Source: Ruminiclostridium papyrosolvens DSM 2782
Lineage (GTDB): Bacteria > Bacillota > Clostridia > Acetivibrionales > DSM-1351
Direction: 5' to 3'
Length of the DNA: 64,000 bases
Assembly (NCBI RefSeq): GCF_029318685.1
Contig: NZ_CP119677.1
Span: forward strand, 4,765,001-4,829,000
Shown here: in pieces, positions 1 through 64,000 of the stretch
How positions within the stretch are numbered: position 1 is the first letter of the stretch
Layout: each line of letters starts with the position of its first letter
Translations under genes and position numbers: made by a program
The notes under the pieces: generated by a model
Told to the model about the DNA's origin: nothing
The model's input: the letters and a program-made list of their open reading frames with translations, nothing else
Databases searched by the model: none

Positions 1-302
1 ACGGGAAATTTGCTAATTAGTCCAAGTAAATAGCTTTTCAACAAAGCATAATCCAGAACATCAACAGCCCCATCCCCGTTTAAATCGGCATACCTAAAGC
101 GGTCGCCTCCCGGGAATCCTTTTTCGTTATCCAACAAATAAATTTTAAATGCTGCGAGGTCTAGACCGTCAACACTGCCGTCGCCGTTCAAATCTCCATA
201 AATATCCGATGCAGCAGCATTGGATATGGAAATATTACTTGTGACAGAGCAGATAAGAGCGAGAATTGTTAAAAAGACAAGAACCCTTCTTGTTTTTTTC
301 AT
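1..302 (-). CDS. Secreted protein with N-terminal type I dockerin (partial, runs off the left edge)
   Basis: Reading leftward from ATG at 302, the protein starts with MKKTRRVLVFLTILALIC, a signal peptide with basic n-region and hydrophobic core, ending near an AAA site. It continues into two dockerin F-hand repeats, DLNGDGSVDGLD (about residues 39-50) and DLNGDGAVDVLD (about 74-85), each followed by a helix of the YLLD/SYLLG type. Calcium-binding Asp/Asn/Asp positions are intact in both. Known role: the dockerin docks enzymes onto a scaffoldin cohesin in the cellulosome. The AAAGGA-like ribosome site lies just upstream of 302. The dockerin sits at the N-terminus, whereas most clostridial cellulosomal enzymes carry it at the C-terminus. 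The catalytic part lies outside the window, so the activity is unknown. Confidence 0.9.
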   Translation of the reverse strand, partial: MKKTRRVLVFLTILALICSVTSNISISNAAASDIYGDLNGDGSVDGLDLAAFKIYLLDNEKGFPGGDRFRYADLNGDGAVDVLDYALLKSYLLGLISKFP

Positions 303-414
303 GATATACACGTCCTTTTTGCAATTTTGTTAATTCTTTGTTTCGTATACATTAAATGTATTTATTTACATATTCTATTTTCAGTGCAATTTATCCTTTA
401 AAGTTGTTTATTTA

Positions 415-443
415 TTGAATTACGCCTGCTGGTGTGATATATT
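415..443 (+). promoter_or_regulatory. Sigma-A-type promoter of the ABC-F leader
   Basis: TTGAAT at 415-420 and TATATT at 438-443 are separated by 17 bp. Transcription would start near 450, about 25 nt upstream of a two-codon leader ORF and about 245 nt upstream of the ABC-F gene. Confidence 0.55.
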
Positions 444-473
444 ATTTACAAACAGATGATTGGAGTTGGAAAG

Positions 474-482
474 ATGAAGTAA
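474..482 (+). CDS. Minimal leader ORF (Met-Lys-stop) upstream of ABC-F gene
   Basis: ATG-AAG-TAA is preceded by TTGGAGTTGGAAAG, a good ribosome site 8 nt before the ATG. An in-frame ATG at 456 would extend it to eight residues but has no ribosome site of its own. The product is not expected to act as a peptide. It would place a ribosome at the start of the attenuator. Confidence 0.5.
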   Translation: MK

Positions 483-635
483 TATTTCTTGCTGATTTAA
501 AGCATAACCAAACAATATTTTTTTGGGAGTAATCCCTTGTTTTGTTGTGTACGCAAGAAAGTTATTTATTTTTTCGGCTCATTCCATATATCCTTTAATC
601 CCCGTCCTCGGAAGACGGGTCCTTGTTGTATTTTT

Positions 636-678
636 ATGAGCTGCAAAAAATTTAACTTTTTTGCAGCTCATATTTTTT
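636..678 (+). terminator. Intrinsic terminator inside the ABC-F leader
   Basis: ATGAGCTGCAAAAAA (636-650) and TTTTTTGCAGCTCAT (657-671) form a perfect 15-bp stem with a 6-nt loop. TTTTTT follows at 673-678, shortly before the ABC-F ribosome site. A terminator inside the 5' leader and ahead of its own gene is the signature of attenuation. Confidence 0.85.
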
Positions 679-696
679 GCATAGGAGGATATTTTT

Positions 697-2184
697 ATGT
701 CTTTAATTAACGTTACTAATCTGACTTTTGCCTATGACGGCAGTTATGATAATATATTTGAAAATGTAAGCTTCCAGATAGATACTGACTGGAAGCTGGG
801 CTTTACCGGGAGAAATGGCAGGGGAAAAACTACCTTCCTCAATCTCCTGTTGGGCAAGTATGAATACAGCGGTAGTATTTCATCAAAAGCTCCCTTTGAG
901 TATTTCCCTTACGAGGTTAAAAACAAGGAAAACAATACCATAGATGTTATAGAAGAAATCTTTCCCAATTATGTTCTATGGGAGGTTATGCGTGAACTGT
1001 CGCTATTGGAGGTTGACGAGGATGTTTTATACAGGCCTTTTAGTACTCTGTCTAACGGAGAGCAGACAAAGGTTATGCTTGCAGCACTTTTTCTCAAAGA
1101 GAACAGTTTTTTGCTTATTGATGAGCCTACAAACCATCTGGATATAGATGCCAGAAAAGTTGTCAGCGATTATCTTCGAACAAAGCATGGTTTTATTTTG
1201 GTTTCACATGACAGGGCTTTCCTTGATAATTGTATTGACCATGTTCTTTCAATAAATAAAACAGATATTGAAATTCAGAAGGGAGATTTTTCTTCCTGGT
1301 GGGCAAACAAAGAACTGCAGGATAGCTATGAACTGGCAGAAAACGATAAGCTAAAAAAAGATATCAAAAGACTGTCAGAGGCTGCAAAGCGAACAGCCGA
1401 TTGGTCTAATAAAGCAGAAGCCAAAAAGATTGGCTTTGACCCTGCCATCACTGAAAAAAATATAGGACGCAGGCCATATCAGGGAGCTAAAGCAAAAAAA
1501 ATGATGAGCCGTTCAAAGTCCATACAAGAAAGACAGCAATCGGCTATCGAGGATAAATCCAAGCTGCTAAAGAATATTGAAAGCTCTGAAAAACTAAAAA
1601 TTTCACAACTGAGTTTTCACACAGACAGACTTGTTGAATTGGAAAATGTCTCTGTTTTTTATGGAGATAAAACAGCTTGCCATGACGTGACTTTTACCAT
1701 AGAGCAAGGGGACAGAATAGCCCTGACAGGTAAAAACGGTTCAGGCAAATCAAGTATTATTAAGCTTATCTGCGGTGAAGACATTAATTATACCGGAACT
1801 TTCAGGAAATCAAACCAGCTGCGGATTTCTTACGTGTCCCAGAATACGGCACATCTTTACGGAAATTTAAAGGAGTATGCCACAGCCAACGAGATTGACG
1901 AAAGCCTTTTCAAGGCTATTTTACGTAAGCTTGATTTCTCAAGAATACAGTTTGAAAAAGATATTTCTGATTTCAGCGGAGGACAAAAGAAAAAAGTCTT
2001 AATTGCTAAAAGCCTTTGTGATAAGGCTCACTTGCATATATGGGACGAACCGCTGAATTTTATTGACGTTATTTCACGTATGCAGATTGAAGACCTGCTG
2101 TTGGAGCATCAACCCACTATTTTTTTTGTAGAACATGATATTGAGTTTTGCAATAATATTGCTACAAAGATTGTTCAGCTGTAA
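697..2184 (+). CDS. ABC-F ribosome-protection ATPase, Lsa/Vga type
   Basis: This 495-residue protein has two ABC ATPase domains and no membrane segments, the ABC-F layout. Domain 1 has Walker A GRNGRGKTT (about residues 38-46), signature LSNGEQ (about 118) and Walker B LLIDEPTNHLD (about 138). A charged linker of about 90 residues follows. Domain 2 has GKNGSGKSS (about 346), FSGGQKKK (about 428) and the divergent Walker B LHIWDEPLNFID. Length and the IWDEPLNFID motif match Lsa-type proteins. The family binds the ribosomal E site and dislodges lincosamides, streptogramin A and pleuromutilins. The attenuator leader supports a drug-inducible resistance role rather than housekeeping. The exact drug spectrum cannot be read from sequence. 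Confidence 0.88.
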   Translation: MSLINVTNLTFAYDGSYDNIFENVSFQIDTDWKLGFTGRNGRGKTTFLNLLLGKYEYSGSISSKAPFEYFPYEVKNKENNTIDVIEEIFPNYVLWEVMRELSLLEVDEDVLYRPFSTLSNGEQTKVMLAALFLKENSFLLIDEPTNHLDIDARKVVSDYLRTKHGFILVSHDRAFLDNCIDHVLSINKTDIEIQKGDFSSWWANKELQDSYELAENDKLKKDIKRLSEAAKRTADWSNKAEAKKIGFDPAITEKNIGRRPYQGAKAKKMMSRSKSIQERQQSAIEDKSKLLKNIESSEKLKISQLSFHTDRLVELENVSVFYGDKTACHDVTFTIEQGDRIALTGKNGSGKSSIIKLICGEDINYTGTFRKSNQLRISYVSQNTAHLYGNLKEYATANEIDESLFKAILRKLDFSRIQFEKDISDFSGGQKKKVLIAKSLCDKAHLHIWDEPLNFIDVISRMQIEDLLLEHQPTIFFVEHDIEFCNNIATKIVQL

Positions 2185-2200
2185 ACGTTTTTTGATTAAT

Positions 2201-2268
2201 ACCTGTACTTCCGTATAAAGTGTATTAATGCTTGCTTCCATTGATACACTTTATACTCGCGTACAGGT
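2201..2268 (+). repeat. Imperfect palindromic element, copy A
   Basis: Outer arms ACCTGTAC (2201-2208) and GTACAGGT (2261-2268) enclose 4-nt internal loops and an 18-bp inner stem (2213-2230 with 2239-2256, one G-U pair) with loop CTTGCTTC. It lies 16 bp after the ABC-F stop. A related element (GCTTCCATTGATAC plus ACTCGCGTAC in the same arrangement) lies at 62055-62119, also just behind an ABC gene. There is no T-run, so it is not an ordinary terminator. Confidence 0.7.
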
Positions 2269-2310
2269 TAAGAAAAATAAACTATGCAACAGACACTTTT
2301 AAAGTTCTGC

Positions 2311-2853
2311 CTATATTAAATTAGCCTTAATCAAGCCTCTTCGAATCTGAGGTCCTGCAAGAACAGCTATCAGCATTTTCACTATATCTCCCGGAATAAA
2401 AGGAATTACACCAGCCGAAAATGCTGCTCCCAAAGACATATGTGCCTGATATGCCAACCATACTGAGCCAAACAGGTAGCAAACTGCCGTACCCGCCACA
2501 AGGCCTAATAAAGCTAAGTACCATTTATCCCAAAACCGGTCTATAACCCAGCCGCCTATCAGTGCCATAAAAATAAACCCTATTATATACCCTCCTGTTG
2601 GGCCAACAAGTTTTGTCATACCTCCTGAAAACCCCGAAAACACAGGAATACCTACCAATCCTATCAGCATATAAACTATGTAGCTGAGAGTTCCTTTTTT
2701 CATTCCAAGGGTATAAAGGGCAAAATATATTGCAAGGTTTGTAAAGCTAATGGGCACTACACCTATGGGTATGGATAATGGTCCTAAAATACAGATTACA
2801 GCCGTTATGACCCCTATAATTGTAATTTGACGTATGTTAATTTTATTTTCCAT
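2311..2853 (-). CDS. bioY: BioY biotin transporter (ECF substrate-binding S component)
   Basis: This integral membrane protein of about 180 residues has five to six hydrophobic segments. Family motifs include SIPIGVVPISFTNLAIYF, GPTGGYIIGF and IPFIPGDIVKMLIAV. The start at 2853 (MENKINIRQ) is chosen because AAAGGAGAG lies 5-6 nt upstream; a longer frame to 2922 lacks a ribosome site. BioY captures biotin and works with shared EcfT/EcfA subunits or alone. A set of EcfT and EcfA genes occurs at 41.8-44.3 kb and could in principle serve it, although those sit in an operon with another S component. Upstream is a BirA-like operator overlapping the -35 box. Confidence 0.92.
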   Translation of the reverse strand: MENKINIRQITIIGVITAVICILGPLSIPIGVVPISFTNLAIYFALYTLGMKKGTLSYIVYMLIGLVGIPVFSGFSGGMTKLVGPTGGYIIGFIFMALIGGWVIDRFWDKWYLALLGLVAGTAVCYLFGSVWLAYQAHMSLGAAFSAGVIPFIPGDIVKMLIAVLAGPQIRRGLIKANLI

Positions 2854-2906
2854 AGCTCTCCTTTCAAAACCCTTTTCTCTTATTATATTTATTACTTGGT
2901 AATAAG

Positions 2907-2967
2907 AGTATATATTTAACAAAAGCTATTGTCAACCAAAATTTTTTATTGGTTGACAATAGCTTTT
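2907..2967 (-). promoter_or_regulatory. bioY promoter with BirA-type operator (also possible terminator of the 2995-4272 gene)
   Basis: On the minus strand TTGACA (2935-2930) and TATACT (2912-2907) are spaced 17 bp, a near-perfect sigma-A promoter. A 17-bp inverted repeat, AAAAGCTATTGTCAACC (2921-2937) and GGTTGACAATAGCTTTT (2951-2967), spans the -35 box. Its core TTGTCAACC / GGTTGACAA resembles the Firmicute BirA box TTGTTAACC / GGTTAACAA, although the 13-bp gap is slightly shorter than usual. It implies repression when biotin is plentiful. The same stem ends in CTTTTGTT on the minus strand and may also terminate transcripts from the upstream gene. Confidence 0.75.
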
Positions 2968-2994
2968 GTAATTAATCCGAAGAGCTATATTTAA

Positions 2995-4272
2995 TTAAAA
3001 TAAAACAGGTATTTTCTCAAAGACCGGAACTTTGGGCAAATCTTCTGACAAAGGCTTGAAAAATACTTCGTATCTGGATATTGAAGGTTCGAACACAATT
3101 ATCTGCTGGGTTGTGGTATTATATAAGTCTCCGTCCTTCTGAAGTCCGGGTTTATCACCTTGATAATATGCTGCTACTGCTTTCATGTTGTCAAAGGTAA
3201 ACTTTTTACCTTGTTCCTTTATTACTTTTTTCATGCTGGCAAGTCTATTTGTATTAGACGGATTATCGGAGTGGTTATCTAAATTCCCCTTTAGCATAAA
3301 CGAATTCACAGAGCCTATTGCGTTATCAATATCCCATGAAATTCCTCTGTTTAATTCTGACTTTCCGGTTCTGACCTCTCTTAAACTGTTCTCTTTTCCG
3401 CTTATATTGTTTTCCAATACCTTTGATACTGTAGAGTCACTTAAAAATATCAAATGGCCATATGTATAGTTTCTTACAGGGGATTTTAGATAAGCTGCAA
3501 CCCCGTTGAGTGTAGTGTAGTTTTCCAGTGCATGTCTTAAGTCAAAGGGATATGAACGCTTGTTCTCAGAAGTGTATTCTTTTCCTGTACCGGAATCCAG
3601 AATTGCACCAAATACCTTATTATCGTTGAATGCCGATATACATCCCATATAGCCCAAGTATCCTATGGTACATATTGACTTATCGGAATTCTTATATGTA
3701 ACTACTGATTGTATCTTTACCAGTTGATTTTCAGACCCTGCATGCCAATCCAATATTCTCATGCTTAAGTTATCATTCTTTTCAGTTTTGTCACCATATA
3801 CGCCCGCAGCACAGCACTGTGAAGGCCTCACTACATCAGGACATAAATTCATTAAAAACATCTCGCCTGTTGAGAGTTTGCCGTCCCCTCTTACATTCTC
3901 ATTCTTTCCTGTAAAATTTGACGCAAGCCCTTTTATTTCATCAACATAGTATTTGTCAATTTGAGGTATAATGTCATTTACCCTTTTCAGCATTGCATTA
4001 TATACTTCATCATTCATAGTGATTTCTGCCAAATATGAATCTACAAGGGCCTCATATTTGGGATTTGCTTTTAAAATTTGGGAGCCGTATTCCCTTCCCA
4101 TTTTTTCATGGGATTTCTCACCTTTAAAATTCAGTATTACTTCATAATGTGAACCCTTATCAGTGATAGTAACCCTTTGAATATTGTCTGCTGCATTTAT
4201 TGTAACTGCGCCCAAATTCAATCCAGTTACCAAAACAATAACCGACAATAGATATAATAGTTTTCTTCTCAT
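2995..4272 (-). CDS. Secreted Ntn-hydrolase, peptidase C45 / acyltransferase-like
   Basis: The protein has 425 residues, with a signal peptide (about 1-28, ending in AINAA-type sequence). The body fits the C45 family (acyl-CoA:6-aminopenicillanate acyltransferase-like). The motif QCCAAGVYGDKT around residues 152-163 supplies the Cys that becomes the N-terminal nucleophile after autocleavage; either C153 or C154 could serve. This is followed by RILDWH and a late NTNRLASM segment. Family members hydrolyse amide bonds of small acylated molecules. The physiological substrate is unknown. The gene is monocistronic, with its stop close to the bioY operator, and points away from the chemoreceptor gene. 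Confidence 0.7.
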   Translation of the reverse strand: MRRKLLYLLSVIVLVTGLNLGAVTINAADNIQRVTITDKGSHYEVILNFKGEKSHEKMGREYGSQILKANPKYEALVDSYLAEITMNDEVYNAMLKRVNDIIPQIDKYYVDEIKGLASNFTGKNENVRGDGKLSTGEMFLMNLCPDVVRPSQCCAAGVYGDKTEKNDNLSMRILDWHAGSENQLVKIQSVVTYKNSDKSICTIGYLGYMGCISAFNDNKVFGAILDSGTGKEYTSENKRSYPFDLRHALENYTTLNGVAAYLKSPVRNYTYGHLIFLSDSTVSKVLENNISGKENSLREVRTGKSELNRGISWDIDNAIGSVNSFMLKGNLDNHSDNPSNTNRLASMKKVIKEQGKKFTFDNMKAVAAYYQGDKPGLQKDGDLYNTTTQQIIVFEPSISRYEVFFKPLSEDLPKVPVFEKIPVLF

Positions 4273-4532
4273 ACTTTCCTCCTTGTGTAACCATTTTTGT
4301 AATATTATAACATGTATTTGGTACTTCTTGCTTTTTTCATATATTTAAACAGGTATCCTTATAACAGCTTTAAGTGCAGGAGTTTTTATTTTGGCAAAAG
4401 AACCGTTCCAAGGTACTTTTTAAAGTTGAATTTTAGAGGTGGTTACGTTAAATAATCTTGTAAACCATGAAGGGTTTTAGGCGATTTTGTCGAATTGTAA
4501 ATAGTATTCTTTCAATTTACAGGAGGTAATAA

Positions 4533-6569
4533 ATGCGTATCAAAGATGCTATCAGATTCAGGGGTCTGAGTCGGAAAATATTTACAGTATGTGTCCTGTG
4601 TATGTTAATACCTATGCTGATAAGTTTGTTCATAGCCAGTTATTTCTCCGAAAAGTATTTGGGTAACTCCGCCAGTAATTCGTTATTACACATTTCTGTT
4701 GAAAAGACAAACCAAATTGAATTGGCCTTATCTGATTTAGAAAAACAGGCACAGTCAATTTCAATGCAACCCGCTATAGTTGAACCTCTAACCGAAGCCA
4801 CTGTCAATTCTACTAATCCAAGCGGCACTGATGTTCAGAAGATTTCAAAAAATTTGCAGGATAATTTCAACCTGGCAAACGGGCTTTTTGAAAATATATT
4901 CTTAATGTACAAAAACAAAGATATAGCTGATGGTATCGGTGGTAACTCTGTGGGTTGGGAAAATAAAGAAATCGGAAGTACCGATAAGCTCCTCATACGC
5001 CCTGCTAAAGCATCACCTACTACCGGACGTCCTGTTATTACAATAGTAACTCCAATAAAGAACAATGATAAACACCTTGGTACTTTATCAATGGCTATAG
5101 AATTGAACAATGTCTCCAAAAATATCATTGATAGTAATTCGTCTAATAATGATTTTAAAACGCTGATTTTAAATTCTGAAGGACTTGTTATTTCATCCAT
5201 GGATAAAAAACAAGTTTTATCTTTAAATTTTCAGGAAAAGTCAACGGGATTACAGGATTTTTATAAAACAATTAAATCCGGCAAATCAGGTATTGGTAAA
5301 TTTACTCTGAACGGAACTGAATATATTGCCGCCTACAGCAGCAGTGACAAGTTCGGCATGTATATACTATCCTACAAGCCGGTTTCAGCATACATGGAAA
5401 TGACAAATAATCTAAAATTAATATTATTGGGAGTCATTCTAATAAGTATTATACTGGCACCAATTATTATTTATCTGTTAACCAGAAAAATAACAAAACC
5501 TATTCTTGCAGCTGCCAATCAAGCAGAACTCTTGGCAAAAGGCGATTTGACAGTTTATATTCCAGAAGCTTCTCTTAAAAGGAAGGATGAGCTTGGAATG
5601 CTGGCAAATGCTTTCTCCTCTATGATTAATAACTTTAAAACAATAATAACTCAGATAGCCGAAACATCTGACAAAGTGGCTGCATCCAGTCAGGAATTGT
5701 ATGCATCCGGTGAGCAGGTTGGTACGGCGGCCGAGGATGTAGGCAACACAATTCTTGGTATTTCAACGGGTGCGGAAGAGCAATCGGCGAATATTAACTC
5801 GGCGTTGTCAAATCTGAGAAATTTAATCGACCAAATCAATGAAGTAAATTCAAGTACAAATACTATGCAAAAAACTACTGTGCATATGATAGATGATATT
5901 GCAAGAGGAAGCAAGACCGCAAAGGAATCTATTGACAGCATCAATAATCTTAAAGAGGATGCAGAAGGTGTTTCAAAGGTTATTTTCAATCTGGGGAACA
6001 CTTCCAATCAAATAGGACAGATTATTGAGTTAATTACCGGCATAGCTGAACAGACCAACTTACTTGCCTTGAATGCAGCGATTGAAGCGGCAAGAGCGGG
6101 AGAAGCAGGCAGAGGCTTCAGCGTAGTTGCCGATGAAATCAGAAAACTTGCGGAAGAATCTGCCGATGCCAGCGGCAGGATAGCAAAGCTGATTGTAGAA
6201 GTAAAAAGCGGAGTTGACACAGCCGTTACTAAAATGGATAGCAGTATAAAATCTGTAAATACTAGTGTACAAGCCATTACGGAAAATGGTAATACTTACT
6301 CCGTGATTTACGGACAAGCAGAACAACTGAAGGACATAGTAGCTAATGTCACCGAAAGCGTAAAAATAATGACTGAAAGCAGCCGTGACTTTGATCAAAC
6401 AATGCAGGAAATAAACAATACAAGCCATGAGTTTGCCGCTAATGCCGAAGGAGTATCGGCAGCCAGTGAAGAGCAGATTGCTTTAACAGAAGAAATCGTC
6501 TCCGCTTCAAAGGCAATGGCAGAAATGTCAGAAGAGTTATCGGGTCTAATCAAGAATTTTCAACTGTAA
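4533..6569 (+). CDS. Methyl-accepting chemotaxis protein
   Basis: The protein has 678 residues. TM1 is at about 16-39, an extracellular sensor of about 255 residues (dCache-like) carries [13 protein letters not shown]2 is at about 293-315, and a HAMP domain follows. The cytoplasmic helical signalling domain has its hairpin tip at about residues 505-540 ([20 protein letters not shown]). It would couple to CheA/CheW; no pentapeptide tether for CheR is seen at the C-terminus. AGGAGG lies just before the ATG. In the 260-bp upstream region, TAAA-N15-GGCGATTT (4461-4487) vaguely resembles a sigma-28 promoter but fits only partly. No flagellar genes are nearby. Confidence 0.93.
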
Positions 6570-6582
6570 ATAATCATTTAAT

Positions 6583-6621
6583 AAAGGCTACGGGCAATTT
6601 TGCCTGTAGCCTTTTATTTTT
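6583..6621 (+). terminator. Terminator of the chemoreceptor gene
   Basis: AAAGGCTACGGGCA (6583-6596) pairs with TGCCTGTAGCCTTT (6601-6614) over 14 bp around a 4-nt loop, followed by TATTTTT. It overlaps the end of the converging membrane-protein gene. Confidence 0.85.
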
Positions 6622-7507
6622 ATAACATAATGAATCCGGCTGCAATTGATACAGCATTGGCAATAAGGGTGTACGCTGCGATTTGTATCTTTTCTTCTTT
6701 TCCGAACAGTTTAACATAAATCAAATACTCTGCTAAAAACACCAGAACTTCTCCTATAGCCAAGACTGCAAGATATCCTGTATTAAAAGGCATGTTACTC
6801 ATAAAAGGATAGTTAAATAACATGGCAATTGTAAGAAATGTCTGAGTTATGATATTCACTACTGCAATAAGCACTAATCTCTTGGGTTTGCTATAGAAGA
6901 ACGGAATGGCCAAAAACACCTCTATTATCAGGGTTAACAGCAGCCTTACTAAATAGTCCTTTAAGAACTCCTTACCCAATTTTGCGCCGTTTCTAAGTAT
7001 ATTTCCGCTTACAGACAAAACCTGATTGGTCTTCATATCATATTTTACATGGGCATTGAAATACCCATTTCTGATAATATCAGATACCTGTATTGTCCCA
7101 TCAGACTTCTGGATTATTATTTTGAATTTTTGCGGAACACCCACATAACCAAATGAATGTTTCATTGTAAGGACTTTCCCGTTTTTGTCTTTTTCTGCTG
7201 GGTCTCCCGTGAGTTTACCATTAAGCAACCAAGTTCTCATATGTATAGCTTTCCAGCCATCCTTGTTATACTTATAAATAGGCTGGTCATGCATATTGTC
7301 GTATTTTTCGTTACCGTCTGTTTCCTCAAAGTATCCATACTCCCCTTCTTTGCCAAGAAGGTCCAGATAGTAGCTGCTGTCCTCGGGATTTATAACTGTT
7401 ATCTCCAGTGTGGGTTTTGGTCCTGAATCTGCATTGACTGTACTATAGCTAAATATAAACATAACAAACATCAGAAGTAATATAATGTACTTTTTCATTT
7501 TTACCAT
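6620..7507 (-). CDS. Membrane protein with N-terminal extracytoplasmic domain, function unknown
   Basis: This 295-residue protein has a signal peptide or anchor at 5-26 (IILLLMFVMFIFSYS), a soluble region to about residue 175, then four hydrophobic helices to the C-terminus (starting near LLLTLIIEVFLAIPFFY). A basic SKPKR loop between helices suggests the orientation. GAGGT lies upstream of the first ATG. I do not recognise a named family. The layout (exported domain plus four-helix tail) is common among uncharacterised clostridial proteins. It has no operon partner and converges on the chemoreceptor. Confidence 0.7.
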   Translation of the reverse strand: MVKMKKYIILLLMFVMFIFSYSTVNADSGPKPTLEITVINPEDSSYYLDLLGKEGEYGYFEETDGNEKYDNMHDQPIYKYNKDGWKAIHMRTWLLNGKLTGDPAEKDKNGKVLTMKHSFGYVGVPQKFKIIIQKSDGTIQVSDIIRNGYFNAHVKYDMKTNQVLSVSGNILRNGAKLGKEFLKDYLVRLLLTLIIEVFLAIPFFYSKPKRLVLIAVVNIITQTFLTIAMLFNYPFMSNMPFNTGYLAVLAIGEVLVFLAEYLIYVKLFGKEEKIQIAAYTLIANAVSIAAGFIML

Positions 7508-7598
7508 TATGTTTTACCTCAACTTCCCACGTATTATAATTACCATTATAATACACTCCCTGCATTTATAACCATATAAAATTCATATTATAAACTTG

Positions 7599-7627
7599 TT
7601 GCAAAATTCTCCCATAATAGATATAAT
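7599..7627 (+). promoter_or_regulatory. Promoter of the structured 7.6-kb leader
   Basis: TTGCAA (7599-7604) and TATAAT (7622-7627) are spaced exactly 17 bp. The predicted start is near 7634, about 218 nt before the downstream start codon. Confidence 0.65.
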
Positions 7628-7633
7628 CTTTTT

Positions 7634-7851
7634 AGGGAAAATTAAATAGTTGCCGTGATTTCTAAGTGTTGACGCACTTAGAAACTCATGCAGGTGATAG
7701 AGCACCAACACGTATGGACTTTCGTCCACCACAGCAACCAGTTTTTATTATACTTGGTTTTGCTTCTTTTTGCAATAAAACAAGTGCGTGTAGGGTCACA
7801 CCTATCCGCACTTTTTAATTTTCCCTCCATTTTTTCTTTGGAGGGGAATAT
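7634..7851 (+). ncRNA. Multi-hairpin 5' leader with sequestered ribosome site
   Basis: Hairpins in order are: TTTCTAAGTG/CACTTAGAAA (7659-7668/7675-7684); GGTG/CACC near 7692-7705; TGGAC-TTTC-GTCCA near 7720; then AAGTGCG...CGCACTT at about 7782-7814 with an inner AGG/CCT, followed by TTTTT. Finally CCCTCC (7823-7828) pairs with GGAGGG (7840-7845), the ribosome site of the downstream ORF. The arrangement of terminator-like stem plus occluded ribosome site suggests a cis-acting riboregulator. I do not recognise it as T-box, c-di-GMP, SAM or other common class. Covers most of the 344-bp gap between genes. Confidence 0.55.
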
Positions 7852-8148
7852 ATGATTTATAACAATGACGATGATTTTATGGGCAGGGAGACTTTCATTC
7901 AATCTTGTATGGACAGCAGAATTGATAATTTGGGCGATGATTTCACAAATTCTGCTGCCTACATGGAATTCTCTGATAAGTATCAGGACATCTTGAAGAA
8001 GCTGGCGAATTTATTGCCTTCTGAGACTTTTGAACTGGTTTTGCAGCTTGACTGCTTAAACGGAAAACTATCCGTGGACAATCAGGTTTTCTTTTACAAG
8101 CAAGGTTTTTTCGACTGTCGAAGGCTTTTTAATTTTTTGAGGAGATGA
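7852..8148 (+). CDS. Small acidic helical protein, unknown function
   Basis: The protein has 98 residues, is soluble and mostly helical, with an acidic start (MIYNNDDDFMG). The central segment YQDILKKLANLLPSETFELVLQLDCLNG resembles the general pattern of small clostridial DUF6809-like proteins (LP-E-F-L-LD), followed by an aromatic FFYKQGFFDCRRLFNFL helix. That resemblance is weak and given only as a hint. GGAGGGG lies 8 nt before the ATG and is buried in a hairpin, so translation is probably regulated. The gene stands alone behind a long structured leader. Confidence 0.6.
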   Translation: MIYNNDDDFMGRETFIQSCMDSRIDNLGDDFTNSAAYMEFSDKYQDILKKLANLLPSETFELVLQLDCLNGKLSVDNQVFFYKQGFFDCRRLFNFLRR

Positions 8149-8278
8149 AGCAGTTAGCAATAAATCCTTCAGGTTACTAATGCCTGTGGGATTTTCTTAT
8201 ATATTATAGTTTCGTATTATGTTATAATTTGTATACGTATACTAAATATGTAAATTGCAAATAAAGGACTACATAATT

Positions 8279-8656
8279 ATGAAAACTCTTAGTGGGGCAT
8301 TACTTATTTCAACAGGCTGTATTATGATATTAATCTTAAAGGCATTACAAATAATATGTCTTGACAGTTTTTTTCATGCAGATTCATTTATAATCTGGTT
8401 TGTAATTTTTATGAATCTGATTTTGGGTATTTTATTAATTATCTTCGACAACATGCCTTTATTCCAAAAAATTAAAAACCTTTGTACCTTAAAAGTTGGT
8501 TTGACTTTGTTAGCAATCTCGCTAGTTACAGCATTATTGGGATTAAGAAGATTCCCTGAGCCTATCATGCAGTTTTTATCTGCAGTATTTTTACTTTCAA
8601 TTGTCATTATTATTATAAACTTAATTTGTGCAATAAAAAACAGGAAAAGAGTATAG
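8279..8656 (+). CDS. Small four-helix membrane protein, unknown
   Basis: About 125 residues contain four hydrophobic helices (SGALLISTGCIMILIL, FIIWFVIFMNLILGILLIIF, VGLTLLAISLVTALLGL, FLSAVFLLSIVIIIINLI) and a short basic tail. The frame can be extended to a TTG at 8255, but the ATG at 8279 has an AAAGGA site about 11 nt upstream and is preferred. No family is recognised. It converges on the DinB-fold gene with one base between stops. Confidence 0.55.
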   Translation: MKTLSGALLISTGCIMILILKALQIICLDSFFHADSFIIWFVIFMNLILGILLIIFDNMPLFQKIKNLCTLKVGLTLLAISLVTALLGLRRFPEPIMQFLSAVFLLSIVIIIINLICAIKNRKRV

Positions 8657-8657
8657 G

Positions 8658-9338
8658 CTATATGTGCCGTCCGACCGCTTTTTTTATTCGTAAGGACTCA
8701 TTTAGATGCACCATATGATGACGAGTTACAGGCATCAATAAAATGCCTGCTGTGTTTTTCCTACCCCAAAAATCTATTAACCAATTTGCACCGTCAACGT
8801 CCAATACGGCACCTTCATCTATAACCCTCTTCAGCCTGTTCTTTTCTATTTTTCTTTTTAAATCCTCAGGTTTAAAATCCTTGATAATCTCACGAGTCCT
8901 TTTTCCTACTGCAATTCTATATTTACGCAGCTCATTCATATTTATATTATTACTAAAGTGAACAATTTCTTCGGGCGTCATGGCGTTCCCGGTATCGCAA
9001 GTTACGTTGTTCATTTTTTGAGTCCATTTTCCGTTACTGATTACTTGAGCTGCATCCGCCACCAATATATTCATTGTTATGTCTTCTATTCTTGTTGAAT
9101 GCCATATACTCCATGCAATAGTACAATTGTCACTTGCTGACATAGCCCGAAATGTTGCCTCATCTAATCCCTGCCACAATTCATCTTCAAATGTTGTAAT
9201 ATTTCTTTGTGACACCTCAGAAGAGTGCACCATTTCATGTTGATTCAGACATAATTCAATAGCCTCATCAAATTTATCCGATTTTAAAATTATGCTTCTT
9301 AATAAATTCTGTTGCAATCCCCATGCTTTTTTATCCAT
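8658..9338 (-). CDS. DinB-superfamily (DfsB-like) four-helix protein
   Basis: The protein has 226 residues. Histidines at spaced positions (NQHEMVH about 33-39, IWHSTRIEDITMN about 78-90, TRHHMVHLNE about 204-213) fit the metal-binding triad of the DinB/YfiT fold, in which three His hold a divalent metal at one end of the bundle. Known family members include thiol-dependent (bacillithiol/mycothiol) transferases and damage-inducible proteins of unclear activity. No SOS box was seen upstream. Substrate is unknown. Confidence 0.75.
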   Translation of the reverse strand: MDKKAWGLQQNLLRSIILKSDKFDEAIELCLNQHEMVHSSEVSQRNITTFEDELWQGLDEATFRAMSASDNCTIAWSIWHSTRIEDITMNILVADAAQVISNGKWTQKMNNVTCDTGNAMTPEEIVHFSNNINMNELRKYRIAVGKRTREIIKDFKPEDLKRKIEKNRLKRVIDEGAVLDVDGANWLIDFWGRKNTAGILLMPVTRHHMVHLNESLRIKKAVGRHI

Positions 9339-9457
9339 TTTTGACCACCTTATTAGTTTCCCACATAAGAGTTCTAAAAAATTATATATTATTACTATTT
9401 TATATACTGGTATTTTTTATTTCAAGTCTCATACTCGTATCTGCGGCACTTAATAGG

Positions 9458-9805
9458 CTATGCTCTGTCAATGTAACCTTTAATTTTTAATTTTATATGA
9501 TTGAAAACAAACTTTTTTTTAGAAATTTCACTCCACATTTCATCTTTGGACTTAGTTTTTAAATATTCTTTCACAATTGCAATTGCAAATCTGTCATAGA
9601 CATAATCTATAGCTAATTTGGCAACAATTCCAACAACTCCAAGTGCTATCACTCCCCCTATCATGCCACCGGGACCGAGTGCTGCCATTCCAGCGGCAAA
9701 TGCAACCACTACTACAAGGCCTGCAGCCATTGCTGAAGTAAGTGCTACTATGAAAACTATTCCCATAACACCGAAGGGAGCCAATAGTTTAATCAATTTA
9801 TCCAT
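9458..9805 (-). CDS. Small Gly/Ala-rich membrane protein, unknown
   Basis: The protein has 115 residues. Two hydrophobic segments (GVMGIVFIVALTSAMAAGLVVVVAF and MIGGVIALGVVGIVAKLAI) are rich in Gly and Ala. They are followed by a basic amphipathic tail (KTKSKDEMWSEISKKKFVF...KLKIKGYIDRA). GGGAGG lies 7 nt before the ATG. The GPGGMIGG stretch recalls bacteriocin-like or holin-like peptides, but there is no leader/GG processing context, and no immunity or export gene beside it. Function is unknown. Confidence 0.55.
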   Translation of the reverse strand: MDKLIKLLAPFGVMGIVFIVALTSAMAAGLVVVVAFAAGMAALGPGGMIGGVIALGVVGIVAKLAIDYVYDRFAIAIVKEYLKTKSKDEMWSEISKKKFVFNHIKLKIKGYIDRA

Positions 9806-9928
9806 GAATAATCCTCCCTAATATTTTTTGATTGTCACTTTTATCACCAATATTGTTTGAATTAAATTCCATATTAGCTAATTATAGCATAATAGTACGG
9901 AAACTTAGAAAATAAATATTTTTATACG

Positions 9929-9965
9929 AAAAAACGCCTATCCATCACTGATAAGGCGTTTTTCA
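9929..9965. terminator. Bidirectional terminator between membrane protein and Fic gene
   Basis: AAAAAACGCCTATC and GATAAGGCGTTTTT form a stem around CATCACT, with A-run and T-run on either side, so it can work on both strands. On the minus strand it follows the Fic gene. Confidence 0.75.
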
Positions 9966-10003
9966 CAGAATATCTTTTATTTTCATTCGTGAATACCCAC
10001 ATA

Positions 10004-11050
10004 TTATTTTATCTTTCTCCACTGGGCATCACGACCTGCAGTTATGCGCTTAATTACTCCTTCTTTTTTTAACTTATCTAAAGCTCTATTAATAGTTGAA
10101 TCACCTACATCTGGGCAGGCTTTTCTAATATCGGCTTTGGAAAAGTCGCTGACGAAATGTTCTATAGCCTCTATTACTCTTCCGCCCTTATTGCCTCTCG
10201 AATCATCAATCGTACCAACTCGTGACTCAAATTCTTTAAAAGCAGCAATAATAACTCCAAGCATATATTCTAACCACGGAAACAAGTCATGTTCCTCTTC
10301 ATGCCAGAATTGTGAGGATTTTTCAAGCGTCTCATAATATGATTCTTTACTTTCTTCAATAATCTTCTCAATACTAATAAACCGACCTACTTCATAACCA
10401 GATTTATATAATAACAGAAGGGTTAAGAGTCTTGCCATTCTGCCATTGCCATCATCGAATGGATGGATACATAAAAAATCAAAAATAAATGTACAAATTA
10501 AGATTAACGGCTCTACTTCATTTTTATAAGTAGGGTCATTAAAATAACTACATAGTTCATCTATAGCATGCGGTGTTTGGAAAGCAGATACAGGCCTAAA
10601 TCTTACTCTCCTTTCTCCAGAGGGTAAGGATTCTTGAATAATATTGTCTCCGTTCTTCCAAGAACCGCCATCAATGGGAGAGAACTTATATAAATCCCTA
10701 TGTAATTGTCTTATAACTGATGAAGTTATGGGAATTGAGTCGCTTGAGGAATGTATAGTAGAAAGCACATCTCTATAGCCAGCAATTTCTTCTTCCGACC
10801 TACTCTGTGGCTTTACTTTTTGATTCATTATGTCTTGGAGTCTCTTATCATTAATTACAATGCCTTCTATACTATTTGATGCCCTGGTACTTTGGATAAT
10901 AGCAACTTCCTTTAATGTTTTAATAATTTCTGGAGATTGCTGATAATATAAATCTTGCTTCCCTTTATATTCATTAATTTTACTAATAGTCCTTACAATA
11001 TTCATAGGGACACTCATTTTTTTTATCTTCTCATTTCTAAAGGACATCAT
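10004..11050 (-). CDS. Fic-domain protein (probable AMPylator) with winged-helix tail
   Basis: The protein has about 348 residues from the ATG at 11050, chosen for a GGGGTGAG site upstream; the frame extends to 11095 without one. An N-terminal inhibitory helix carries SNSIEG (about residues 57-62), the S/T-x-x-x-E motif of class II Fic proteins. The Fic core has HPFDDGNGRMAR (about 196-207) with catalytic His and nucleotide-binding GNGR intact. The last 65 residues form a winged helix (KADIRKACPDVGDSTINRALDKLKKEGVIKRI). Family members transfer AMP to Tyr/Thr/Ser of target proteins. The winged helix suggests DNA binding or autoregulation. Target unknown, and no antitoxin gene is adjacent, as expected when inhibition is built in. 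Confidence 0.9.
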   Translation of the reverse strand: MMSFRNEKIKKMSVPMNIVRTISKINEYKGKQDLYYQQSPEIIKTLKEVAIIQSTRASNSIEGIVINDKRLQDIMNQKVKPQSRSEEEIAGYRDVLSTIHSSSDSIPITSSVIRQLHRDLYKFSPIDGGSWKNGDNIIQESLPSGERRVRFRPVSAFQTPHAIDELCSYFNDPTYKNEVEPLILICTFIFDFLCIHPFDDGNGRMARLLTLLLLYKSGYEVGRFISIEKIIEESKESYYETLEKSSQFWHEEEHDLFPWLEYMLGVIIAAFKEFESRVGTIDDSRGNKGGRVIEAIEHFVSDFSKADIRKACPDVGDSTINRALDKLKKEGVIKRITAGRDAQWRKIK

Positions 11051-11273
11051 TATCTTCTCACCCCATTTAAATAATCTCAAATCAATATTTACCAATTATT
11101 CTGTATTATTTCCATTCTATCATAAATGTAATCATTTTTATATTACATGCATAAATTAATTTACACAATTTAGTTTAAGTGAGTAAGTTAATTTAGTCAC
11201 AACTTTTGAAAATGAGTAAATTAACTATTTAATGAGTGTATTAAATTTCTTATTCTAGACTTATCAGAGCAAA

Positions 11274-11573
11274 TTAAAACAAGTGCGTGTAGGTATCACC
11301 AGTATCACCAACCTGCAGTTTGCTATTAATAAACTCCAACGAATCTTTTCTTATCTTATTTCTCAAAAGTACAATGCCTGAGTGTCCGCAATTATATATA
11401 TTTCTTCGCGGTTTTCCCCACTTTGCCCATAACTCATTGGAATCTTCCAAGTTAATGTATTGGTCATAAGCTGAGCTTAACAACAATATTCTGTTTTTAG
11501 AAACAGCAGGCTGGTAAAGACTCGGAGTAATAACTGCCCAATGGCTTGTTAATTTGTCATTATCTTTCTTTTT
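11274..11573 (-). pseudogene. C-terminal remnant of an alpha/beta hydrolase
   Basis: An open frame between the stop at 11574-11576 and the end at 11274 encodes about 95 residues with no convincing start. The part WAVITPSLYQPAVSKNRILLL, AYDQYINLEDSNELWAKWGKP and YNCGHSGIVL looks like the last third of an alpha/beta hydrolase, including the acid-bearing turn (D) and the final catalytic His of GHSG. The N-terminal half with the nucleophile is missing. It starts inside the 3' end of the DUF2971 gene, so an upstream insertion or deletion seems to have beheaded it. An initiator-like TTG exists at 11486. Confidence 0.6.
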
Positions 11574-12387
11574 TCAGCTCACATGACTGGCAGATTGTTT
11601 TTATGTTTAGTCGACCTGTAAATAAACTATGATCAGTTGTTAATTGACGTTCTATTTCCTGTTCAATCTCATTAATCAGTACTCCCTCAAATAATGGGCT
11701 AGCCGTTATTGTCATAGAATCAACAACCTCATCCGGCAAATCTATAGCAACTCTTTCAAAACCATACATATTATTAAATTCTGTTTTAATCCTTATTTCT
11801 TTTTCATATGACCAAGCCATATCTTTAATATATCCTGTCAAGGTAATATCATGGGCAGCATCATGTAGAATTTTATTTGAAACATTACTCCAGCAAAGTT
11901 TTTCATTAATGTCTTTTTTTGTTAGACTATCAGTATTGCAATATGCCACGGAAGAAAGTTTTAGTTGTTCTTTTTCTAATCCAAATGTATAGCCTGTAAT
12001 TTCATAGTTTGCCATTGATACTTCATGCAATACATCTATCCTTTTAATCCACTTTCTAGCTATAGATGAAGGAATTGAAATTTTAATACCTTTTTCCCAC
12101 GGTTGAGCGTACATACTCCACATTCCAATACTTTCCTTGTCTTCAGTCATAAAACTACTAAAGAAAATGTTCCTCCACCTCTTCTTATCACCATTGTCGT
12201 ACTCTAAGCGGTCATTCATATTTTTAGCATTAGCAAGATGCCATTTTTTGCTTTTTAGCATTTTAATAAGTACAGGCAGTGTCGTGTAATGGTATATATA
12301 CCCGCTATTCTTTAATCTTTCTGCTGAATCATCAAGATATCTTACAAGTTCATTGGGCGTTGAAATATCTCTAAATGATCTTTCCAT
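11560..12387 (-). CDS. DUF2971 family protein
   Basis: The protein has about 275 residues from the ATG at 12387 (MERSFRDIS), which has GTGAGG upstream; an in-frame ATG at 12402 has a poorer site. Family landmarks are YIYHYTTLPVLIKML, AKNMNDRLEYDNGD, FFSSFMTEDKESIGMWSMYA and a late cysteine pair CQSCELKKE. DUF2971 proteins are scattered in accessory regions of bacteria and are of unknown biochemical function. Its 3' end overlaps the remains of an alpha/beta hydrolase frame by 14 nt. Confidence 0.8.
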   Translation of the reverse strand: MERSFRDISTPNELVRYLDDSAERLKNSGYIYHYTTLPVLIKMLKSKKWHLANAKNMNDRLEYDNGDKKRWRNIFFSSFMTEDKESIGMWSMYAQPWEKGIKISIPSSIARKWIKRIDVLHEVSMANYEITGYTFGLEKEQLKLSSVAYCNTDSLTKKDINEKLCWSNVSNKILHDAAHDITLTGYIKDMAWSYEKEIRIKTEFNNMYGFERVAIDLPDEVVDSMTITASPLFEGVLINEIEQEIERQLTTDHSLFTGRLNIKTICQSCELKKER

Positions 12388-12466
12388 AAAAACCTCACTC
12401 ATAAATTTGCTTTATTTTCGGAGCTGATTTTAAAGGCCTGTTTTCTACACTTTTGTAGTAGCTTTA

Positions 12467-12853
12467 TCAAATTGCAATCCACCAACACACTCCAAATTTA
12501 TCTATAACAGTCGCACAACATTTGCTCCATGGAACTTCCTGAATGGGATGAATAATAACACCGCCATTACTTAAAATATTAAAGGCATTACAAACCGCCT
12601 CTTCGCTTCCCATCTCAAAAACATTAAACGTCATAGTTTCCCATTTCATTTTGTGGACTATGTTTATGTCACAAGGGTTAGCCGCTTCACTTAATGCTAA
12701 AAATCCTTCACCATCTACAGATAATTCACAGTGTGCATAAGCAGTTTTATCCTCATTTCTCACTTCAAATGTGATTTCTGCACCAAAAGCTTTGCAATAC
12801 ATTTCTGCCGCTTCAAAACTATTTTTCACATAAACTTGATTATAATTTTTCAT
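12467..12853 (-). CDS. VOC / PhnB-like glyoxalase-fold protein
   Basis: This 128-residue protein has two VOC half-repeats: NSFEAAEMYCKAFGAEITFEV at the start, then FNVFEMGSEEAVCNAFNILSNGGVIIHPIQEVPWSKCCATVIDKFGVCWWIAI, the usual PhnB-like ending (D-x-F-G-V-x-W). GAGGG lies just before the ATG. The family covers metal-dependent and metal-free dioxygenase, isomerase and resistance functions. Nothing nearby defines a substrate. Confidence 0.8.
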   Translation of the reverse strand: MKNYNQVYVKNSFEAAEMYCKAFGAEITFEVRNEDKTAYAHCELSVDGEGFLALSEAANPCDINIVHKMKWETMTFNVFEMGSEEAVCNAFNILSNGGVIIHPIQEVPWSKCCATVIDKFGVCWWIAI

Positions 12854-12978
12854 ATTTCACCCTCACAGACCCAATGTATATAACTACAATAATTCTAATA
12901 TCTTTGAGAATAAAAAACAACGATTAATAAAAACCTCTTCCGTGCCGGTTTTGCTTCGCAGGTTCTGCCCGCCAGAGC

Positions 12979-13023
12979 ACACAAAAAGAAATACCTCCGA
13001 CTTTTGTCGAAGGTATTTCTTTT
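12979..13023 (-). terminator. Terminator of the tRNA pair
   Basis: On the minus strand AAGAAATACCTTCGA pairs with TCGGAGGTATTTCTT around a short CAAAAG loop, followed by TTTTTGTG. It begins directly at the tRNA-Thr CCA end. Confidence 0.85.
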
Positions 13024-13099
13024 TGGAGCTCCCAATCGGAATCGGACCGATGACCTCATCCTTACCATGGATGCGCTCTGCCAACTGAGCTATGGGAGC
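13024..13099 (-). tRNA. tRNA-Thr (GGT anticodon), CCA encoded
   Basis: The 5' end GCTCCCA (13099-13093) pairs with TGGGAGC, followed by discriminator T and encoded CCA. The D arm reads AGCTCAGTTGGCAGAGC, the anticodon loop ATGGTAA gives GGT, and the T arm carries GGTCCGATTCC. It lies 6 bp downstream of tRNA-Gly and shares its terminator. Confidence 0.96.
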
Positions 13100-13105
13100 A
13101 TATAT

Positions 13106-13179
13106 TGGAGCGGGTGATGGGAATCGAACCCACGCTGTCAGCTTGGGAAGCTGATGTTCTACCATTGAACTACACCCGC
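13106..13179 (-). tRNA. tRNA-Gly (CCC anticodon), CCA encoded
   Basis: GCGGGTG (13179-13173) pairs with CACCCGC, followed by discriminator T and encoded CCA. The anticodon stem TCAGC/GCTGA closes loop TTCCCAA, which reads CCC. The T arm has GTGGGTTCGATTCCCAT. This isoacceptor reads GGG, a rarely used codon at this GC content. Confidence 0.95.
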
Positions 13180-13262
13180 ATACGTGCGGGACACTAGAAC
13201 GAACGTATTATAGCATGTTATGGACTATATAGTCCAGTACTGAAAACGCCAATTTAACCAAA

Positions 13263-13922
13263 TTAGGCTTTCTGTTCTTCTAGATATTTCTCCAATTTAC
13301 GTTTTACACGCTGTAACGCATTGTCGATAGATTTTACATGCCTGTCCAAATCTTCGGCAATCTCCTGATAGGACTTACCATCCAAGTATGAAGTCAAAAC
13401 TTCCCATTCAAGAGAACTCAAAATCTCGCCCATCTTATTTTCTATCCCACGGAATTCTTCCCTGTTTATAATCAGTTCTTCGGGGTCACTTATACTTTCC
13501 TCACTGATTATATCCATCAAAGTACGGTCGGATTCTTCGTCAAAAATGGGTTTGTTCAAAGACACATATGAATTTAACGGAATATGTTTTTGTCTGGTAG
13601 CAGTTTTAATAGCCGTAATTATTTGTCTGGTAATACAGAGTTCTGCAAATGCTCTGAAGGATGAAAGCTTGTCCCCTTTATAATCACGGATAGCCTTAAA
13701 AAGTCCAATCATTCCTTCCTGAATAATGTCTTCTCTGTCAGCACCTATCAAGAAGTATGTTCTGGCTTTTGCCCTAACAAAGCTTTTGTACTTGTTAATA
13801 AGGTATTCAAGAGCTTGTTGATCACCTGCTCTAGCCTCTAATATTACATCTTCGTCAACCATACCAGAATATGTTTGATAGACTTCAGCCTTTAAGTTTG
13901 TTTTCAATACACTTGCCCCCAT
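13263..13922 (-). CDS. sigH: RNA polymerase sigma-H factor (Spo0H)
   Basis: The protein has 219 residues. Sigma-70 region 2 appears at ADREDIIQEGMIGLFKAIRDYKGDKLSSFRAFAELCITRQIITAIKTATRQKHIPL (about 60-115), the characteristic SigH sequence. Region 4 is at EWEVLTSYLDGKSYQEIAEDLDRHVKSIDNALQRVKRKLEKYL (about 170-213). In Bacillus and clostridia it directs transition-phase and early sporulation genes such as spo0A, spoIIA and ftsAZ. Placement after cysE-cysS-mrnC-rlmB matches the Firmicute gene order. The start codon is uncertain because the site before ATG 13922 is weak. Confidence 0.93.
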   Translation of the reverse strand: MGASVLKTNLKAEVYQTYSGMVDEDVILEARAGDQQALEYLINKYKSFVRAKARTYFLIGADREDIIQEGMIGLFKAIRDYKGDKLSSFRAFAELCITRQIITAIKTATRQKHIPLNSYVSLNKPIFDEESDRTLMDIISEESISDPEELIINREEFRGIENKMGEILSSLEWEVLTSYLDGKSYQEIAEDLDRHVKSIDNALQRVKRKLEKYLEEQKA

Positions 13923-14087
13923 TTTGGCTTACATAAGTATGGTAAGAATTACAACTAAATAAAGATATAGACACTCATTTTAAATTATAAGTGTCTACAC
14001 CCTATATGTCAAGTTACTTTACTTTACCGAATATATCCGGCTCCCTCAAGCCCTACGAAAATAATCCATTACCAAGCCTTATAGGGT

Positions 14088-15047
14088 TTATTTACCTCTT
14101 TGCTTTAATATCTCATACATAACTATAGCTGCTGCAACAGATGCATTTAATGAGCTGATTTCGCCCTTCATAGGGATATTAACAACAAAATCACATTTCT
14201 CTCTTACAAGTTTGCCCATTCCTTCGCCTTCACTGCCCACAACAAGGGCCATTGGGCCTTTCAAGTCGCTTTCGTAAAAAGCTTTTTCTCCTGTAGAATC
14301 AGTTCCCACAACCCATACATTATTTTTCTTGAGATATTCTATAGTTTGGGAAATATTTGTTACTCTGGATACAGGTACGTACTCAACCGCTCCTGCTGAT
14401 GCCTTTGAAACTGTGGAAGTAAGTCCTATAGCCCTTCTCTTAGGAATAATTACTCCGTGAGCTCCAACTGCATTGGCAGTTCTCAGTATTGCACCGAAAT
14501 TGTGCGGGTCAGAAATCTCATCCAAAATAATAATAAACGGAGGCTCGCCCTTCTCCTGAGCAGCTGCAAGAATATCGTCTACCTCCACATAATCCTTTAC
14601 TGCAACATAAGCAATAACTCCCTGATGGGATCTGGTTGAAGACATTCCGTCAAGTATGCTTTTGTCAACCTCAGTAGTAATAATTCCTTTTTGTCTTGCC
14701 ATAGCAATAATCTGGCGAATGGAGCCCTCTTTTTCACCCTTGGCTATAAACAGCTTGTTTATTGTCCTGTTGGCTTTAAGAGCTTCCATTATGGAGTTTC
14801 TTCCCTCAAGCTTGTCATTTTCCTCGGGTACAGCATTTTCTTTTTCAATATTTTCGAATTCTGTATCTTTTACAGGTGCAGCATAGGTTGTCCTCTTTGC
14901 AGGTTCACTCTTGAAACCCTTGCGTTCCTCAGGCTTTCCCCCGCGTTTTTTACTGTCTGACGAAAAATTCTTCCTTCCAAAGTCAGAAGTGGGGCCCTTT
15001 CTATCATAACGGGCATTGCCGGGTCTTCTGTTTCTTGATTCTGCCAT
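14088..15047 (-). CDS. rlmB: 23S rRNA 2'-O-methyltransferase RlmB (TrmH/SPOUT family)
   Basis: The protein has 319 residues. The first ~75 are basic and disordered (SRNRRPGNARYDRKGP), then a SpoU substrate-binding domain (EGRNSIMEALKANRTINKLFIAKGE) and the SPOUT fold. SPOUT motifs are LDEISDPHNFGAILRTANAVGAHGVIIPKRRA, VVGSEGEGMGKLVREKCD and IPMKGEISSLNASVAAAIVMYEI, which form the knotted SAM site. The family methylates G2251 of 23S rRNA. It lies 31 bp downstream of mrnC in the same operon. The basic extension is longer than in Bacillus YacO. Confidence 0.92.
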   Translation of the reverse strand: MAESRNRRPGNARYDRKGPTSDFGRKNFSSDSKKRGGKPEERKGFKSEPAKRTTYAAPVKDTEFENIEKENAVPEENDKLEGRNSIMEALKANRTINKLFIAKGEKEGSIRQIIAMARQKGIITTEVDKSILDGMSSTRSHQGVIAYVAVKDYVEVDDILAAAQEKGEPPFIIILDEISDPHNFGAILRTANAVGAHGVIIPKRRAIGLTSTVSKASAGAVEYVPVSRVTNISQTIEYLKKNNVWVVGTDSTGEKAFYESDLKGPMALVVGSEGEGMGKLVREKCDFVVNIPMKGEISSLNASVAAAIVMYEILKQRGK

Positions 15048-15078
15048 ATTCTTAAATCCACGCTTTCATCGTTATTTA

Positions 15079-15498
15079 TTATTCTTCAATTGCCAACCTT
15101 AAAATTTCCATAAGCCGCTCATAGTTATTCATCAGGTATAAATATCCTATCAATGCCTCAAAGCCCGTAGAATACCTGTAATCTGTAACATCGGCATGTT
15201 TTGGAACAGTTGCTGATTTGGCATTACGGCCCCGTCTGACAATATCCTGCTCGTCCGCAGTCAGTCTGTCATTAACACGGTGAACTATATCTGCCTGCGA
15301 TTTTGCTTTAACATACTTGACAGACATCTTATGAAGCATATTTACATTTGACTTGTTGTTTACAACAAGCATAGTGCGTATATAAACTTCATAAACCGCA
15401 TCCCCTATATAAGCTAAAACCAATGGCTGCAGATTCATCACGTCCATCGGTTTAATATCAAAATCTTTGCGCATGTTTTGTATAGTTTCTTCAAACAT
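15079..15498 (-). CDS. mrnC: Mini-ribonuclease III (MrnC)
   Basis: The 139-residue RNase III catalytic domain lacks a dsRNA-binding domain. LQPLVLAYIGDAVYEVYIRTMLV holds the signature Asp and Glu of the active site, and YSTGFEALIGYLYLMNNYERL the second acidic set. In B. subtilis the enzyme trims 23S rRNA precursor ends. It sits between exoA and rlmB, in the usual cysS-mrnC-rlmB order apart from two inserted genes. Confidence 0.92.
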   Translation of the reverse strand: MFEETIQNMRKDFDIKPMDVMNLQPLVLAYIGDAVYEVYIRTMLVVNNKSNVNMLHKMSVKYVKAKSQADIVHRVNDRLTADEQDIVRRGRNAKSATVPKHADVTDYRYSTGFEALIGYLYLMNNYERLMEILRLAIEE

Positions 15499-15598
15499 TC
15501 ATTTTCTCCAACTCTAATATGCCTTTTTATGCATATTTATTATACACGAAAGTAGCATATGTTAAAACAATTTTTATCTGTCATTAATTTACCCTTAC

Positions 15599-15766
15599 TT
15601 ATCCACAGTTATAACGTAATGAGAGTATATTTAACACGTTATCCACATTGTGTTTATGTTGTGGACATGTTTTTCTGTGGATAATGTGTATAAATCTGTG
15701 TATATGTTTAAAATAGGCTTATCCACCATGTGAATAAGCACGGGATAAATTACTGAATTATTCACA
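15599..15766. promoter_or_regulatory. DnaA-box cluster
   Basis: Three exact consensus boxes are present: TTATCCACA at 15599-15607 and 15639-15647 (plus strand) and its complement TGTGGATAA at 15676-15684. One-mismatch boxes occur at 15685-15693 (TGTGTATAA), 15719-15727 (TTATCCACC), 15729-15737 (TGTGAATAA) and 15758-15766 (TTATTCACA, overlapping the exoA stop). That is seven boxes in under 170 bp of intergenic DNA. No dnaA, dnaN or AT-rich unwinding array is next to it, so it looks like a DnaA-titrating or regulatory locus rather than oriC. Confidence 0.75.
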
Positions 15767-16519
15767 CTTAATTGTCAATCCTACAGGACAATGATCTGAA
15801 CCCATAGTGTCAGAGTATATTTCAGCAGCTTCAATTCTATCCTTTAATGCTCCCGATACGCAGAAATAGTCTATTCTCCAACCTGCATTCTTTTCTCTGG
15901 ATTTGAACATATATGACCACCATGTGTAAGCTCCTGTTTTGTCGGGATATAACATCCTGAAAGTATCCACAAACCCATGCTCCAGAAGCTGGGAGAATTT
16001 CTCTCTCTCTTCCATGGTAAAACCGGCACTTCTCTTATTTGAACGCGGATTCTTTAAATCTATTTCCTGATGGGCAACATTCATGTCTCCGCAAATAATA
16101 ACAGGTTTTGTTTGCTCCAGCTGCTTCAGGTACTCCCTGAAATCATCTTCCCACTTCATGCGGTATTCCAGTCTTTCAAGCTCTCTCTTGGAATTTGGTG
16201 TATACACATTTACAAGAAAGAACTCTTCAAATTCCAGAGTTATAACCCTTCCCTCATTGTCATGTTCCTCTATACCGATTCCGCAGGAAGACGATACAGG
16301 CTTTATTTTTGTGAAAATAGCCGTGCCCGAGTATCCTTTTTTAACAGCATAATTCCAATAATGTTCATAACCTTCAATCTCCAGTTCAAGCTGCCCTTCC
16401 TGAAGCTTTGTTTCCTGAACGCAGAATATATCCGCATCCACCTCTTTGAAAAAATCCCAAAAGCCCTTGCCAATACACGACCTTAGTCCATTGACATTCC
16501 ATGAAACTAGCTTTGTCAT
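15758..16519 (-). CDS. exoA: Exodeoxyribonuclease III / AP endonuclease
   Basis: The protein has 253 residues, the full length for the ExoIII/APE1 family. Motifs are LVSWNVNGLRS, CVQETKL (metal-binding Glu), NVYTPNS, ICGDMNVAHQEIDL (Asp and Asn of the active site), WWSYMFKSREKNAGWRIDYFCVS and the terminal GSDHCPVGL with catalytic His. It cleaves DNA 5' to abasic sites in base excision repair. It lies between mrnC and an NlpC/P60 gene, an atypical position within the cys-sigH cluster. Confidence 0.95.
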   Translation of the reverse strand: MTKLVSWNVNGLRSCIGKGFWDFFKEVDADIFCVQETKLQEGQLELEIEGYEHYWNYAVKKGYSGTAIFTKIKPVSSSCGIGIEEHDNEGRVITLEFEEFFLVNVYTPNSKRELERLEYRMKWEDDFREYLKQLEQTKPVIICGDMNVAHQEIDLKNPRSNKRSAGFTMEEREKFSQLLEHGFVDTFRMLYPDKTGAYTWWSYMFKSREKNAGWRIDYFCVSGALKDRIEAAEIYSDTMGSDHCPVGLTIKCE

Positions 16520-16583
16520 AAGTATTTTCTCCTGTTGTAAAATAAATTAAATCAAGTATATCATAAACGTTAAAAAAATTCTT

Positions 16584-17417
16584 CTAGTTTAGGTTTGCCC
16601 CGAAGGCCTTTGCAATTTTAATAAAGCAAACATCCAGCCATTTAATATCACCGGCATGATTATACCAGTATACATTGTCAATACCTGCACTTTGGCTTAA
16701 AAAAGCAATAGCCTTCACAAGTTCAGTATAATCATCAAGTACCGCAACCTTTACAAAACCGATTTTCCCGTTTAAATTAATCTGATACCATCCATTGTCT
16801 GTTTTTCCGGTAACGTGCACCAGACTCCCTGCACTAAGGCTCCCAATACCGGCTGTATTGTCAAAGGGCTGTTGGTTTACAGTAGTTTTGGCTGTAACCT
16901 TTTTGATGGAGTTCTCGGGTTTAATTACCGCTTCCGGCTTTTCGCCTGCAAAGAAGTTGAGTCTGCCAAAAGTATTAAATGTGGGGAAAAGCTGTGTTTC
17001 AACTACGCCGTAGAAAGTCCCTCTTGCATGAACAATTCTGCCGTTCCCCATAAATACACCAACATGAACTATTCCCGAACCTGTTTTATTAAAGCACAAA
17101 TCACCTGCCTGTAAATCCTTTGCTTCCAGGGGCTTGCACAGCTGAGAATAAATTCCTTGTGCTGTATAATCTGCAGTATTTGCAATAAGCCCCATTTTTC
17201 TCAGTGTATAAACAATTAGTCCGGAACAGTCGTAATATTCTTTGCCCAGCCATCTTTCAGCGGAAAAGCTGCTAAAATAGTAATGAGATTTCCCAAACTG
17301 TTTCACTAATTGTGCCAAGGCCTCCCTTGTCAAGGGCTTATCATCCTGCCCTCCAAAAACATAGCCGCTGCCAAGCTTTGACCTGACAATTCCCATAAAT
17401 TCCTGCAACCTGTTCAT
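16584..17417 (-). CDS. NlpC/P60 peptidase with SH3-like domain, no signal peptide
   Basis: The protein has 277 residues from the ATG at 17417, where AAGGAG lies 7 nt upstream; the longer frame has no such site. The NlpC/P60 core has YYDCSGLIVYTLRKMG (catalytic Cys about residue 67) and GIVHVGVFMGNGRIVHARG (catalytic His). A later segment (IGSLSAGSLVHVTGKTDNGWYQINLNGKIGFVKVAVLDDY) is an SH3b-type wall-binding module. Such enzymes cut gamma-D-Glu-diaminoacid bonds in peptidoglycan. No secretion signal is visible, so it may act in the forespore or mother cell, be a phage-derived endolysin, or be released by lysis. No phage genes adjoin it. Confidence 0.85.
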   Translation of the reverse strand: MNRLQEFMGIVRSKLGSGYVFGGQDDKPLTREALAQLVKQFGKSHYYFSSFSAERWLGKEYYDCSGLIVYTLRKMGLIANTADYTAQGIYSQLCKPLEAKDLQAGDLCFNKTGSGIVHVGVFMGNGRIVHARGTFYGVVETQLFPTFNTFGRLNFFAGEKPEAVIKPENSIKKVTAKTTVNQQPFDNTAGIGSLSAGSLVHVTGKTDNGWYQINLNGKIGFVKVAVLDDYTELVKAIAFLSQSAGIDNVYWYNHAGDIKWLDVCFIKIAKAFGANLN

Positions 17418-17478
17418 TAAATCGCTCCTTTTTATACGATTAAAAAAATGTCCTATTAACATAATATGAAGGAGTGAC

Positions 17479-17515
17479 AAAAAAACACACCTTGGTTTTA
17501 CCCAAGGTGTGAAAG
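17479..17515 (-). terminator. Terminator after cysS
   Basis: CACACCTTGG and CCAAGGTGTG (17486-17495/17502-17511) make a 10-bp stem around a 6-nt loop, followed on the minus strand by TTTTTTTG. It separates cysS from the NlpC/P60 gene. Confidence 0.88.
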
Positions 17516-17551
17516 GATTTGAGAAATATATAAATTTTACTTGTTATCAAA

Positions 17552-18937
17552 TTACAAAAGCTTTAATTTAGGCCCATTTGCAGTATCTTCTACTGCAAAC
17601 CCCATCGCCTTTAATTCGTCTCTTATTTCATCCGAACGCTTCCAGTTCTTTTGAGCTCTGGCTTCTTGTCTTTCTTCCAGAAGTTTCTGAACCTCGGGAC
17701 TTATTTCTGTCTCACCTGTACTGTCCTTCTTCTTATCAAGATTAAATCCGAATATCTTATTCATTTTAGTAAGAAGCTCATATATCTCCTGTGACTTTTT
17801 ACCATATCTGATCGCATTCCAAGCCACTCCCAGTGCCTTTGGGATATTCAGGTCATCATTTATGGCATCTTCAAAGTCACTGAGGAATTCTTTTACAACT
17901 GCACTGTCAAGTTGTTCTTTTCCATCCTTGTGCGAAAGTACGCCTTCCACAAACCTGTCATAGGAAACCTGCGCCGACTGCATAACCTCCCATGTAAAGT
18001 TCAGCTTGTTTCTGTAGTGGGCGTTCAGACACATATATCTGAATGCCATAGGGTCATAGCCCTTTTCCATTAAATTGTCTATGGTATAGGTATTACCAAG
18101 GCTTTTTGACATTTTACCGTTGTTAACCATCATAAATTCACCGTGCATCCAGTAATTTACTGCCGACTTTTCAAGAAGTGCCTCTGACTGGGCAATTTCA
18201 TTTTCATGATGAACAGGTATATGGTCAACTCCACCCGTGTGAATATCAAAGGTATCTCCGAGATATTTTCTTCCCATTGCAGAACACTCAATATGCCAGC
18301 CGGGGTATCCCATTCCCCATTCGCTTGGCCACTGCATAATGTGTTCCTTTGGTGCTTTCTTCCAGATAGCAAAGTCAGCGGGATGATGCTTTTCTTCATT
18401 TACCTCAACTCTTGCTCCTGCAATCTGGTCTTCAAGGTTTGCTCTTGAAAGCTTTCCGTATCCTTCAAATTTTTGTATGTCAAAATATATACCGTCGCTG
18501 GTTTCGTATCCAAAACCCTTGTCAACAAGACCATGGACAAATTCCAACATTTCCGGAATATGCTCAGTTGCTTTTGGTACTATTTCAGGAACCTGTATAT
18601 TAAGAGCCTTTATATCCTTCATAAAAATGTTTGTATAGTATTCTGCGATTTCCAATGGTGTCTTTTTCTGTTCCCGGGCACCCTTTATCATTTTGTCCTC
18701 GCCCTCGTCCTCATCAGAAACAAGATGACCTACATCTGTAATATTCATAACATGTTTTAGGCTGTAGCCGTTATATTCCAGAACCCTCCTGAGTATATCC
18801 ATAAATACATATGTGCGGAGATTTCCAATATGTGCGTAATTGTAAACTGTAGGGCCGCAGGAATATATACGTACCTCTTTATCATCAATAGGCTTGAAAT
18901 CTTCTTTTTGCCTTGAAAGTGTATTGTAGACCTTCAT
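17552..18937 (-). CDS. cysS: Cysteinyl-tRNA synthetase
   Basis: The protein has 461 residues, usual for CysRS. The class I HIGH motif appears as YAHIGNLRTYVF, zinc ligands as CGPT near residue 28, WHIECSAM, and HHENE; KMSKSLGNTYT is the KMSKS loop. The C-terminal anticodon-binding part has the usual EARAQKNWKRSDEIRDELKAMGFAVEDTANGPKLKL ending. It charges tRNA-Cys in the cytoplasm. It follows cysE by 22 bp, so the two form an operon. No T-box leader was found ahead of cysE. Confidence 0.97.
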   Translation of the reverse strand: MKVYNTLSRQKEDFKPIDDKEVRIYSCGPTVYNYAHIGNLRTYVFMDILRRVLEYNGYSLKHVMNITDVGHLVSDEDEGEDKMIKGAREQKKTPLEIAEYYTNIFMKDIKALNIQVPEIVPKATEHIPEMLEFVHGLVDKGFGYETSDGIYFDIQKFEGYGKLSRANLEDQIAGARVEVNEEKHHPADFAIWKKAPKEHIMQWPSEWGMGYPGWHIECSAMGRKYLGDTFDIHTGGVDHIPVHHENEIAQSEALLEKSAVNYWMHGEFMMVNNGKMSKSLGNTYTIDNLMEKGYDPMAFRYMCLNAHYRNKLNFTWEVMQSAQVSYDRFVEGVLSHKDGKEQLDSAVVKEFLSDFEDAINDDLNIPKALGVAWNAIRYGKKSQEIYELLTKMNKIFGFNLDKKKDSTGETEISPEVQKLLEERQEARAQKNWKRSDEIRDELKAMGFAVEDTANGPKLKLL

Positions 18938-18959
18938 TTTCTTCTCCTCTCATGTACAT

Positions 18960-19667
18960 CTATTTATTAATTGTATTATTATCATTCTTTTTATTCAAGG
19001 GTTGAGAATTCTCACCCGGCACCCTTCCGCTGTCGCACATCTTATTTTCAAAATTCTGCAAACGATTTGCCAGTTTGCATATCTCCTGTGACAGTGGGTC
19101 CGGCATGTGTATCTGATCCAGCGACTCGGACGGACAATCAACTCTCATGCCTGCCTTTTTAACGGTTCTACCTTTTACCCCTACCACTGTGGAGTATGGC
19201 TCAACCTCAAAGGATACAAAAGTATTTGCTCCTATTGTTGAATTATCTCCAATATTGAAGGGCCCTAACACCTTTGCTCCCGCCCCGATAAGTACATTAT
19301 TCCCAACTGTGGGGTGACGTTTCCTACCTTTGTCCTTACCAGTTCCTCCAAGGGTAACTCCATGGTATATTGTACAGTTATCCCCTATTTCGGCTGACTC
19401 TCCTATAACAACACCCATTCCGTGGTCTATAAACAAGCCACTGCCTATTTTTGCACCGGGGTGTATTTCTATACCTGTAAAATGTCTGCCAAACTGCGAT
19501 ATAAACCTCGCTATAAAAAACCTCTTCTTTTTATAAAACCAATGAGCCACCCTATGATATACTAGTGCATGAAAACCCGGATACAGCAAAACTACCTCAA
19601 GTGTACTTTTTGCAGCAGGGTCACGGCTCGCTATTGACTTAGCATCATACATCAGACCTTTTTTCAT
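18960..19667 (-). CDS. cysE: Serine O-acetyltransferase
   Basis: The protein has 235 residues. An N-terminal helical part ([39 protein letters not shown]) leads into left-handed beta-helix hexapeptides ([41 protein letters not shown]). The loop [28 protein letters not shown] is the family signature. It makes O-acetylserine from serine and acetyl-CoA for cysteine synthesis. The C-terminal tail is longer than in Bacillus and lacks a clear terminal Ile for binding CysK. AAAGGAT lies before the ATG. Confidence 0.95.
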
Positions 19668-19802
19668 ACTTTATCCTTTATATATAAATTAAATTATAAA
19701 TCATTATATTCCTATTTCAAAAAAACAATCCTGTACAGCTATAGTAATTTTAACAGTTTTAATTTTCTATGTAAATAAGGATACATTGACGAATAAAGGG
19801 TA

Positions 19803-21706
19803 ATCGGATAGGAGGTAGCTGATTATTTCAGCTACCGACCTTCCACACCACCGTACGTACCGTTCGGTATACGGCGGTTCTCTAGTTTACACGTACTTGT
19901 TTATAGTAATCCGAAAAGAAGATGTACCCTAATTTCTTTAGAGTATCATTATTAAGAGTTCGGCTAAGTATAGGGCTACAGGAAATCCTCCAGTAGCCTT
20001 TTCTTGTATTCGCAAACTCATATGCTTTCTGCTTTTCAATTCCGAAGTGCATGAGCATTTTAATTCTTGTCTTGATTTTCTTCCACTGTTTCCAGTATAC
20101 CATCCTTATCCTTCTTCTCATCCACTCATCTGTCTGATTCATCAAGCCTTTCATATCGGCTTTTCTGAAATAATTTATCCAGCCTTGAATATACTGTTTT
20201 AGTTTATTCGCCCTGAGTTCATTTCCCCAGCCGTTTGAGCGACTTGTGAGTCCTCTTATTTTGTGCTTCATCTTGCTGATTGATTTTGGGTGTATTCTGA
20301 CTCTGTATTCCCCTTTGCTCCAATAAAAAGCAAATCCTAAAAATTTCACCTCTTTGTAGCGTGCAACCGTTGTCTTATCTCTGTTTACTTTCAGAAAAAG
20401 TTTTCCTTCGATAAACGGTATGATGTTATTCAGGGTTCTTTCTGCGCTTTTCCTGCTTTTGCAGAATATCATACTATCATCTGCATAGCGGACAAATTTA
20501 TGTCCTCTCGCGGTCAGTTCCTTATCCAGTTCATTCAGCATTATGTTACTGAGCAGCGGACTTAGTGGTCCTCCTTGAGGTACGCCGACTTCTGTTTCCT
20601 CAAATTTATGCCTTACAACAACTCCTGCCCTCAGATATTTATGAATAAGTGATATTACTCTGCCATCTTTTATGGTTCTTGATAGTACTTCTATCAGCTT
20701 GCTTTGGCTCACTGTGTCAAAGAATTTCTCCAAGTCCATATCTACGACATATTTGTACCCCTCGTTCACATTCCTCTGGCATTGGTTTATTGCATCATGC
20801 GCACTCCTTTTCGGTCTAAAGCCATAGCTGTACTCTGAAAACTGTGTTTCAAATATCGGTGAAAGTATTTGCGAAATTGCCTGTTGGATTACTCGGTCAA
20901 CAACAGTGGGTATACCCAACTTTCTCACTTTTCCTTTCTCTTCTTTTGGTATTTCTACCCTTCTTACCGGATTAGGATGGTATTTGCCATCCCTGATTGT
21001 TTGAATTAGCTGCTCTCGGTTTTCTCTGAGATACGGCAGAAGTTCATCTACCTCCATTTCATCAATTCCTCCAGCACCTTTATTGGATTTTACTTTCTTG
21101 AATGCCGCATTTAAATTGTCTTTGCCCAATATCTTTTTCAATAAATCATCTGTCGACAGGTATGTATTGGTGATGTTGTTTTCAGTTATCCTCTTGTGAG
21201 CGGACGCTTCTGCATACTCTTTCTGTTCCGCAGATACCTTTTGCAGATAGCCCTTATTTTGTGGTTGTCTGTCCTTATATTCACTTCTGGTAACATTCAT
21301 TTACTTTCACCTCCTAAAGTTCAGTCCTTCCCAAATGGCGTCGACTTCATCTGGTACTACGACCTCGGCTGACTTCTCACGATAAATCTTATTTCAATCA
21401 TGCTTCATACTTTATGTTTCTGCATGTCCGTGAGACCTCCCCAGGTAAGAGCGCAATCTTTCCTTCCATCTACCTGCCACATATACACCATAGGCTCCGA
21501 GTAGTTATTGGGCTTCGGCTTGTTATGCAGCCTTACCCGACCTAAATATGCCTGATGTGATTTCTGTTCGTCAGACCAGAAGTTTGCCTCCAGCTTTCTT
21601 CAGATTCCTCGTCACCAAGGACACCCTTGCTCTTGGCTATGTGCTTGGCACTACTAGCCCGCACTCGGGACTTTCACCCGTTAGATTGCGCCCATACTGG
21701 GCGCAC
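19803..21706 (-). mobile_element. Group II intron with ORF, inserted behind a terminator (class C-like)
   Basis: On the minus strand the intron begins with GTGCGCCCAG at 21706, the standard GUGYG 5' end. The 5' ribozyme domains occupy 21301-21706 (about 405 nt) and the ORF lies in domain IV. Domain V is recognisable at 19880-19845 (GAACCGCCGTATACCGAACGG and its partner strand). Domain VI follows at about 19836-19812 (GGTAGCTGA/TCAGCTACC). The 3' boundary is probably between 19803 and 19808, and the exact base is uncertain. The 5' exon ends in the terminator stem AGGAAGGA/TCCTTCCT plus T-run, the usual landing site of class C introns. All parts seem intact, so it may be mobile. Confidence 0.85.
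19882..21300 (-). CDS. ltrA: Group II intron reverse transcriptase/maturase
   Basis: The protein has 472 residues. RT domains run from NAAFKKVKSNKGAGGIDEM through GIPTVVDRVIQQAISQILSPIFE, YGFRPKRSAHDAI, VDMDLEKFFDTV, VPQGGPLSPLLSNIMLNELD and FVRYADDSMIFC, where YADD is the active site. A maturase (X) domain follows (LRANKLKQYIQGWINYFRKADMKGLMNQTDEWMRRRIRMVYWKQWK). The protein ends shortly after, with no HNH endonuclease, as in classes that use lagging-strand or ssDNA priming. It aids splicing of its own intron and reverse-splices it into DNA. Confidence 0.96.
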   Translation of the reverse strand: MNVTRSEYKDRQPQNKGYLQKVSAEQKEYAEASAHKRITENNITNTYLSTDDLLKKILGKDNLNAAFKKVKSNKGAGGIDEMEVDELLPYLRENREQLIQTIRDGKYHPNPVRRVEIPKEEKGKVRKLGIPTVVDRVIQQAISQILSPIFETQFSEYSYGFRPKRSAHDAINQCQRNVNEGYKYVVDMDLEKFFDTVSQSKLIEVLSRTIKDGRVISLIHKYLRAGVVVRHKFEETEVGVPQGGPLSPLLSNIMLNELDKELTARGHKFVRYADDSMIFCKSRKSAERTLNNIIPFIEGKLFLKVNRDKTTVARYKEVKFLGFAFYWSKGEYRVRIHPKSISKMKHKIRGLTSRSNGWGNELRANKLKQYIQGWINYFRKADMKGLMNQTDEWMRRRIRMVYWKQWKKIKTRIKMLMHFGIEKQKAYEFANTRKGYWRISCSPILSRTLNNDTLKKLGYIFFSDYYKQVRVN

Positions 21707-21707
21707 A

Positions 21708-21737
21708 TAAAAAAAGGAAGGAACTAAATCCTTCCTC
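21708..21737 (-). terminator. Terminator of the 21759-22637 gene and insertion site of the intron
   Basis: AGGAAGGA (21715-21722) and TCCTTCCT (21729-21736) form an 8-bp stem with a 6-nt loop. On the minus strand a T-run of seven and then AT precede the intron's first G at 21706. The intron therefore lies immediately after the T-tract. Confidence 0.85.
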
Positions 21738-21758
21738 TTTCGCCTTACAGTTGCTATG

Positions 21759-22637
21759 CTAGTCTTCACATCCATTCGCATCTTGAAGCAAAAGCCTTTC
21801 TTGCTCTGTCGCACCGGGGAAATCAAATTTTTGAGGTGGATAGAACTCATCATATGGAAAATCGAATGTATCAAACAATTCACATGCGTTATCATCTGTT
21901 CCTGCCGGACAATGCTTATGCGGATAAGAAAAATCAAAAGCAGGTATTAAGAGTGGTACAACTCTTGCAAGACTAACTATTGAGAATAATCCTACTGTTA
22001 CGTACACTCTTTTTGTAAGTACAGGTCCAGGCATAGGACCGGGCCCTCTATCCATATCTCTGTCATCATCCATTTTGTCTAAGCAGCTCTTCGTTCTTGC
22101 AGCTAACGGAATAGGCTCAGCAACTTCTATCTTACAGAAAGGTAGGTTGCTTTGCTGCAGTTCGGAATTTGATTGGATGTCCAGTGCCCTTGGCTGATAA
22201 AGGGATTTAAATATCTTAACTCCACCTTCTGAGCCGAATAATATTATTTTCTTGTCGTAGGATATGTCACCTTCTACTGTAGTAATTTGAATTCTTTCCC
22301 TGCCACCCACAGTTATTCTGGTAAAGAAATCAAGTGTTACAGATATGATAAATTTGACATCTACAGCATAAAATCCCCTCTTAAAAGGAACTGCTTCTAT
22401 ATCCGTTATAACATCAGTTACCTCTGCCGTTCTAATTTTAACGTTGAAGGAATCATTGATAGCACGAACTTCAGCTTCCGTAAGACGATCAAAATATACT
22501 CTTGCATTTTCTATACAATCCCTATCCTTACATGAATCGTATATTTTTTCAACATGTACACCGACGGCTTCTCTTATTTTGCTGAGATCTCTCTCACAAA
22601 TAAGCCCTGAAACCACTCTGTCATTATCTTGACCCAT
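21759..22637 (-). CDS. Conserved clostridial hypothetical protein, possible spore-associated
   Basis: The protein has 292 residues, is soluble, and has several cysteines (CERDL, CKDRDC, CKIE, CLDK, CPAGTDDNACELF, NGCED). The middle contains a beta-rich domain (VKIRTAEVTDVITDIEAVPFKRGFYAVDVKFIISVTLDFFTRI) reminiscent of SPOCS/DUF3794-type repeats, which are common in clostridial spore-coat proteins. The family assignment is tentative. The C-terminal quarter is acidic and aromatic (FDFPYDEFYPPQKFDFPG). It is transcribed divergently from the beta-propeller-like gene and ends in a terminator that carries a group II intron. Confidence 0.6.
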   Translation of the reverse strand: MGQDNDRVVSGLICERDLSKIREAVGVHVEKIYDSCKDRDCIENARVYFDRLTEAEVRAINDSFNVKIRTAEVTDVITDIEAVPFKRGFYAVDVKFIISVTLDFFTRITVGGRERIQITTVEGDISYDKKIILFGSEGGVKIFKSLYQPRALDIQSNSELQQSNLPFCKIEVAEPIPLAARTKSCLDKMDDDRDMDRGPGPMPGPVLTKRVYVTVGLFSIVSLARVVPLLIPAFDFSYPHKHCPAGTDDNACELFDTFDFPYDEFYPPQKFDFPGATEQERLLLQDANGCED

Positions 22638-22777
22638 AAAAATCCCCCTTAATTGCAGTTGATTGATGATTTCCCTTAATTACATATTATGTTATTTCAA
22701 TAAATGTGTGATTACTTTGTTTTGTTACTAAACGGCTAATTTTAAGCATATATATTAATGATTGGAGGCCGATAAAT

Positions 22778-24214
22778 ATGTACAATCCCAACAACAAGCA
22801 GTTTGTATTCAAAGATTCCGAGGGCAAGCTCTGGAATTTTTATTATGATAATAATCAGGGAATATGTTACAGCGTATTTTCCAAAAGATCAGCCTGGTCG
22901 GAGCCCAAAGTAGTTCAGCCGGAGGCCTTTGAGCAATTCTACGTGGAAATTGATGAAAAGGATTGCTTCCATATGATATATCAGGATAAGAAAGGTAATA
23001 TTATTTACTGTTTCATGCAGCAAAATGAACCGGTTAAGGCGATGCCCGTCCTTACCAGTAAATCACACTCTGTATTTAATAAACATTTATCATTAATTGT
23101 TGCAAATAGCTCGGTGCATATTTTCTTTATAATTGAACATAACGGAATATATATGCTGTCCTATCAGACCATAACCGACGGTGTTCCCGTTGCGCCAAAA
23201 AAAGTTGATAACATAACCGTACTACCAAACCCCTACACGGTTGTTTATGACTTAAATGATGACATATATGTCTTTTACCATATATCAGACGGAAAGAATA
23301 ACCAAATAGGTTACAAAAAGTACTCTACCGTTAACAAGGTCTGGAGTGAGTATTCACAAATCACCATGTTTTCCTCAAACAGTCAGAATCCAAAAATAGT
23401 AGTTGACAGAAATGGTATCTTCCATATCTGTTATGTGAGAAAACAAGATAAACAGTTTCAATTAGTATATCAGCAAAAAATCCCGGACAGAAATATGTGG
23501 ACATCTGAAAGTATTCTGGCAACTTCGGGTACTCCTATTTCCAATTTTTCAATATTATCTGTAAAGAGCAGCCTGGTGATATATTACATAAAGGATGATT
23601 CTCTGAATTCATTTATATCAAACGACTCCGGAGCCAGTTTCACAAGATCCTCCAAAAACACATCTTTGTCAAGGCAGCATATTTGTGTCAGATACAAGTC
23701 AAACAGCCCATATGAGCATGTTCAGGCAAACGAAATACCGGCCACATTTGTAAACGGTTTTAAGCTAATGTTTACACATGATTCCGTAGATTTGGAAAGC
23801 GGTCTTAGCACAGATGAAATGAGAGGTATTATAACAACGGAGCTTAAGATACTGAAAAGACAGGTAGCAGATTTAAAAGAAGCCCAAAATATTATTTTTA
23901 ATAATATTAAAGCCCTTGAGTCAAGTCAACATAATATGGAACATTCACTTATGAAAGAAATATCTAAAATAATGATAGGCATAAAACCGAGTAAACCGAA
24001 CGTGGAACCGTTACAGGAAAACATAAATACTTACGCAGAAGCCCCAAAACACAATATAAAGCGTTCTGCCAATCCCTATCCTCAATCCTTTACCACTCTC
24101 CCAAAATCCAGAGAAGAAATGAAACGTCTATTTGATGATAGGGCTAAAAAAAAGGTGCACTTGCTTAAAAATTTCAAAGGAATATGGAAATTAAAAAGAA
24201 AAAAGGGTAAGTAA
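22778..24214 (+). CDS. Beta-propeller-like protein with C-terminal coiled coil
   Basis: The protein has 478 residues and no signal peptide or membrane helix. The first ~290 residues hold repeated blade-like units of aromatic beta strands (LWNFYYDNNQGICYSVFSKRSAWSEP, FHMIYQDKKGNIIYCFMQ, IYVFYHISDGKNNQIGYKKYS, FHICYVRKQDKQFQLVYQQ), a sialidase/propeller pattern. A coiled coil follows (EMRGIITTELKILKRQVADLKEAQNIIFNNIKALES), then a basic tail rich in Lys. GGAGG lies before the ATG. Known function is none; the mix of propeller and coiled coil suggests scaffolding, perhaps on the spore surface given its divergent neighbour. That is inference. Confidence 0.65.
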   Translation: MYNPNNKQFVFKDSEGKLWNFYYDNNQGICYSVFSKRSAWSEPKVVQPEAFEQFYVEIDEKDCFHMIYQDKKGNIIYCFMQQNEPVKAMPVLTSKSHSVFNKHLSLIVANSSVHIFFIIEHNGIYMLSYQTITDGVPVAPKKVDNITVLPNPYTVVYDLNDDIYVFYHISDGKNNQIGYKKYSTVNKVWSEYSQITMFSSNSQNPKIVVDRNGIFHICYVRKQDKQFQLVYQQKIPDRNMWTSESILATSGTPISNFSILSVKSSLVIYYIKDDSLNSFISNDSGASFTRSSKNTSLSRQHICVRYKSNSPYEHVQANEIPATFVNGFKLMFTHDSVDLESGLSTDEMRGIITTELKILKRQVADLKEAQNIIFNNIKALESSQHNMEHSLMKEISKIMIGIKPSKPNVEPLQENINTYAEAPKHNIKRSANPYPQSFTTLPKSREEMKRLFDDRAKKKVHLLKNFKGIWKLKRKKGK

Positions 24215-24509
24215 AAGGGGCATCGTAATGCCCCTCGTCACTTTGAGTTAGTCCCAAAATGGCGTCCCCAGTATTTTGACACCTAGCCCAAAGCTAGGTG
24301 GGTGTCCCGGTGGTATATTCAGCCTTCCTCCGCCGTTGCACAACGTTCACGCCGTGTGTCGGAATTACATAAGGCCTGACATCGTATACCAGACAGCAGA
24401 CTCCCTTATGAAAGATGTAGGTTCAAAATAAAGGTTTTACTCGCTCATTTCAGGATAACTGTTATACAATTTTGAAAGTTCACCAGTCCCATACAGGACT
24501 GCTTTCGAT
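24213..24509 (-). ncRNA. Orphan structured RNA gene of about 295 nt
   Basis: The minus strand of this 386-bp gap carries a free-standing transcription unit. There is a promoter at 24544-24516, then a predicted start near 24509. The 5' hairpin GAAAG-CAGTCC...GGGACTG-CTTTC is at about 24506-24474, internal stems such as CACCTAGC/GCTAGGTG lie near 24297-24281, and the intrinsic terminator GGGGCAT-TACG-ATGCCCC with TTTT is at 24234-24213. No ORF of note lies inside. I checked by eye for tmRNA, RNase P, SRP and 6S landmarks and found none. It could be an abundant clostridial regulatory RNA (for example raiA-like or another orphan class), but the class is unassigned. Confidence 0.7.
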
Positions 24510-24515
24510 GGATTT

Positions 24516-24544
24516 ATTATAACATTGGTTCCGATTCATGTAAA
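24516..24544 (-). promoter_or_regulatory. Promoter of the orphan RNA
   Basis: On the minus strand TTTACA (24544-24539) and TATAAT (24521-24516) are separated by exactly 17 bp, a consensus-grade sigma-A promoter. It does not face a protein gene: the next product on this strand is the structured RNA. Confidence 0.8.
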
Positions 24545-24600
24545 ATAGAATCTAAATAATATATCCTTTAATAGCGACTGTTTTCTCCCTTATAATTTGT

Positions 24601-24858
24601 CTAATATACTCTTTCATACTTGTTCTTCGAAAACCCCGAAACAACTCTGTACACTTCCTTTACAGGAGTGTTGATACGAGCGGCTTCAGCCTTTATTACT
24701 TCCAGAAATTCTTCTGGAAATTTAAGGCAAAGCCCACATCCACCTTTGGCAACACTGCACGGAGTAGACATAACTTCAAAATCATATCCTTTTTTTTCAA
24801 GCTCTGAATTCAGCTTATACACGTAATTTCCAGATTCTAACACTGCAATATACTTCAT
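24601..24858 (-). CDS. DUF3343 protein, putative Se/S carrier-like
   Basis: The 85-residue protein runs from the ATG at 24858 (GGAG 8 nt upstream; a GTG further up is less likely). The core pattern is AVLESGNYVYKLNSELEKKGYDFEVMSTPCSVAKGGCGLCLKFPEE, with three closely spaced cysteines (CSVAKGGCGLC). DUF3343 proteins resemble small sulfur/selenium carrier folds and often sit next to selenium or cysteine-desulfurase genes. None is adjacent here, so the role is open. Confidence 0.8.
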   Translation of the reverse strand: MKYIAVLESGNYVYKLNSELEKKGYDFEVMSTPCSVAKGGCGLCLKFPEEFLEVIKAEAARINTPVKEVYRVVSGFSKNKYERVY

Positions 24859-24952
24859 AAAATCCACTCCAATTCATAATATCCTATACCTACACTAGTT
24901 CCTTTACATTACATAATATTGAAGTGGCTTTTAAAAAGTTCCGCTAATGTTT

Positions 24953-25840
24953 TTATTTCGACATACCTATTCTATTTAACCTTGCATGATAAAATAAATA
25001 CTGTTGTGCATACCCTGTAAGGTCTCCAAACTGCTTTGAGGCAAATTGCTGTATCTCTTTTAGACCTGATTCCTTTTTGAGATACAGTTCCTCCATGACA
25101 CGTTTAACCCAAACATCAGTTGGAAAAACATCATATTTCATTCCGCTGAAAAGCAATATACAGTCTGCAACCTTTGGCCCCACACCGGGAAGCTTCATCA
25201 GCTCCTTACGTGCCAAAGCTGTATCCATGCCCCTTAAATTATCTTCTGTTATAATACCCTGTGCCATTAAGGCAGCTGTCTTGTGAATATATTTGCATCT
25301 GAAGCCTGCCTTACACTGCTGTATTTCTTCTAATGACATTTTTGCAAGTGTTTCAACATCAGGAAAACTGTATGCCTCCTGCTGTGAATCAATACATTTA
25401 CCTCTTAAAGCAGAAAGAGTGTCTACTGTTTTCATTATTCTTGGTATCATGTTATTGGCGGATATTATAAATGAGATTAGCATTTCCCAGAAATCCTGTT
25501 TCAAAAGACGTATGCCCCAGCCGGTTTTTATGGCCTCTTTCATTATTTCATCCTGCTCTAAGCTAGCCTTGATTTTTGAATAATCAGTACCAAGGTCAAA
25601 ATATTCATACCAAATGTTCTTAAAATCCTGTTCTCCTGAGTTAGTTATACATAGAATCTCGTTATCATAGCTTACATTTACCAGACGGCCTCCCGCTATT
25701 CCTTTATAGCTTCCGTCCTCCTGTCTTATCCATCTGAAACACTGTCCGCATTCGAATATGTGTGTTAAATTGAAGTCCTTAACATTTTTTACATAAATAT
25801 TTCCATTGGAAGCATCCAGTGTATAGCCTTTATATTCCAT
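24953..25840 (-). CDS. ogg: 8-oxoguanine DNA glycosylase (Ogg1 type)
   Basis: The protein has about 295 residues. An N-terminal OGG domain (FNLTHIFECGQCFRW) leads to the HhH-GPD domain. Key elements are the catalytic Lys in AGFRCKYIHKTA, the hairpin LMKLPGVGPKVADCILLFS, and the Asp of FPTDVWVKRVM. It excises 8-oxoguanine and nicks the abasic site. A run of G (AAGGGGGG) lies upstream; the ATG at 25840 has better spacing than the one at 25846. The eukaryote-like OGG1 form is common in clostridia, unlike the MutM form of aerobes. Confidence 0.92.
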   Translation of the reverse strand: MEYKGYTLDASNGNIYVKNVKDFNLTHIFECGQCFRWIRQEDGSYKGIAGGRLVNVSYDNEILCITNSGEQDFKNIWYEYFDLGTDYSKIKASLEQDEIMKEAIKTGWGIRLLKQDFWEMLISFIISANNMIPRIMKTVDTLSALRGKCIDSQQEAYSFPDVETLAKMSLEEIQQCKAGFRCKYIHKTAALMAQGIITEDNLRGMDTALARKELMKLPGVGPKVADCILLFSGMKYDVFPTDVWVKRVMEELYLKKESGLKEIQQFASKQFGDLTGYAQQYLFYHARLNRIGMSK

Positions 25841-26001
25841 TTTCATTCCCCCCTTACAATAGTACCCTCTATATAATCAACAAAACAATATATTAAGGAT
25901 ATTGATTACAGGCGGGAATATCAATGGTTATGTGTGGGATAAATATGATATAATTTGAAAAAACCGTGTATTTCACTTTTCATATTATATCGGAGGTTAC
26001 T

Positions 26002-26781
26002 ATGAAGGAAAAAATATATACAATACCTGTGTCGGATGCTTTTGCAGAGGACTGCGAGTGTCCCCTTTGCGTTCTGGAAAAGAAGCTGGAGAATGAATGT
26101 ATAGAATATGCTTTGGGCCCGTCCCTGATGGAACCCGATATGAGACAGGAGACAAATGAAAAAGGGTTTTGCAAGGACCATTTTGAGGCCATGTTCAATA
26201 GTCAGGCTAACCGTCTTGGTCTTGCTCTCATGATTGATACCTTTATGCAGGAAAAAAACAAAAAGTTTCAGAACATATTTAACGCACGTGTCGCATCACT
26301 GGAAAAGGACGCTAATTCCGGGCTTATGAAGAATATTTCAAATAAAATTTCATCAAAGCAGACTGAAACGGATAAATTGGTGCAGGAGCTGGTTGGTGAG
26401 CTTGATAAAATAGAGCACAGCTGTTCAATATGCAGTAAGCTTGAGCATACAATGGACAGATATATTGATGTTATTTTTTATTTGTATTTCAGGGAACCTG
26501 ATTTCAGAGAGGTTTTTGATTCTAAAAAGGGTTTTTGCCTCAAACATTTAAAACAATTGCTTGTGTCCACAAAAAAATATCTTAATACAAGTGAGACAGC
26601 AATATTTACTAAAAAGCTCATGGAAATGCAAATTACCAATTTGAACAGAGTAGAAAAGGAAGTTGATTGGTTCACAAAGAAATTTGACTACAGGTATAAC
26701 GATGCACCTTGGGGAAACTCCAAGGATGCAGTTTTAAGAAGTATTCAAAAAATAAGAGGAAATAGTAATTTAAAACAGTAA
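26002..26781 (+). CDS. DUF6062 family protein with Cys pairs
   Basis: The 259-residue protein starts at 26002, with GGAGG 6 nt before the ATG. Four Cys-containing motifs repeat in two halves: CECPLC and GFCKDHF in the first, CSICSK and GFCLKHLK in the second. This suggests a duplicated metal-binding unit (C-x2-C plus C-x2-H). The rest is helical. This fits the clostridial DUF6062 family, whose function is not known. The gene converges on metA across a structured intergenic element. Confidence 0.75.
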   Translation: MKEKIYTIPVSDAFAEDCECPLCVLEKKLENECIEYALGPSLMEPDMRQETNEKGFCKDHFEAMFNSQANRLGLALMIDTFMQEKNKKFQNIFNARVASLEKDANSGLMKNISNKISSKQTETDKLVQELVGELDKIEHSCSICSKLEHTMDRYIDVIFYLYFREPDFREVFDSKKGFCLKHLKQLLVSTKKYLNTSETAIFTKKLMEMQITNLNRVEKEVDWFTKKFDYRYNDAPWGNSKDAVLRSIQKIRGNSNLKQ

Positions 26782-26834
26782 CATTTTATACAAAATATAA
26801 TATTATGTAAAGTAGATAGACAAATGTCTATTTA

Positions 26835-26957
26835 GCCTTGAGCACCGAGTGACTACCACCAGTCCTGTACCGGCCCTCCCCCTGGCACAGTTATCGAGTC
26901 GTAACATGCTATGCCTGTCAAAAGGTTATGATTATCACCCTTTCAGGTGCTCAAGGC
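26835..26957. ncRNA. Structured multi-branch RNA candidate between DUF6062 and metA
   Basis: Perfect 12-bp arms GCCTTGAGCACC (26835-26846) and GGTGCTCAAGGC (26946-26957) close a 99-nt interior. Read on the minus strand the interior holds three further hairpins: AAAGG/CCTTT around GTGATAATCATAA, GGCA/TGCC with nested GTTA/TAAC, and GACT-GGTGGT-AGTC. That is a multi-way junction, too elaborate for a simple terminator. It is GC-rich compared with the flanks. Strand is undecided: it follows metA on minus and the DUF6062 gene on plus. I could not match it to a riboswitch or ribozyme class. Confidence 0.55.
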
Positions 26958-26973
26958 ATTTAATTCATTTTTA

Positions 26974-27894
26974 TTACTTTCCTATGTTAGTAAAATCATA
27001 CGGTGTTTCCTGATATACATAATAGTTCAGCCAATTTAAAAACAAAAGGTTTCCATGGCCTCTCCATCTTACAATAGGCTCCTTTGTGGGATCATCTCCC
27101 GGGAAGTAGTTTTTGGGAACCTCTATATCCATACCCCTTTCTACATCTCTCTCATACTCAAGTTTCAGTGTGTAGGGATCATACTCCGAATGTCCTGTAG
27201 CAAAAATATGCCGTCCATCTTTTGATGCTACCAGATATACACCTGCTTCTTTTGATTCAGCCAGTATTTCCAGTTTGTCAATCCTTGCTACATCTTCATG
27301 GGTAATCTCCGTATGTCTGGAATGTGGTACGAAAAACACATCGTCAAAGCCTCTTAAAAGTTTGACATGCTCTTTTATTTTCGTGTGCTCAAATACACCA
27401 AACATTTTGCTAGGCAAATCACGTTTTGGTACACCGTAGTGATAATACAGGCCCGCCTGTGCCCCCCAGCATATGTGCAGTGTAGAGTATACGTTATTCT
27501 TACTCCAATCCATTATACGTTCAAGTTCTTCCCAATAATTTACATCCTCGAAGGGCATTTGTTCAACAGGTGCTCCTGTGATAATCAGTCCGTCAAAATG
27601 CTCTCCTTGTATCTCATCAAAGGTTTTATAAAAAGTTTCAAGGTGTTCCTCAGGAGTATTCTTTGACATATGGGACGCAGGACGCAGCAGTGCAGTTTCC
27701 ACCTGAAGAGGTGTGTTTCCAAGAAGTCTGAGCAGCTGCGTCTCTGTGGTTATTTTAGTCGGCATTATATTTAATATTGCAATTTTTAGCGGTCTTATAT
27801 CCTGATGGTATGCCCTGTCCTCAGACATGACAAATATGTTCTCACTATTCAGGGTTTCCACCGCAGGTAGGTTGTCAGGGATTCTGATTGGCAT
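26974..27894 (-). CDS. metA: Homoserine O-acetyltransferase (MetA family)
   Basis: The protein has 306 residues from the ATG at 27894, with GGAGG upstream. The triad is Cys142 (HICWGAQAG), His235 and Glu237 (TGHSEYD). Residue 111 is Glu (in [10 protein letters not shown]). In this family Glu111 favours acetyl-CoA and Gly111 succinyl-CoA, so it should acetylate homoserine despite the MetA name. The product is the substrate of the neighbouring MetY. No SAM riboswitch was seen upstream of either gene. Confidence 0.94.
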
Positions 27895-27994
27895 ATTGAC
27901 CTCCATCAATTAAATAAATAAAATGTAAAAAAAGTGCATAGTATAAATTATATTATTCAATAAGGAAAAGTCAACTGCTAGCAAATATTGCTTC

Positions 27995-29290
<1,296 letters not shown>

Positions 29291-29328
29291 TTATATGCTA
29301 GTAAGTTTATAGGTTTTGTTATATTAAT

Positions 29329-29357
29329 ATAATAAAACCAAATTTAATTTTAGTCAA
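29329..29357 (-). promoter_or_regulatory. metY promoter
   Basis: TTGACT (29357-29352) and TATTAT (29334-29329) on the minus strand are 17 bp apart. The leader between here and the ATG was partly copied to 30861-30905. Confidence 0.65.
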
Positions 29358-29483
29358 TACCTTTTTTATAAAATTAAAAATTAATTTATTTTAATTTATA
29401 CGAATTATATATTTTATATGTTTTATATGCCAGAATTTTGTTTTCTGGTGATTTGATGTTGTACCAAGACCTTTTAAGTATAA

Positions 29484-29515
29484 AAAAAGAATACCTCCTT
29501 TGTGAAGTATTCCTT
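29484..29515 (-). terminator. Terminator downstream of the 29540-30595 gene
   Basis: On the minus strand GGAATAC and GTATTC frame an inner TTC/GGA pairing and are followed by TTTTTTT. It closes the secreted-protein gene. Confidence 0.7.
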
Positions 29516-29539
29516 TTCCTCTTAGATTATATTACTGAT

Positions 29540-30595
29540 TTATTGCAATTTAAAATATATAAAACTTGCATCATAATCTTTATCTCGTATCTGTTCATTC
29601 TGCATAACGAAATAGTTTGTTTTATTCTTGTACAGGTCTATAATGACTTTACCTTCAGCAGTAAATGCTTCTGTTACACCGGGAGTTACTTTTTTGAACT
29701 CTACAGCTTTATCAATAGCATTATCCAGACTTCCATCAAAGCCATAATCCATAGACCCTATTATTGATGCCTTGTCAGAGGTTTTTACTCCCCATATGTT
29801 CGGTTCCCATCCCACACTAAGATAAGCCGACCCTTCTCCCTTAACCTTGGTTAGCTTGGCATCTTGAACTTCCCACAGAACGTCTAATACGGCATATTCA
29901 TGGTCAGCTCTGTCCTTTGTATTAATTCCCATTTGCCCAAGTTCAGCCACTGTCACCTTTTTAAAGCTTTTAACCGTCATTGAGAAGGTTGCTGATATTT
30001 TGTCACTTAGAAAGTCCTTTGTTTCGCTCCAGGTATATTTCTGATTCAATGGAACCGGGTTATTAATACTTCCGAGAACTGTTGAAGGATTAATAAGGTT
30101 GTTTGCGGTCTTTTCTCCGTACATGGAGGTTAAATATTTCTTAACCTCAGTTTTCTGACTGGCGTTAAGACTTTTTACCTGAATAGCCTTTGTGGTTGTA
30201 GCAACTGCATTATAAGCGTATGTATTCTTGTTTTTTGTTTTAAGATAAACACCTGCGCTAATATTAGAAACATTTAATGCAGTCTTATTGCTGATTACCA
30301 GCAAGCCTTGCAGGTTAGCCGTATTCAGCTTCTGTTTTGAATCGTAACCCTTTGAATACTGTGGAGTAAGTATTTTTGCCGTTGAGCCGTTTGGTATGCT
30401 CAGCAGCTTGTAGTTAACACCGCTATACTTGTAACTGTTCATATACTGTAGATTTTTTGTTTCAAGGGTCTTTTGATATGCCTTTATTATGTTAAGTTCC
30501 GAAGATGTCAATTTTGTTGATGCAGCCGTTACGGGAACAGCCAGCACAGATAAAACGAGACACACACTCAATACTAATGCTAATATCTTTTTCAT
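29540..30595 (-). CDS. Secreted protein of unknown function
   Basis: The protein has 351 residues from the ATG at 30595, 6 nt after AAGGAGG. A signal peptide (MKKILALVLSVCLVLSVLAVPVTAAS) is clear, with cleavage after VTAA. The mature part alternates Ser/Thr/Lys-rich segments and ends in a beta-rich module (HEYAVLDVLWEVQDAKL..., WEPNIWGVKTSDKASIIGSMDYGFDGSLD, YKNKTNYFVMQNEQIRDKDYDASFIYFKLQ) that recalls DUF4352-type immunoprotective modules. The last resemblance is only by eye. It has no cohesin, dockerin or S-layer motif. Confidence 0.7.
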   Translation of the reverse strand: MKKILALVLSVCLVLSVLAVPVTAASTKLTSSELNIIKAYQKTLETKNLQYMNSYKYSGVNYKLLSIPNGSTAKILTPQYSKGYDSKQKLNTANLQGLLVISNKTALNVSNISAGVYLKTKNKNTYAYNAVATTTKAIQVKSLNASQKTEVKKYLTSMYGEKTANNLINPSTVLGSINNPVPLNQKYTWSETKDFLSDKISATFSMTVKSFKKVTVAELGQMGINTKDRADHEYAVLDVLWEVQDAKLTKVKGEGSAYLSVGWEPNIWGVKTSDKASIIGSMDYGFDGSLDNAIDKAVEFKKVTPGVTEAFTAEGKVIIDLYKNKTNYFVMQNEQIRDKDYDASFIYFKLQ

Positions 30596-30645
30596 GTCCA
30601 ACCTCCTTGGTTTTTATATCCTAAATAGTATCATTGTACCAAAAA

Positions 30646-30860
30646 TTAATCAATATAATGTTCTGATTTTCGATTTCTGAATATAAACAGTATTATAACT
30701 GCCAGCAGCATTGCAAAGGACGGTACGGCAGTAGTATAAATGCTTCCGTATCTGCTTACTATCATTCCTGTAAAAATACCCATTACCACTGGCCCCAATG
30801 CTCCGGCTCCCATATTAAAAGCCAGCATGGTACTGCTTTTTTCCTCGGTAAGCCTTGTTA
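30646..30860 (-). pseudogene. Duplicated 3' end of the neighbouring MFS transporter gene
   Basis: About 215 bp match 34518-34732 at roughly 95% identity (about ten mismatches by eye). The encoded tail from GALGPVVMGIFTGMIVSRYGS to SEHYID matches the last ~60 residues of the MFS protein with one substitution (F for M). The rest of the gene is absent. It sits in the same orientation as the full copy, so the two form direct repeats about 3.87 kb apart, bracketing the BusR/Bus transporter block. Confidence 0.88.
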
Positions 30861-30905
30861 TGGTATCCCACTTTATATGTTAGTAAGTTTATAGGTTTTA
30901 TTATA
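30861..30905 (-). repeat. Copy of the metY leader region, fused to the MFS fragment
   Basis: TGGTATCCCACTTTATATG and the following TAGTAAGTTTATAGG closely match 29280-29328 just upstream of metY, ending near its -10 box. The copy abuts the MFS fragment at 30860. The joint is therefore a patchwork of two displaced pieces. Confidence 0.75.
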
Positions 30906-30942
30906 TTAATACATATAAGTGAATTTTGTACTTAATACACAA

Positions 30943-30988
30943 CAAAAGCCATCGCAATACATTAATATGTTTTGCAATGGCTTTTACT
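30943..30988 (-). terminator. Terminator of the Bus transporter operon
   Basis: AAAAGCCATCGCAATA and TTTTGCAATGGCTTTT form a long stem (one G-U/mismatch), followed on the minus strand by TGTTGTG and on the plus strand by ACTTTTA. It lies 22 bp after the permease stop. Confidence 0.75.
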
Positions 30989-31009
30989 TTTATAATATTT
31001 ATATAAATA

Positions 31010-32578
31010 TTATATTAATCCTTTTTCAATTAAAAATTCTTTTGCTACTGCTGACGGTTCCTTTTGAAGCTCATCAACTTTATAATTCAGCTCTATCATA
31101 ACTTCATTTGTAAGAATGTCTCCCAATTCTTCAATCACAGGCTCTATTTCAGGATACTTTTGGATTATTTCCTCTCTTACCAAAGGAATTGCATAATATG
31201 GAGGAAAGAAATTCTTGTCATCCTCTAATGATACAAGATTAAATTTCTTAAGTAATCCATCTGTAGAGAACGCGTCCACTACATCAGTTTCCTTATTTAT
31301 TAACGCTGTATACCTTGGAGAACCGTCTAACCCTTTGGCATCCTTAAATTTAAAATTATACTTTTTTGTAATTCCTAAAAGTCCGTCTTCCCGATTAAGA
31401 AATTCCAAGGTTGTTCCTACTGTTAAATTTGGGGCTACCCTTGCCATGTCACTAATTGACTTTAAATTATATTTTTTAGATGTTTCATTTGTAACTGCAA
31501 GAACATAGGTATTGTTGAAGCCCATTTGCTTTAGTACACTGATATTGAACTTTTCTTTGAAATCCTTTTTGACGGTATTATATACCTTTTTCATATCTGA
31601 TATGGGCGGATACTTCAAGGTGTCTCCATATGCCGTACCACTATAGTCAAAGTATAAATCAATATCTCCTGACTTGAGAGCTGAAAAACACACCTGAGTT
31701 CCTCCCAGATTTACTTTCCTTTCTACATTCAAATCAGTTTTTTCTTCAATAAGGTCAGCAAACATATTTACAAGTATATGCTGCTCAGTAAAATCTTTTC
31801 CCGCAATACGTATTACTTTTCCGTCACTTCCTAAGCTGGAAATTATGGTTGAAAATATAATAATAACTGTCAGAAGTCCCGCCAGTGACAATACTATTTT
31901 ATTATACCTTCTTTCCTTCCTTTGCTTTTCTTTGGATTTTTTATTTTTTTGCAGACTGATTGGAGTAACCATTTTTTCAATCAAGCCTACAAGATAATCC
32001 ACCAAAAGCGCAAGCAGACATGCAGGAATAGCACCTGCCAGAATCTGGTTGTTATTTACTGTTCTTATACCCGAAAAAACTAAAAAGCCCAGTCCTCCGG
32101 CACCAATAAACGCAGCTATGGTCATCAGTCCAACTGCCGTTACCGCTGAAATTCTGACTCCTGCCATTATTACAGGCAATGCCAGAGGAATTTGTATTTT
32201 TGTTAATATCTGAAATTTCGTAAGACCTATTCCACGGGCAGCCTCCAGTGTCAGCGGATTAATATTCTGTATTCCCGTAAACGTATTTTTAATAATAGGT
32301 AAAAGAGAATACAGTATTACCATTACTACCGCAGGAAGTGTACCTATCCCTAAAAAGGGAATGGAAAATCCAAGCAGAGCCATACTTGGAATTGCCTGAA
32401 TTACGTTAGCAAAACCTAATACCGGTCTATTTAATTTTTTTACATAACTAATTAATATTCCAAGTGGTACACCCAACATTATGGCAAATCCTACAGCAAT
32501 TACTGTAAGCTTAACATGCTCAACAAGAAGATTCAGTATTTGGGTTTTATTTAGTACTAAATAATCAATAAAATTCAT
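31010..32578 (-). CDS. Compatible-solute ABC transporter, fused permease and substrate-binding protein
   Basis: The protein has 522 residues. Residues 1-215 form a membrane permease with the EAA loop (EAARGIGLTKFQILTKIQIPLALPVIMAG); another helix follows at about 228-248. The remainder, from about 258, is an OpuAC-type binding domain (IRIAGKDFTEQHILVNMFADLIEEKTDLNVERKVNLGGTQVCFSALKSGDIDLYFDYSGTAYG). Fused permease-binding proteins occur in BusAB (glycine betaine), OpuC-like systems and EgtU (ergothioneine), so the substrate is a quaternary amine. Choice among these cannot be made by eye. It pairs with the ATPase 24 bp upstream and the BusR-like regulator. Confidence 0.88.
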   Translation of the reverse strand: MNFIDYLVLNKTQILNLLVEHVKLTVIAVGFAIMLGVPLGILISYVKKLNRPVLGFANVIQAIPSMALLGFSIPFLGIGTLPAVVMVILYSLLPIIKNTFTGIQNINPLTLEAARGIGLTKFQILTKIQIPLALPVIMAGVRISAVTAVGLMTIAAFIGAGGLGFLVFSGIRTVNNNQILAGAIPACLLALLVDYLVGLIEKMVTPISLQKNKKSKEKQRKERRYNKIVLSLAGLLTVIIIFSTIISSLGSDGKVIRIAGKDFTEQHILVNMFADLIEEKTDLNVERKVNLGGTQVCFSALKSGDIDLYFDYSGTAYGDTLKYPPISDMKKVYNTVKKDFKEKFNISVLKQMGFNNTYVLAVTNETSKKYNLKSISDMARVAPNLTVGTTLEFLNREDGLLGITKKYNFKFKDAKGLDGSPRYTALINKETDVVDAFSTDGLLKKFNLVSLEDDKNFFPPYYAIPLVREEIIQKYPEIEPVIEELGDILTNEVMIELNYKVDELQKEPSAVAKEFLIEKGLI

Positions 32579-32602
32579 ATAAAACCTCCTTTTCTAAATA
32601 AA

Positions 32603-33733
32603 TTACTCCAAATTTTCCATATCCAAGTACTGCTGACTCAGAGTAGTAACAAGGCTGCTCTTAGTTACCAATCCCATAAGTTTTCCGCTTTCGCTGAGGA
32701 CCGGGACTGCGGATGCATGCCTTTCGTCAACTATTTTTAAAATATCTATAATTGAGTCATCTTCATGGACACTTGGAAATTTAGTAGACATAATATTTCC
32801 AACATTTATTGTACGGTCACTCTGACTTTGTATCTTCCTTGCACTTGCTATACCTATCAGCCTTTTTGTTTTCTCTTCAATTACCAGCAGACTGTCCACC
32901 TTTTCTTTACGCATTCTCTCAATACATCTGAGAAGTGTCATATTACTATGACAGGTTATCGGAGTATCAATCATAATATCTTTTGCCTTTATAAATTCAG
33001 GAGAAGCCCATATTCTGTTTTTTCCTACAAATTCTGACACAAATTCATTGTTTGGATTTTTTAATATATTTTCAGGTGTATCATATTGTAGTATCTCTCC
33101 GTCTTTCATAATACATATCTTGTCCGATATCTTGATTGCCTCGTCCATATCATGTGTAACAAAGACTATTGTCTTTTTTATGGATGACTGTATATTTATA
33201 AGCTCATCTTGCAGGCTGACTCTAGTCATTGGGTCAAGTGCCGAAAATGGCTCATCCATCAGTATAATCTCCGGGTCTGTGGCAAATGCTCTTGCTACTC
33301 CAACCCTCTGCTGCTGGCCACCGCTTATTTCTGATGGATACCTGTCAAGAAAATCTTCTGATTCCATGCCTACCATTTCTAATAATTCGTAAGTGCGTTT
33401 TTTTATTTCCGTAGCATCTTTTTTCTGAACCTTAGGAATCAGCTCAATATTCTCTTTTATTGTCATATGAGGAAATAAGCCTGTTTGTTGAATTACATAT
33501 CCCATATTTCTTCTCAGCTTTATAATATCTTTTTTTTCTATATCCTCTCCATTTATAAATATCTTTCCTGATGAAGGTTTGATTAGGCGGTTAATCATTT
33601 TTAAAGTAGTTGTCTTGCCACAGCCACTTTCTCCGATAAATGAAACCAATTGGCCTTTTTCAATTTCCAGAGAAATGTTTTTTAGTACAGTTTTATCTTT
33701 ATATTTTTTTGATATATTTTCAAATCGAATCAT
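32603..33733 (-). CDS. Compatible-solute ABC transporter ATPase with CBS domains
   Basis: The protein has about 376 residues from the ATG at 33733, with AAAGGAAGG just upstream. The ABC domain has GESGCGKTT (Walker A about 36-44), ISGGQQQRVGVARA signature, and IILMDEPFSALDP Walker B. Residues 250-376 are tandem CBS domains (DIMIDTPITCHSNMTLLRCIERMRKEKVDSLLVIEEKTKRLIGIASAR; NVGNIMSTKFPSVHEDDSIIDILKIVDERHASAVPVLSESGKLMGLVTK). In OpuA/OpuC such CBS pairs sense ionic strength or c-di-AMP. Confidence 0.9.
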   Translation of the reverse strand: MIRFENISKKYKDKTVLKNISLEIEKGQLVSFIGESGCGKTTTLKMINRLIKPSSGKIFINGEDIEKKDIIKLRRNMGYVIQQTGLFPHMTIKENIELIPKVQKKDATEIKKRTYELLEMVGMESEDFLDRYPSEISGGQQQRVGVARAFATDPEIILMDEPFSALDPMTRVSLQDELINIQSSIKKTIVFVTHDMDEAIKISDKICIMKDGEILQYDTPENILKNPNNEFVSEFVGKNRIWASPEFIKAKDIMIDTPITCHSNMTLLRCIERMRKEKVDSLLVIEEKTKRLIGIASARKIQSQSDRTINVGNIMSTKFPSVHEDDSIIDILKIVDERHASAVPVLSESGKLMGLVTKSSLVTTLSQQYLDMENLE

Positions 33734-33760
33734 TTTGCCTTCCTTTCCCAATCAAATTCT

Positions 33761-33802
33761 AGTGACAACTTTATTATACATTTAAGTTGTCACTTTTGTC
33801 AA
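33761..33802 (-). promoter_or_regulatory. Bus operon promoter with an inverted-repeat operator
   Basis: On the minus strand TTGACA (33802-33797) and TATAAT (33778-33773) are 18 bp apart. AGTGACAACTT (33761-33771) and AAGTTGTCACT (33784-33794) are perfect 11-bp arms around the -10 box. A bound repressor would block polymerase. The neighbouring BusR-like gene is the natural candidate to bind it. Confidence 0.78.
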
Positions 33803-33808
33803 ATTGCC

Positions 33809-33852
33809 CAAAAAAACCTCCTATTGTATTAACTTTTACAATGGAGGTTTTA
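33809..33852 (-). terminator. Terminator after the BusR-like gene
   Basis: AAACCTCCATTGTA and TACAATAGGAGGTTT (minus strand, one bulge) are followed by TTTT. It isolates the regulator from the transporter promoter. Confidence 0.8.
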
Positions 33853-33878
33853 TTCAGAAACATTATTATATTGAAATT

Positions 33879-34505
33879 TTATGGATATAAGAATTTTTGT
33901 ACTCTTTCAAAACAATTTTCATCCCCTATAAAATATACTATATCTCCTGATAAAAATATTGCATACGGTCCGGGGGACAGCAATAGCTTAGTTTCTCTTT
34001 TGATAGCAACTATTGTTGCATTTGTCTTGTGCCAGAAATTTGTTTCAGATGCTGTTCGGTTTAAATACGGAGTATTCTGAGTAATCTCTATTTCAAATGG
34101 TGTAAAAGGATTTATGGAGCGAAAACGGTCTGTCTTCTCTATAAGCTTTGACAGGCAATCATTAAAAAATTGTAATTCTTTTGATTGCCGTTCCATGCTG
34201 TCCTGAATATCCTTTTTCAAATTATTTACTGTTTGTATTTCATGGTAATGCCTAACAAAATCCACAGCTTTTTCATAGGACTTAATTATTACGCCATTTC
34301 CAATTTCAGTCTCTACTATCCCCAAATCAGTCAAAACGCATATGGCACGCCTTGCTGTTTCAGCGGATACTCCGTATTGACTTGCTATGGAAGACCGCGC
34401 ATATATTTTTTCTCCTACCGAATAGGATTTGCTTGCAATTTTAGAAGCAACATCGGCAGCAATCTGCTGATATCTTGGATTTGTAATTCTAACACCCTTC
34501 TCCAT
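33879..34505 (-). CDS. GntR-type regulator with RCK_C (TrkA-C) domain, BusR-like
   Basis: The protein has 208 residues. The N-terminal GntR winged helix (YQQIAADVASKIASKSYSVGEKIYARSSIASQYGVSAETARRAICVLTDLGIVETEIGNGVII) leads to a coiled coil (about 80-130). It ends in an RCK_C domain of about 60 residues (ATIVAIKRETKLLLSPGPYAIFLSGDIVYFIGDENCFERVQKFL). This GntR-coil-RCK_C architecture is that of BusR, which represses the betaine transporter when bound to c-di-AMP in lactococci and streptococci. Its position beside a BusAB-like fused transporter with an operator on the -10 box supports the assignment. Confidence 0.82.
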   Translation of the reverse strand: MEKGVRITNPRYQQIAADVASKIASKSYSVGEKIYARSSIASQYGVSAETARRAICVLTDLGIVETEIGNGVIIKSYEKAVDFVRHYHEIQTVNNLKKDIQDSMERQSKELQFFNDCLSKLIEKTDRFRSINPFTPFEIEITQNTPYLNRTASETNFWHKTNATIVAIKRETKLLLSPGPYAIFLSGDIVYFIGDENCFERVQKFLYP

Positions 34506-34517
34506 CTACATTTCTCC

Positions 34518-35690
34518 TTAATCAATATAATGTTCTGATTTTCGATTTCTGAACATAAACAGTATTATAACAGCCAGCAGCATTGCAAAGGACGGTACGG
34601 CAGTAGTATAAATGCTTCCGTATCTGCTTACTATCATTCCTGTAAAGATACCCATTACCACAGGTCCCAATGCTCCGGCTCCCATATTAAACGCCAGCAT
34701 TGTACTGCTTTTTTCCCCTGTAAGCCTCGTAATCCAAATAATAAGCAAAGGATAAAAAGGTGCGCACGAAAATCCTGCAAGCGCTATCCAGAATATTGCC
34801 ATACCCTGATTTGAAAAGATAACCATAACCAAGGATAGTATTGCCATTAATCCTTGTACCAGTAATATCCTGACCATATCAAACCTTTTAATCAGCTTAA
34901 CCGAAAGAGTTCTCCCCACAAACATAGCAGCCCATATGAAAATACTTGCGGCAATTCCTGAAATCTTTCCGTAGCCACGGCTTTCAAAAAACATTGGTGC
35001 AAACCCCCAAAGTCCCGTTTCTGCCGCAACATATAAAAATAGTGTCAAAGGTACTACCAAATTTAACGGTCTTGTAAATGCAACCTTGTACTGCTTTAAA
35101 GTATTCTTCAGAGAAGCTGTTTTTATTTCTGATTGAGCATTGTATTTTAAGGTATACAATGCCATACCTAAAAATAATATGCCGATAATGTAGTATGTAA
35201 TTCTCCACACTCCAAAAAAGACCGTGAACACCAGAAGCATAAGAGGTGTTATCACAGCTCCTAAGGTAAAGAAAACATTTATAAATGTTATGTTAGTGTC
35301 TGCCTTCTTTGTATCATATGATGTTGTGAGAGATACAATTGCGTTCTGACATATACTACCGAAAAATCCTATAAAAAATATCCCTGCCATGGTCATAGCA
35401 TAATACCTTGATAAGCCGAATATTAAGGTTGCTGCCCCCACTCCCGCAAAAGCAGCTCTTAATATCTTTAGTCCTCCATAGCTGTCCACAAGAGTTCCTC
35501 CAATTAAAACTCCCAGTGTAAATCCCAAAAACTGAATGCTTACCATACTCCCCTGCTGCACTGACGTAAATCCCAGTTCCTCAGCCAGCCTGGGCATGGC
35601 AAGTCCTGACGAGGACAGTATCATGGCAATCAGACATAATTGAACACATAATAAAGGGATAGTTATTTTTTTCACTTGTGCACCTCTCAA
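34518..35690 (-). CDS. Major facilitator superfamily transporter
   Basis: The 390-residue protein has 12 predicted membrane helices. MFS landmarks are GGTLVDSYGGLKILRAAF (loop 2-3) and a long central loop near NAQSEIKTASLKNTLKQYK. A sugar/organic-solute type is likely, but the substrate is unknown. The last 60 residues recur as a fragment at 30646-30860. It lies just upstream of the BusR-like gene, 12 bp away, possibly a co-transcript. Confidence 0.85.
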   Translation of the reverse strand: MRGAQVKKITIPLLCVQLCLIAMILSSSGLAMPRLAEELGFTSVQQGSMVSIQFLGFTLGVLIGGTLVDSYGGLKILRAAFAGVGAATLIFGLSRYYAMTMAGIFFIGFFGSICQNAIVSLTTSYDTKKADTNITFINVFFTLGAVITPLMLLVFTVFFGVWRITYYIIGILFLGMALYTLKYNAQSEIKTASLKNTLKQYKVAFTRPLNLVVPLTLFLYVAAETGLWGFAPMFFESRGYGKISGIAASIFIWAAMFVGRTLSVKLIKRFDMVRILLVQGLMAILSLVMVIFSNQGMAIFWIALAGFSCAPFYPLLIIWITRLTGEKSSTMLAFNMGAGALGPVVMGIFTGMIVSRYGSIYTTAVPSFAMLLAVIILFMFRNRKSEHYID

Positions 35691-35748
35691 AATTGATTTA
35701 ATTTAAATTCAAAGTATATTATATCTTAAAATAATATTTTTTCATTAA

Positions 35749-36843
35749 TTATTTGCCTATATTTAAGAGGTTTCTGGATTTTTTTATTTCAGCAGTAGTC
35801 CAAGTAATAACAGGTATTACCACCTGCATTGGAAATGCATAGTAGGGATAGATTTTAAAGGCCCAGTAGCTCATTTCTATTATAGTATGGTAAATAGTAT
35901 ATGAAAAGTAAATCATAAGCAATCCTACTTGAATTACAATTGACCTGTAATCCTTTAAATTGAACACTTTGGCTATTCCTCTGCAAGCTGCCAGCAGGCA
36001 TACCGTACATTTTACAAAAACAGAGAATATAAATATAAAGGATACTGTTACTTCTACCCCCTGTATAAAATTTCCTATTCTAATTCTGCTGACAGCTACA
36101 TATGACGGGAAATAAAAACTGCCTACCAGATTCCCCAGTACAGTTATATTCCTTATTGTGATTATGATAATAATAGCGGCTGCAATAAAAGTTCCCCAAA
36201 GGTATACCCTTTTAGGCGACTTTCTAGTTTGAAGAGATGTAAAAATACAAAGGAAAATAACAGTCTCAGCCATAGGGAAGGAAAACGTTGAAAAGGCACT
36301 GGTCAGCACCGGAGTTAACCCATTTCCAAGTACAGGTTGGAGGTAATTCAGCCGGAGCTGGGAAATTCCCAATATCACAACAAAAAATATAATAGAAATA
36401 ACTAAAGGTACAAAAATAGCCGTAGTTCTGCTTATTACCTCAATTCCTAAGTAGACAGCAATAATACACACCAATCCTAAGCATAGCAAGGAAATAAATA
36501 AAGGGGTTTCCGGCAAAGCTATTACATTTACAAATTCTCCAAAATTCCTCAGTACAAGGCCTCCCACATGAAAGCTATACCATATGTATATGGCAGATAA
36601 AATCTTACCGGCTATTCTTCCAAATAGAATACTAAAAATATCAAATATATCCTTTCCCGGAAAAAGCGACAGTAACCTTGAATATATAAAGAGCAGCGGA
36701 AGAAAGGAAATCGTGGCAACAATCCCTGCAATCCATGCGTCATTTTTAGCATTTACCCCTGCGCCTAAAATCATAGTTGTACCGATTATAAACATCAATA
36801 TTAAAAGCATTGCTTCCTTATCAGATATTTGCTCTTTACCCAT
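35749..36843 (-). CDS. Spore germinant receptor B subunit (GerAB/GerKB family permease)
   Basis: The 364-residue protein has ten hydrophobic helices and the GerAB opening (EQISDKEAMLLILMFIIGTTMILG). SFSTFSFPMAETVIF and FVKCTVCLLAACRGIAKVF lie in transmembrane loops. It belongs to the APC-superfamily permeases of the inner spore membrane, where it senses nutrient germinants. It is the last gene of the A-C-D-B group and follows the small D-type protein by 8 bp. Confidence 0.9.
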   Translation of the reverse strand: MGKEQISDKEAMLLILMFIIGTTMILGAGVNAKNDAWIAGIVATISFLPLLFIYSRLLSLFPGKDIFDIFSILFGRIAGKILSAIYIWYSFHVGGLVLRNFGEFVNVIALPETPLFISLLCLGLVCIIAVYLGIEVISRTTAIFVPLVISIIFFVVILGISQLRLNYLQPVLGNGLTPVLTSAFSTFSFPMAETVIFLCIFTSLQTRKSPKRVYLWGTFIAAAIIIIITIRNITVLGNLVGSFYFPSYVAVSRIRIGNFIQGVEVTVSFIFIFSVFVKCTVCLLAACRGIAKVFNLKDYRSIVIQVGLLMIYFSYTIYHTIIEMSYWAFKIYPYYAFPMQVVIPVITWTTAEIKKSRNLLNIGK

Positions 36844-36851
36844 TCAAAAAC

Positions 36852-37061
36852 CTACTTTCCCAGTATTAAAGTAATAAAATGCTCTAAAGGCTTGGCGGGA
36901 CTGGGGATATTGACATTAAAGGAGATTAAGACCGCCATAATCAATGAGAGTACTCCCAGAATGGTGTTTACCCAGAAGTCAGACCATAATTTCTTTTTAT
37001 ACAAAGGTATAAAAGTAAAAATAACCAAAAACGTGTAACCTATAATTATATAAATAATCAA
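36852..37061 (-). CDS. Small two-helix membrane protein of the ger operon (D-type subunit)
   Basis: The 69-residue protein has two hydrophobic helices (IIIGYTFLVIFTFIPLY; NTILGVLSLIMAVLISF) and a polar middle (KKKLWSDF). It lies between the C and B subunit genes, three bases after gerC. Several Bacillus ger operons carry a comparable D-subunit gene of about 75 residues that modulates germinant sensitivity. The match is by position, size and topology only. Confidence 0.6.
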   Translation of the reverse strand: MIIYIIIGYTFLVIFTFIPLYKKKLWSDFWVNTILGVLSLIMAVLISFNVNIPSPAKPLEHFITLILGK

Positions 37062-37064
37062 TCC

Positions 37065-38216
37065 TTAATCTCCTCTTTTTATTGTTTTGTATATTAAAGC
37101 ACTGTTTTTTATATGGACTTTTGCATCAACGTCTACTTCTAAATTTCTAAAAACCTCTTCCCACCTACCCGACACGCTTTTCCATTTATTTACGTTCTTT
37201 TCCCTGAGCTTATCTCCAAACAAAAATATATCTGTACCATACTCTGACTGAATTTTTTTAATAAAATCTGTCACTTTTTTTTGTGTTGCCTGTGAAGTAC
37301 TGGCTTCCAGCCTGTTTACTGCATTTTCATCCCCAAAGTTTTCTTTTCCTTGTATTTCATCTATTCCTACAGTTACACGTATATTTACTTTGAATTTAAG
37401 TTTTCCGTCTTCCACAACAGGTTTCACCTTTGTTTCATTTCTGAATATTTCCATGGATATAGGGGCGGATAAACCTACATTCTTGTCATCAACCAGAACT
37501 CCTCCCTTCACTTCATTCCTTACGAAAAGCAAGGCTTGAGTATCTTCTTCACCTAATTCACCCACCAGTTTATCATCTTTTATAATAGCGGCACCTGCTA
37601 CGCGAGGAATCATATTCCCTTTTACCTCCTCCAGATGTACCGCAGGAATTACCATTGAAATCCCTTTTGTCTGTAATTCAATGCTGTAATCCAGCAAATC
37701 CGTTTTTGGTGCTTTGCTGATTTTAATCTGGTTTTTTAATACTTTATCAATTGCAAATGCTTTTATACTTTCGGTTGTTTCCTGTGCTTCAAGTATTTCT
37801 CTGGCTGTATCCTGTCTTGAATACACTATATTTACATCATTCCTTATTTCAGCATCCCGTATAAAGACATCAAGAACCTTAGTGACTCCTTCTTCTGCAA
37901 TCTCTTTACTCAGAATCGCGACTTTGCAATGGCTCCAATAAAGCTTTTTCCCCGTAATTGATATTCCGTTTCTTATAGCATCCAGTATGGTTTTTCCATG
38001 CATGGAGACCAGTTTTGATTCGGATTTTGTATCATTATTAGCATCAACATCAACTACTTCAGTTGTTACGGTGTATTGTCCATTAGCTCCTTTATCTATA
38101 GCTGCTCCCGCAACAATGGCAAGGTCATCTAATTCCCTGTAATTCCAGCACCCGGCAGTACATAGTAAATAAATAAAAACAAATATGGATATAAAAACTC
38201 TCTTCGATTTTTTCAT
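37065..38216 (-). CDS. Spore germinant receptor C subunit, lipoprotein (GerAC/GerKC)
   Basis: The 383-residue protein has a lipobox TAGC with Cys23 followed by WNYRELDDLAIVAGAAIDKG, the standard GerC opening. Lipidation would anchor it to the outer face of the inner spore membrane. The body carries the LLDYSIELQTKGISMVIPAVHLE and EWEEVFRNLEVDVDAKVHIKNSALI-type regions of GerC. Its ATG overlaps the stop of the A-subunit gene (4 nt), so translation is coupled. Confidence 0.92.
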   Translation of the reverse strand: MKKSKRVFISIFVFIYLLCTAGCWNYRELDDLAIVAGAAIDKGANGQYTVTTEVVDVDANNDTKSESKLVSMHGKTILDAIRNGISITGKKLYWSHCKVAILSKEIAEEGVTKVLDVFIRDAEIRNDVNIVYSRQDTAREILEAQETTESIKAFAIDKVLKNQIKISKAPKTDLLDYSIELQTKGISMVIPAVHLEEVKGNMIPRVAGAAIIKDDKLVGELGEEDTQALLFVRNEVKGGVLVDDKNVGLSAPISMEIFRNETKVKPVVEDGKLKFKVNIRVTVGIDEIQGKENFGDENAVNRLEASTSQATQKKVTDFIKKIQSEYGTDIFLFGDKLREKNVNKWKSVSGRWEEVFRNLEVDVDAKVHIKNSALIYKTIKRGD

Positions 38217-39781
38217 TTATTTTTATTTCCGCTTTTTTTATTTGAAACCAGTCTTGTCAAATCCCTTGTAAAGATTTTAGGTCTTAGAGTCATATCCCAC
38301 CAAGGTACACGAATCCATGCATCCTGCCCGTCATGGTTTTTAAACCGGGTGCTGTTCATCATGTATGGAATCCCAAAAGAGCGAATACTCATCATGTGAA
38401 GGTACATGACAATGACGCACATCAGTAATCCGTATATACCAAGGAATGAAGCTCCCAGCAAATAAAAAGTACGGAATACAATAGTGGACCCAATTATGTT
38501 AATGTTTATCAATGTTGTAATTCCCGTTAGTGCAGTAATTATTATTACCGGGGCGCTTACCAGCTTTGCCTGAACCGCAGCTTGCCCTAAAACCAAAGTA
38601 CCTACAATGTTGACTGCCTGTCCTACAGGCCCGGGCATTCTTGTACCAACTTCCCTTAAAATATCAAATATAAACAGCATAATAAACAGTGAAAGAGAGG
38701 TTGGAAACGGAACACCCTGTCTGGAGGAAGAAAAGCTTATAAGCAATGGAGTCGGAATCATCTCCTGATGATATGTCACTAGAGCCAGAAATATTGCAGG
38801 TATGGTTGTAGAAGTTACGGCTGTAAAGCCTCTGATTAAACGATTTATGTTTGCGAAAATATAGTTATTGTAATAGTCCTCACTGGCTTGAAAATTCTCT
38901 ACTGCAAGAAAGGGTACCGTTAATACAAAAGGGCTTCCGTCAACAAAAACTGCAACTCTCCCCTCAAGAAGCTTGGACGCTACAACATCGGGCCTCTCAA
39001 ATGCACCTACAGTCTCAAAGGGAGAATAGGGAGCATCCTTAATAAGCTCTTGGATATAACCCGAATCCAAAATCCCGTCTATTTTTATTTTATTTAAACG
39101 CTGTTCAAGTTCGGACAATACTTCTTCAATTGCCAAACCTTCCACATAGCATATACAGATTGAGGTATGTGTTCTCTCTCCCAATTCTCTGAACTTGAAT
39201 TTCAAGTCAGGATTTTTGATTTTTCTACGTACTAATGAAAGGTTTACCATCAACGATTCTGTAAAACCCTCTCTGGGGCCTCTCACAACCTTTGATGATT
39301 CAGGCTCATGAATTGACCTTTTCTCCCAGCCCATGGAGCCAATGATTAAACCTTTATCATATCCCTCTAAAAGAAGCAGTGTATCCCCTGAAATTACAGA
39401 GCTGGCCATATTATTGATATCTGTTTCGCTTTTAACCTCGTTTGACACAATGACCTTTTTCATCAGGGCATCCAACAGATTATTAACATCAATATCCTCT
39501 TCCATATTATTACATAAAACTGGCTGAATGATGTTTTCATTTACCACCTCTGTATTAATCATTCCAGATATATAAACAATACAGCACTTGGCTTCCTTGA
39601 CAGTTTTATTCTGAAATTCTCTTGTTATAAGAGTCTGATCATCCTTAAACATGCTTTTAAACAGTGCTATATTCTCCTCCAAAGATGTGGTTAATTTTTT
39701 TGATTGAAGAGGAGTACCGGCTTGCTCAGCAGTATTTTGGGGTTGGTTCAACCCGTACTTTTTGGAGCCTTTTTTATACAT
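38213..39781 (-). CDS. Spore germinant receptor A subunit (GerAA/GerKA)
   Basis: The 522-residue protein has a hydrophilic N-terminal domain (to about residue 285) with SLVRRKIKNPDLKFKFRELGERTHTSICICYVEGLA and SPFETVGAFERPDVVASKLLEGRVAVFVDGSPFVLTVP. A hydrophobic C-terminal half follows with RQGVPFPTSLSLFIMLFIFDILREVGTRMPGPVGQAVNIVGTLVLGQAAVQA, the hallmark sequence of GerA proteins. It lies at the head of the operon. The first 35 residues are Lys/Gln-rich and variable. Confidence 0.95.
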   Translation of the reverse strand: MYKKGSKKYGLNQPQNTAEQAGTPLQSKKLTTSLEENIALFKSMFKDDQTLITREFQNKTVKEAKCCIVYISGMINTEVVNENIIQPVLCNNMEEDIDVNNLLDALMKKVIVSNEVKSETDINNMASSVISGDTLLLLEGYDKGLIIGSMGWEKRSIHEPESSKVVRGPREGFTESLMVNLSLVRRKIKNPDLKFKFRELGERTHTSICICYVEGLAIEEVLSELEQRLNKIKIDGILDSGYIQELIKDAPYSPFETVGAFERPDVVASKLLEGRVAVFVDGSPFVLTVPFLAVENFQASEDYYNNYIFANINRLIRGFTAVTSTTIPAIFLALVTYHQEMIPTPLLISFSSSRQGVPFPTSLSLFIMLFIFDILREVGTRMPGPVGQAVNIVGTLVLGQAAVQAKLVSAPVIIITALTGITTLININIIGSTIVFRTFYLLGASFLGIYGLLMCVIVMYLHMMSIRSFGIPYMMNSTRFKNHDGQDAWIRVPWWDMTLRPKIFTRDLTRLVSNKKSGNKNK

Positions 39782-39865
39782 AACATCATCACCGTATTCA
39801 AATTTTCTAAAATATCAGTTTTAGTTATTTGCAATTTAGTGATAAAATAAACAAGTTTTATAACA

Positions 39866-39910
39866 AAAACCCCAAAAGGCTAAATTATCAAGCCTTTTGA
39901 GGTTTATTTC
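39866..39910 (-). terminator. Terminator after the alcohol dehydrogenase gene
   Basis: AACCCCAAAAGGCT and AGCCTTTTGAGGTT form a near-perfect stem around TAAATTATCA. On the minus strand it follows the dehydrogenase stop by about 15 bp and is followed by TTTGTTAT. Confidence 0.75.
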
Positions 39911-39924
39911 CTAATCATGAACTT

Positions 39925-41106
39925 TTATTTTGCAAGCTTGTATATTTCTTGTACATCCTGCCAGTTAAGTTTCTTGAGTCCACCAATTGAATGCTCTTTT
40001 CCATAGGCTTCACCGGTTGCTTTTTTAGCCATAAGCTCGAACTTGCTTTCTTCTATACCGATTTCTGTGAGAGTTGCCGGAAGACCCATTTTTTTATAAA
40101 ATTCACGGAGTCTTGAGATTCCTTCCGTTACAATGGCATCAGGGGCACGATAGCTGCCTTCTACGCCCATTACGTTAACAGCAAACTGTACAAACATATT
40201 AATATTTGTCTTATAAACATATTGCATCCATGCAGGAGTTAAAATTGCGAGACCTGCACCGTGTGCAATATCATATATGGCACTAAGCTCATGCTCCATG
40301 TCATGACAAGCCCAATCCTGTGCTCTTCCCAGACCCAGTATGTCATTGTGTGCTATAGTTCCTCCAAAACCAACCTGACACCATGCATCATAGTTTTCAG
40401 GATTTTGTGAAACTATTAATGCATTTTTCATAATGGTTTTAAGAGTTGTTTCACATAAGCCGTCTGTAAGGTCTGTATCAGTGGTATTTGTGAAATATCT
40501 CTCAAAAATATGGCTCATCATATCGGCAACGCCATTAGCAATTTGATTTTTAGGAAGTGTAAAAAACAATTCCGGATTTACTATGCTAATAACAGGTTTA
40601 AGATAATTGCTGCCATATCCTTTTTTAATCTGTTTTTCTTCGTTAGTAATTACAGTATGAGGGCTGGATTCACTTCCTGCTGCCGGTATTGTCAGAATAG
40701 TGGCAACGGGCAGAGCAGCTTTTATTTCACCGCCCTCTTCATAAAACTTCCATATATCATCATTGCATGCACCTATTGCTATTGCCTTAGCAGAGTCAAT
40801 TACACTTCCTCCTCCAACTGCAAGTATCAGGTCTACGCCTTCTTTTTTACAAAGTTCTGCTCCTTCCTCAGCCATAGACAAACGGGGATTGGGAACTACA
40901 CCCCCCAGTTCAACAAATTCTATGTTATTTTCCTTCAGAGAAGAAACCACCTGATTGTATAATCCGCTTTTCTTGATACTATTTCCGCCATAGTGTAAAA
41001 GTGCTTTTTTTGTATACGGTTTAATCAAACTTCCTATTTCCTTTTGAGTATCCTTACCAAATATAATACGTGTGGGTAGATGCATATCAAAGTTTAGCAT
41101 AGTCAT
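39925..41106 (-). CDS. Iron-containing alcohol dehydrogenase (butanol-dehydrogenase type)
   Basis: The 393-residue protein matches the BdhA/YqhD-like group III alcohol dehydrogenases. The nucleotide-binding turn is AVGGGSVIDSAKAIAIGA, and metal ligands appear at NGVADMMSHIFERY (Asp, His), ACHDMEHELSA and YDIAHGAGLAIL (His). It reduces aldehydes such as butanal or acetaldehyde using NAD(P)H in fermentation. It is transcribed divergently from a MerR gene, with a shared operator region. Confidence 0.93.
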   Translation of the reverse strand: MTMLNFDMHLPTRIIFGKDTQKEIGSLIKPYTKKALLHYGGNSIKKSGLYNQVVSSLKENNIEFVELGGVVPNPRLSMAEEGAELCKKEGVDLILAVGGGSVIDSAKAIAIGACNDDIWKFYEEGGEIKAALPVATILTIPAAGSESSPHTVITNEEKQIKKGYGSNYLKPVISIVNPELFFTLPKNQIANGVADMMSHIFERYFTNTTDTDLTDGLCETTLKTIMKNALIVSQNPENYDAWCQVGFGGTIAHNDILGLGRAQDWACHDMEHELSAIYDIAHGAGLAILTPAWMQYVYKTNINMFVQFAVNVMGVEGSYRAPDAIVTEGISRLREFYKKMGLPATLTEIGIEESKFELMAKKATGEAYGKEHSIGGLKKLNWQDVQEIYKLAK

Positions 41107-41224
41107 TTTCCTTTCTCTCTTACGATTGTTTTTTCAAATATTATTATACTGATTTTCACCTTAATTATTTTACCCCCCCTTCTATTAGCTGTTGATGAGG
41201 CATAATGTTTTAAGTATAATTAAA

Positions 41225-41255
41225 ATTGTAAACCTTAACGTAAACTTTAAGTCAA
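41225..41255 (-). promoter_or_regulatory. MerR-type promoter with 19-bp spacer for the alcohol dehydrogenase
   Basis: On the minus strand TTGACT (41255-41250) and TACAAT (41230-41225) are separated by 19 bp. The spacer contains the palindrome-like CTTAAAGTTTACGTTAAG. Long-spacer promoters with the operator in the spacer are the hallmark of activation by MerR regulators, which untwist the DNA. The promoter drives the dehydrogenase gene. Confidence 0.75.
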
Positions 41256-41286
41256 TAGTAACTTTAAAATCACAGGAGAATATACA

Positions 41287-41661
41287 ATGGACTATTCTAT
41301 AAAGCAAGTATCGGAAAAGACAAATTTAAAAGCCCATGTTTTACGCTATTATGAAAGGGAAGGACTGCTTCCTAATGTATCCAGAAGTGAAAGCGGAATA
41401 CGTCGGTACTCCCAAGAAGACCTTGAATGGCTGGGTCTTATCTGCTGCCTCAAGAATACAGGAATGTCTATTAAGCAGATTAGGGAATTTGTGTCACTGA
41501 GCACTCAGGGAAATGAAACTCTGAAGCAGCGCTGTGAAATGCTCATGGAGCATAAAAAGACCGTAGAGAGTCAGATTGAGGAAATGCATAATCATCTTAA
41601 AAAAGTTACTCATAAGATACAGTACTTTACTTCACAGTATGAGGAATATCTGGGCAAATAG
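41287..41661 (+). CDS. MerR-family regulator
   Basis: The 124-residue protein has the winged helix-turn-helix (YSIKQVSEKTNLKAHVLRYYEREGLLPNVSRSESGIRRYSQEDLEWL), a helical linker and a long dimer helix (CEMLMEHKKTVESQIEEMHNHLKKVTHKIQYFTSQYEEYL). No cysteines are arranged for metal binding, so the ligand is probably organic or an aldehyde-type electrophile. Similar regulators (AdhR-like) control alcohol/aldehyde dehydrogenases in Firmicutes. It is divergent from the dehydrogenase and likely controls it. Confidence 0.88.
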   Translation: MDYSIKQVSEKTNLKAHVLRYYEREGLLPNVSRSESGIRRYSQEDLEWLGLICCLKNTGMSIKQIREFVSLSTQGNETLKQRCEMLMEHKKTVESQIEEMHNHLKKVTHKIQYFTSQYEEYLGK

Positions 41662-41777
41662 AAGATTGAATTACATACCCACATCCATTGATCAGTAATG
41701 TGTACATTCTGCCTCCAACCTTCCGTCCTCACCTATATTTATAATGAAATTAATACTCTTGTATAAGCCCACGATTC

Positions 41778-42590
41778 TCATAAATTGAATGTTTTAACAA
41801 CAATTTGTGCTACGAGAAAAAATAAAAGTATAAAATAAGCTATAATGTCATTTTTCTGATAGCAAAGGGGTCTCATTTTAGAACGTCCATTGTCACCACG
41901 ATATCCCCTAGATTCCATTGCCATTGCAAGTTCATTTGACCGTCGAAATGATGATACGAACATTGGAATCATAATGGGTATGTAATTCCTTATTCTTTTA
42001 ATGATGTTTTTGGTTCTAAAGTTTACCCCTCTGGCAGTTTGTGCTTTTATAATTTTTGTGGCTTCATCCGATAAAACAGGAATAAATCTTAATGTTATAG
42101 ATGTGATCATTGATAAGTCGTGGACAGGCACTTTGACTTTCTTTAGTGGTTCCAAGAGTTTATCCATACCGTCTGTTAAATTATTTGGTGACGTCGTAAT
42201 CATCATAATACTTGAAGATATATAAATATACATTAATCGTACTGATATTAATATAGCCGTGTTTAAACCCTTATTTGTTATATGAAGTTTGCCAATACTT
42301 ACAAGTGTATCGCCATCAATAATGAAAAGATTAACTGTTGATGTAAATAAAATAACAACTAAAATAAATTTGGAACCACGAAGGATAAATTTCAATGGAA
42401 TCTTTGCTGCGGCAATAATAACCGCCAAGAAAACAGTTGACATAATATAGCATGTGAGGCTATTGAAAACAAACAGTTCTACTAAGAACATCAAAGTAGA
42501 AATGAGCTTTACGCGTGGGTCTAATTGATGTAATACAGAAATAGATGGATAAAAACGGCCGAATGTCAACCCTTTACTCACAGGCACCAC
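41778..42590 (-). CDS. ecfT: ECF transporter membrane coupling protein EcfT
   Basis: The 270-residue protein has five hydrophobic segments. A long amphipathic region carries SITLRFIPVLSDEATKIIKAQTARGVNF and MAMAMESRGYRG, where the two coupling-helix A-R-G motifs (ARG and SRG) touch the ATPases. EcfT links the two ATPases to S components. The gene overlaps ecfA2 by 17 bp and lies last in the operon, a standard A-A'-T group with the S component at the front. Confidence 0.93.
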   Translation of the reverse strand: MVPVSKGLTFGRFYPSISVLHQLDPRVKLISTLMFLVELFVFNSLTCYIMSTVFLAVIIAAAKIPLKFILRGSKFILVVILFTSTVNLFIIDGDTLVSIGKLHITNKGLNTAILISVRLMYIYISSSIMMITTSPNNLTDGMDKLLEPLKKVKVPVHDLSMITSITLRFIPVLSDEATKIIKAQTARGVNFRTKNIIKRIRNYIPIMIPMFVSSFRRSNELAMAMESRGYRGDNGRSKMRPLCYQKNDIIAYFILLFFLVAQIVVKTFNL

Positions 42591-43431
42591 CGCCTAGCGC
42601 TGAAAGAATGCTTTTTGTTGCGTCCTCTATTGTAATTGCAGAAGTGTCAACATCCAACCCTCTATCTTTTAGATGATTTAAAACACTGGTTACTCTCGGT
42701 ACTGTTAAACCTATCCTCACTAATGTTTCATATTGTTTGAAAATGTTCCTTGGAGTATCGTCTAAAACAATAGCACCCTTTTCCATAACAACAACCCGAT
42801 CTGCATAGTTTGCAACATCTTCCATACTATGGGATACCATAATTACTGTGATTTGCTTTTCCTGATGCAATCGTTTTATCAGAGATAATATCTCCTTTTT
42901 CCCTTTAGCGTCTAAGCCAGCTGTTATTTCATCAAGAATTAACACCTCAGGGTCAGCTGCAAGAACCCCAGCAACAGCAACACGGCGTTTTTGGCCTCCG
43001 GACAACTCAAATGGTGACATTTGATAATACATTTCATCCAGACTAACCATTTTCAATGCTTCTTTTGCTTTCTTTACAGCTTCTTCATGAGCAAGACCAA
43101 AATTTAGAGGACCAAAGCATACATCCGATAATACATCAAGTTGAAAAAGTTGATCTTCAGGATATTGAAAAACAACCCCTACCATTTTTCTAAGTTTATA
43201 TAGGTCGTAATCATTATCATAAATATTTTGGTCAAGATATTTTACAGTACCTGCTTTTGCAACTTCTAATCCATTAATTAACTGAACTAATGTAGATTTT
43301 CCAGATCCCGTCTGCCCAATAATTGCGATAAACTCGCCCCTCTCAATCGTTAGGTTAATATTATCAAGCGTAAATAACGTATTTCCTGAAATATCGTCAT
43401 ATGAATAAAAAATATTTTCTAAGCGTATCAT
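42574..43431 (-). CDS. ecfA2: ECF transporter ATPase EcfA2
   Basis: The protein has about 285 residues from the ATG at 43431, 8 nt after GGAG; a GTG three codons upstream is less suitable. It has Walker A GQTGSGKST, Q-loop VFQYPEDQLFQLDV, signature LSGGQKRRVAVAGVLA and Walker B LILDEITAGLDAKG. The C-terminal extension of EcfA ATPases (LVRIGLTVPRVTSVLNHLKDRGLDVD) forms the dimer interface. Pairs with EcfA1. Confidence 0.94.
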   Translation of the reverse strand: MIRLENIFYSYDDISGNTLFTLDNINLTIERGEFIAIIGQTGSGKSTLVQLINGLEVAKAGTVKYLDQNIYDNDYDLYKLRKMVGVVFQYPEDQLFQLDVLSDVCFGPLNFGLAHEEAVKKAKEALKMVSLDEMYYQMSPFELSGGQKRRVAVAGVLAADPEVLILDEITAGLDAKGKKEILSLIKRLHQEKQITVIMVSHSMEDVANYADRVVVMEKGAIVLDDTPRNIFKQYETLVRIGLTVPRVTSVLNHLKDRGLDVDTSAITIEDATKSILSALGGGACE

Positions 43432-43459
43432 TTGAATCACTCCAACATCTGAGACCGAC

Positions 43460-44332
43460 TTAGTGCCTACATAAACATTGCTCTGCCTTTTGCATTATCT
43501 CATTAATCAATTGTTCTTCGGTTATTATCCCTTTACCAATAGGTAATCCAGCCTCTTTTAATTTATTGGCTAATAACGTAACCTGTGGTACCTCCAAACC
43601 ATATTGTTCAATATCATCTGTTCTTTCAAACAATTCATCCGGTGGACCACTGAGAACTATAGCCCCTTTGTGCATAACATATACCTTATCAGAACAAACT
43701 GCCTCTTCCATATAGTGGGTTATAAGGACTATAGTGATTCCTTTTGTTTTATTTAAATCTCTAATGGTTTGAATCACTTGTGCTCTCCCTTGAGGATCAA
43801 GCATTGCAGTTGGCTCATCTAAAATAATGCATTTAGGCTGCATCGCTAAAACACCTGCTATTGCAATTTTTTGCTTTTGCCCTCCTGATAACTGATTCGG
43901 GCTGCAATAACGGTATTCTAACATTCCCACATCCTTCAAGCTATTACAAACTCTTTCTAGAATTTCCTTTGAAGGTATTCCAAGATTTTCAGGACCAAAA
44001 CCCACATCTTCTTCAACAATTGAAGAGATAATCTGATTATCCGGGTTCTGAAATACTATACCTGCACTTTCACATAAATTCCAAGGTACAGATTCTTTTT
44101 CTATTTTCTTGCCATCTAAATAAAGAGCCCCGGACGTTGGAAATAACAATGCTACAATCATTTTGGCAAATGTTGATTTTCCGGAACCATTTTCCCCTGC
44201 TATGGTAACAAAACTGCCCTGTTCTATTTGTATATTTAGATCATGTATTGCGGAAATAAGAGTGTCAGCTATGTTATCGCCATTGTATTTCTTGTAATTG
44301 TACAATAAATTTTTAGCTTCAATAATATTCAT
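43460..44332 (-). CDS. ecfA1: ECF transporter ATPase EcfA1
   Basis: The 290-residue protein has Walker A GENGSGKST, Q-loop FQNPDNQIISSIVEEDVGFGPENLGIP (the standard ECF Q-helix), signature LSGGQKQKIAIAGVLA and Walker B IILDEPTAMLDPQG. The C-terminus (LEVPQVTLLANKLKEAGLPIGKGIITEEQLINEI) is the EcfA extension. It forms a heterodimer with EcfA2 and powers S-component toppling. Confidence 0.94.
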   Translation of the reverse strand: MNIIEAKNLLYNYKKYNGDNIADTLISAIHDLNIQIEQGSFVTIAGENGSGKSTFAKMIVALLFPTSGALYLDGKKIEKESVPWNLCESAGIVFQNPDNQIISSIVEEDVGFGPENLGIPSKEILERVCNSLKDVGMLEYRYCSPNQLSGGQKQKIAIAGVLAMQPKCIILDEPTAMLDPQGRAQVIQTIRDLNKTKGITIVLITHYMEEAVCSDKVYVMHKGAIVLSGPPDELFERTDDIEQYGLEVPQVTLLANKLKEAGLPIGKGIITEEQLINEIMQKAEQCLCRH

Positions 44333-44345
44333 AATATATATTTCC

Positions 44346-44999
44346 TTAGATAATACCTCGTAACGATAGCACCATAAGAATACAGGATGCTAAAACAAAC
44401 AAGGCAAGGATAATAACACCTGTCTTTTTTGCCGTTCCTTCTTCTGCAATGCTTTCAACATCAGGTACGACACTTGCTTTTCGCAAAATGTTTATGATGG
44501 GTTTATATAATAAAAGAGTTAATGCAGCATTGATTCCGCCCTTTATCAAATTAAACGGTAAAAATGCTGGCACTAATAATTTAACTACATCTTCTCTAGG
44601 AAAGCCCATAAATATCGGCGCCAAAAAATAATTCCACAGTAACATCAGTACAGTCATTAAAACTGTACCTAATCCTAGTCCTATGGCTGCACCTGTCATA
44701 GTTGATTTACGTTTATAGATAATAGAGGCAGTACCGGCAAATGCAACTGCGCTAATTACATTCATAACAAATCCAATCACACCATCGGAGCTGATTGTAA
44801 TCATTTCCACAAATGCTACAACAACTGAAATGATTACAGTAGCAATTGGGCCGTACAAAAACCCACCGATAGTAATAACAACATCTTTAGGTTCAAATTT
44901 AAGAAAGAGCACTAACGGTATTCTTATTAGGGCTACCACAACAAATGCCAAAGCACAAAACAATGCATATGTAGTAATTTTCTTTGCTGACTGATTCAT
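44346..44999 (-). CDS. ribU: ECF S component, probably riboflavin-specific RibU
   Basis: The 217-residue protein has six membrane helices. IRIPLVLFLKFEPKDVVITIGGFLYGP and GVIGFVMNVISAVAFAGTASIIYKRK, plus FLPFNLIKGGINAALTLLLYKPI, follow the RibU pattern (riboflavin-binding L1 loop and the N-terminal KYDPSD-like motif). The AxxxA-type coupling motif lies in the first helix. It leads the operon ahead of ecfA1-ecfA2-ecfT, and its leader holds an FMN-riboswitch-like element, which agrees with a flavin substrate. Confidence 0.82.
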   Translation of the reverse strand: MNQSAKKITTYALFCALAFVVVALIRIPLVLFLKFEPKDVVITIGGFLYGPIATVIISVVVAFVEMITISSDGVIGFVMNVISAVAFAGTASIIYKRKSTMTGAAIGLGLGTVLMTVLMLLWNYFLAPIFMGFPREDVVKLLVPAFLPFNLIKGGINAALTLLLYKPIINILRKASVVPDVESIAEEGTAKKTGVIILALFVLASCILMVLSLRGII

Positions 45000-45093
45000 A
45001 GTTATTCTCCTTTGAGTTTAATAAATTTGCTTGCGCATGTATCAAATATTTAATGCGCAGGAAAACTCTCAAAATCTATAAACATAAAACATA

Positions 45094-45195
45094 GCTCTGT
45101 AAATGCTCCTTGCAGAGCATCCAATTTACATCCATTCCTACATCAGACCTTTACAAAAATCACCAACGGTCAGGAATTACATCCTGCTCTGAAGA
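45094..45195 (-). promoter_or_regulatory. Shortened FMN-riboswitch-like (RFN-like) leader
   Basis: On the minus strand the 5' part TCTTC...GCAGG then TGTAATTCCTGACCGTTGG (about 45182-45164) matches the RFN segment that reads GGGCAGGGTG-AAATTCCCGACCGGCGG. The 3' part GTAAAGGTCTGATG with GGAATGGATG (about 45154-45129) matches GTGAAAGTCTGGATGGGAG of RFN. The P3-P6 region that normally lies between them is absent. CAGAGCA (45191-45185) pairs with TGCTCTG (45119-45113), and TGCTCTG can instead pair with CAGAGC at 45099-45094, or ATGCTC with GAGCAT, giving alternative stems. Present directly upstream of a flavin transporter operon. Confidence 0.55.
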
Positions 45196-45255
45196 GTATC
45201 AATGTTAAACTATGTTGAATTTTGATACTTAAGCAAAAATCTATTACTTATATAC

Positions 45256-45284
45256 ATTATATAATAATATACCATATTTGTAAA
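45256..45284 (-). promoter_or_regulatory. Promoter of the ribU-ecf operon leader
   Basis: On the minus strand TTTACA (45284-45279) and TATAAT (45261-45256) are 17 bp apart. Transcription would start near 45249, leaving a ~250-nt leader that contains the RFN-like element and a TGCGCAT/ATGCGCA hairpin at about 45032-45059. Confidence 0.72.
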
Positions 45285-45330
45285 AAATTTATATATCCAG
45301 ACTTTTTCTGTCAGCCTCGGAGTTTACTCA

Positions 45331-45918
45331 TTACTCGGAAATAAACGTCTTATAGAACTGATAAAACCTCTCCGCACTCTTTTCATTCCCCATACCTCTG
45401 TAAGCCCTGCTTATCAGCAGATATAACTCAGGATTTTCAACATCCTTTGCAAGAGCTTTTTGAGCAAAGTCCAGTGATTTTTCAAATTCATCAGCGTCAA
45501 GATAAGACTTTGCTCTTAAAATAAAACTATCTGAATTCTCTTCATTTTTTGAACTTAAAGAGGAATTCTCAAAATCCATCAGTACATTTCTTATTTTGTC
45601 TGCTGAAAACGGTTTCTGTACATATGCTACGGCACCTAAATTGGTACAGTCCACGGCATTTTTGACGGTTGCATACGCCGTGATAATTATTACAGGTGTC
45701 TTTATACCCTTTTCCCTTATCCTCTTTAAAACCTCAGTTCCCCTCACCCCCGGAAGCTTTATATCTAAAAAAGCCAAATCAAAGGAATGGGTCATAAATA
45801 ATTCAAGAGCCTGTGTCCCGTCACTTGCAGTCAAAACCTCATATCCTTCAAGCTCAAGGCACTTTGTTAATATCATTCTGATATTCTTTGTATCATCAAC
45901 TACAAGAACTTTTTTCAT
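45331..45918 (-). CDS. Response regulator with TPR-like output (no DNA-binding domain)
   Basis: The 195-residue protein has a receiver domain (about 1-118) with DD at 8-9, phospho-acceptor Asp in LAFLDIKLPGVRG, Thr in IIITAYAT and Lys in VQKPFSADKI. The C-terminal 60 residues (DADEFEKSLDFAQKALAKDVENPELYLLISRAYRGMGNEKSAERFYQFYKTF) form tetratricopeptide-like helices. Output is thus likely through protein contact rather than DNA. It follows the histidine kinase gene with the ATG abutting its TAA. Confidence 0.88.
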   Translation of the reverse strand: MKKVLVVDDTKNIRMILTKCLELEGYEVLTASDGTQALELFMTHSFDLAFLDIKLPGVRGTEVLKRIREKGIKTPVIIITAYATVKNAVDCTNLGAVAYVQKPFSADKIRNVLMDFENSSLSSKNEENSDSFILRAKSYLDADEFEKSLDFAQKALAKDVENPELYLLISRAYRGMGNEKSAERFYQFYKTFISE

Positions 45919-47766
45919 TTAATATTTGTTCCTTCCTGCTACATTCAGTGTAAAGCTGAAACTGCTTCCAACGTCAAGACGACTTTCGCACCATATCCTT
46001 CCGTGGTGTGCCTCGATTATCTCTTTAACTACAGCAAGCCCCAGTCCTGTTCCCCTAACTTCAAAATCTGCATCCTTAACCTGTACGAACTTTTCAAATA
46101 TATTATCAATATACTCCTCAGGAATACCGAGTCCTGTATCTTTTACCGTAACGTACATCGTATTTTCCTTATCTACACTGGCAATAACACTTATTTCATC
46201 TCCTGCATTGGTATACTTTAATGCATTTGAAATCAGGTTATTCAAAACCCAGGTTATTTTCTCAAAATCAGCTATAACACGAGGCATATCTTCATCGCAT
46301 TTAAAATAAAGTGTTTTATCCTGTTGCTCTGCAATCTGATAAAAGGGTTTTACGGCACATTCGATAATATCATCAATTGCATATTCCTTAATCTTAAAAA
46401 TTGCTTTTCCCGACTCAATTCTTGTTAATTCAAGCAAATCATTCACAAGTTTTGTAAGCCTGTCGCTATCTTCCCGTATGGCCTTGATAATTTGCCTCTG
46501 GTCATCATTCAAATTCCCTACTCCCTCGTCGGACAATATATCCGTTCCCATGACAATAGAGGTTAAAGGAGTCTTAAACTCATGGGATATTGTAGCAATA
46601 AAATCAGTTCTTATCTTTTCAAGTTCCTTTAAATGAGTAACATTCTGAAATACTGCTATTATGCCTGAAAGATTGGCATTATTATCTTTAACGGTGGTAA
46701 CAATAATATTGAAATAGTAATCCTCACAGTTTGCCTTCACGGCAAATATTTTTTGCTCTGTCTCGCTCCCTGACCTGAAGGTATCGGAAATAAAATCAAA
46801 TATCTCTCCATTTCTGATTCCTTCAAGAAAATGCTTGTTTGTTAATACTTCCTCGCTGACATTAAATATTTTTTCAAATGCATCATTTAATAGAATTATC
46901 CTGTACTCAGTGTCAAGAAACACCAAAGGGTCTGAGATACACTTAACAATTGCCACAGATTTGTTTTTTTCGGCAAGCAGATTTCCCATGGTGCTCTGTT
47001 CATATTGTTGCAGACGTTTAGTCATATTATTAAACTCTGCCGAAAGCTCCCCTATTTCATCTTTTACAAATATATCTGCCACCTGATTAAGGTCCCCAGC
47101 TTTTACCATCTTCATAGTCTGTGTCAGAAGGGTTATGGGCTTTAGAAATCTATCCGTAAAATATCTTGATACTGCAAATCCTCCTATAAAAGCCACTGTA
47201 GATATTCCCAGTACAAGGTACATTGAATCCTGAGCATTTTTAGTAGCTTCAGCCTTACTTTTAAACATTGCCTTTTCATTCAGAACGCTCAGTTGCCTAA
47301 GCTCATTTTTGGTATTGGTAAATTCTCTGCTCATTTCAGTATTAAAATATTCATTTGCTTTTGCTACACCCTGTTGACTGCGTATTTCTTCTAAGTCAAG
47401 AAAAAGCTTCATGTATCTTGTGTAGGATACCTTAATGGCGTTTACGATATCTTTTTCGCCTTTTTCAGTAATATTATTGGAATCTATGTTATACCATTTA
47501 AAGAATACTTCGCTATTGTTTGTAAAAAGCTCTTTCCCCTTTTGGGTATCAGCATTTATATATAAAAGTGCTGCACTATCCTGCCGTTCAATAGCTTCCA
47601 TCATCATATTTGCAGCATTTATACTCTTATAGTTGGATATCATCAGCCCATCAATGGCTCTGCTTAAACTGAACAAATTCACTGCAGCAGTTATGCCAAC
47701 CACCGCAATAAGTATAACAAGACTTAAATATAATAGAGAAACCTTACCTTTAAGTGTCTTAATCAT
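45919..47766 (-). CDS. Sensor histidine kinase with HAMP and PAS domains
   Basis: The 615-residue protein has TM1 at about 9-31, a helical periplasmic bundle (four-helix sensor) to about 183, TM2 at about 184-206, and HAMP to about 260. A PAS domain (ISDPLVFLDTEYRIILLNDAFEKIF; about 275-385) and HisKA box FIATISHEFKTPLTSIVMG with catalytic His follow. HATPase boxes include NNLISNALKYTNAGDEI, DTGLGIPEEYIDNIFEKF and GTGLGLAVVKEIIEAHHGRIW. It phosphorylates the adjacent receiver protein. The stimulus is unknown. Confidence 0.94.
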   Translation of the reverse strand: MIKTLKGKVSLLYLSLVILIAVVGITAAVNLFSLSRAIDGLMISNYKSINAANMMMEAIERQDSAALLYINADTQKGKELFTNNSEVFFKWYNIDSNNITEKGEKDIVNAIKVSYTRYMKLFLDLEEIRSQQGVAKANEYFNTEMSREFTNTKNELRQLSVLNEKAMFKSKAEATKNAQDSMYLVLGISTVAFIGGFAVSRYFTDRFLKPITLLTQTMKMVKAGDLNQVADIFVKDEIGELSAEFNNMTKRLQQYEQSTMGNLLAEKNKSVAIVKCISDPLVFLDTEYRIILLNDAFEKIFNVSEEVLTNKHFLEGIRNGEIFDFISDTFRSGSETEQKIFAVKANCEDYYFNIIVTTVKDNNANLSGIIAVFQNVTHLKELEKIRTDFIATISHEFKTPLTSIVMGTDILSDEGVGNLNDDQRQIIKAIREDSDRLTKLVNDLLELTRIESGKAIFKIKEYAIDDIIECAVKPFYQIAEQQDKTLYFKCDEDMPRVIADFEKITWVLNNLISNALKYTNAGDEISVIASVDKENTMYVTVKDTGLGIPEEYIDNIFEKFVQVKDADFEVRGTGLGLAVVKEIIEAHHGRIWCESRLDVGSSFSFTLNVAGRNKY

Positions 47767-48058
47767 TTTTATCTCCTACTTCAAACATCTTGTATTTAGT
47801 ATATTGTCTGGACTGTATTTTATCAACAAACCATACTATCGCTTTGTGTTAAAAATACGAGAAAATGCTATGAGTAAGAGTGATAACTTAAACTAATCCC
47901 CCCTAACGGTATGAGTAAATGACTGAATTGCAGTTTCTCCAACTTTAGTAATACAACCTTTTAGAATTATAATCTAACAGATATCAGAAAATGGAAGAGG
48001 TAAGAAATTTTAATTTTAGGGAGCATTTTAAATATAAACATAAAAGGAGATGGGGTCA

Positions 48059-48202
48059 ATGAATAAAATACTAATTGGGATAGGCTTATTTTTTATATTA
48101 ATAGTTATTATATACCTTATCACGAAAATCAATGATTATTTCAAATTTAAAGAAGAAAGAAATCACAGTTATAAAATTGACAGAGATGATGAGAAAGAAT
48201 AA
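48059..48202 (+). CDS. Small single-pass membrane protein, KdpF-like in layout
   Basis: The 47-residue ORF follows AAAAGGAGATGGGGTCA. One hydrophobic helix (ILIGIGLFFILIVIIYLI) is followed by a strongly charged tail (KINDYFKFKEERNHSYKIDRDDEKE). The size and single helix recall KdpF or other small regulatory membrane peptides. It lies 258 bp ahead of the KimA-type potassium importer with a clear ribosome site. The link to potassium is by location only. Confidence 0.6.
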   Translation: MNKILIGIGLFFILIVIIYLITKINDYFKFKEERNHSYKIDRDDEKE

Positions 48203-48460
48203 ATTGATTGCATAAACCCTATTCTCAGCAATTTCCATACCAATAGTATTCCTGAGATATTTACTGATTAACTTCGACTGAGAAACATATTTTCAATTAA
48301 TAGTCCGCAGTATACAGGGTAACTTTTTATGCACTTATTTATAGAGCTTTAGATAAACAGTGCTTAGATATATAATCTATTTTGATTTTCAAATAAATAT
48401 AAGTAAAAACAGGCATTTTCCGAACTACTTTATCAGTGTTCAGCATCAAAGGGGGATAAA

Positions 48461-50335
48461 ATGTTTCAATGGATTAAAAAAGTTTTAATAGGAAGGCCAC
48501 TTAAAAATGAGGCCATCCATGGAGAAAAATATAAAGTATTATGGGGGCTTCCAATATTGGCAAGCGACTCTATATCGTCCGTAGGCTATGCAGGTGAAGA
48601 AATCCTTATTGCTTTGGTACCTGTAATAGGTGCATTGTCTTTTATGTATTTAACGTATATCTCGCTTGCAATTATCGCATTACTGGTTATACTCACATTT
48701 TCCTACAGTCAAACCATATCTGCATATACAGGCGGCGGGGGTGCTTATATTGTCGCATCTGACAACCTTGGGCATGTGGCTGGAGTAACAGCAGGTACAT
48801 CTTTGGCAATAGATTATATACTTACCGTAGCCGTAAGTATTTCGTCCGGCATTGCCCAGCTGACTTCTGCTTTTCATTCGTTAGCCCCGTACCACGTCTT
48901 AATTTGTATTGCGGTATTATTATTTATAATGATAGGCAATCTAAGGGGAATTAAAGAATCGTCGAGAATGTTCAGTATACCCACCTATTTATTTATCATA
49001 GGCTCATTAGCGATGATTATAATTGGAATTGTCAAGATTCGACTTGGCGTTGCTCACCCTGTGGAGCCTATCGTGCAAATGAAAGCAAACGGGGCTGTAA
49101 GTATATTTCTTATCTTAAAGGCATTTTCCAATGGATGTACGGCATTAACAGGTGTTGAAGCCGTCAGCAATGCCGTCCCGAATTTCGATAAGCCCGCTGC
49201 AAAGCATGCCAAAAAGACATTGTGGCTGCTGTCACTTTTTGTATTACTTATATTCGGAGGTATATCTATACTTGCAAATCTGTATCACATTGTACCTGTT
49301 GAAGGCAAAACTGTTTTGAACCAAATTGCATTTAATGTGTTCGGAAACAATTTAATGTTTTATTTTTATACGGCTACTTCCATTCTCATTTTGGTAATGG
49401 CGGCAAATACCGCATATTCGGACTTCCCTCTGCTTATGTCAATTATGGGTAAAGACGGATATGTACCAAGACAATTCAGTATGAGAGGTGACAGACTCAG
49501 CTTTTCCAACGGTATTATAGTACTATCTGCCATTGCGGCAATTCTGATTATCGTATTCAGAGGTGATGTGGCTCTGCTGCTTCCTCTATATGCAATCGGG
49601 GCATTTTCTTCTTTTACTCTTTCACAGTTTGGTATGGTTATGAGATGGAGAAGGATAAAGGGGAAATGGTGGAGACTCAAGGCATTTATAAACGGATTCG
49701 GCACTCTGACTACAGCAGTTGTTGTTCTGATAATCGCCTTTGAAAAGTTCAAGGCCGGTGCCTGGATTGTTATTATTATCACACCTGTTCTTCTCATGAT
49801 GTTTATGCGGATAAAAAAGCACTATGTTGCACTTGCAAAACAGTTGGACATAAAAGAGTCCGATCTCAAAGGCTTCAGTATAGAAAAAAGCTGTTATAAA
49901 AACCTTGTTATCGTACCTCTGGAAAGTATCAATCAATCAAGCTTAAGAGCCTTGAGATTTGCCAAAACAATTTCCGATAAAGTAATTGCTTTTAATATTT
50001 CCATTGATGAGGAGCAGGCAAATAAGATAAAGGGGAAATACTCCATGATAAATACTGATATACCTCTGATAGTAAAATACTCACCATACAGAAAAGTTGT
50101 TTCTCCTTTGCTTAAGTTTATAGAATCTACTGAATACGACTACGAAAAAGGTGATATGATAACCGTTATTTTACCTCAGTTTACGGTTAAATCCTGGTGG
50201 CAGAAAATGATGCATAACAACACTTCCTTTTTTATACGAAAGGAATTACTGAAGCACAAGCATATTGTTGTCGCCACAATGCCGCTTCAATTAAAAAATG
50301 ATAAATCTGTTTTAAAAAATACTAGGAGCAATTAA
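48461..50335 (+). CDS. kimA: Potassium importer KimA-type (KUP/APC superfamily)
   Basis: The 624-residue protein has about 12 membrane helices followed by a cytoplasmic domain (residues ~470-620). Matches to B. subtilis KimA (YdaO) run throughout: LASDSISSVGYAGEEILI, YTGGGGAYIVASDNLG, DYILTVAVSISSGI, IGNLRGIKESS, KAFSNGCTALTGVEAVSNAVP, VMAANTAYSDFPLL, RQFSMRGDRLSFSNGI. The tail (HKHIVVATMPLQL) is also conserved. KimA imports K+ with protons and is inhibited by c-di-AMP in Bacillus. The leader (48203-48460) shows no ydaO-type c-di-AMP riboswitch, so control may be different. Confidence 0.9.
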   Translation: MFQWIKKVLIGRPLKNEAIHGEKYKVLWGLPILASDSISSVGYAGEEILIALVPVIGALSFMYLTYISLAIIALLVILTFSYSQTISAYTGGGGAYIVASDNLGHVAGVTAGTSLAIDYILTVAVSISSGIAQLTSAFHSLAPYHVLICIAVLLFIMIGNLRGIKESSRMFSIPTYLFIIGSLAMIIIGIVKIRLGVAHPVEPIVQMKANGAVSIFLILKAFSNGCTALTGVEAVSNAVPNFDKPAAKHAKKTLWLLSLFVLLIFGGISILANLYHIVPVEGKTVLNQIAFNVFGNNLMFYFYTATSILILVMAANTAYSDFPLLMSIMGKDGYVPRQFSMRGDRLSFSNGIIVLSAIAAILIIVFRGDVALLLPLYAIGAFSSFTLSQFGMVMRWRRIKGKWWRLKAFINGFGTLTTAVVVLIIAFEKFKAGAWIVIIITPVLLMMFMRIKKHYVALAKQLDIKESDLKGFSIEKSCYKNLVIVPLESINQSSLRALRFAKTISDKVIAFNISIDEEQANKIKGKYSMINTDIPLIVKYSPYRKVVSPLLKFIESTEYDYEKGDMITVILPQFTVKSWWQKMMHNNTSFFIRKELLKHKHIVVATMPLQLKNDKSVLKNTRSN

Positions 50336-50399
50336 TAGGATAAAAAATAGGAGTGTCACAAAGCTACTGTAAAAAGTGGCGAGGGATGCTCCTTTATTT

Positions 50400-50645
50400 T
50401 TAAATATCATTTTTTCTGGGTATTATCTCCAAGTTTCCAATTTGCTTGTCTGTCTCATCTCTTTGATGAGATTCAACATAGCCGATGACAATATCCTTTC
50501 CCCTTCTGTTGCCTTCATTGAGCATAGAGTAAGTTTTGCCGACTCCCGGCGCATAGCCTATAAATACTTTCAGTTTATCCCTGTTTTCGTCATTGCATTG
50601 TTTCAATGCCTCTTCGGGAGTAATGCGCTTAATATCTTCACTCAT
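50400..50645 (-). CDS. Truncated KdpD N-terminal domain (81 residues)
   Basis: The sequence RITPEEALKQCNDENRDKLKVFIGYAPGVGKTYSMLNEGNRRGKDIVIGYVESHQRDETDKQIGNLEIIPRK matches the first ~80 residues of KdpD, including the P-loop GYAPGVGKT. It stops at the point where full KdpD continues IPRK-x-I-x-YRG. There is no USP, transmembrane or histidine-kinase domain. It could be a relic or a free-standing regulator. It converges on the KimA gene, next to a P-loop/Asp23 fusion 16 bp upstream on the same strand. Confidence 0.75.
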   Translation of the reverse strand: MSEDIKRITPEEALKQCNDENRDKLKVFIGYAPGVGKTYSMLNEGNRRGKDIVIGYVESHQRDETDKQIGNLEIIPRKNDI

Positions 50646-50660
50646 GCTAAATGTGTTCCT

Positions 50661-51485
50661 TTATTTCTTATTTTCTACTACAAGGCTCTTAGCCACAACA
50701 TTCATTCTCTGTATATTAAGTGCAGTCAGATGCTTTATTTGTTCACTTACTTTTTCCTGAATCTCTCTTAAAAGAGGCTTAATCATATAGCCATAAATCA
50801 GAATCAAATCCATCTCAATATATATTCCGTCCGGCCTGTTCTCTGCTCTAAATCTGGATATTTTTGACACACCCGGAATATTTGCAGTTACATACTCAAC
50901 TATCTGGTAAATAGTATAATCTGATATGGTATAATTTCCCATATAACTGAAAGTAGGACGAACAACGGATTTTTCTCCTACCAGCTGATAGCTGCCTTTA
51001 CCTTTTCTCCTGAATATCTGAAGAGGGTCAAGAAAATAACCCGAGAAATCTTTCTTTATTTCAAAGGTTGGCACAGGTATAACATGCTTTCCCTGTTCCC
51101 TTCTTGTTGCCAAAGCCTGTTTAATTTCATATTCGCTGGCAACATCGGTAATAAGTACTTTCTCATCTACAGGGCCTATTCCAAGCCTTTCAGCTATGGT
51201 TTCTACCATACCTTCGGAGGTTCCCAGAATGAGAAGTGCTTGTGCATTGTACAGAATAAGTGCTTTTGCTACATCTTCCGTATGTTTTTTGTCCGTGAAT
51301 AAAGCTCTTTTTATAGATGCAATCTTAGTGCTTTCCTTTTTTGCTGAAACACCTGCAATAATCTGATTGCCCTTTATAAGAAGCCCGTCATCTATAATAA
51401 AATCAGTTCCGCGTTCTCTGGCAACCCATGAAGCTCTGTGGCTTTTGCCTGTCCCACTCGGGCCTATAAATCCTATTACCTTCAA
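50661..51485 (-). CDS. P-loop NTPase fused to an Asp23/Gls24-type domain
   Basis: The 274-residue protein opens with VIGFIGPSGTGKSHRASWVARERGTDFIIDDGLLIKG, a P-loop kinase-like nucleotide site, and continues through ALLILGTSEGMVETIAERL. Residues ~165-265 (RPTFSYMGNYTISDYTIYQIVEYVTANIPGVSKISRFRAENRPDGIYIEMDLILIYGYMIKPLLREIQEKVSEQIKHLTALNIQRMNVVAKSLVVE) match the Asp23/Gls24 alkaline-shock fold. The fusion implies an ATPase-driven role at the envelope or in stress. It is likely co-transcribed with the KdpD stub. Confidence 0.8.
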   Translation of the reverse strand: MKVIGFIGPSGTGKSHRASWVARERGTDFIIDDGLLIKGNQIIAGVSAKKESTKIASIKRALFTDKKHTEDVAKALILYNAQALLILGTSEGMVETIAERLGIGPVDEKVLITDVASEYEIKQALATRREQGKHVIPVPTFEIKKDFSGYFLDPLQIFRRKGKGSYQLVGEKSVVRPTFSYMGNYTISDYTIYQIVEYVTANIPGVSKISRFRAENRPDGIYIEMDLILIYGYMIKPLLREIQEKVSEQIKHLTALNIQRMNVVAKSLVVENKK

Positions 51486-51576
51486 AAAGTACTCCTCCTA
51501 AGAATTTACCATTTGTTTTATTTACTTATTTATTGTATCCTTGTTATATTAATATAGCACATAATGCGTGAAAAGG

Positions 51577-51604
51577 GAAAAGAGAGTCACAAGACTCTCT
51601 TTTC
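51577..51604. terminator. Hairpin between ytxC and the Asp23-fusion gene
   Basis: GAAAAGAGAGTC (51577-51588) and GACTCTCTTTTC (51593-51604) form a perfect 12-bp stem with an ACAA loop. It can terminate minus-strand transcripts (TTTTCCC follows) and also plus-strand ones (TTTTCC). It is the only clear structure in the 360-bp gap 51486-51847; the rest is AT-rich with no gene seen. Confidence 0.6.
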
Positions 51605-51847
51605 TTTTCCCCGGACATTCTTCTTTTGTAATTTTGTTTACTGCTTTTTGTCTTTTGTAAGTAAGTTATATTTTGTCATTTGTACATTTAAAATAAGCCA
51701 TATTAGCATATTGCCAATACATGTTATTTATTTTCAATATACTGTAATTACACAATATATTGTATTTATATACCGACCCTTTGTCAATATATAATGACCT
51801 TAAATGGTCTAGTACTATATTACTATTTTTCCCGACATTTGTAAATA

Positions 51848-52765
51848 TTATTCTTTACTGTCTGTTTTTACCATTACGATGGAGCATATGTCACATCCAT
51901 CACATAAAACAACTTTTCCCGAAAAAACGTTTTTTATAGTATCAAGAAGTTTCTTATTTTTAAACCTCTCCCAATTATGAACTATAATGTTTTTAGGCGC
52001 CAATGTTATCAGAGAGCTAACCAGAAGATCGTCATGGCTTATATCCGCTTCAGACAGCTCAGTTACGAATTCCTGTATACATTCATTGGTTATTTCATGC
52101 TTTTTTTCATCCAAAAGCATGTAGTTATCGTCATACTCCATAACAACATGAACAACATTGAATTTGGAATCCTGTATTTCAACGAAATATTTCAAAAGCC
52201 TTATAAACTCCTTGTATTCACGTTCAATTAAAAAATCATCAACTGCATTATCAATAATTTCTTCCAGCTCTTTGTTATAATCTTTTAATCTGAAATTTAC
52301 AAATCCGTCAAGTATAATACTATTAGAACCTTCAAAGTATTCTAATAACTTCTTTACGATGAGATTCCTTCTGCGTATTTGAAAAAGTGTATTAAAAAAA
52401 ACCTTGTCATCATTTCTAATAATCTTTTTACATATTTCCAATATTTCCCGTTTATCTACAGAATTAAAATAGCCATAGTTGCTGTTTATTATCCTGATTA
52501 AGAGACGTTCTTCGTACTGCTGTATTATATAATCCGCAAGTGCATTGGATATATGGTATTTTAACAGCTCATACTGACTGGTTTTTTTTGAAAACAGACC
52601 CTCCTCCTCCAAATTACATAGGACGGAAGTTTCGCCTTCAATATCAACTACTTTTATTGAGTAATTAATTCTTTTCTCTTTTAACTGCTGAAGTTCTTTA
52701 TCTATATGCTGTATAACGTTATCTGCGCTATCATTAACTCCGATTGAGAGGTATTGATACTGCAT
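51848..52765 (-). CDS. ytxC: YtxC-like sporulation protein
   Basis: About 305 residues from the ATG at 52765, which follows AAGGGAAGTGAAG; a longer frame to 52819 has no ribosome site. The body (QYELLKYHISNALADYIIQQYEERLLIRIINSNYGYFNSVDKREILEICKKII; GFVNFRLKDYNKELEEIIDNAVDDFLIEREYKEFIRLLKYFV) is typical of YtxC. A late LCDGCDIC cysteine cluster follows. The family is found only in endospore formers; its molecular function is not established. Monocistronic by spacing. Confidence 0.85.
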   Translation of the reverse strand: MQYQYLSIGVNDSADNVIQHIDKELQQLKEKRINYSIKVVDIEGETSVLCNLEEEGLFSKKTSQYELLKYHISNALADYIIQQYEERLLIRIINSNYGYFNSVDKREILEICKKIIRNDDKVFFNTLFQIRRRNLIVKKLLEYFEGSNSIILDGFVNFRLKDYNKELEEIIDNAVDDFLIEREYKEFIRLLKYFVEIQDSKFNVVHVVMEYDDNYMLLDEKKHEITNECIQEFVTELSEADISHDDLLVSSLITLAPKNIIVHNWERFKNKKLLDTIKNVFSGKVVLCDGCDICSIVMVKTDSKE

Positions 52766-52911
52766 CAACTTCACTTCCCTTCGTGTGTAGTATATGTTTT
52801 CGTATAATGTTGTATTCAATAGGCGTTTAACAGTTTATTCTAAGTTATGTTACATTATATGCACCGCATATTTTATAGGTACTACACACATTAGATTTAT
52901 TTGTATGGTAA

Positions 52912-53667
52912 CTATTCCTCCGTAATGGGAATGATTGTCCCTAAATCAATCAAATGTTCATCTTTAATAATAACCATGTCTACAGCTTTTAAACTTAAAA
53001 AATCATTTATTTCTTTATAATTTTTGTGAAGTGTTATATCTCCCGTAAAAAGCAGCTTATTTTTGCCTATCAGTCCCGTCGCTCCTCCTATAAATCCCAT
53101 ATCAAAAGGTTCAAGCTTAATAGCTTTATCCGGCTCAATTAAAAGCACGTCCAGCCCTGCGCCTGTTGCCTTCCTGTAAATTTCTCTGTCTGAGGTTATA
53201 ATACTTTTACTGTCAACAACACAGGTAAGACACTTGGAGTATCCCTGTTTTACATGTATGAGTTGGATTTCATGTTCCTCCAGCAGCTTTTTGACAACAG
53301 CATCAGTGTATTTAGTATTATGAAATGCAAACCTTCCCACTCTTGCAATATTATAGGCAATAGTTCCGGGATATTTGTTTTGAAGGAAGGTTTCTCCTTC
53401 TATCATTTGAAAGCCTTTTTTGCAAAGAAGCTCTATTATGTTTAAAGATGTGTTTGGTGCATATACAATAATATTTCCCGAAATATGATGAAACATAATA
53501 TCAGGATGGCAGGATACAGCAGGATATACGTCAGGATGTTCAGCTACCGGAATTATTTCAATTTTTCTATTTTTTAATTGTTCAATAAGCTTTTTGGGAG
53601 CTCTGGCATCCAATAAAACACAGGAAACATTTTCGTACGGCAGGTTAGGTATTTTAATAAATTTCAT
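52912..53667 (-). CDS. DUF6873 family protein (GME-fold)
   Basis: The 251-residue protein matches the DUF6873 pattern, a domain related to the guanidine-modifying-enzyme (arginine deiminase-like) fold: VSCVLLDARAPKKLIEQL, VYPAVSCHPDIMFHHI, QNKYPGTIAYNIARVG, HVKQGYSKCLTCVVDSKSIITSDREIYRKATGAGLDVLLIEP and FDMGFIGGATGLIGKNKLLFTGDIT. HPD, Cys and Asp candidates for catalysis exist. Conserved in clostridia; no function known. Confidence 0.75.
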   Translation of the reverse strand: MKFIKIPNLPYENVSCVLLDARAPKKLIEQLKNRKIEIIPVAEHPDVYPAVSCHPDIMFHHISGNIIVYAPNTSLNIIELLCKKGFQMIEGETFLQNKYPGTIAYNIARVGRFAFHNTKYTDAVVKKLLEEHEIQLIHVKQGYSKCLTCVVDSKSIITSDREIYRKATGAGLDVLLIEPDKAIKLEPFDMGFIGGATGLIGKNKLLFTGDITLHKNYKEINDFLSLKAVDMVIIKDEHLIDLGTIIPITEE

Positions 53668-53779
53668 ATTTTTCCCTCTAATATCCTTTTATCCCAAGTT
53701 AAATTTTATTATCACACATATTTTTATTATTTCATATTATACTAAAGAAAGAATCTTGAAAAATTTTATATTCCAGTAC

Positions 53780-53846
53780 TAACTGCGCTGCGAAAGCAGA
53801 CAGTTATTCAAATACACCGCATTTCCAATAATGGAGATGCGGTTAT
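53780..53846 (+). ncRNA. Tandem-hairpin element (possible small RNA or terminator)
   Basis: TAACTG-CG-CTGC-GAAA-GCAG-A-CAGTTA (53780-53806) is a GNRA-capped hairpin. After a short linker comes CCGCAT-TTCC-AATAAT-GGAG-ATGCGG (53818-53843), followed by TTATTTTAT on the plus strand. The two stems resemble a short RNA with terminator. No convincing promoter was found upstream, and the element also lies in the opposite orientation to the DUF6873 gene. It may belong to the DUF378 leader. Confidence 0.35.
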
Positions 53847-53950
53847 TTTATATGATACCTTTTTTTCACTGAATAAAATCTGCTTAATTAATAATAATAT
53901 AGAACTGTAACAGAATCTAATTAAATTTTAAAAAGAAGGGAGTTGGTAAT

Positions 53951-54166
53951 ATGAGAACACCATTGGATAGAGTTGCATTAGTACTCATTATAATCGGAGC
54001 TCTTAACTGGCTTTCTGTAGGGTTATTCCGCTATGATCTTGTAGGTGCAATTTTTGGGACTGCTTCACTAATTACAAGAGCAATTTTTGTTATTGTCGGT
54101 ATTGCAGGACTGTACAGCATCAGTCTTCTTTTCAGAGAAGGGGATGAAGCGGTACGTCAGCATTAA
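53951..54166 (+). CDS. DUF378 small membrane protein
   Basis: The 71-residue protein has two hydrophobic helices (VALVLIIIGALNWLSVGLF; FVIVGIAGLYSISLLF), with the family signature GALNWLSVGLFRYDLVGAIFG. DUF378 proteins are widespread, of unknown function. AAGGGAG lies upstream. A SASP gene follows 146 bp later. Confidence 0.88.
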   Translation: MRTPLDRVALVLIIIGALNWLSVGLFRYDLVGAIFGTASLITRAIFVIVGIAGLYSISLLFREGDEAVRQH

Positions 54167-54312
54167 ACAAATCAAGTGCTGCGTCCATGTCACTTGATTT
54201 GGGAAAAAGACAGCAAGCAGACATAAATTTCCGTTATATTTTAAGTAATATTGCAAATTATATTATTACACCGGTAATATCACAGGTGAAATCACAAAGG
54301 AGGAATTTAATT

Positions 54313-54504
54313 ATGGCTAATAACAATAGTAATAACAGACCTTCAGGATTTGAAAACTTGAAATATGAGATAGCATCTCAGGTTGGTGTAAACCTCAAAG
54401 AGGGTTACAATGGTGACTTAACTTCAAGAGAAGCTGGTAAAGTCGGTGGAAATATCACTAAAAGAGTATTCCAGGTATTCAGGGATCAACACCAGAATCA
54501 GTAA
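54313..54504 (+). CDS. Alpha/beta-type small acid-soluble spore protein (SASP)
   Basis: The 63-residue protein starts at 54313 with AAAGGAGG upstream. LKYEIASQVGV is the germination-protease (GPR) cleavage region and EGYNGDLTSREAGKVGGNITKRVF is the second conserved block. Such proteins coat spore DNA in an A-form complex, giving UV and heat resistance, and are degraded on germination. Expected to be under sigma-G. The N-terminus is Asn-rich. Confidence 0.95.
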   Translation: MANNNSNNRPSGFENLKYEIASQVGVNLKEGYNGDLTSREAGKVGGNITKRVFQVFRDQHQNQ

Positions 54505-54535
54505 GCATGAATTTTATTCTGAATACTAAATAAAT

Positions 54536-54574
54536 AAAAGGATGCCGTCTTCTCGACGTGCATCCTTTTATTTT
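54536..54574 (+). terminator. Terminator of the SASP gene
   Basis: AAAAGGATGC (54536-54545) and GCATCCTTTT (54560-54569) enclose an inner CGTC/GACG pairing; TATTTT follows. Confidence 0.85.
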
Positions 54575-54711
54575 AAAATTAACACTATAGTACTTTATTA
54601 CTTTACAATCTTTATATATAATTTATATAAGTTAGTACATCACTTTTGCACAGACCATAATCAGCAGAAGTTTCTATGTATTTCCAAATATAAACGATAA
54701 GGAAAAAAACT

Positions 54712-55758
54712 ATGACAGACTTCAAATCCATTTTGTCCAAGAAAATAACAAAGCGAGTACTTATCCTTGCAGGCTTCGCACTTCTGGTATACTTTTTGCG
54801 TGGTATGGCGAACATGTTTCTGCTGACCTTCATTTTTGCATACCTGGGGTACACTGCACAAAGCTATGTATTCAAAAAGACTAAAATCATTAATTCAAGA
54901 CTGCTGAAGGTAATAATTATTTTCTTTTATCTTGTGGCTGTAACCTCGGCTGTTTTAATACTTTACAAGTATATTCCCGTAATTATATCGGAGCTTAAAA
55001 CTCTCGTAGAACAAGCAACAACCTTTTATAATACAACTTACGAGAACAAGACTCTGAACTACATTATTTCGTTATCAAAAGAAATCAAGATTTCTTCCTA
55101 TATAAGAGATAATTTTGAAGTTCTGTATAAATCAATTTCAAACTTAGGGAAAATTGGTTTTGACTTTGTTATGGCAATTGTGCTTAGCCTTTTCTTTATA
55201 TTGGAAAAAAACAGAATTGTCAGATTTACATCAGGTTTTAAAAACAGCAAACTTTCTGCAGTTTATGATGAGCTTTCCTTCTTCGGCCGTAAATTTCTCC
55301 AATCCTTCGGAAAGGTAATTCAGACTCAGATAACTATTTCATTCATAAATGCCATTTTGTCTATGATAATGCTTTATTTTCTCAAGTTTCCTCAGATTTT
55401 CGGCCTTGGGTTTATGATTTTTATTCTTGGCCTTGTCCCTGTGGCAGGTGTGGTAATTTCCCTGCTGCCCCTTTCCATGATAGCACTCAGAATTGGGGGG
55501 CCGTCCATGATTATATATGTTCTGGTTTTGGTTGCAATTCTCCATGCCCTTGAAAGTTATATTCTTAACCCAAAGCTCATGTCTCAAAAAACAAAACTGC
55601 CTGTATTCTATACATTTGTTGTATTAATAGTTTCAGAACATATACTGGGAATATGGGGGCTTATTATAGGTATTCCGATTTTTATATTTATTCTTGATGT
55701 TCTTGAGGTTAAAAATCCTGATGCAGGGCACGCTACATCAGATTCAAATGATGATTAA
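54712..55758 (+). CDS. AI-2E family transporter (PerM/YdbI-like)
   Basis: The 348-residue protein has seven to eight membrane helices and the family patterns FGRKFLQSFGKVIQTQITISFINAILSMIMLYFLKFPQIFGLGFMIFILGLVPVAGVVISLLPL and HALESYILNPKLMSQKTKLPVFYTFVVLIVSEHILGIWGLIIGIPIFIFILDVL. Family members export autoinducer-2 or act as Na+/H+ antiporters. Which applies here is not decided by sequence. The frame overlaps no neighbour; a TM1266-like gene follows 49 bp later. Confidence 0.9.
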   Translation: MTDFKSILSKKITKRVLILAGFALLVYFLRGMANMFLLTFIFAYLGYTAQSYVFKKTKIINSRLLKVIIIFFYLVAVTSAVLILYKYIPVIISELKTLVEQATTFYNTTYENKTLNYIISLSKEIKISSYIRDNFEVLYKSISNLGKIGFDFVMAIVLSLFFILEKNRIVRFTSGFKNSKLSAVYDELSFFGRKFLQSFGKVIQTQITISFINAILSMIMLYFLKFPQIFGLGFMIFILGLVPVAGVVISLLPLSMIALRIGGPSMIIYVLVLVAILHALESYILNPKLMSQKTKLPVFYTFVVLIVSEHILGIWGLIIGIPIFIFILDVLEVKNPDAGHATSDSNDD

Positions 55759-55807
55759 TGGGATATACTATCCTTATTATATAAAAATTTTACAGGAGGC
55801 CAATATA

Positions 55808-56074
55808 ATGGCAAAATACAATGTTATGTCTGTTCTGACAAATAAAAGAGTACAAAATGTAAACCTAATGCAAAATGTCCTTACTGAGTCCGGCTGCATA
55901 ATTAAAACACGACTTGGAATACATGATGCAAGTGAGGACAGCTGTTCAAATGAGGGCCTTATAATACTTCATCTCACAGGCTCTGATGATGAAATAGAGA
56001 GACTGGAAGTCAAGCTAAATGAAATTCCCGGCGTTAAAGCCAAAAATAATGTGTTAAGCTCGGAAGATGCATAG
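55808..56074 (+). CDS. TM1266-like ACT-domain protein (iron-only hydrogenase system regulator family)
   Basis: The 88-residue protein starts at 55808 with AGGAGG upstream. An ACT-like beta-alpha-beta fold is indicated by VMSVLTNKRVQNVNLMQNVLTESGCIIKTRLGIHDASEDSCSNEGLIILHLTGSDDEIERLEVKLNEIPGVKAKNNVL. This matches the TM1266 family found near Fe-only hydrogenase maturation genes, and the NikR C-terminal fold. No hydrogenase genes are in the window, so the role is inferred only from family. Confidence 0.85.
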   Translation: MAKYNVMSVLTNKRVQNVNLMQNVLTESGCIIKTRLGIHDASEDSCSNEGLIILHLTGSDDEIERLEVKLNEIPGVKAKNNVLSSEDA

Positions 56075-56103
56075 CTAATTTATTCTATCAGGAGGGAAAT
56101 CCG

Positions 56104-56337
56104 GTGGCTGAACCAAAACGCTGCAAAGAGTGTAACTGCACCTTCCAATATGTAACCAGTGAACAATTATGTTTGAGCTGCAGTCAGAAAAACGAGTCCG
56201 AATTCCGAAGGATTAAAGAATTTTTAAAGGACAACCCAAAGTCATCGGTGAGCTTGGTAGCAACCTATCTTGAAATAAGTGTATCTCATATACAGAAGTT
56301 TATTGATGAGGGAAGGTTGGAAATTATCGAAAAGTAA
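56104..56337 (+). CDS. Zinc-ribbon/MerR-like protein related to TIGR03826 (YvyF-type)
   Basis: The 77-residue protein starts with GTG at 56104 (AGGAGGG 8 nt upstream). The N-terminus has zinc-ribbon cysteines (RCKECNCTFQYVTSEQLCLSCSQK). The C-terminus is a small DNA- or protein-binding helix set (FRRIKEFLKDNPKSSVSLVATYLEISVSHIQKFIDEGRLEIIEK). Relatives sit in flagellar regions (TIGR03826/YvyF), but no flagellar genes are near. Likely co-transcribed with the TM1266-like gene. Confidence 0.7.
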   Translation: MAEPKRCKECNCTFQYVTSEQLCLSCSQKNESEFRRIKEFLKDNPKSSVSLVATYLEISVSHIQKFIDEGRLEIIEK

Positions 56338-56426
56338 CGGGATAATTCAGAGATAATGTTACTAATAGCTTGCGTACTTTTAGCCGATAAATAAAATGAA
56401 AATACATTTTTTTAAGGGGTGCCAAT

Positions 56427-56843
56427 ATGGATATTTTTGAACTTATTGCATATCTCAAGGAAACTGAAGGCTACATAGAGTATTCTTTTTATAAACATTC
56501 ATCTGAAATCATGAACGCTATTTCCAACAAAGGTATAGATGAAGTATTAAATATTATTTCCATGAGAGAAATTAAAAAAGGTGCGTACGAATGTGTTACT
56601 ACCTGGGAAGTTGATAACAATTCCTGCTTCAACAAAACTGTAATAATTGACATATCTAACGAAATGCTTTATATTACTGAGACTGTCGATGGTGCAGACA
56701 GTCAGACAGCAAAAGCAAACTTGGTTTCAGACTTTGATGCGTTGAAGGAATACTCAGAAATTATAGATTTAATGAAGAGTAAGCAATTAAACAGCATCGA
56801 AAAGGAATTACTTACAAAAGTCGTTGCAGCATTTTTTAAATAA
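56427..56843 (+). CDS. Hypothetical protein, unknown
   Basis: The 138-residue protein is soluble, alpha/beta. The start MDIFELIAYLKETEGYIEYSFYKH is followed by beta strands (AYECVTTWEVDNNSCFNKTVIIDISNEMLYITETVDG) and helices. AAGGGG lies before the ATG. I do not recognise a family. It lies last in a plus-strand run from the SASP gene and is followed by a strong terminator. Confidence 0.6.
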   Translation: MDIFELIAYLKETEGYIEYSFYKHSSEIMNAISNKGIDEVLNIISMREIKKGAYECVTTWEVDNNSCFNKTVIIDISNEMLYITETVDGADSQTAKANLVSDFDALKEYSEIIDLMKSKQLNSIEKELLTKVVAAFFK

Positions 56844-56856
56844 TACTTAAAAATAT

Positions 56857-56900
56857 AAAGGAGCTATTGCAATATTGTTTTGCAATAGCTCCTTTATATT
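56857..56900 (+). terminator. Strong terminator after the 56427-56843 gene
   Basis: AAAGGAGCTATTGCAA and TTGCAATAGCTCCTTT form a perfect 16-bp stem around TATTGTT, followed by ATATTCTT. Confidence 0.85.
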
Positions 56901-57055
56901 CTTGCCTCCTGAATTATGTATTGTTCTATTATACATAAATATACAACTAAATCAAAGCTTTACAAGTTAAGGTATAACTGGCTTATTTATATACTGTGCA
57001 AAAAAGTGTTTTTCGTACTCCGATATGTTAAAATAGGTTCTGATGAGGTGATAAA

Positions 57056-57616
57056 ATGATTTCTGCCATACAGCATCTGGATACATTTATCCTGAACTTT
57101 ATTCAAAATAATATGCACTCAACTTTTATGGATAAATTTATGCAGGTAATTACTTTTCTCGGCAACAACGCTTTGTTTTGGATTGTAATTACTGTTTTAC
57201 TTTTAATTTCAAAAAAATACAGAACAACGGGCCTTATGCTTATAGGTGCATTGGCAATATGCCTGATTATAGGTAACCTTACCTTGAAACCTGTTATTGC
57301 TAGAGCAAGACCCTGTTGGGTTAATACAGACATACATTTGCTGGTGTCTTCCCCAAAGGATTATTCTTTTCCTTCGGGGCACACAATGTCCTCTTTTGCA
57401 GCCTCTGTTGTGCTTTTTTTGAGAAATAAAAAGGTGGGGATATTGGCCTTACTTTTAGCAGCTACGATAGCTTTTTCAAGGCTTTATCTCTATGTTCATT
57501 ACCCTTCCGATGTAGCTGTAGGCTTGGTTCTGGGAATAGCCGCTGCTTATTTATCCGTTAAGGGGTTGCCCATAATGGAGAAAATCTTCAATAAAATAGT
57601 CAGAACCCGGCCCTAA
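57056..57616 (+). CDS. PAP2-family lipid phosphatase
   Basis: The 186-residue protein has about five helices. The three PAP2 motifs are KPVIARARPCW (K-x6-RP), SFPSGHTMSSF (PSGH) and SRLYLYVHYPSDVAVG (SR-x5-H-x3-D). It dephosphorylates phosphatidic acid or undecaprenyl diphosphate. UppP/BcrC-like function is plausible in a Gram-positive cell, but the substrate is not fixed by sequence. Confidence 0.9.
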   Translation: MISAIQHLDTFILNFIQNNMHSTFMDKFMQVITFLGNNALFWIVITVLLLISKKYRTTGLMLIGALAICLIIGNLTLKPVIARARPCWVNTDIHLLVSSPKDYSFPSGHTMSSFAASVVLFLRNKKVGILALLLAATIAFSRLYLYVHYPSDVAVGLVLGIAAAYLSVKGLPIMEKIFNKIVRTRP

Positions 57617-57628
57617 GGCCGGGTTTTT
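57604..57628 (+). terminator. Terminator of the PAP2 gene
   Basis: AACCCGGCC and GGCCGGGTT form a 9-bp GC-rich stem around CTAA, then TTT. The stop codon lies inside the stem. Confidence 0.9.
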
Positions 57629-57631
57629 GGT

Positions 57632-58735
57632 TTATTTCGGGTTACCTTCCTTTTCTATTTCATTTTCTACCCTAACGGAAACCTGACTTTTACTGCTTTC
57701 TGCCTTCGCCAGATTTGCTGTGGGAATAATCGCAGTTATTGGTAAAACAGGTATAAAGACAGGAGTATTCCCACTTCCATCAGACAGTACTACTATTCCA
57801 TATTGATTTTTATATATTGTCCCTGTGGCATGTACATTCGACCCTGTATATATTCCAACGTCAGTTTTACTGCTTAAATAGTCATAATATGCCAATATAA
57901 GATTTGTATCATAGCCCGGGGTGAAAGTAGGTACCGGCAGATACGTAAACGCCGGATTGTATACCGTACCATCCCCCGTGTATATTGCTGTAATAGAGTT
58001 AAGGGGAATAGTTTGCTCTTGCCCGTTATCCATAACTATAAACAGTGCTCCGTTATTTGCACCGGGGGAAGCATATAACTGATAAGGCGTACCGGATATA
58101 GATGAAGCAGTTAATCCTTTTGTATAAACAACTACCGTGTTGGTAGGATAAAACATTATAATCTGCTGTATTATGTGTGCTAACTGTGAATAACAGAAGT
58201 TTGTTGCTGAATTTTCTGACGGGGTTCCTGTATATGTAAGGATTAGTTTTGGAAAGTATGGCTCCCATGAGATATTATCTGTTCCAAACTGAACAATAGT
58301 GGTCCCGTCAGAATTAGTTAAGGCCAAGCCATTATTGGCAACAGTTCCACTGAGCCAGCTGTTTACCAAAGTTGTTATGTCTATCTCAACTGTTTTATAA
58401 AGGTCGTTTGTGGTAACATTAACCTGTGATTGCGTAGGTGTATAGGCCGGCCGTGTATTATAGGACACTGTAGTTTTATTAAAAGGTTCCATTACTGTAT
58501 TTACCACAACGGGACTTGGATTGGCACCACTTTTTGCAATAACCGCCAGTTGAAGCACAGCACTGTCCACAAAATTAACGGGCAATGACGGTAATGTAGT
58601 TTGCATCAAACTTATACAGTTCTGATACTGTACGTCCGTACCTGAATAAATGGTAGGATATACCGAGAAGTTAATAGCCGGCTGTGCAGAAGACACAAAT
58701 GTCGTGCTTGGAATATCCACTATAACGGTCGACAT
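57632..58735 (-). CDS. DNRLRE-domain protein, unknown
   Basis: The 367-residue protein has no signal peptide. The N-terminal half follows the DNRLRE (CBM96-like) beta-sandwich pattern (FVSSAQPAINFSVYPTIYSG, VVNTVMEPFNKTTVSYNTRPAYT, TVEIDITTLVNSWLSGTVANNGLALTNSDGTTIVQFGTD, YFPKLILTYTG). The C-terminal half is a distinct beta-rich domain rich in Tyr/Pro/Asn. Such DNRLRE proteins in clostridia are often surface- or spore-associated. Without a signal peptide, secretion from the mother cell or a coat location is possible, by inference. Confidence 0.7.
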   Translation of the reverse strand: MSTVIVDIPSTTFVSSAQPAINFSVYPTIYSGTDVQYQNCISLMQTTLPSLPVNFVDSAVLQLAVIAKSGANPSPVVVNTVMEPFNKTTVSYNTRPAYTPTQSQVNVTTNDLYKTVEIDITTLVNSWLSGTVANNGLALTNSDGTTIVQFGTDNISWEPYFPKLILTYTGTPSENSATNFCYSQLAHIIQQIIMFYPTNTVVVYTKGLTASSISGTPYQLYASPGANNGALFIVMDNGQEQTIPLNSITAIYTGDGTVYNPAFTYLPVPTFTPGYDTNLILAYYDYLSSKTDVGIYTGSNVHATGTIYKNQYGIVVLSDGSGNTPVFIPVLPITAIIPTANLAKAESSKSQVSVRVENEIEKEGNPK

Positions 58736-58805
58736 AACATTATTCCTTCTTTCATATTTATTGTTTCACTTACATAATATGATTAAAAGAATGTTATTAT
58801 GAGTA

Positions 58806-60110
58806 CTATTTTTCTTTGCCTGTTTTCTTAAAAGTGCCTTCGATTTCCTTAACTGCCTGTTCCTTTGTATATGTTTTGGCAATATACCCCTGTATTATCT
58901 CTCCAAACTTCTGATGAAAATCGTCTTTTACATAGTTAATATACATATCTCCCACCTTATTGTCCTTCTTATAAGTCTCAAACTCCTTTGCAATCTGTAT
59001 TTTTGTCACATCTGCACCGTTTATGGGTGGCATTACCTTTGCAATTTTAGAAAACCACTTTTTGCCGTAGTCAGAAGTAAAAAGCCAGTTATACAAATCC
59101 AAAACCTCTGACAATACGGGTGAATCCTTATATATTCGGGTAGCTTGCTCAGTTCCTGCCACAATAAATGCATTTGAGGTTTTATCATCTACGGGGTACC
59201 CTGTAATTCCAAGCTTCATTTTTGGATTTATCTTCAAAATGTCAGCTTCAGCCCATGAACCCTGTCCTATAATCATAGCTGCCTTACCCATGGCAAAATC
59301 AGTCAACTCTGCCGAAAGGTCTGTTTCAAGAGGTTTTATGTCTCCATACTTAACCGTTAAATCAATAAATCTAAAGAAGTTATCATTGATAAGGGGATAT
59401 GTTTCGAATTTATCTTTTCCCGAAGTTAAATTCTTTGCAAGCCCTTCAACATCATCAGGCATCGAAGCATCCATAAAATGCATGAAAACATGCCTGAATA
59501 CCCACACCTCCTTATATCCGGTTGAAAAAGGCTGTATACCCACAGATTTCAGCTTCTGAGCGGCAGCTTCAAGCTCCACTAATGTTTTGGGTACAGGTAT
59601 TTTGTTCTTATCAAATAAATCCTTGTTGTATACCAAGCCGTACACATTTTCCTTGACAGGAAAGCCATAAACCTTTCCTTTATAGGACATATTCATTCTT
59701 GCCTCATCTGTCATAGCTTTTGCAAGGGGTTGACCTGTCAGGTCATAGGAGTATTTTGCATATTCCTTAATTTCACTGCCTGCAGCAGTTGTAAACACAT
59801 CAGGCATTTCACCTGACTTAATCTTAGTTTTAAGCATTTGAGAATAATCCGACTGAACCGTTTTTAAGTTTACTTTTAAGTTTGGTTTGTTCTTTTTATA
59901 TTCTTTAAGGTACTCATTAATTGCATCAACATATTCTGGATTATTAACAAAAATGTTGATAGCTGTTGATTTCGCCAAAGATGACTTTGATGTTTTTGAG
60001 GCAGTACCTTGTGAAGGAATCTTAGGTGACAGTTCCTTCTTTTTACAGCCTGCTACCCCAACTATAATCAGAACAAAAGCCAATATTAAAGGCAATAATC
60101 TCTTATTCAT
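58806..60110 (-). CDS. Extracellular solute-binding lipoprotein (family 1, sugar-type)
   Basis: The 434-residue protein has a lipobox VAGC (Cys22) after a hydrophobic signal (LLPLILAFVLIIVG). The mature part has the family-1 solute-binding pattern (INIFVNNPEYVDAINEYLKEYKKNKPNLKVNLKTVQSDYSQMLKTKIKSGEMPDVFTTAAGSE; YGFPVKENVYGLVYNKDLF; AMIIGQGSWAEADILK). Family members bind oligosaccharides or amino sugars for ABC import. No permease genes are adjacent, so the partner transporter is elsewhere. Sits divergent from the ABC exporter. Confidence 0.88.
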   Translation of the reverse strand: MNKRLLPLILAFVLIIVGVAGCKKKELSPKIPSQGTASKTSKSSLAKSTAINIFVNNPEYVDAINEYLKEYKKNKPNLKVNLKTVQSDYSQMLKTKIKSGEMPDVFTTAAGSEIKEYAKYSYDLTGQPLAKAMTDEARMNMSYKGKVYGFPVKENVYGLVYNKDLFDKNKIPVPKTLVELEAAAQKLKSVGIQPFSTGYKEVWVFRHVFMHFMDASMPDDVEGLAKNLTSGKDKFETYPLINDNFFRFIDLTVKYGDIKPLETDLSAELTDFAMGKAAMIIGQGSWAEADILKINPKMKLGITGYPVDDKTSNAFIVAGTEQATRIYKDSPVLSEVLDLYNWLFTSDYGKKWFSKIAKVMPPINGADVTKIQIAKEFETYKKDNKVGDMYINYVKDDFHQKFGEIIQGYIAKTYTKEQAVKEIEGTFKKTGKEK

Positions 60111-60294
60111 CGGTATTTTCTCCTTTTTATCCCTTTATCAAGGTTTAATATAATCATTATCATGGATTTTTATGCAGTATATGCAGTAAAAGGAGAATAC
60201 TACATCATTTTTTGCCCATATTAGCCCATCGTTGTGGTAAAATACATCATATAAATTAAAATAAAAGAACATAAGATATTTAAAGGGAGGTCAT

Positions 60295-62034
60295 ATGAAA
60301 ACTTTTAAAAAATTTATCAGGTTTTACAAGCCATATAAAAAACTGTTCTTTATAGATATGCTATGCGCACTTATTGCCTCTTCTATAGACCTTGCTTTTC
60401 CGCAGATATTGAATCTGCTGACAAAAGGTGTATTCACAGGCAACTCTGCTCAGATACTGCGCTCACTGTGGATTATCGGAACAGGATTAATCGCAATGTA
60501 TATAGTCAGGTATTATTGCCAGTATTTCATAACCTCTTGGGGGCATATAATGGGAGCCCGTATGGAAAGCGATATGAGGCAAGAATTATTTGACCACTAT
60601 CAAAAGCTGTCTTTTTCATACTATGATAAAAACAATACGGGAGAAATGATGTCAAAGCTCATATCTGATTTATTTGATATAACTGAGCTGGCCCATCACG
60701 GTCCCGAAAACTTTTTTATATCTGCCATAAAGATAATAGGCTCATTTATACTGCTGGCAATGATTAATGTCCCTATGACAATGATTTTGTTTTTTATTAC
60801 TATAATAATGTGTGTTTTCAGCCTTTACAAAAATCGTAAAATGCGTTCTGTATTCTTTGATAATAGAAAAAAGATTGCAACCGTAAATTCACGTTTGCAG
60901 GACAGTCTTTCGGGAATCAGGGTTGTACAGTCCTTTGCAAATGAAGAAATCGAAAAAGATAAATTTGGTGAAAGTAATCTGAAATTTCTGGATTCCAAAA
61001 AAGACAGCTATCTTATAATGGGAAGTTTTCACGCAGGAAATTCCTTCTTTCAGGGGCTGCTTTACACTGTAGTCCTTGTCAGTGGTGGATTCTTTATAGC
61101 CAAAGGTACTTTAAGGGCTGCAGACCTTGCTATTTATGCACTGTATATAGGTATTTTCCTCAATCCTCTGGATGTCCTAATAAACTTTACCGAAGCCTTT
61201 CAAAAAGGTTTCTCAGGCTTCAGACGTTTTCTTGATGTAGTGGAGACAAAGCCTGAAATAGTTGACAGAAAGGGTGCAAAGCCTTTAGTGAACCCACGTG
61301 GGGATATCAGCTACAATAACGTTTCCTTCAGATATGAGAAGGATTCAGAGGTACTGGATAATGTAAACATATCCATCGAGGCGGGAAAAACCGTAGCCTT
61401 TGTAGGGCCTTCCGGAGGAGGGAAAACTACTATATGTTCACTCCTTCCAAGATTTTATGATGTTACTCAGGGACAAATTACTATAGACGGAAAAGATATT
61501 CGGGATGTTACCCTCAAGTCCCTTAGGAATTGTATCGGGATTGTTCAGCAGGATGTATACTTATTTGCAGGAAGCATTCGTGAAAACATTGCATATGGAA
61601 AACCGGAGGCATCCTATGAAGAAATAGTTCAGGCTGCTCAGAATGCCAATATACATGAATTTGTCATGAGCCTTGAAGACGGTTATGACACCTATGTAGG
61701 TGAACGTGGTACACGACTTTCAGGTGGACAGAAGCAGAGAATAGCCATTGCCAGAGTATTTTTAAAGAATCCGCCCATACTTATTCTGGACGAAGCCACT
61801 TCTGCGCTGGATAACGAAAGTGAACGACATATACAGACTTCACTGGAACATCTGGCAAAGAACCGTACAACAATAGTAATAGCTCACAGACTCAGTACTA
61901 TCCGGAATGCCGATGAAATAATAGTTATAGACCAAAACGGCATTCAGGAAAGAGGTTCCCATGATACCCTGCTATCTCAGGACGGCTTATATGCAAAATA
62001 TTATAATATGCAATTCGAAGGCTTAGGCGATTAA
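60295..62034 (+). CDS. ABC exporter, half-transporter with fused ATPase
   Basis: The 579-residue protein has a six-helix membrane domain (about 1-320) and an ATPase domain. Walker A is GPSGGGKTT, signature LSGGQKQRIAIARVFL, Walker B PILILDEATSALD, and H-loop VIAHRLST. It forms a homodimer or heterodimer to extrude lipids, drugs or peptides. AGGGAGG lies upstream. A palindromic element and a bidirectional terminator follow the stop. Confidence 0.93.
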   Translation: MKTFKKFIRFYKPYKKLFFIDMLCALIASSIDLAFPQILNLLTKGVFTGNSAQILRSLWIIGTGLIAMYIVRYYCQYFITSWGHIMGARMESDMRQELFDHYQKLSFSYYDKNNTGEMMSKLISDLFDITELAHHGPENFFISAIKIIGSFILLAMINVPMTMILFFITIIMCVFSLYKNRKMRSVFFDNRKKIATVNSRLQDSLSGIRVVQSFANEEIEKDKFGESNLKFLDSKKDSYLIMGSFHAGNSFFQGLLYTVVLVSGGFFIAKGTLRAADLAIYALYIGIFLNPLDVLINFTEAFQKGFSGFRRFLDVVETKPEIVDRKGAKPLVNPRGDISYNNVSFRYEKDSEVLDNVNISIEAGKTVAFVGPSGGGKTTICSLLPRFYDVTQGQITIDGKDIRDVTLKSLRNCIGIVQQDVYLFAGSIRENIAYGKPEASYEEIVQAAQNANIHEFVMSLEDGYDTYVGERGTRLSGGQKQRIAIARVFLKNPPILILDEATSALDNESERHIQTSLEHLAKNRTTIVIAHRLSTIRNADEIIVIDQNGIQERGSHDTLLSQDGLYAKYYNMQFEGLGD

Positions 62035-62054
62035 TACTACAAAAAGAGGTGTTA

Positions 62055-62119
62055 ACCTGTACATAATTGTATCAATGATTGCTTCCAAGCTTCCATTGAT
62101 ACGAATTATACTCGCGTAC
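62055..62119 (+). repeat. Imperfect palindromic element, copy B
   Basis: ACCTGTAC (62055-62062), inner arms ATAATTGTATCAATG (62063-62077) and CATTGATACGAATTAT (62094-62109, one bulge), then ACTCGCGTAC (62110-62119). It shares GCTTCCATTGATAC and ACTCGCGTAC with copy A at 2201-2268. Only GTAC of the outer arm is still paired. Both copies lie just behind ABC genes. Confidence 0.68.
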
Positions 62120-62124
62120 ATACC

Positions 62125-62155
62125 AAAAAGCTGAAAAATTAATTTTCAGCTTTTT
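62125..62155. terminator. Bidirectional terminator
   Basis: GCTGAAAA-TTAA-TTTTCAGC (62130-62149 region) with AAAAA before and TTTTT after. It serves the ABC exporter on plus and the DUF438 gene on minus. Confidence 0.85.
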
Positions 62156-62156
62156 A

Positions 62157-63389
62157 TTATGTGGAGGATGCCAGTCTCTTCTCCCCGGTAATGTCCTGTA
62201 TTGGTTTAATATCCTGTGTAACCTCAATAGTACCCAGATATTCACCTTTAGCATTTCTGACTGCAAAATACCTTATATACACAAACTTATCTCCCATCTT
62301 TATCCAGAAATCTTCGTTATCCTTTTTACCGGAGCTTAAATCCTCTACAATTTTCTCTACAATATGAACACTTGCAGGAGGATGACAGTTTTTCACTTCC
62401 CTGCCTATAATAGCCTTTGTTCTGGCAAATATTCTTTCCTTCCCCTGTGTAAAATATTTAACAATACCATCCTTGTCTACAAAAGTCATATCCAATGGAA
62501 GTGTATTCAGTATTGCATTAATTTCGTTTGGGGACATAATACCGGCATCAAACTTAATATAACCGTTATTTGAAGGCTCTTCGCCTGCACTTTCCACCTT
62601 TTTTTCCACGCTTATTTTAACGGGTTTCCATTTAACAGCATTCTCCAAAAGGCTGTACCCGATTTCACTGCTGCCCTCTTCAATAATAAACCATTCGTCT
62701 TCAGACAGGGTCTCCATAACCATAGGAAAAAGTATATTCTCTTCCTTGAAAATCATCTCTTTTACTCTTACTGCCGTCTCTTCTGCCTTGTCTGCCAGCT
62801 GTTCCTTGTTTACATTGCTGTAGTCCGATAAAATTGCCCTTACGACCTTTATCGCATCCCGTATTTCATCATCAACTCCCCACATTACCTTTGGAGGTGC
62901 TGTGATTTGGTACTTCTCCATAAAAGGGAACAAAAGATTCTCTTTTCTTAAATAGTGCTTATCAATTTCCCAAAGTTTTTCAAAGTCATTTCTGAGATTC
63001 TGTATATTCTCATGTGTATCCTGACTTCGGAATTTTTCAATATCTGCTCTGATTTTGTCAATCAGGCTTTCAATTTTCTTATTTTCCAGTTTAAAAGTGT
63101 GAACAGGGTGTCCCGGCACATCCTCCGGCTTTTGGGGTCTGTGAATTTCCTCGATTGAGTCCTTGAAAACTGCCGCATGGACATCGCAAAGTCTTTGCAC
63201 CTCTTCCACAGGCATTCCGTCCATCATAAGGGAATGCTCCATTTCAGATATTTCAGTAGGAGATACTCCTTCTATGAGCTTTGCAAACCGCTCTTTGACT
63301 TCATCTACACTTTTACCACTATGCAATTCTGAAATAAGCTCTTTTAAAATTTTTTGCCTGTATTCTCTGTTATTGATTACTTCGCTCAT
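62157..63389 (-). CDS. DUF438 protein with hemerythrin-like and PAS domains
   Basis: About 410 residues from the ATG at 63389 (AAAGG upstream; the frame extends to 63434). Order: DUF438 (about 1-90, QKILKELISELHSGKSVDEVKERFAKLIEGVSPTEISEMEHSLMMDGMPVEEVQRLCDVHAAVF), hemerythrin-like region (about 100-235, with HPVHTF, HENIQ, DKHYLRKENLLFPFMEK, KEENILFPMVMETL), and a PAS domain (about 290-405, LPLDMTFVDKDGIVKYFTQGKERIFAR). Hemerythrin carries a di-iron site sensing O2 or NO. Pairs with DUF1858, 13 bp upstream. Confidence 0.9.
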   Translation of the reverse strand: MSEVINNREYRQKILKELISELHSGKSVDEVKERFAKLIEGVSPTEISEMEHSLMMDGMPVEEVQRLCDVHAAVFKDSIEEIHRPQKPEDVPGHPVHTFKLENKKIESLIDKIRADIEKFRSQDTHENIQNLRNDFEKLWEIDKHYLRKENLLFPFMEKYQITAPPKVMWGVDDEIRDAIKVVRAILSDYSNVNKEQLADKAEETAVRVKEMIFKEENILFPMVMETLSEDEWFIIEEGSSEIGYSLLENAVKWKPVKISVEKKVESAGEEPSNNGYIKFDAGIMSPNEINAILNTLPLDMTFVDKDGIVKYFTQGKERIFARTKAIIGREVKNCHPPASVHIVEKIVEDLSSGKKDNEDFWIKMGDKFVYIRYFAVRNAKGEYLGTIEVTQDIKPIQDITGEKRLASST

Positions 63390-63402
63390 AAATACCAACC
63401 TT

Positions 63403-63630
63403 TCATTCTTTAATGCTAAAGCCCTTTGCTGCAAGTATTTCTTTTAGTTTTTGCAGCTCTATACCCTTCATAGCAGCTCCTTTAGGTATTGTCATTATAC
63501 GCCCTGCCGTATTCAGCATACCCGGCGCGGAAATATTCTCAAATCCCATTTCTTTCAGAATACCTATCATTTCAGGATATTCCTTGCAAATATCGTATAC
63601 TGATTTTGATAAATCAATTGCCTTTGACAT
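63403..63630 (-). CDS. DUF1858 small protein
   Basis: The 75-residue protein starts at 63630 (MSKAIDLSKSVYDIC; CAGGTG upstream; the frame extends to 63672). The family pattern is IDLSKSVYDICKEYPEMIGILKEMGFENISAPGMLNTAGRIMTIPKGAAMKGIELQKLKEILAAKGFSI. DUF1858 genes regularly precede DUF438/hemerythrin genes in anaerobes, and the domain may bind a ligand or iron-sulfur partner. Confidence 0.88.
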   Translation of the reverse strand: MSKAIDLSKSVYDICKEYPEMIGILKEMGFENISAPGMLNTAGRIMTIPKGAAMKGIELQKLKEILAAKGFSIKE

Positions 63631-63705
63631 AATAAACACCTGCTTCCAGTCTTTAAAACCAATAATATTCATTTAGTATTTCCATATATATGCAAAATTA
63701 TTAAT

Positions 63706-63758
63706 GCTTAAAAAATAAAACAGCCGTTAAAAGCAACTCTCATATTGCTTTTAACGGC
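63706..63758 (-). terminator. Terminator after the right-edge gene
   Basis: GCCGTTAAAAGCAA (63723-63736) and TTGCTTTTAACGGC (63745-63758) form a perfect 14-bp stem around an 8-nt loop. On the minus strand CTGTTTTATTTTTT follows. Confidence 0.85.
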
Positions 63759-63774
63759 CTCTATCCCATAAGGA

Positions 63775-64000
63775 TTAAAGACATACCTTTTGTTTTGTTT
63801 CACCTTCAATTTTACCGATACCGTAACCGTAACAAAAAGATTGATACATACTTGTTACTATCAGTGAATGTAAGCAATCTCTTTCTTCTTCATTAAGTCC
63901 CATGTCCATTGTCCGCATAAAATTTCTGGTTTTATCACGGGCAATGAGCTTTATAGCTTCTCTTGTACCTGCCAAATCTTTTTCAAGTTTTTCTTTTCCC
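63775..64000 (-). CDS. Hypothetical protein, partial at right edge
   Basis: The open frame runs off the right end. The visible ~74 residues read ...KDLAGTREAIKLIARDKTRNFMRTMDMGLNEEERDCLHSLIVTSMYQSFCYGYGIGKIEGETKQKVCL. It is helical and charged, with no family recognised. A TTG at 63975 could be an internal start, but the frame stays open upstream, so a start outside the window is likely. Confidence 0.55.
   Translation of the reverse strand, partial: GKEKLEKDLAGTREAIKLIARDKTRNFMRTMDMGLNEEERDCLHSLIVTSMYQSFCYGYGIGKIEGETKQKVCL

Follow-up and report, generated by a model that had tools for sequence, protein, structure and literature searches.

A gene on the minus strand of the window, a 64,000-nucleotide stretch of the Ruminiclostridium papyrosolvens DSM 2782 genome (contig NZ_CP119677.1), is almost certainly ssrS, encoding the 6S RNA of this Ruminiclostridium species and detected as a single copy. 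6S RNA is a well-known small RNA that occupies the transcription enzyme of bacteria and, in cells at rest, slows the expression of genes. A search of the window against Rfam 15 gave a minus-strand match to the 6S / SsrS model RF00013 (Table 1) that covers model positions 1-187 of 187, i.e. its full length, and scores a moderate 64.6 bits, above the curated gathering score of 46.4. Moreover, when the region 24100-24700 was scanned at a permissive threshold with 4227 Rfam models, nothing except RF00013 was found at E ≤ 1, and raiA, ROOL and OLE in particular were not matched at that level. The gene belongs to an already known RNA class and is an ordinary housekeeping gene.

The original prediction had described a free-standing, structured and conserved RNA gene, and this description holds. 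It had also called the RNA an orphan of a new or rarely noted class with no 6S landmarks. This part fails: the RF00013 match, full-length and over the curated cut-off, contradicts the supposed lack of 6S landmarks. The prediction had itself counted a significant match to a known housekeeping RNA against a new class, and because the RF00013 match is of exactly this kind it falls on its own terms. A candidate orphan RNA is hereby settled as a housekeeping RNA and its remaining value is small, lying in the annotation of 6S in Ruminiclostridium, for which we found no 6S RNA paper naming the genus in an open-access library, in a predicted product RNA, and in the order of genes (ogg - Se/S carrier - 6S), which recurs in many clostridial relatives.

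Table 1. Features of the ssrS locus and its upstream neighbours (positions within the window)
Feature	Position	Strand	Basis
Terminator-like hairpin GGGGCAT/ATGCCCC + TTTT	24213..24236	-	sequence and fold
6S RNA (ssrS) core: closing stem, central bubble, apical stem	24247..24459	-	RF00013 match and covariation in 41 homologues
Hairpin of the 3′ central bubble, CACCTAGC/GCTAGGTG	24280..24300	-	9-bp in single-sequence folds; consensus helix 9
Predicted product-RNA template AUUUUGAACCUAC	24417..24429	-	bases 41-53 of the sequence 24469-24237
5′ leader of the primary transcript, with hairpin 24506-24474	24463..24509	-	fold; start inferred from -10 box
Sigma-70/sigma-A type promoter TTTACA-17-TATAAT, TG before -10	24516..24544	-	11/12 consensus
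Se/S carrier-like protein (PF11823), 88 aa, upstream neighbour	24601..24867	-	Pfam 56.3 bits, cut-off 25
8-oxoguanine DNA glycosylase (OGG_N, HhH-GPD), upstream neighbour	24953..25846	-	Pfam

Promoter, transcript and terminator

The promoter and the terminator-like hairpin of the original prediction are both present, the latter in the sequence as well as in the fold and followed by TTTT. Promoter-like sites matching at least 9 of 12 consensus bases number 5 over both strands of a 901-base region, versus 2.2 ± 1.3 in shuffles. We also took, automatically, the best-scoring site within 200 bases upstream of the core in the other genus loci; in 10/10 this site has a 17-base spacer, and it matches 11/12 consensus bases in 8 loci and 10/12 in 2. 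The best promoter match is 61-80 bases from the 6S core in ten of the genus loci, but 127 bases upstream of it in the remaining one (L040). A scan for consensus terminators returned 0 sites, though the fold gives a 9-bp stem at GGGGCAT/ATGCCCC.

As predicted, the stems are stable, and the putative transcript has no ORF of its own among those listed at 50 aa or more. For the 300 nt between 24512 and 24213 the folding energy is -99 kcal/mol (z = -3.79), a stability attained by 0 of 200 shuffles. The one listed ORF of that length inside the span, a 51-aa frame at 24276-24431, is on the plus strand and thus antisense to the RNA. The gene stands free of its neighbours: the 88-aa upstream ORF on the same strand stops at 24601, and on the other side a converging ORF of 478 aa stops at 24214, its end overlapped by two bases of the terminator hairpin. 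This converging protein (22778-24214, plus strand) has relatives in 20/41 6S loci, own included (tblastn), and no Pfam match at E ≤ 0.001. Judging its ends from the sequence, the sigma-A promoter would yield a primary transcript of ~295 nt, composed of a ~50-nt 5′ leader, a ~215-nt 6S core and the terminator hairpin, of which leader and tail would probably be trimmed.

Consensus fold and conservation

We aligned 41 sequences, namely the window, 10 other loci of the genus and 30 loci of the same order taken one per genome from a 60-genome search; the remaining matches of that search, including second copies, and 31 further loci were left aside. One row (L015) aligns poorly and was retained in the pair counts. 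The consensus fold has 54 pairs and comprises a closing stem, the helix AUUUUGA/UCAAAAU, an open 5′ bubble, an apical stem and a hairpin in the 3′ bubble, with 96.9% of 2193 cells paired. Two-sided changes occur at 19 of the 54 pairs (199 cells). None of 500 shuffles reaches the observed value on any of five measures, a contrast somewhat flattered because the shuffles ignore relatedness and the alignment tested is also the one that yielded the structure. Sliding the 3′ strand lowers pairing to 33-49%. The covariation in related species that the prediction had named as a check is found, and it fits a 6S fold: a rod with closing stem, large central bubble and apical stem, as in the canonical architecture described in PMC8414754 and PMC8876501. 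The apical part (helices 3-8) holds 17 of these two-sided pairs, and the closing stem the other 2. The 3′-bubble hairpin and the AUUUUGA helix have none, and therefore covariation gives no evidence for either.

The hairpin CACCTAGC/GCTAGGTG, singled out in the original prediction, is present in both sequence and fold and is the known hairpin of the 6S 3′ central bubble, of the Firmicute type. It corresponds to helix 9 of the consensus (7 pairs, 98.3% of cells paired). A hairpin facing the 5′ bulge is likewise described in PMC8414754 for the 6S RNAs of lactic acid bacteria. Bacillus subtilis 6S-1 resembles the RNA described here in having a 3′-central-bubble hairpin in the free RNA together with an open 5′ bubble; its hairpin is given in PMC8876501 as 5, potentially up to 7 bp, whereas the one here has 9 bp in single-sequence folds. 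Relative to RF00013, closing stem, central bubble and apical stem are all here, but 40 nt near the apical loop replace 8 consensus positions and the ~50-nt leader precedes the core.

Homologues of the locus were found by DNA search in 11/11 genus genomes, own included, and all of the other 10 loci pass the RF00013 cut-off with cmscan (55.6-65.2 bits). A search of 60 genomes, own included, with stricter filters gave a match in 54, in 53 of them above the cut-off. The six genomes in which this search found no match are G003, G007, G011, G041, G050 and G059, and the loci of G003 and G007 pass RF00013 in the genus-locus cmscan. Two 6S matches each were seen in the relatives G025, G026, G036, G040 and G043, and four in the draft genome G032; the G025 copy in the alignment (L015) is divergent. 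In the own genome (5,027,861 bases, one contig) the core is the sole 6S match at E ≤ 0.001; as a control for this search, 6S was recovered in 5 of 14 control genomes, including Escherichia coli and B. subtilis. B. subtilis is reported in PMC8414754 to have two 6S copies, versus the one here.

The 5′ leader and rival readings

Our preferred interpretation of the leader is that of an ordinary precursor segment, probably removed by processing. The original prediction had drawn a 5′ domain GAAAG(CAGTCC...GGACTG)CTTTC; these elements are present, but an unpaired GTGAA separates GGACTG from CTTTC. More than one 6S band on Northern blots has been reported for other clostridia. Clostridioides difficile RCd3, which like the gene described here has a sigma-A promoter before its start (mapped in that case), gives two bands of ~200 and 175 nt, possibly primary and processed forms according to the authors (PMC3649979), compared with the ~295 nt, leader and terminator included, predicted here for the primary transcript. 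Three Northern bands are described for the Clostridium acetobutylicum 6S RNA (PMC3879012), and PMC7726162 proposes that in Bacillus thuringiensis a longer precursor is cleaved to give the 6S RNAs. Here 61 bases separate the -10 box from the CCTG at the start of the core, compared with at most 35 in 18/30 order loci; the lengths for the order are rough because some of the automatic promoter picks are probably wrong (e.g. L002, L013 and L020).

We considered whether the RNA might be bipartite, with an ordinary 6S core and, attached to it, a 5′ hairpin domain of separate function, e.g. one that signals processing or is released as a small RNA. Both the minimum-energy and the centroid folds contain the hairpin, and the GAAAG/CTTTC stem does not vary among 5 close species. 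However, mean pairwise identity among these five species, own included, is 0.892 for the leader hairpin, close to the 0.897 of the upstream 88-aa coding sequence, against 0.964 for the 6S core, and the leader region as a whole (24515-24463) stands at 0.895. Moreover, 9 of the 12 hairpin pairs never vary and 0/12 show a two-sided change, 414 of 500 shuffles pair as well, and the leader sequence is different in six more distant members of the genus. A bipartite RNA is accordingly improbable, and slightly more so is the specific proposal that 6S of a Ruminiclostridium subgroup carries an extra folded 5′ domain with a role of its own, e.g. in controlling 6S maturation. A functional 5′ domain is supported neither by regional identity nor by pair counts.

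The core itself could in principle be a degenerate, non-functional 6S copy, with which its moderate bit score would agree, but it is the only copy detected in the genome, its promoter is intact and its pairs are maintained by two-sided changes across the 41 homologues. Among seven regions compared in the five close species it also has the highest conservation; the others include the terminator (0.855), the promoter (0.890) and the spacer upstream of the promoter (0.927). We regard degeneration as very unlikely. Least credible of all is the new class of structured RNA that had been proposed: the stable fold and the free-standing gene layout would suit it, yet the RF00013 match, which spans the full model and exceeds the cut-off, together with the 6S secondary structure rules it out for practical purposes.

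Predicted product RNA and gene neighbourhood

Read as 6S RNA, the template in the 5′ bubble predicts a product RNA 5′-GUAGGUUCAAAAU. The template TTTTGAACCTACA is exact in 39/41 homologues; its last base differs in L013 and several bases differ in L015. The product RNA of B. subtilis 6S-1 is given in PMC12005410 as 5′-GUUCGGUCAAAACUA, and it shares two features with the predicted one: positions 9-12 are AAAA in each, and each has a GG, at 5/6 there and at 4/5 in the prediction. Section 12 of PMC8414754 places the GG of product RNAs at 4/5 or 5/6, and an AA at 9/10 for lactic acid bacteria and B. subtilis 6S-1; the predicted GUAGGUUCAAAAU has both features.

According to PMC8876501, RNAs of the 6S family mimic an open promoter and hold the holoenzyme, which is released upon copying a product RNA. 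By analogy, the Ruminiclostridium 6S RNA would bind polymerase and direct product synthesis. During outgrowth, polymerase would copy the short product RNA from the 5′ bubble, and antisense short RNAs beginning 5′-GUAGGUUC would be expected. Going by the models for B. subtilis and E. coli, this synthesis may open the neighbouring AUUUUGA/UCAAAAU helix, whereupon the enzyme would be released. When the template is held unpaired in a fold of the single sequence (13 bases constrained), the closing stem and the 3′-bubble hairpin persist; the opening of the AUUUUGA helix in this product-bound fold is by construction.

The genes upstream of ssrS recur beside 6S elsewhere. By tblastn (1e-5) over 41 loci (L002-L042, the window's own copy being L032), the Se/S carrier-like gene is often present (27/41) and the 8-oxoguanine DNA glycosylase gene usually so (35/41), and both occur in 11/11 genus 6S loci. 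The misses, 14 and 6 respectively, do not all represent absence, because the flanks extend to ~1.5 kb at most and some are cut by contig ends. Elsewhere in the window we observed a tRNA gene (13109-13179, minus strand) and a group II intron (19882-21621, minus strand). In the intron, Rfam D1-D4 was matched at 21450-21621 and again at 21324-21405, and 19882-21300 codes for a 472-aa reverse transcriptase that has a maturase domain.
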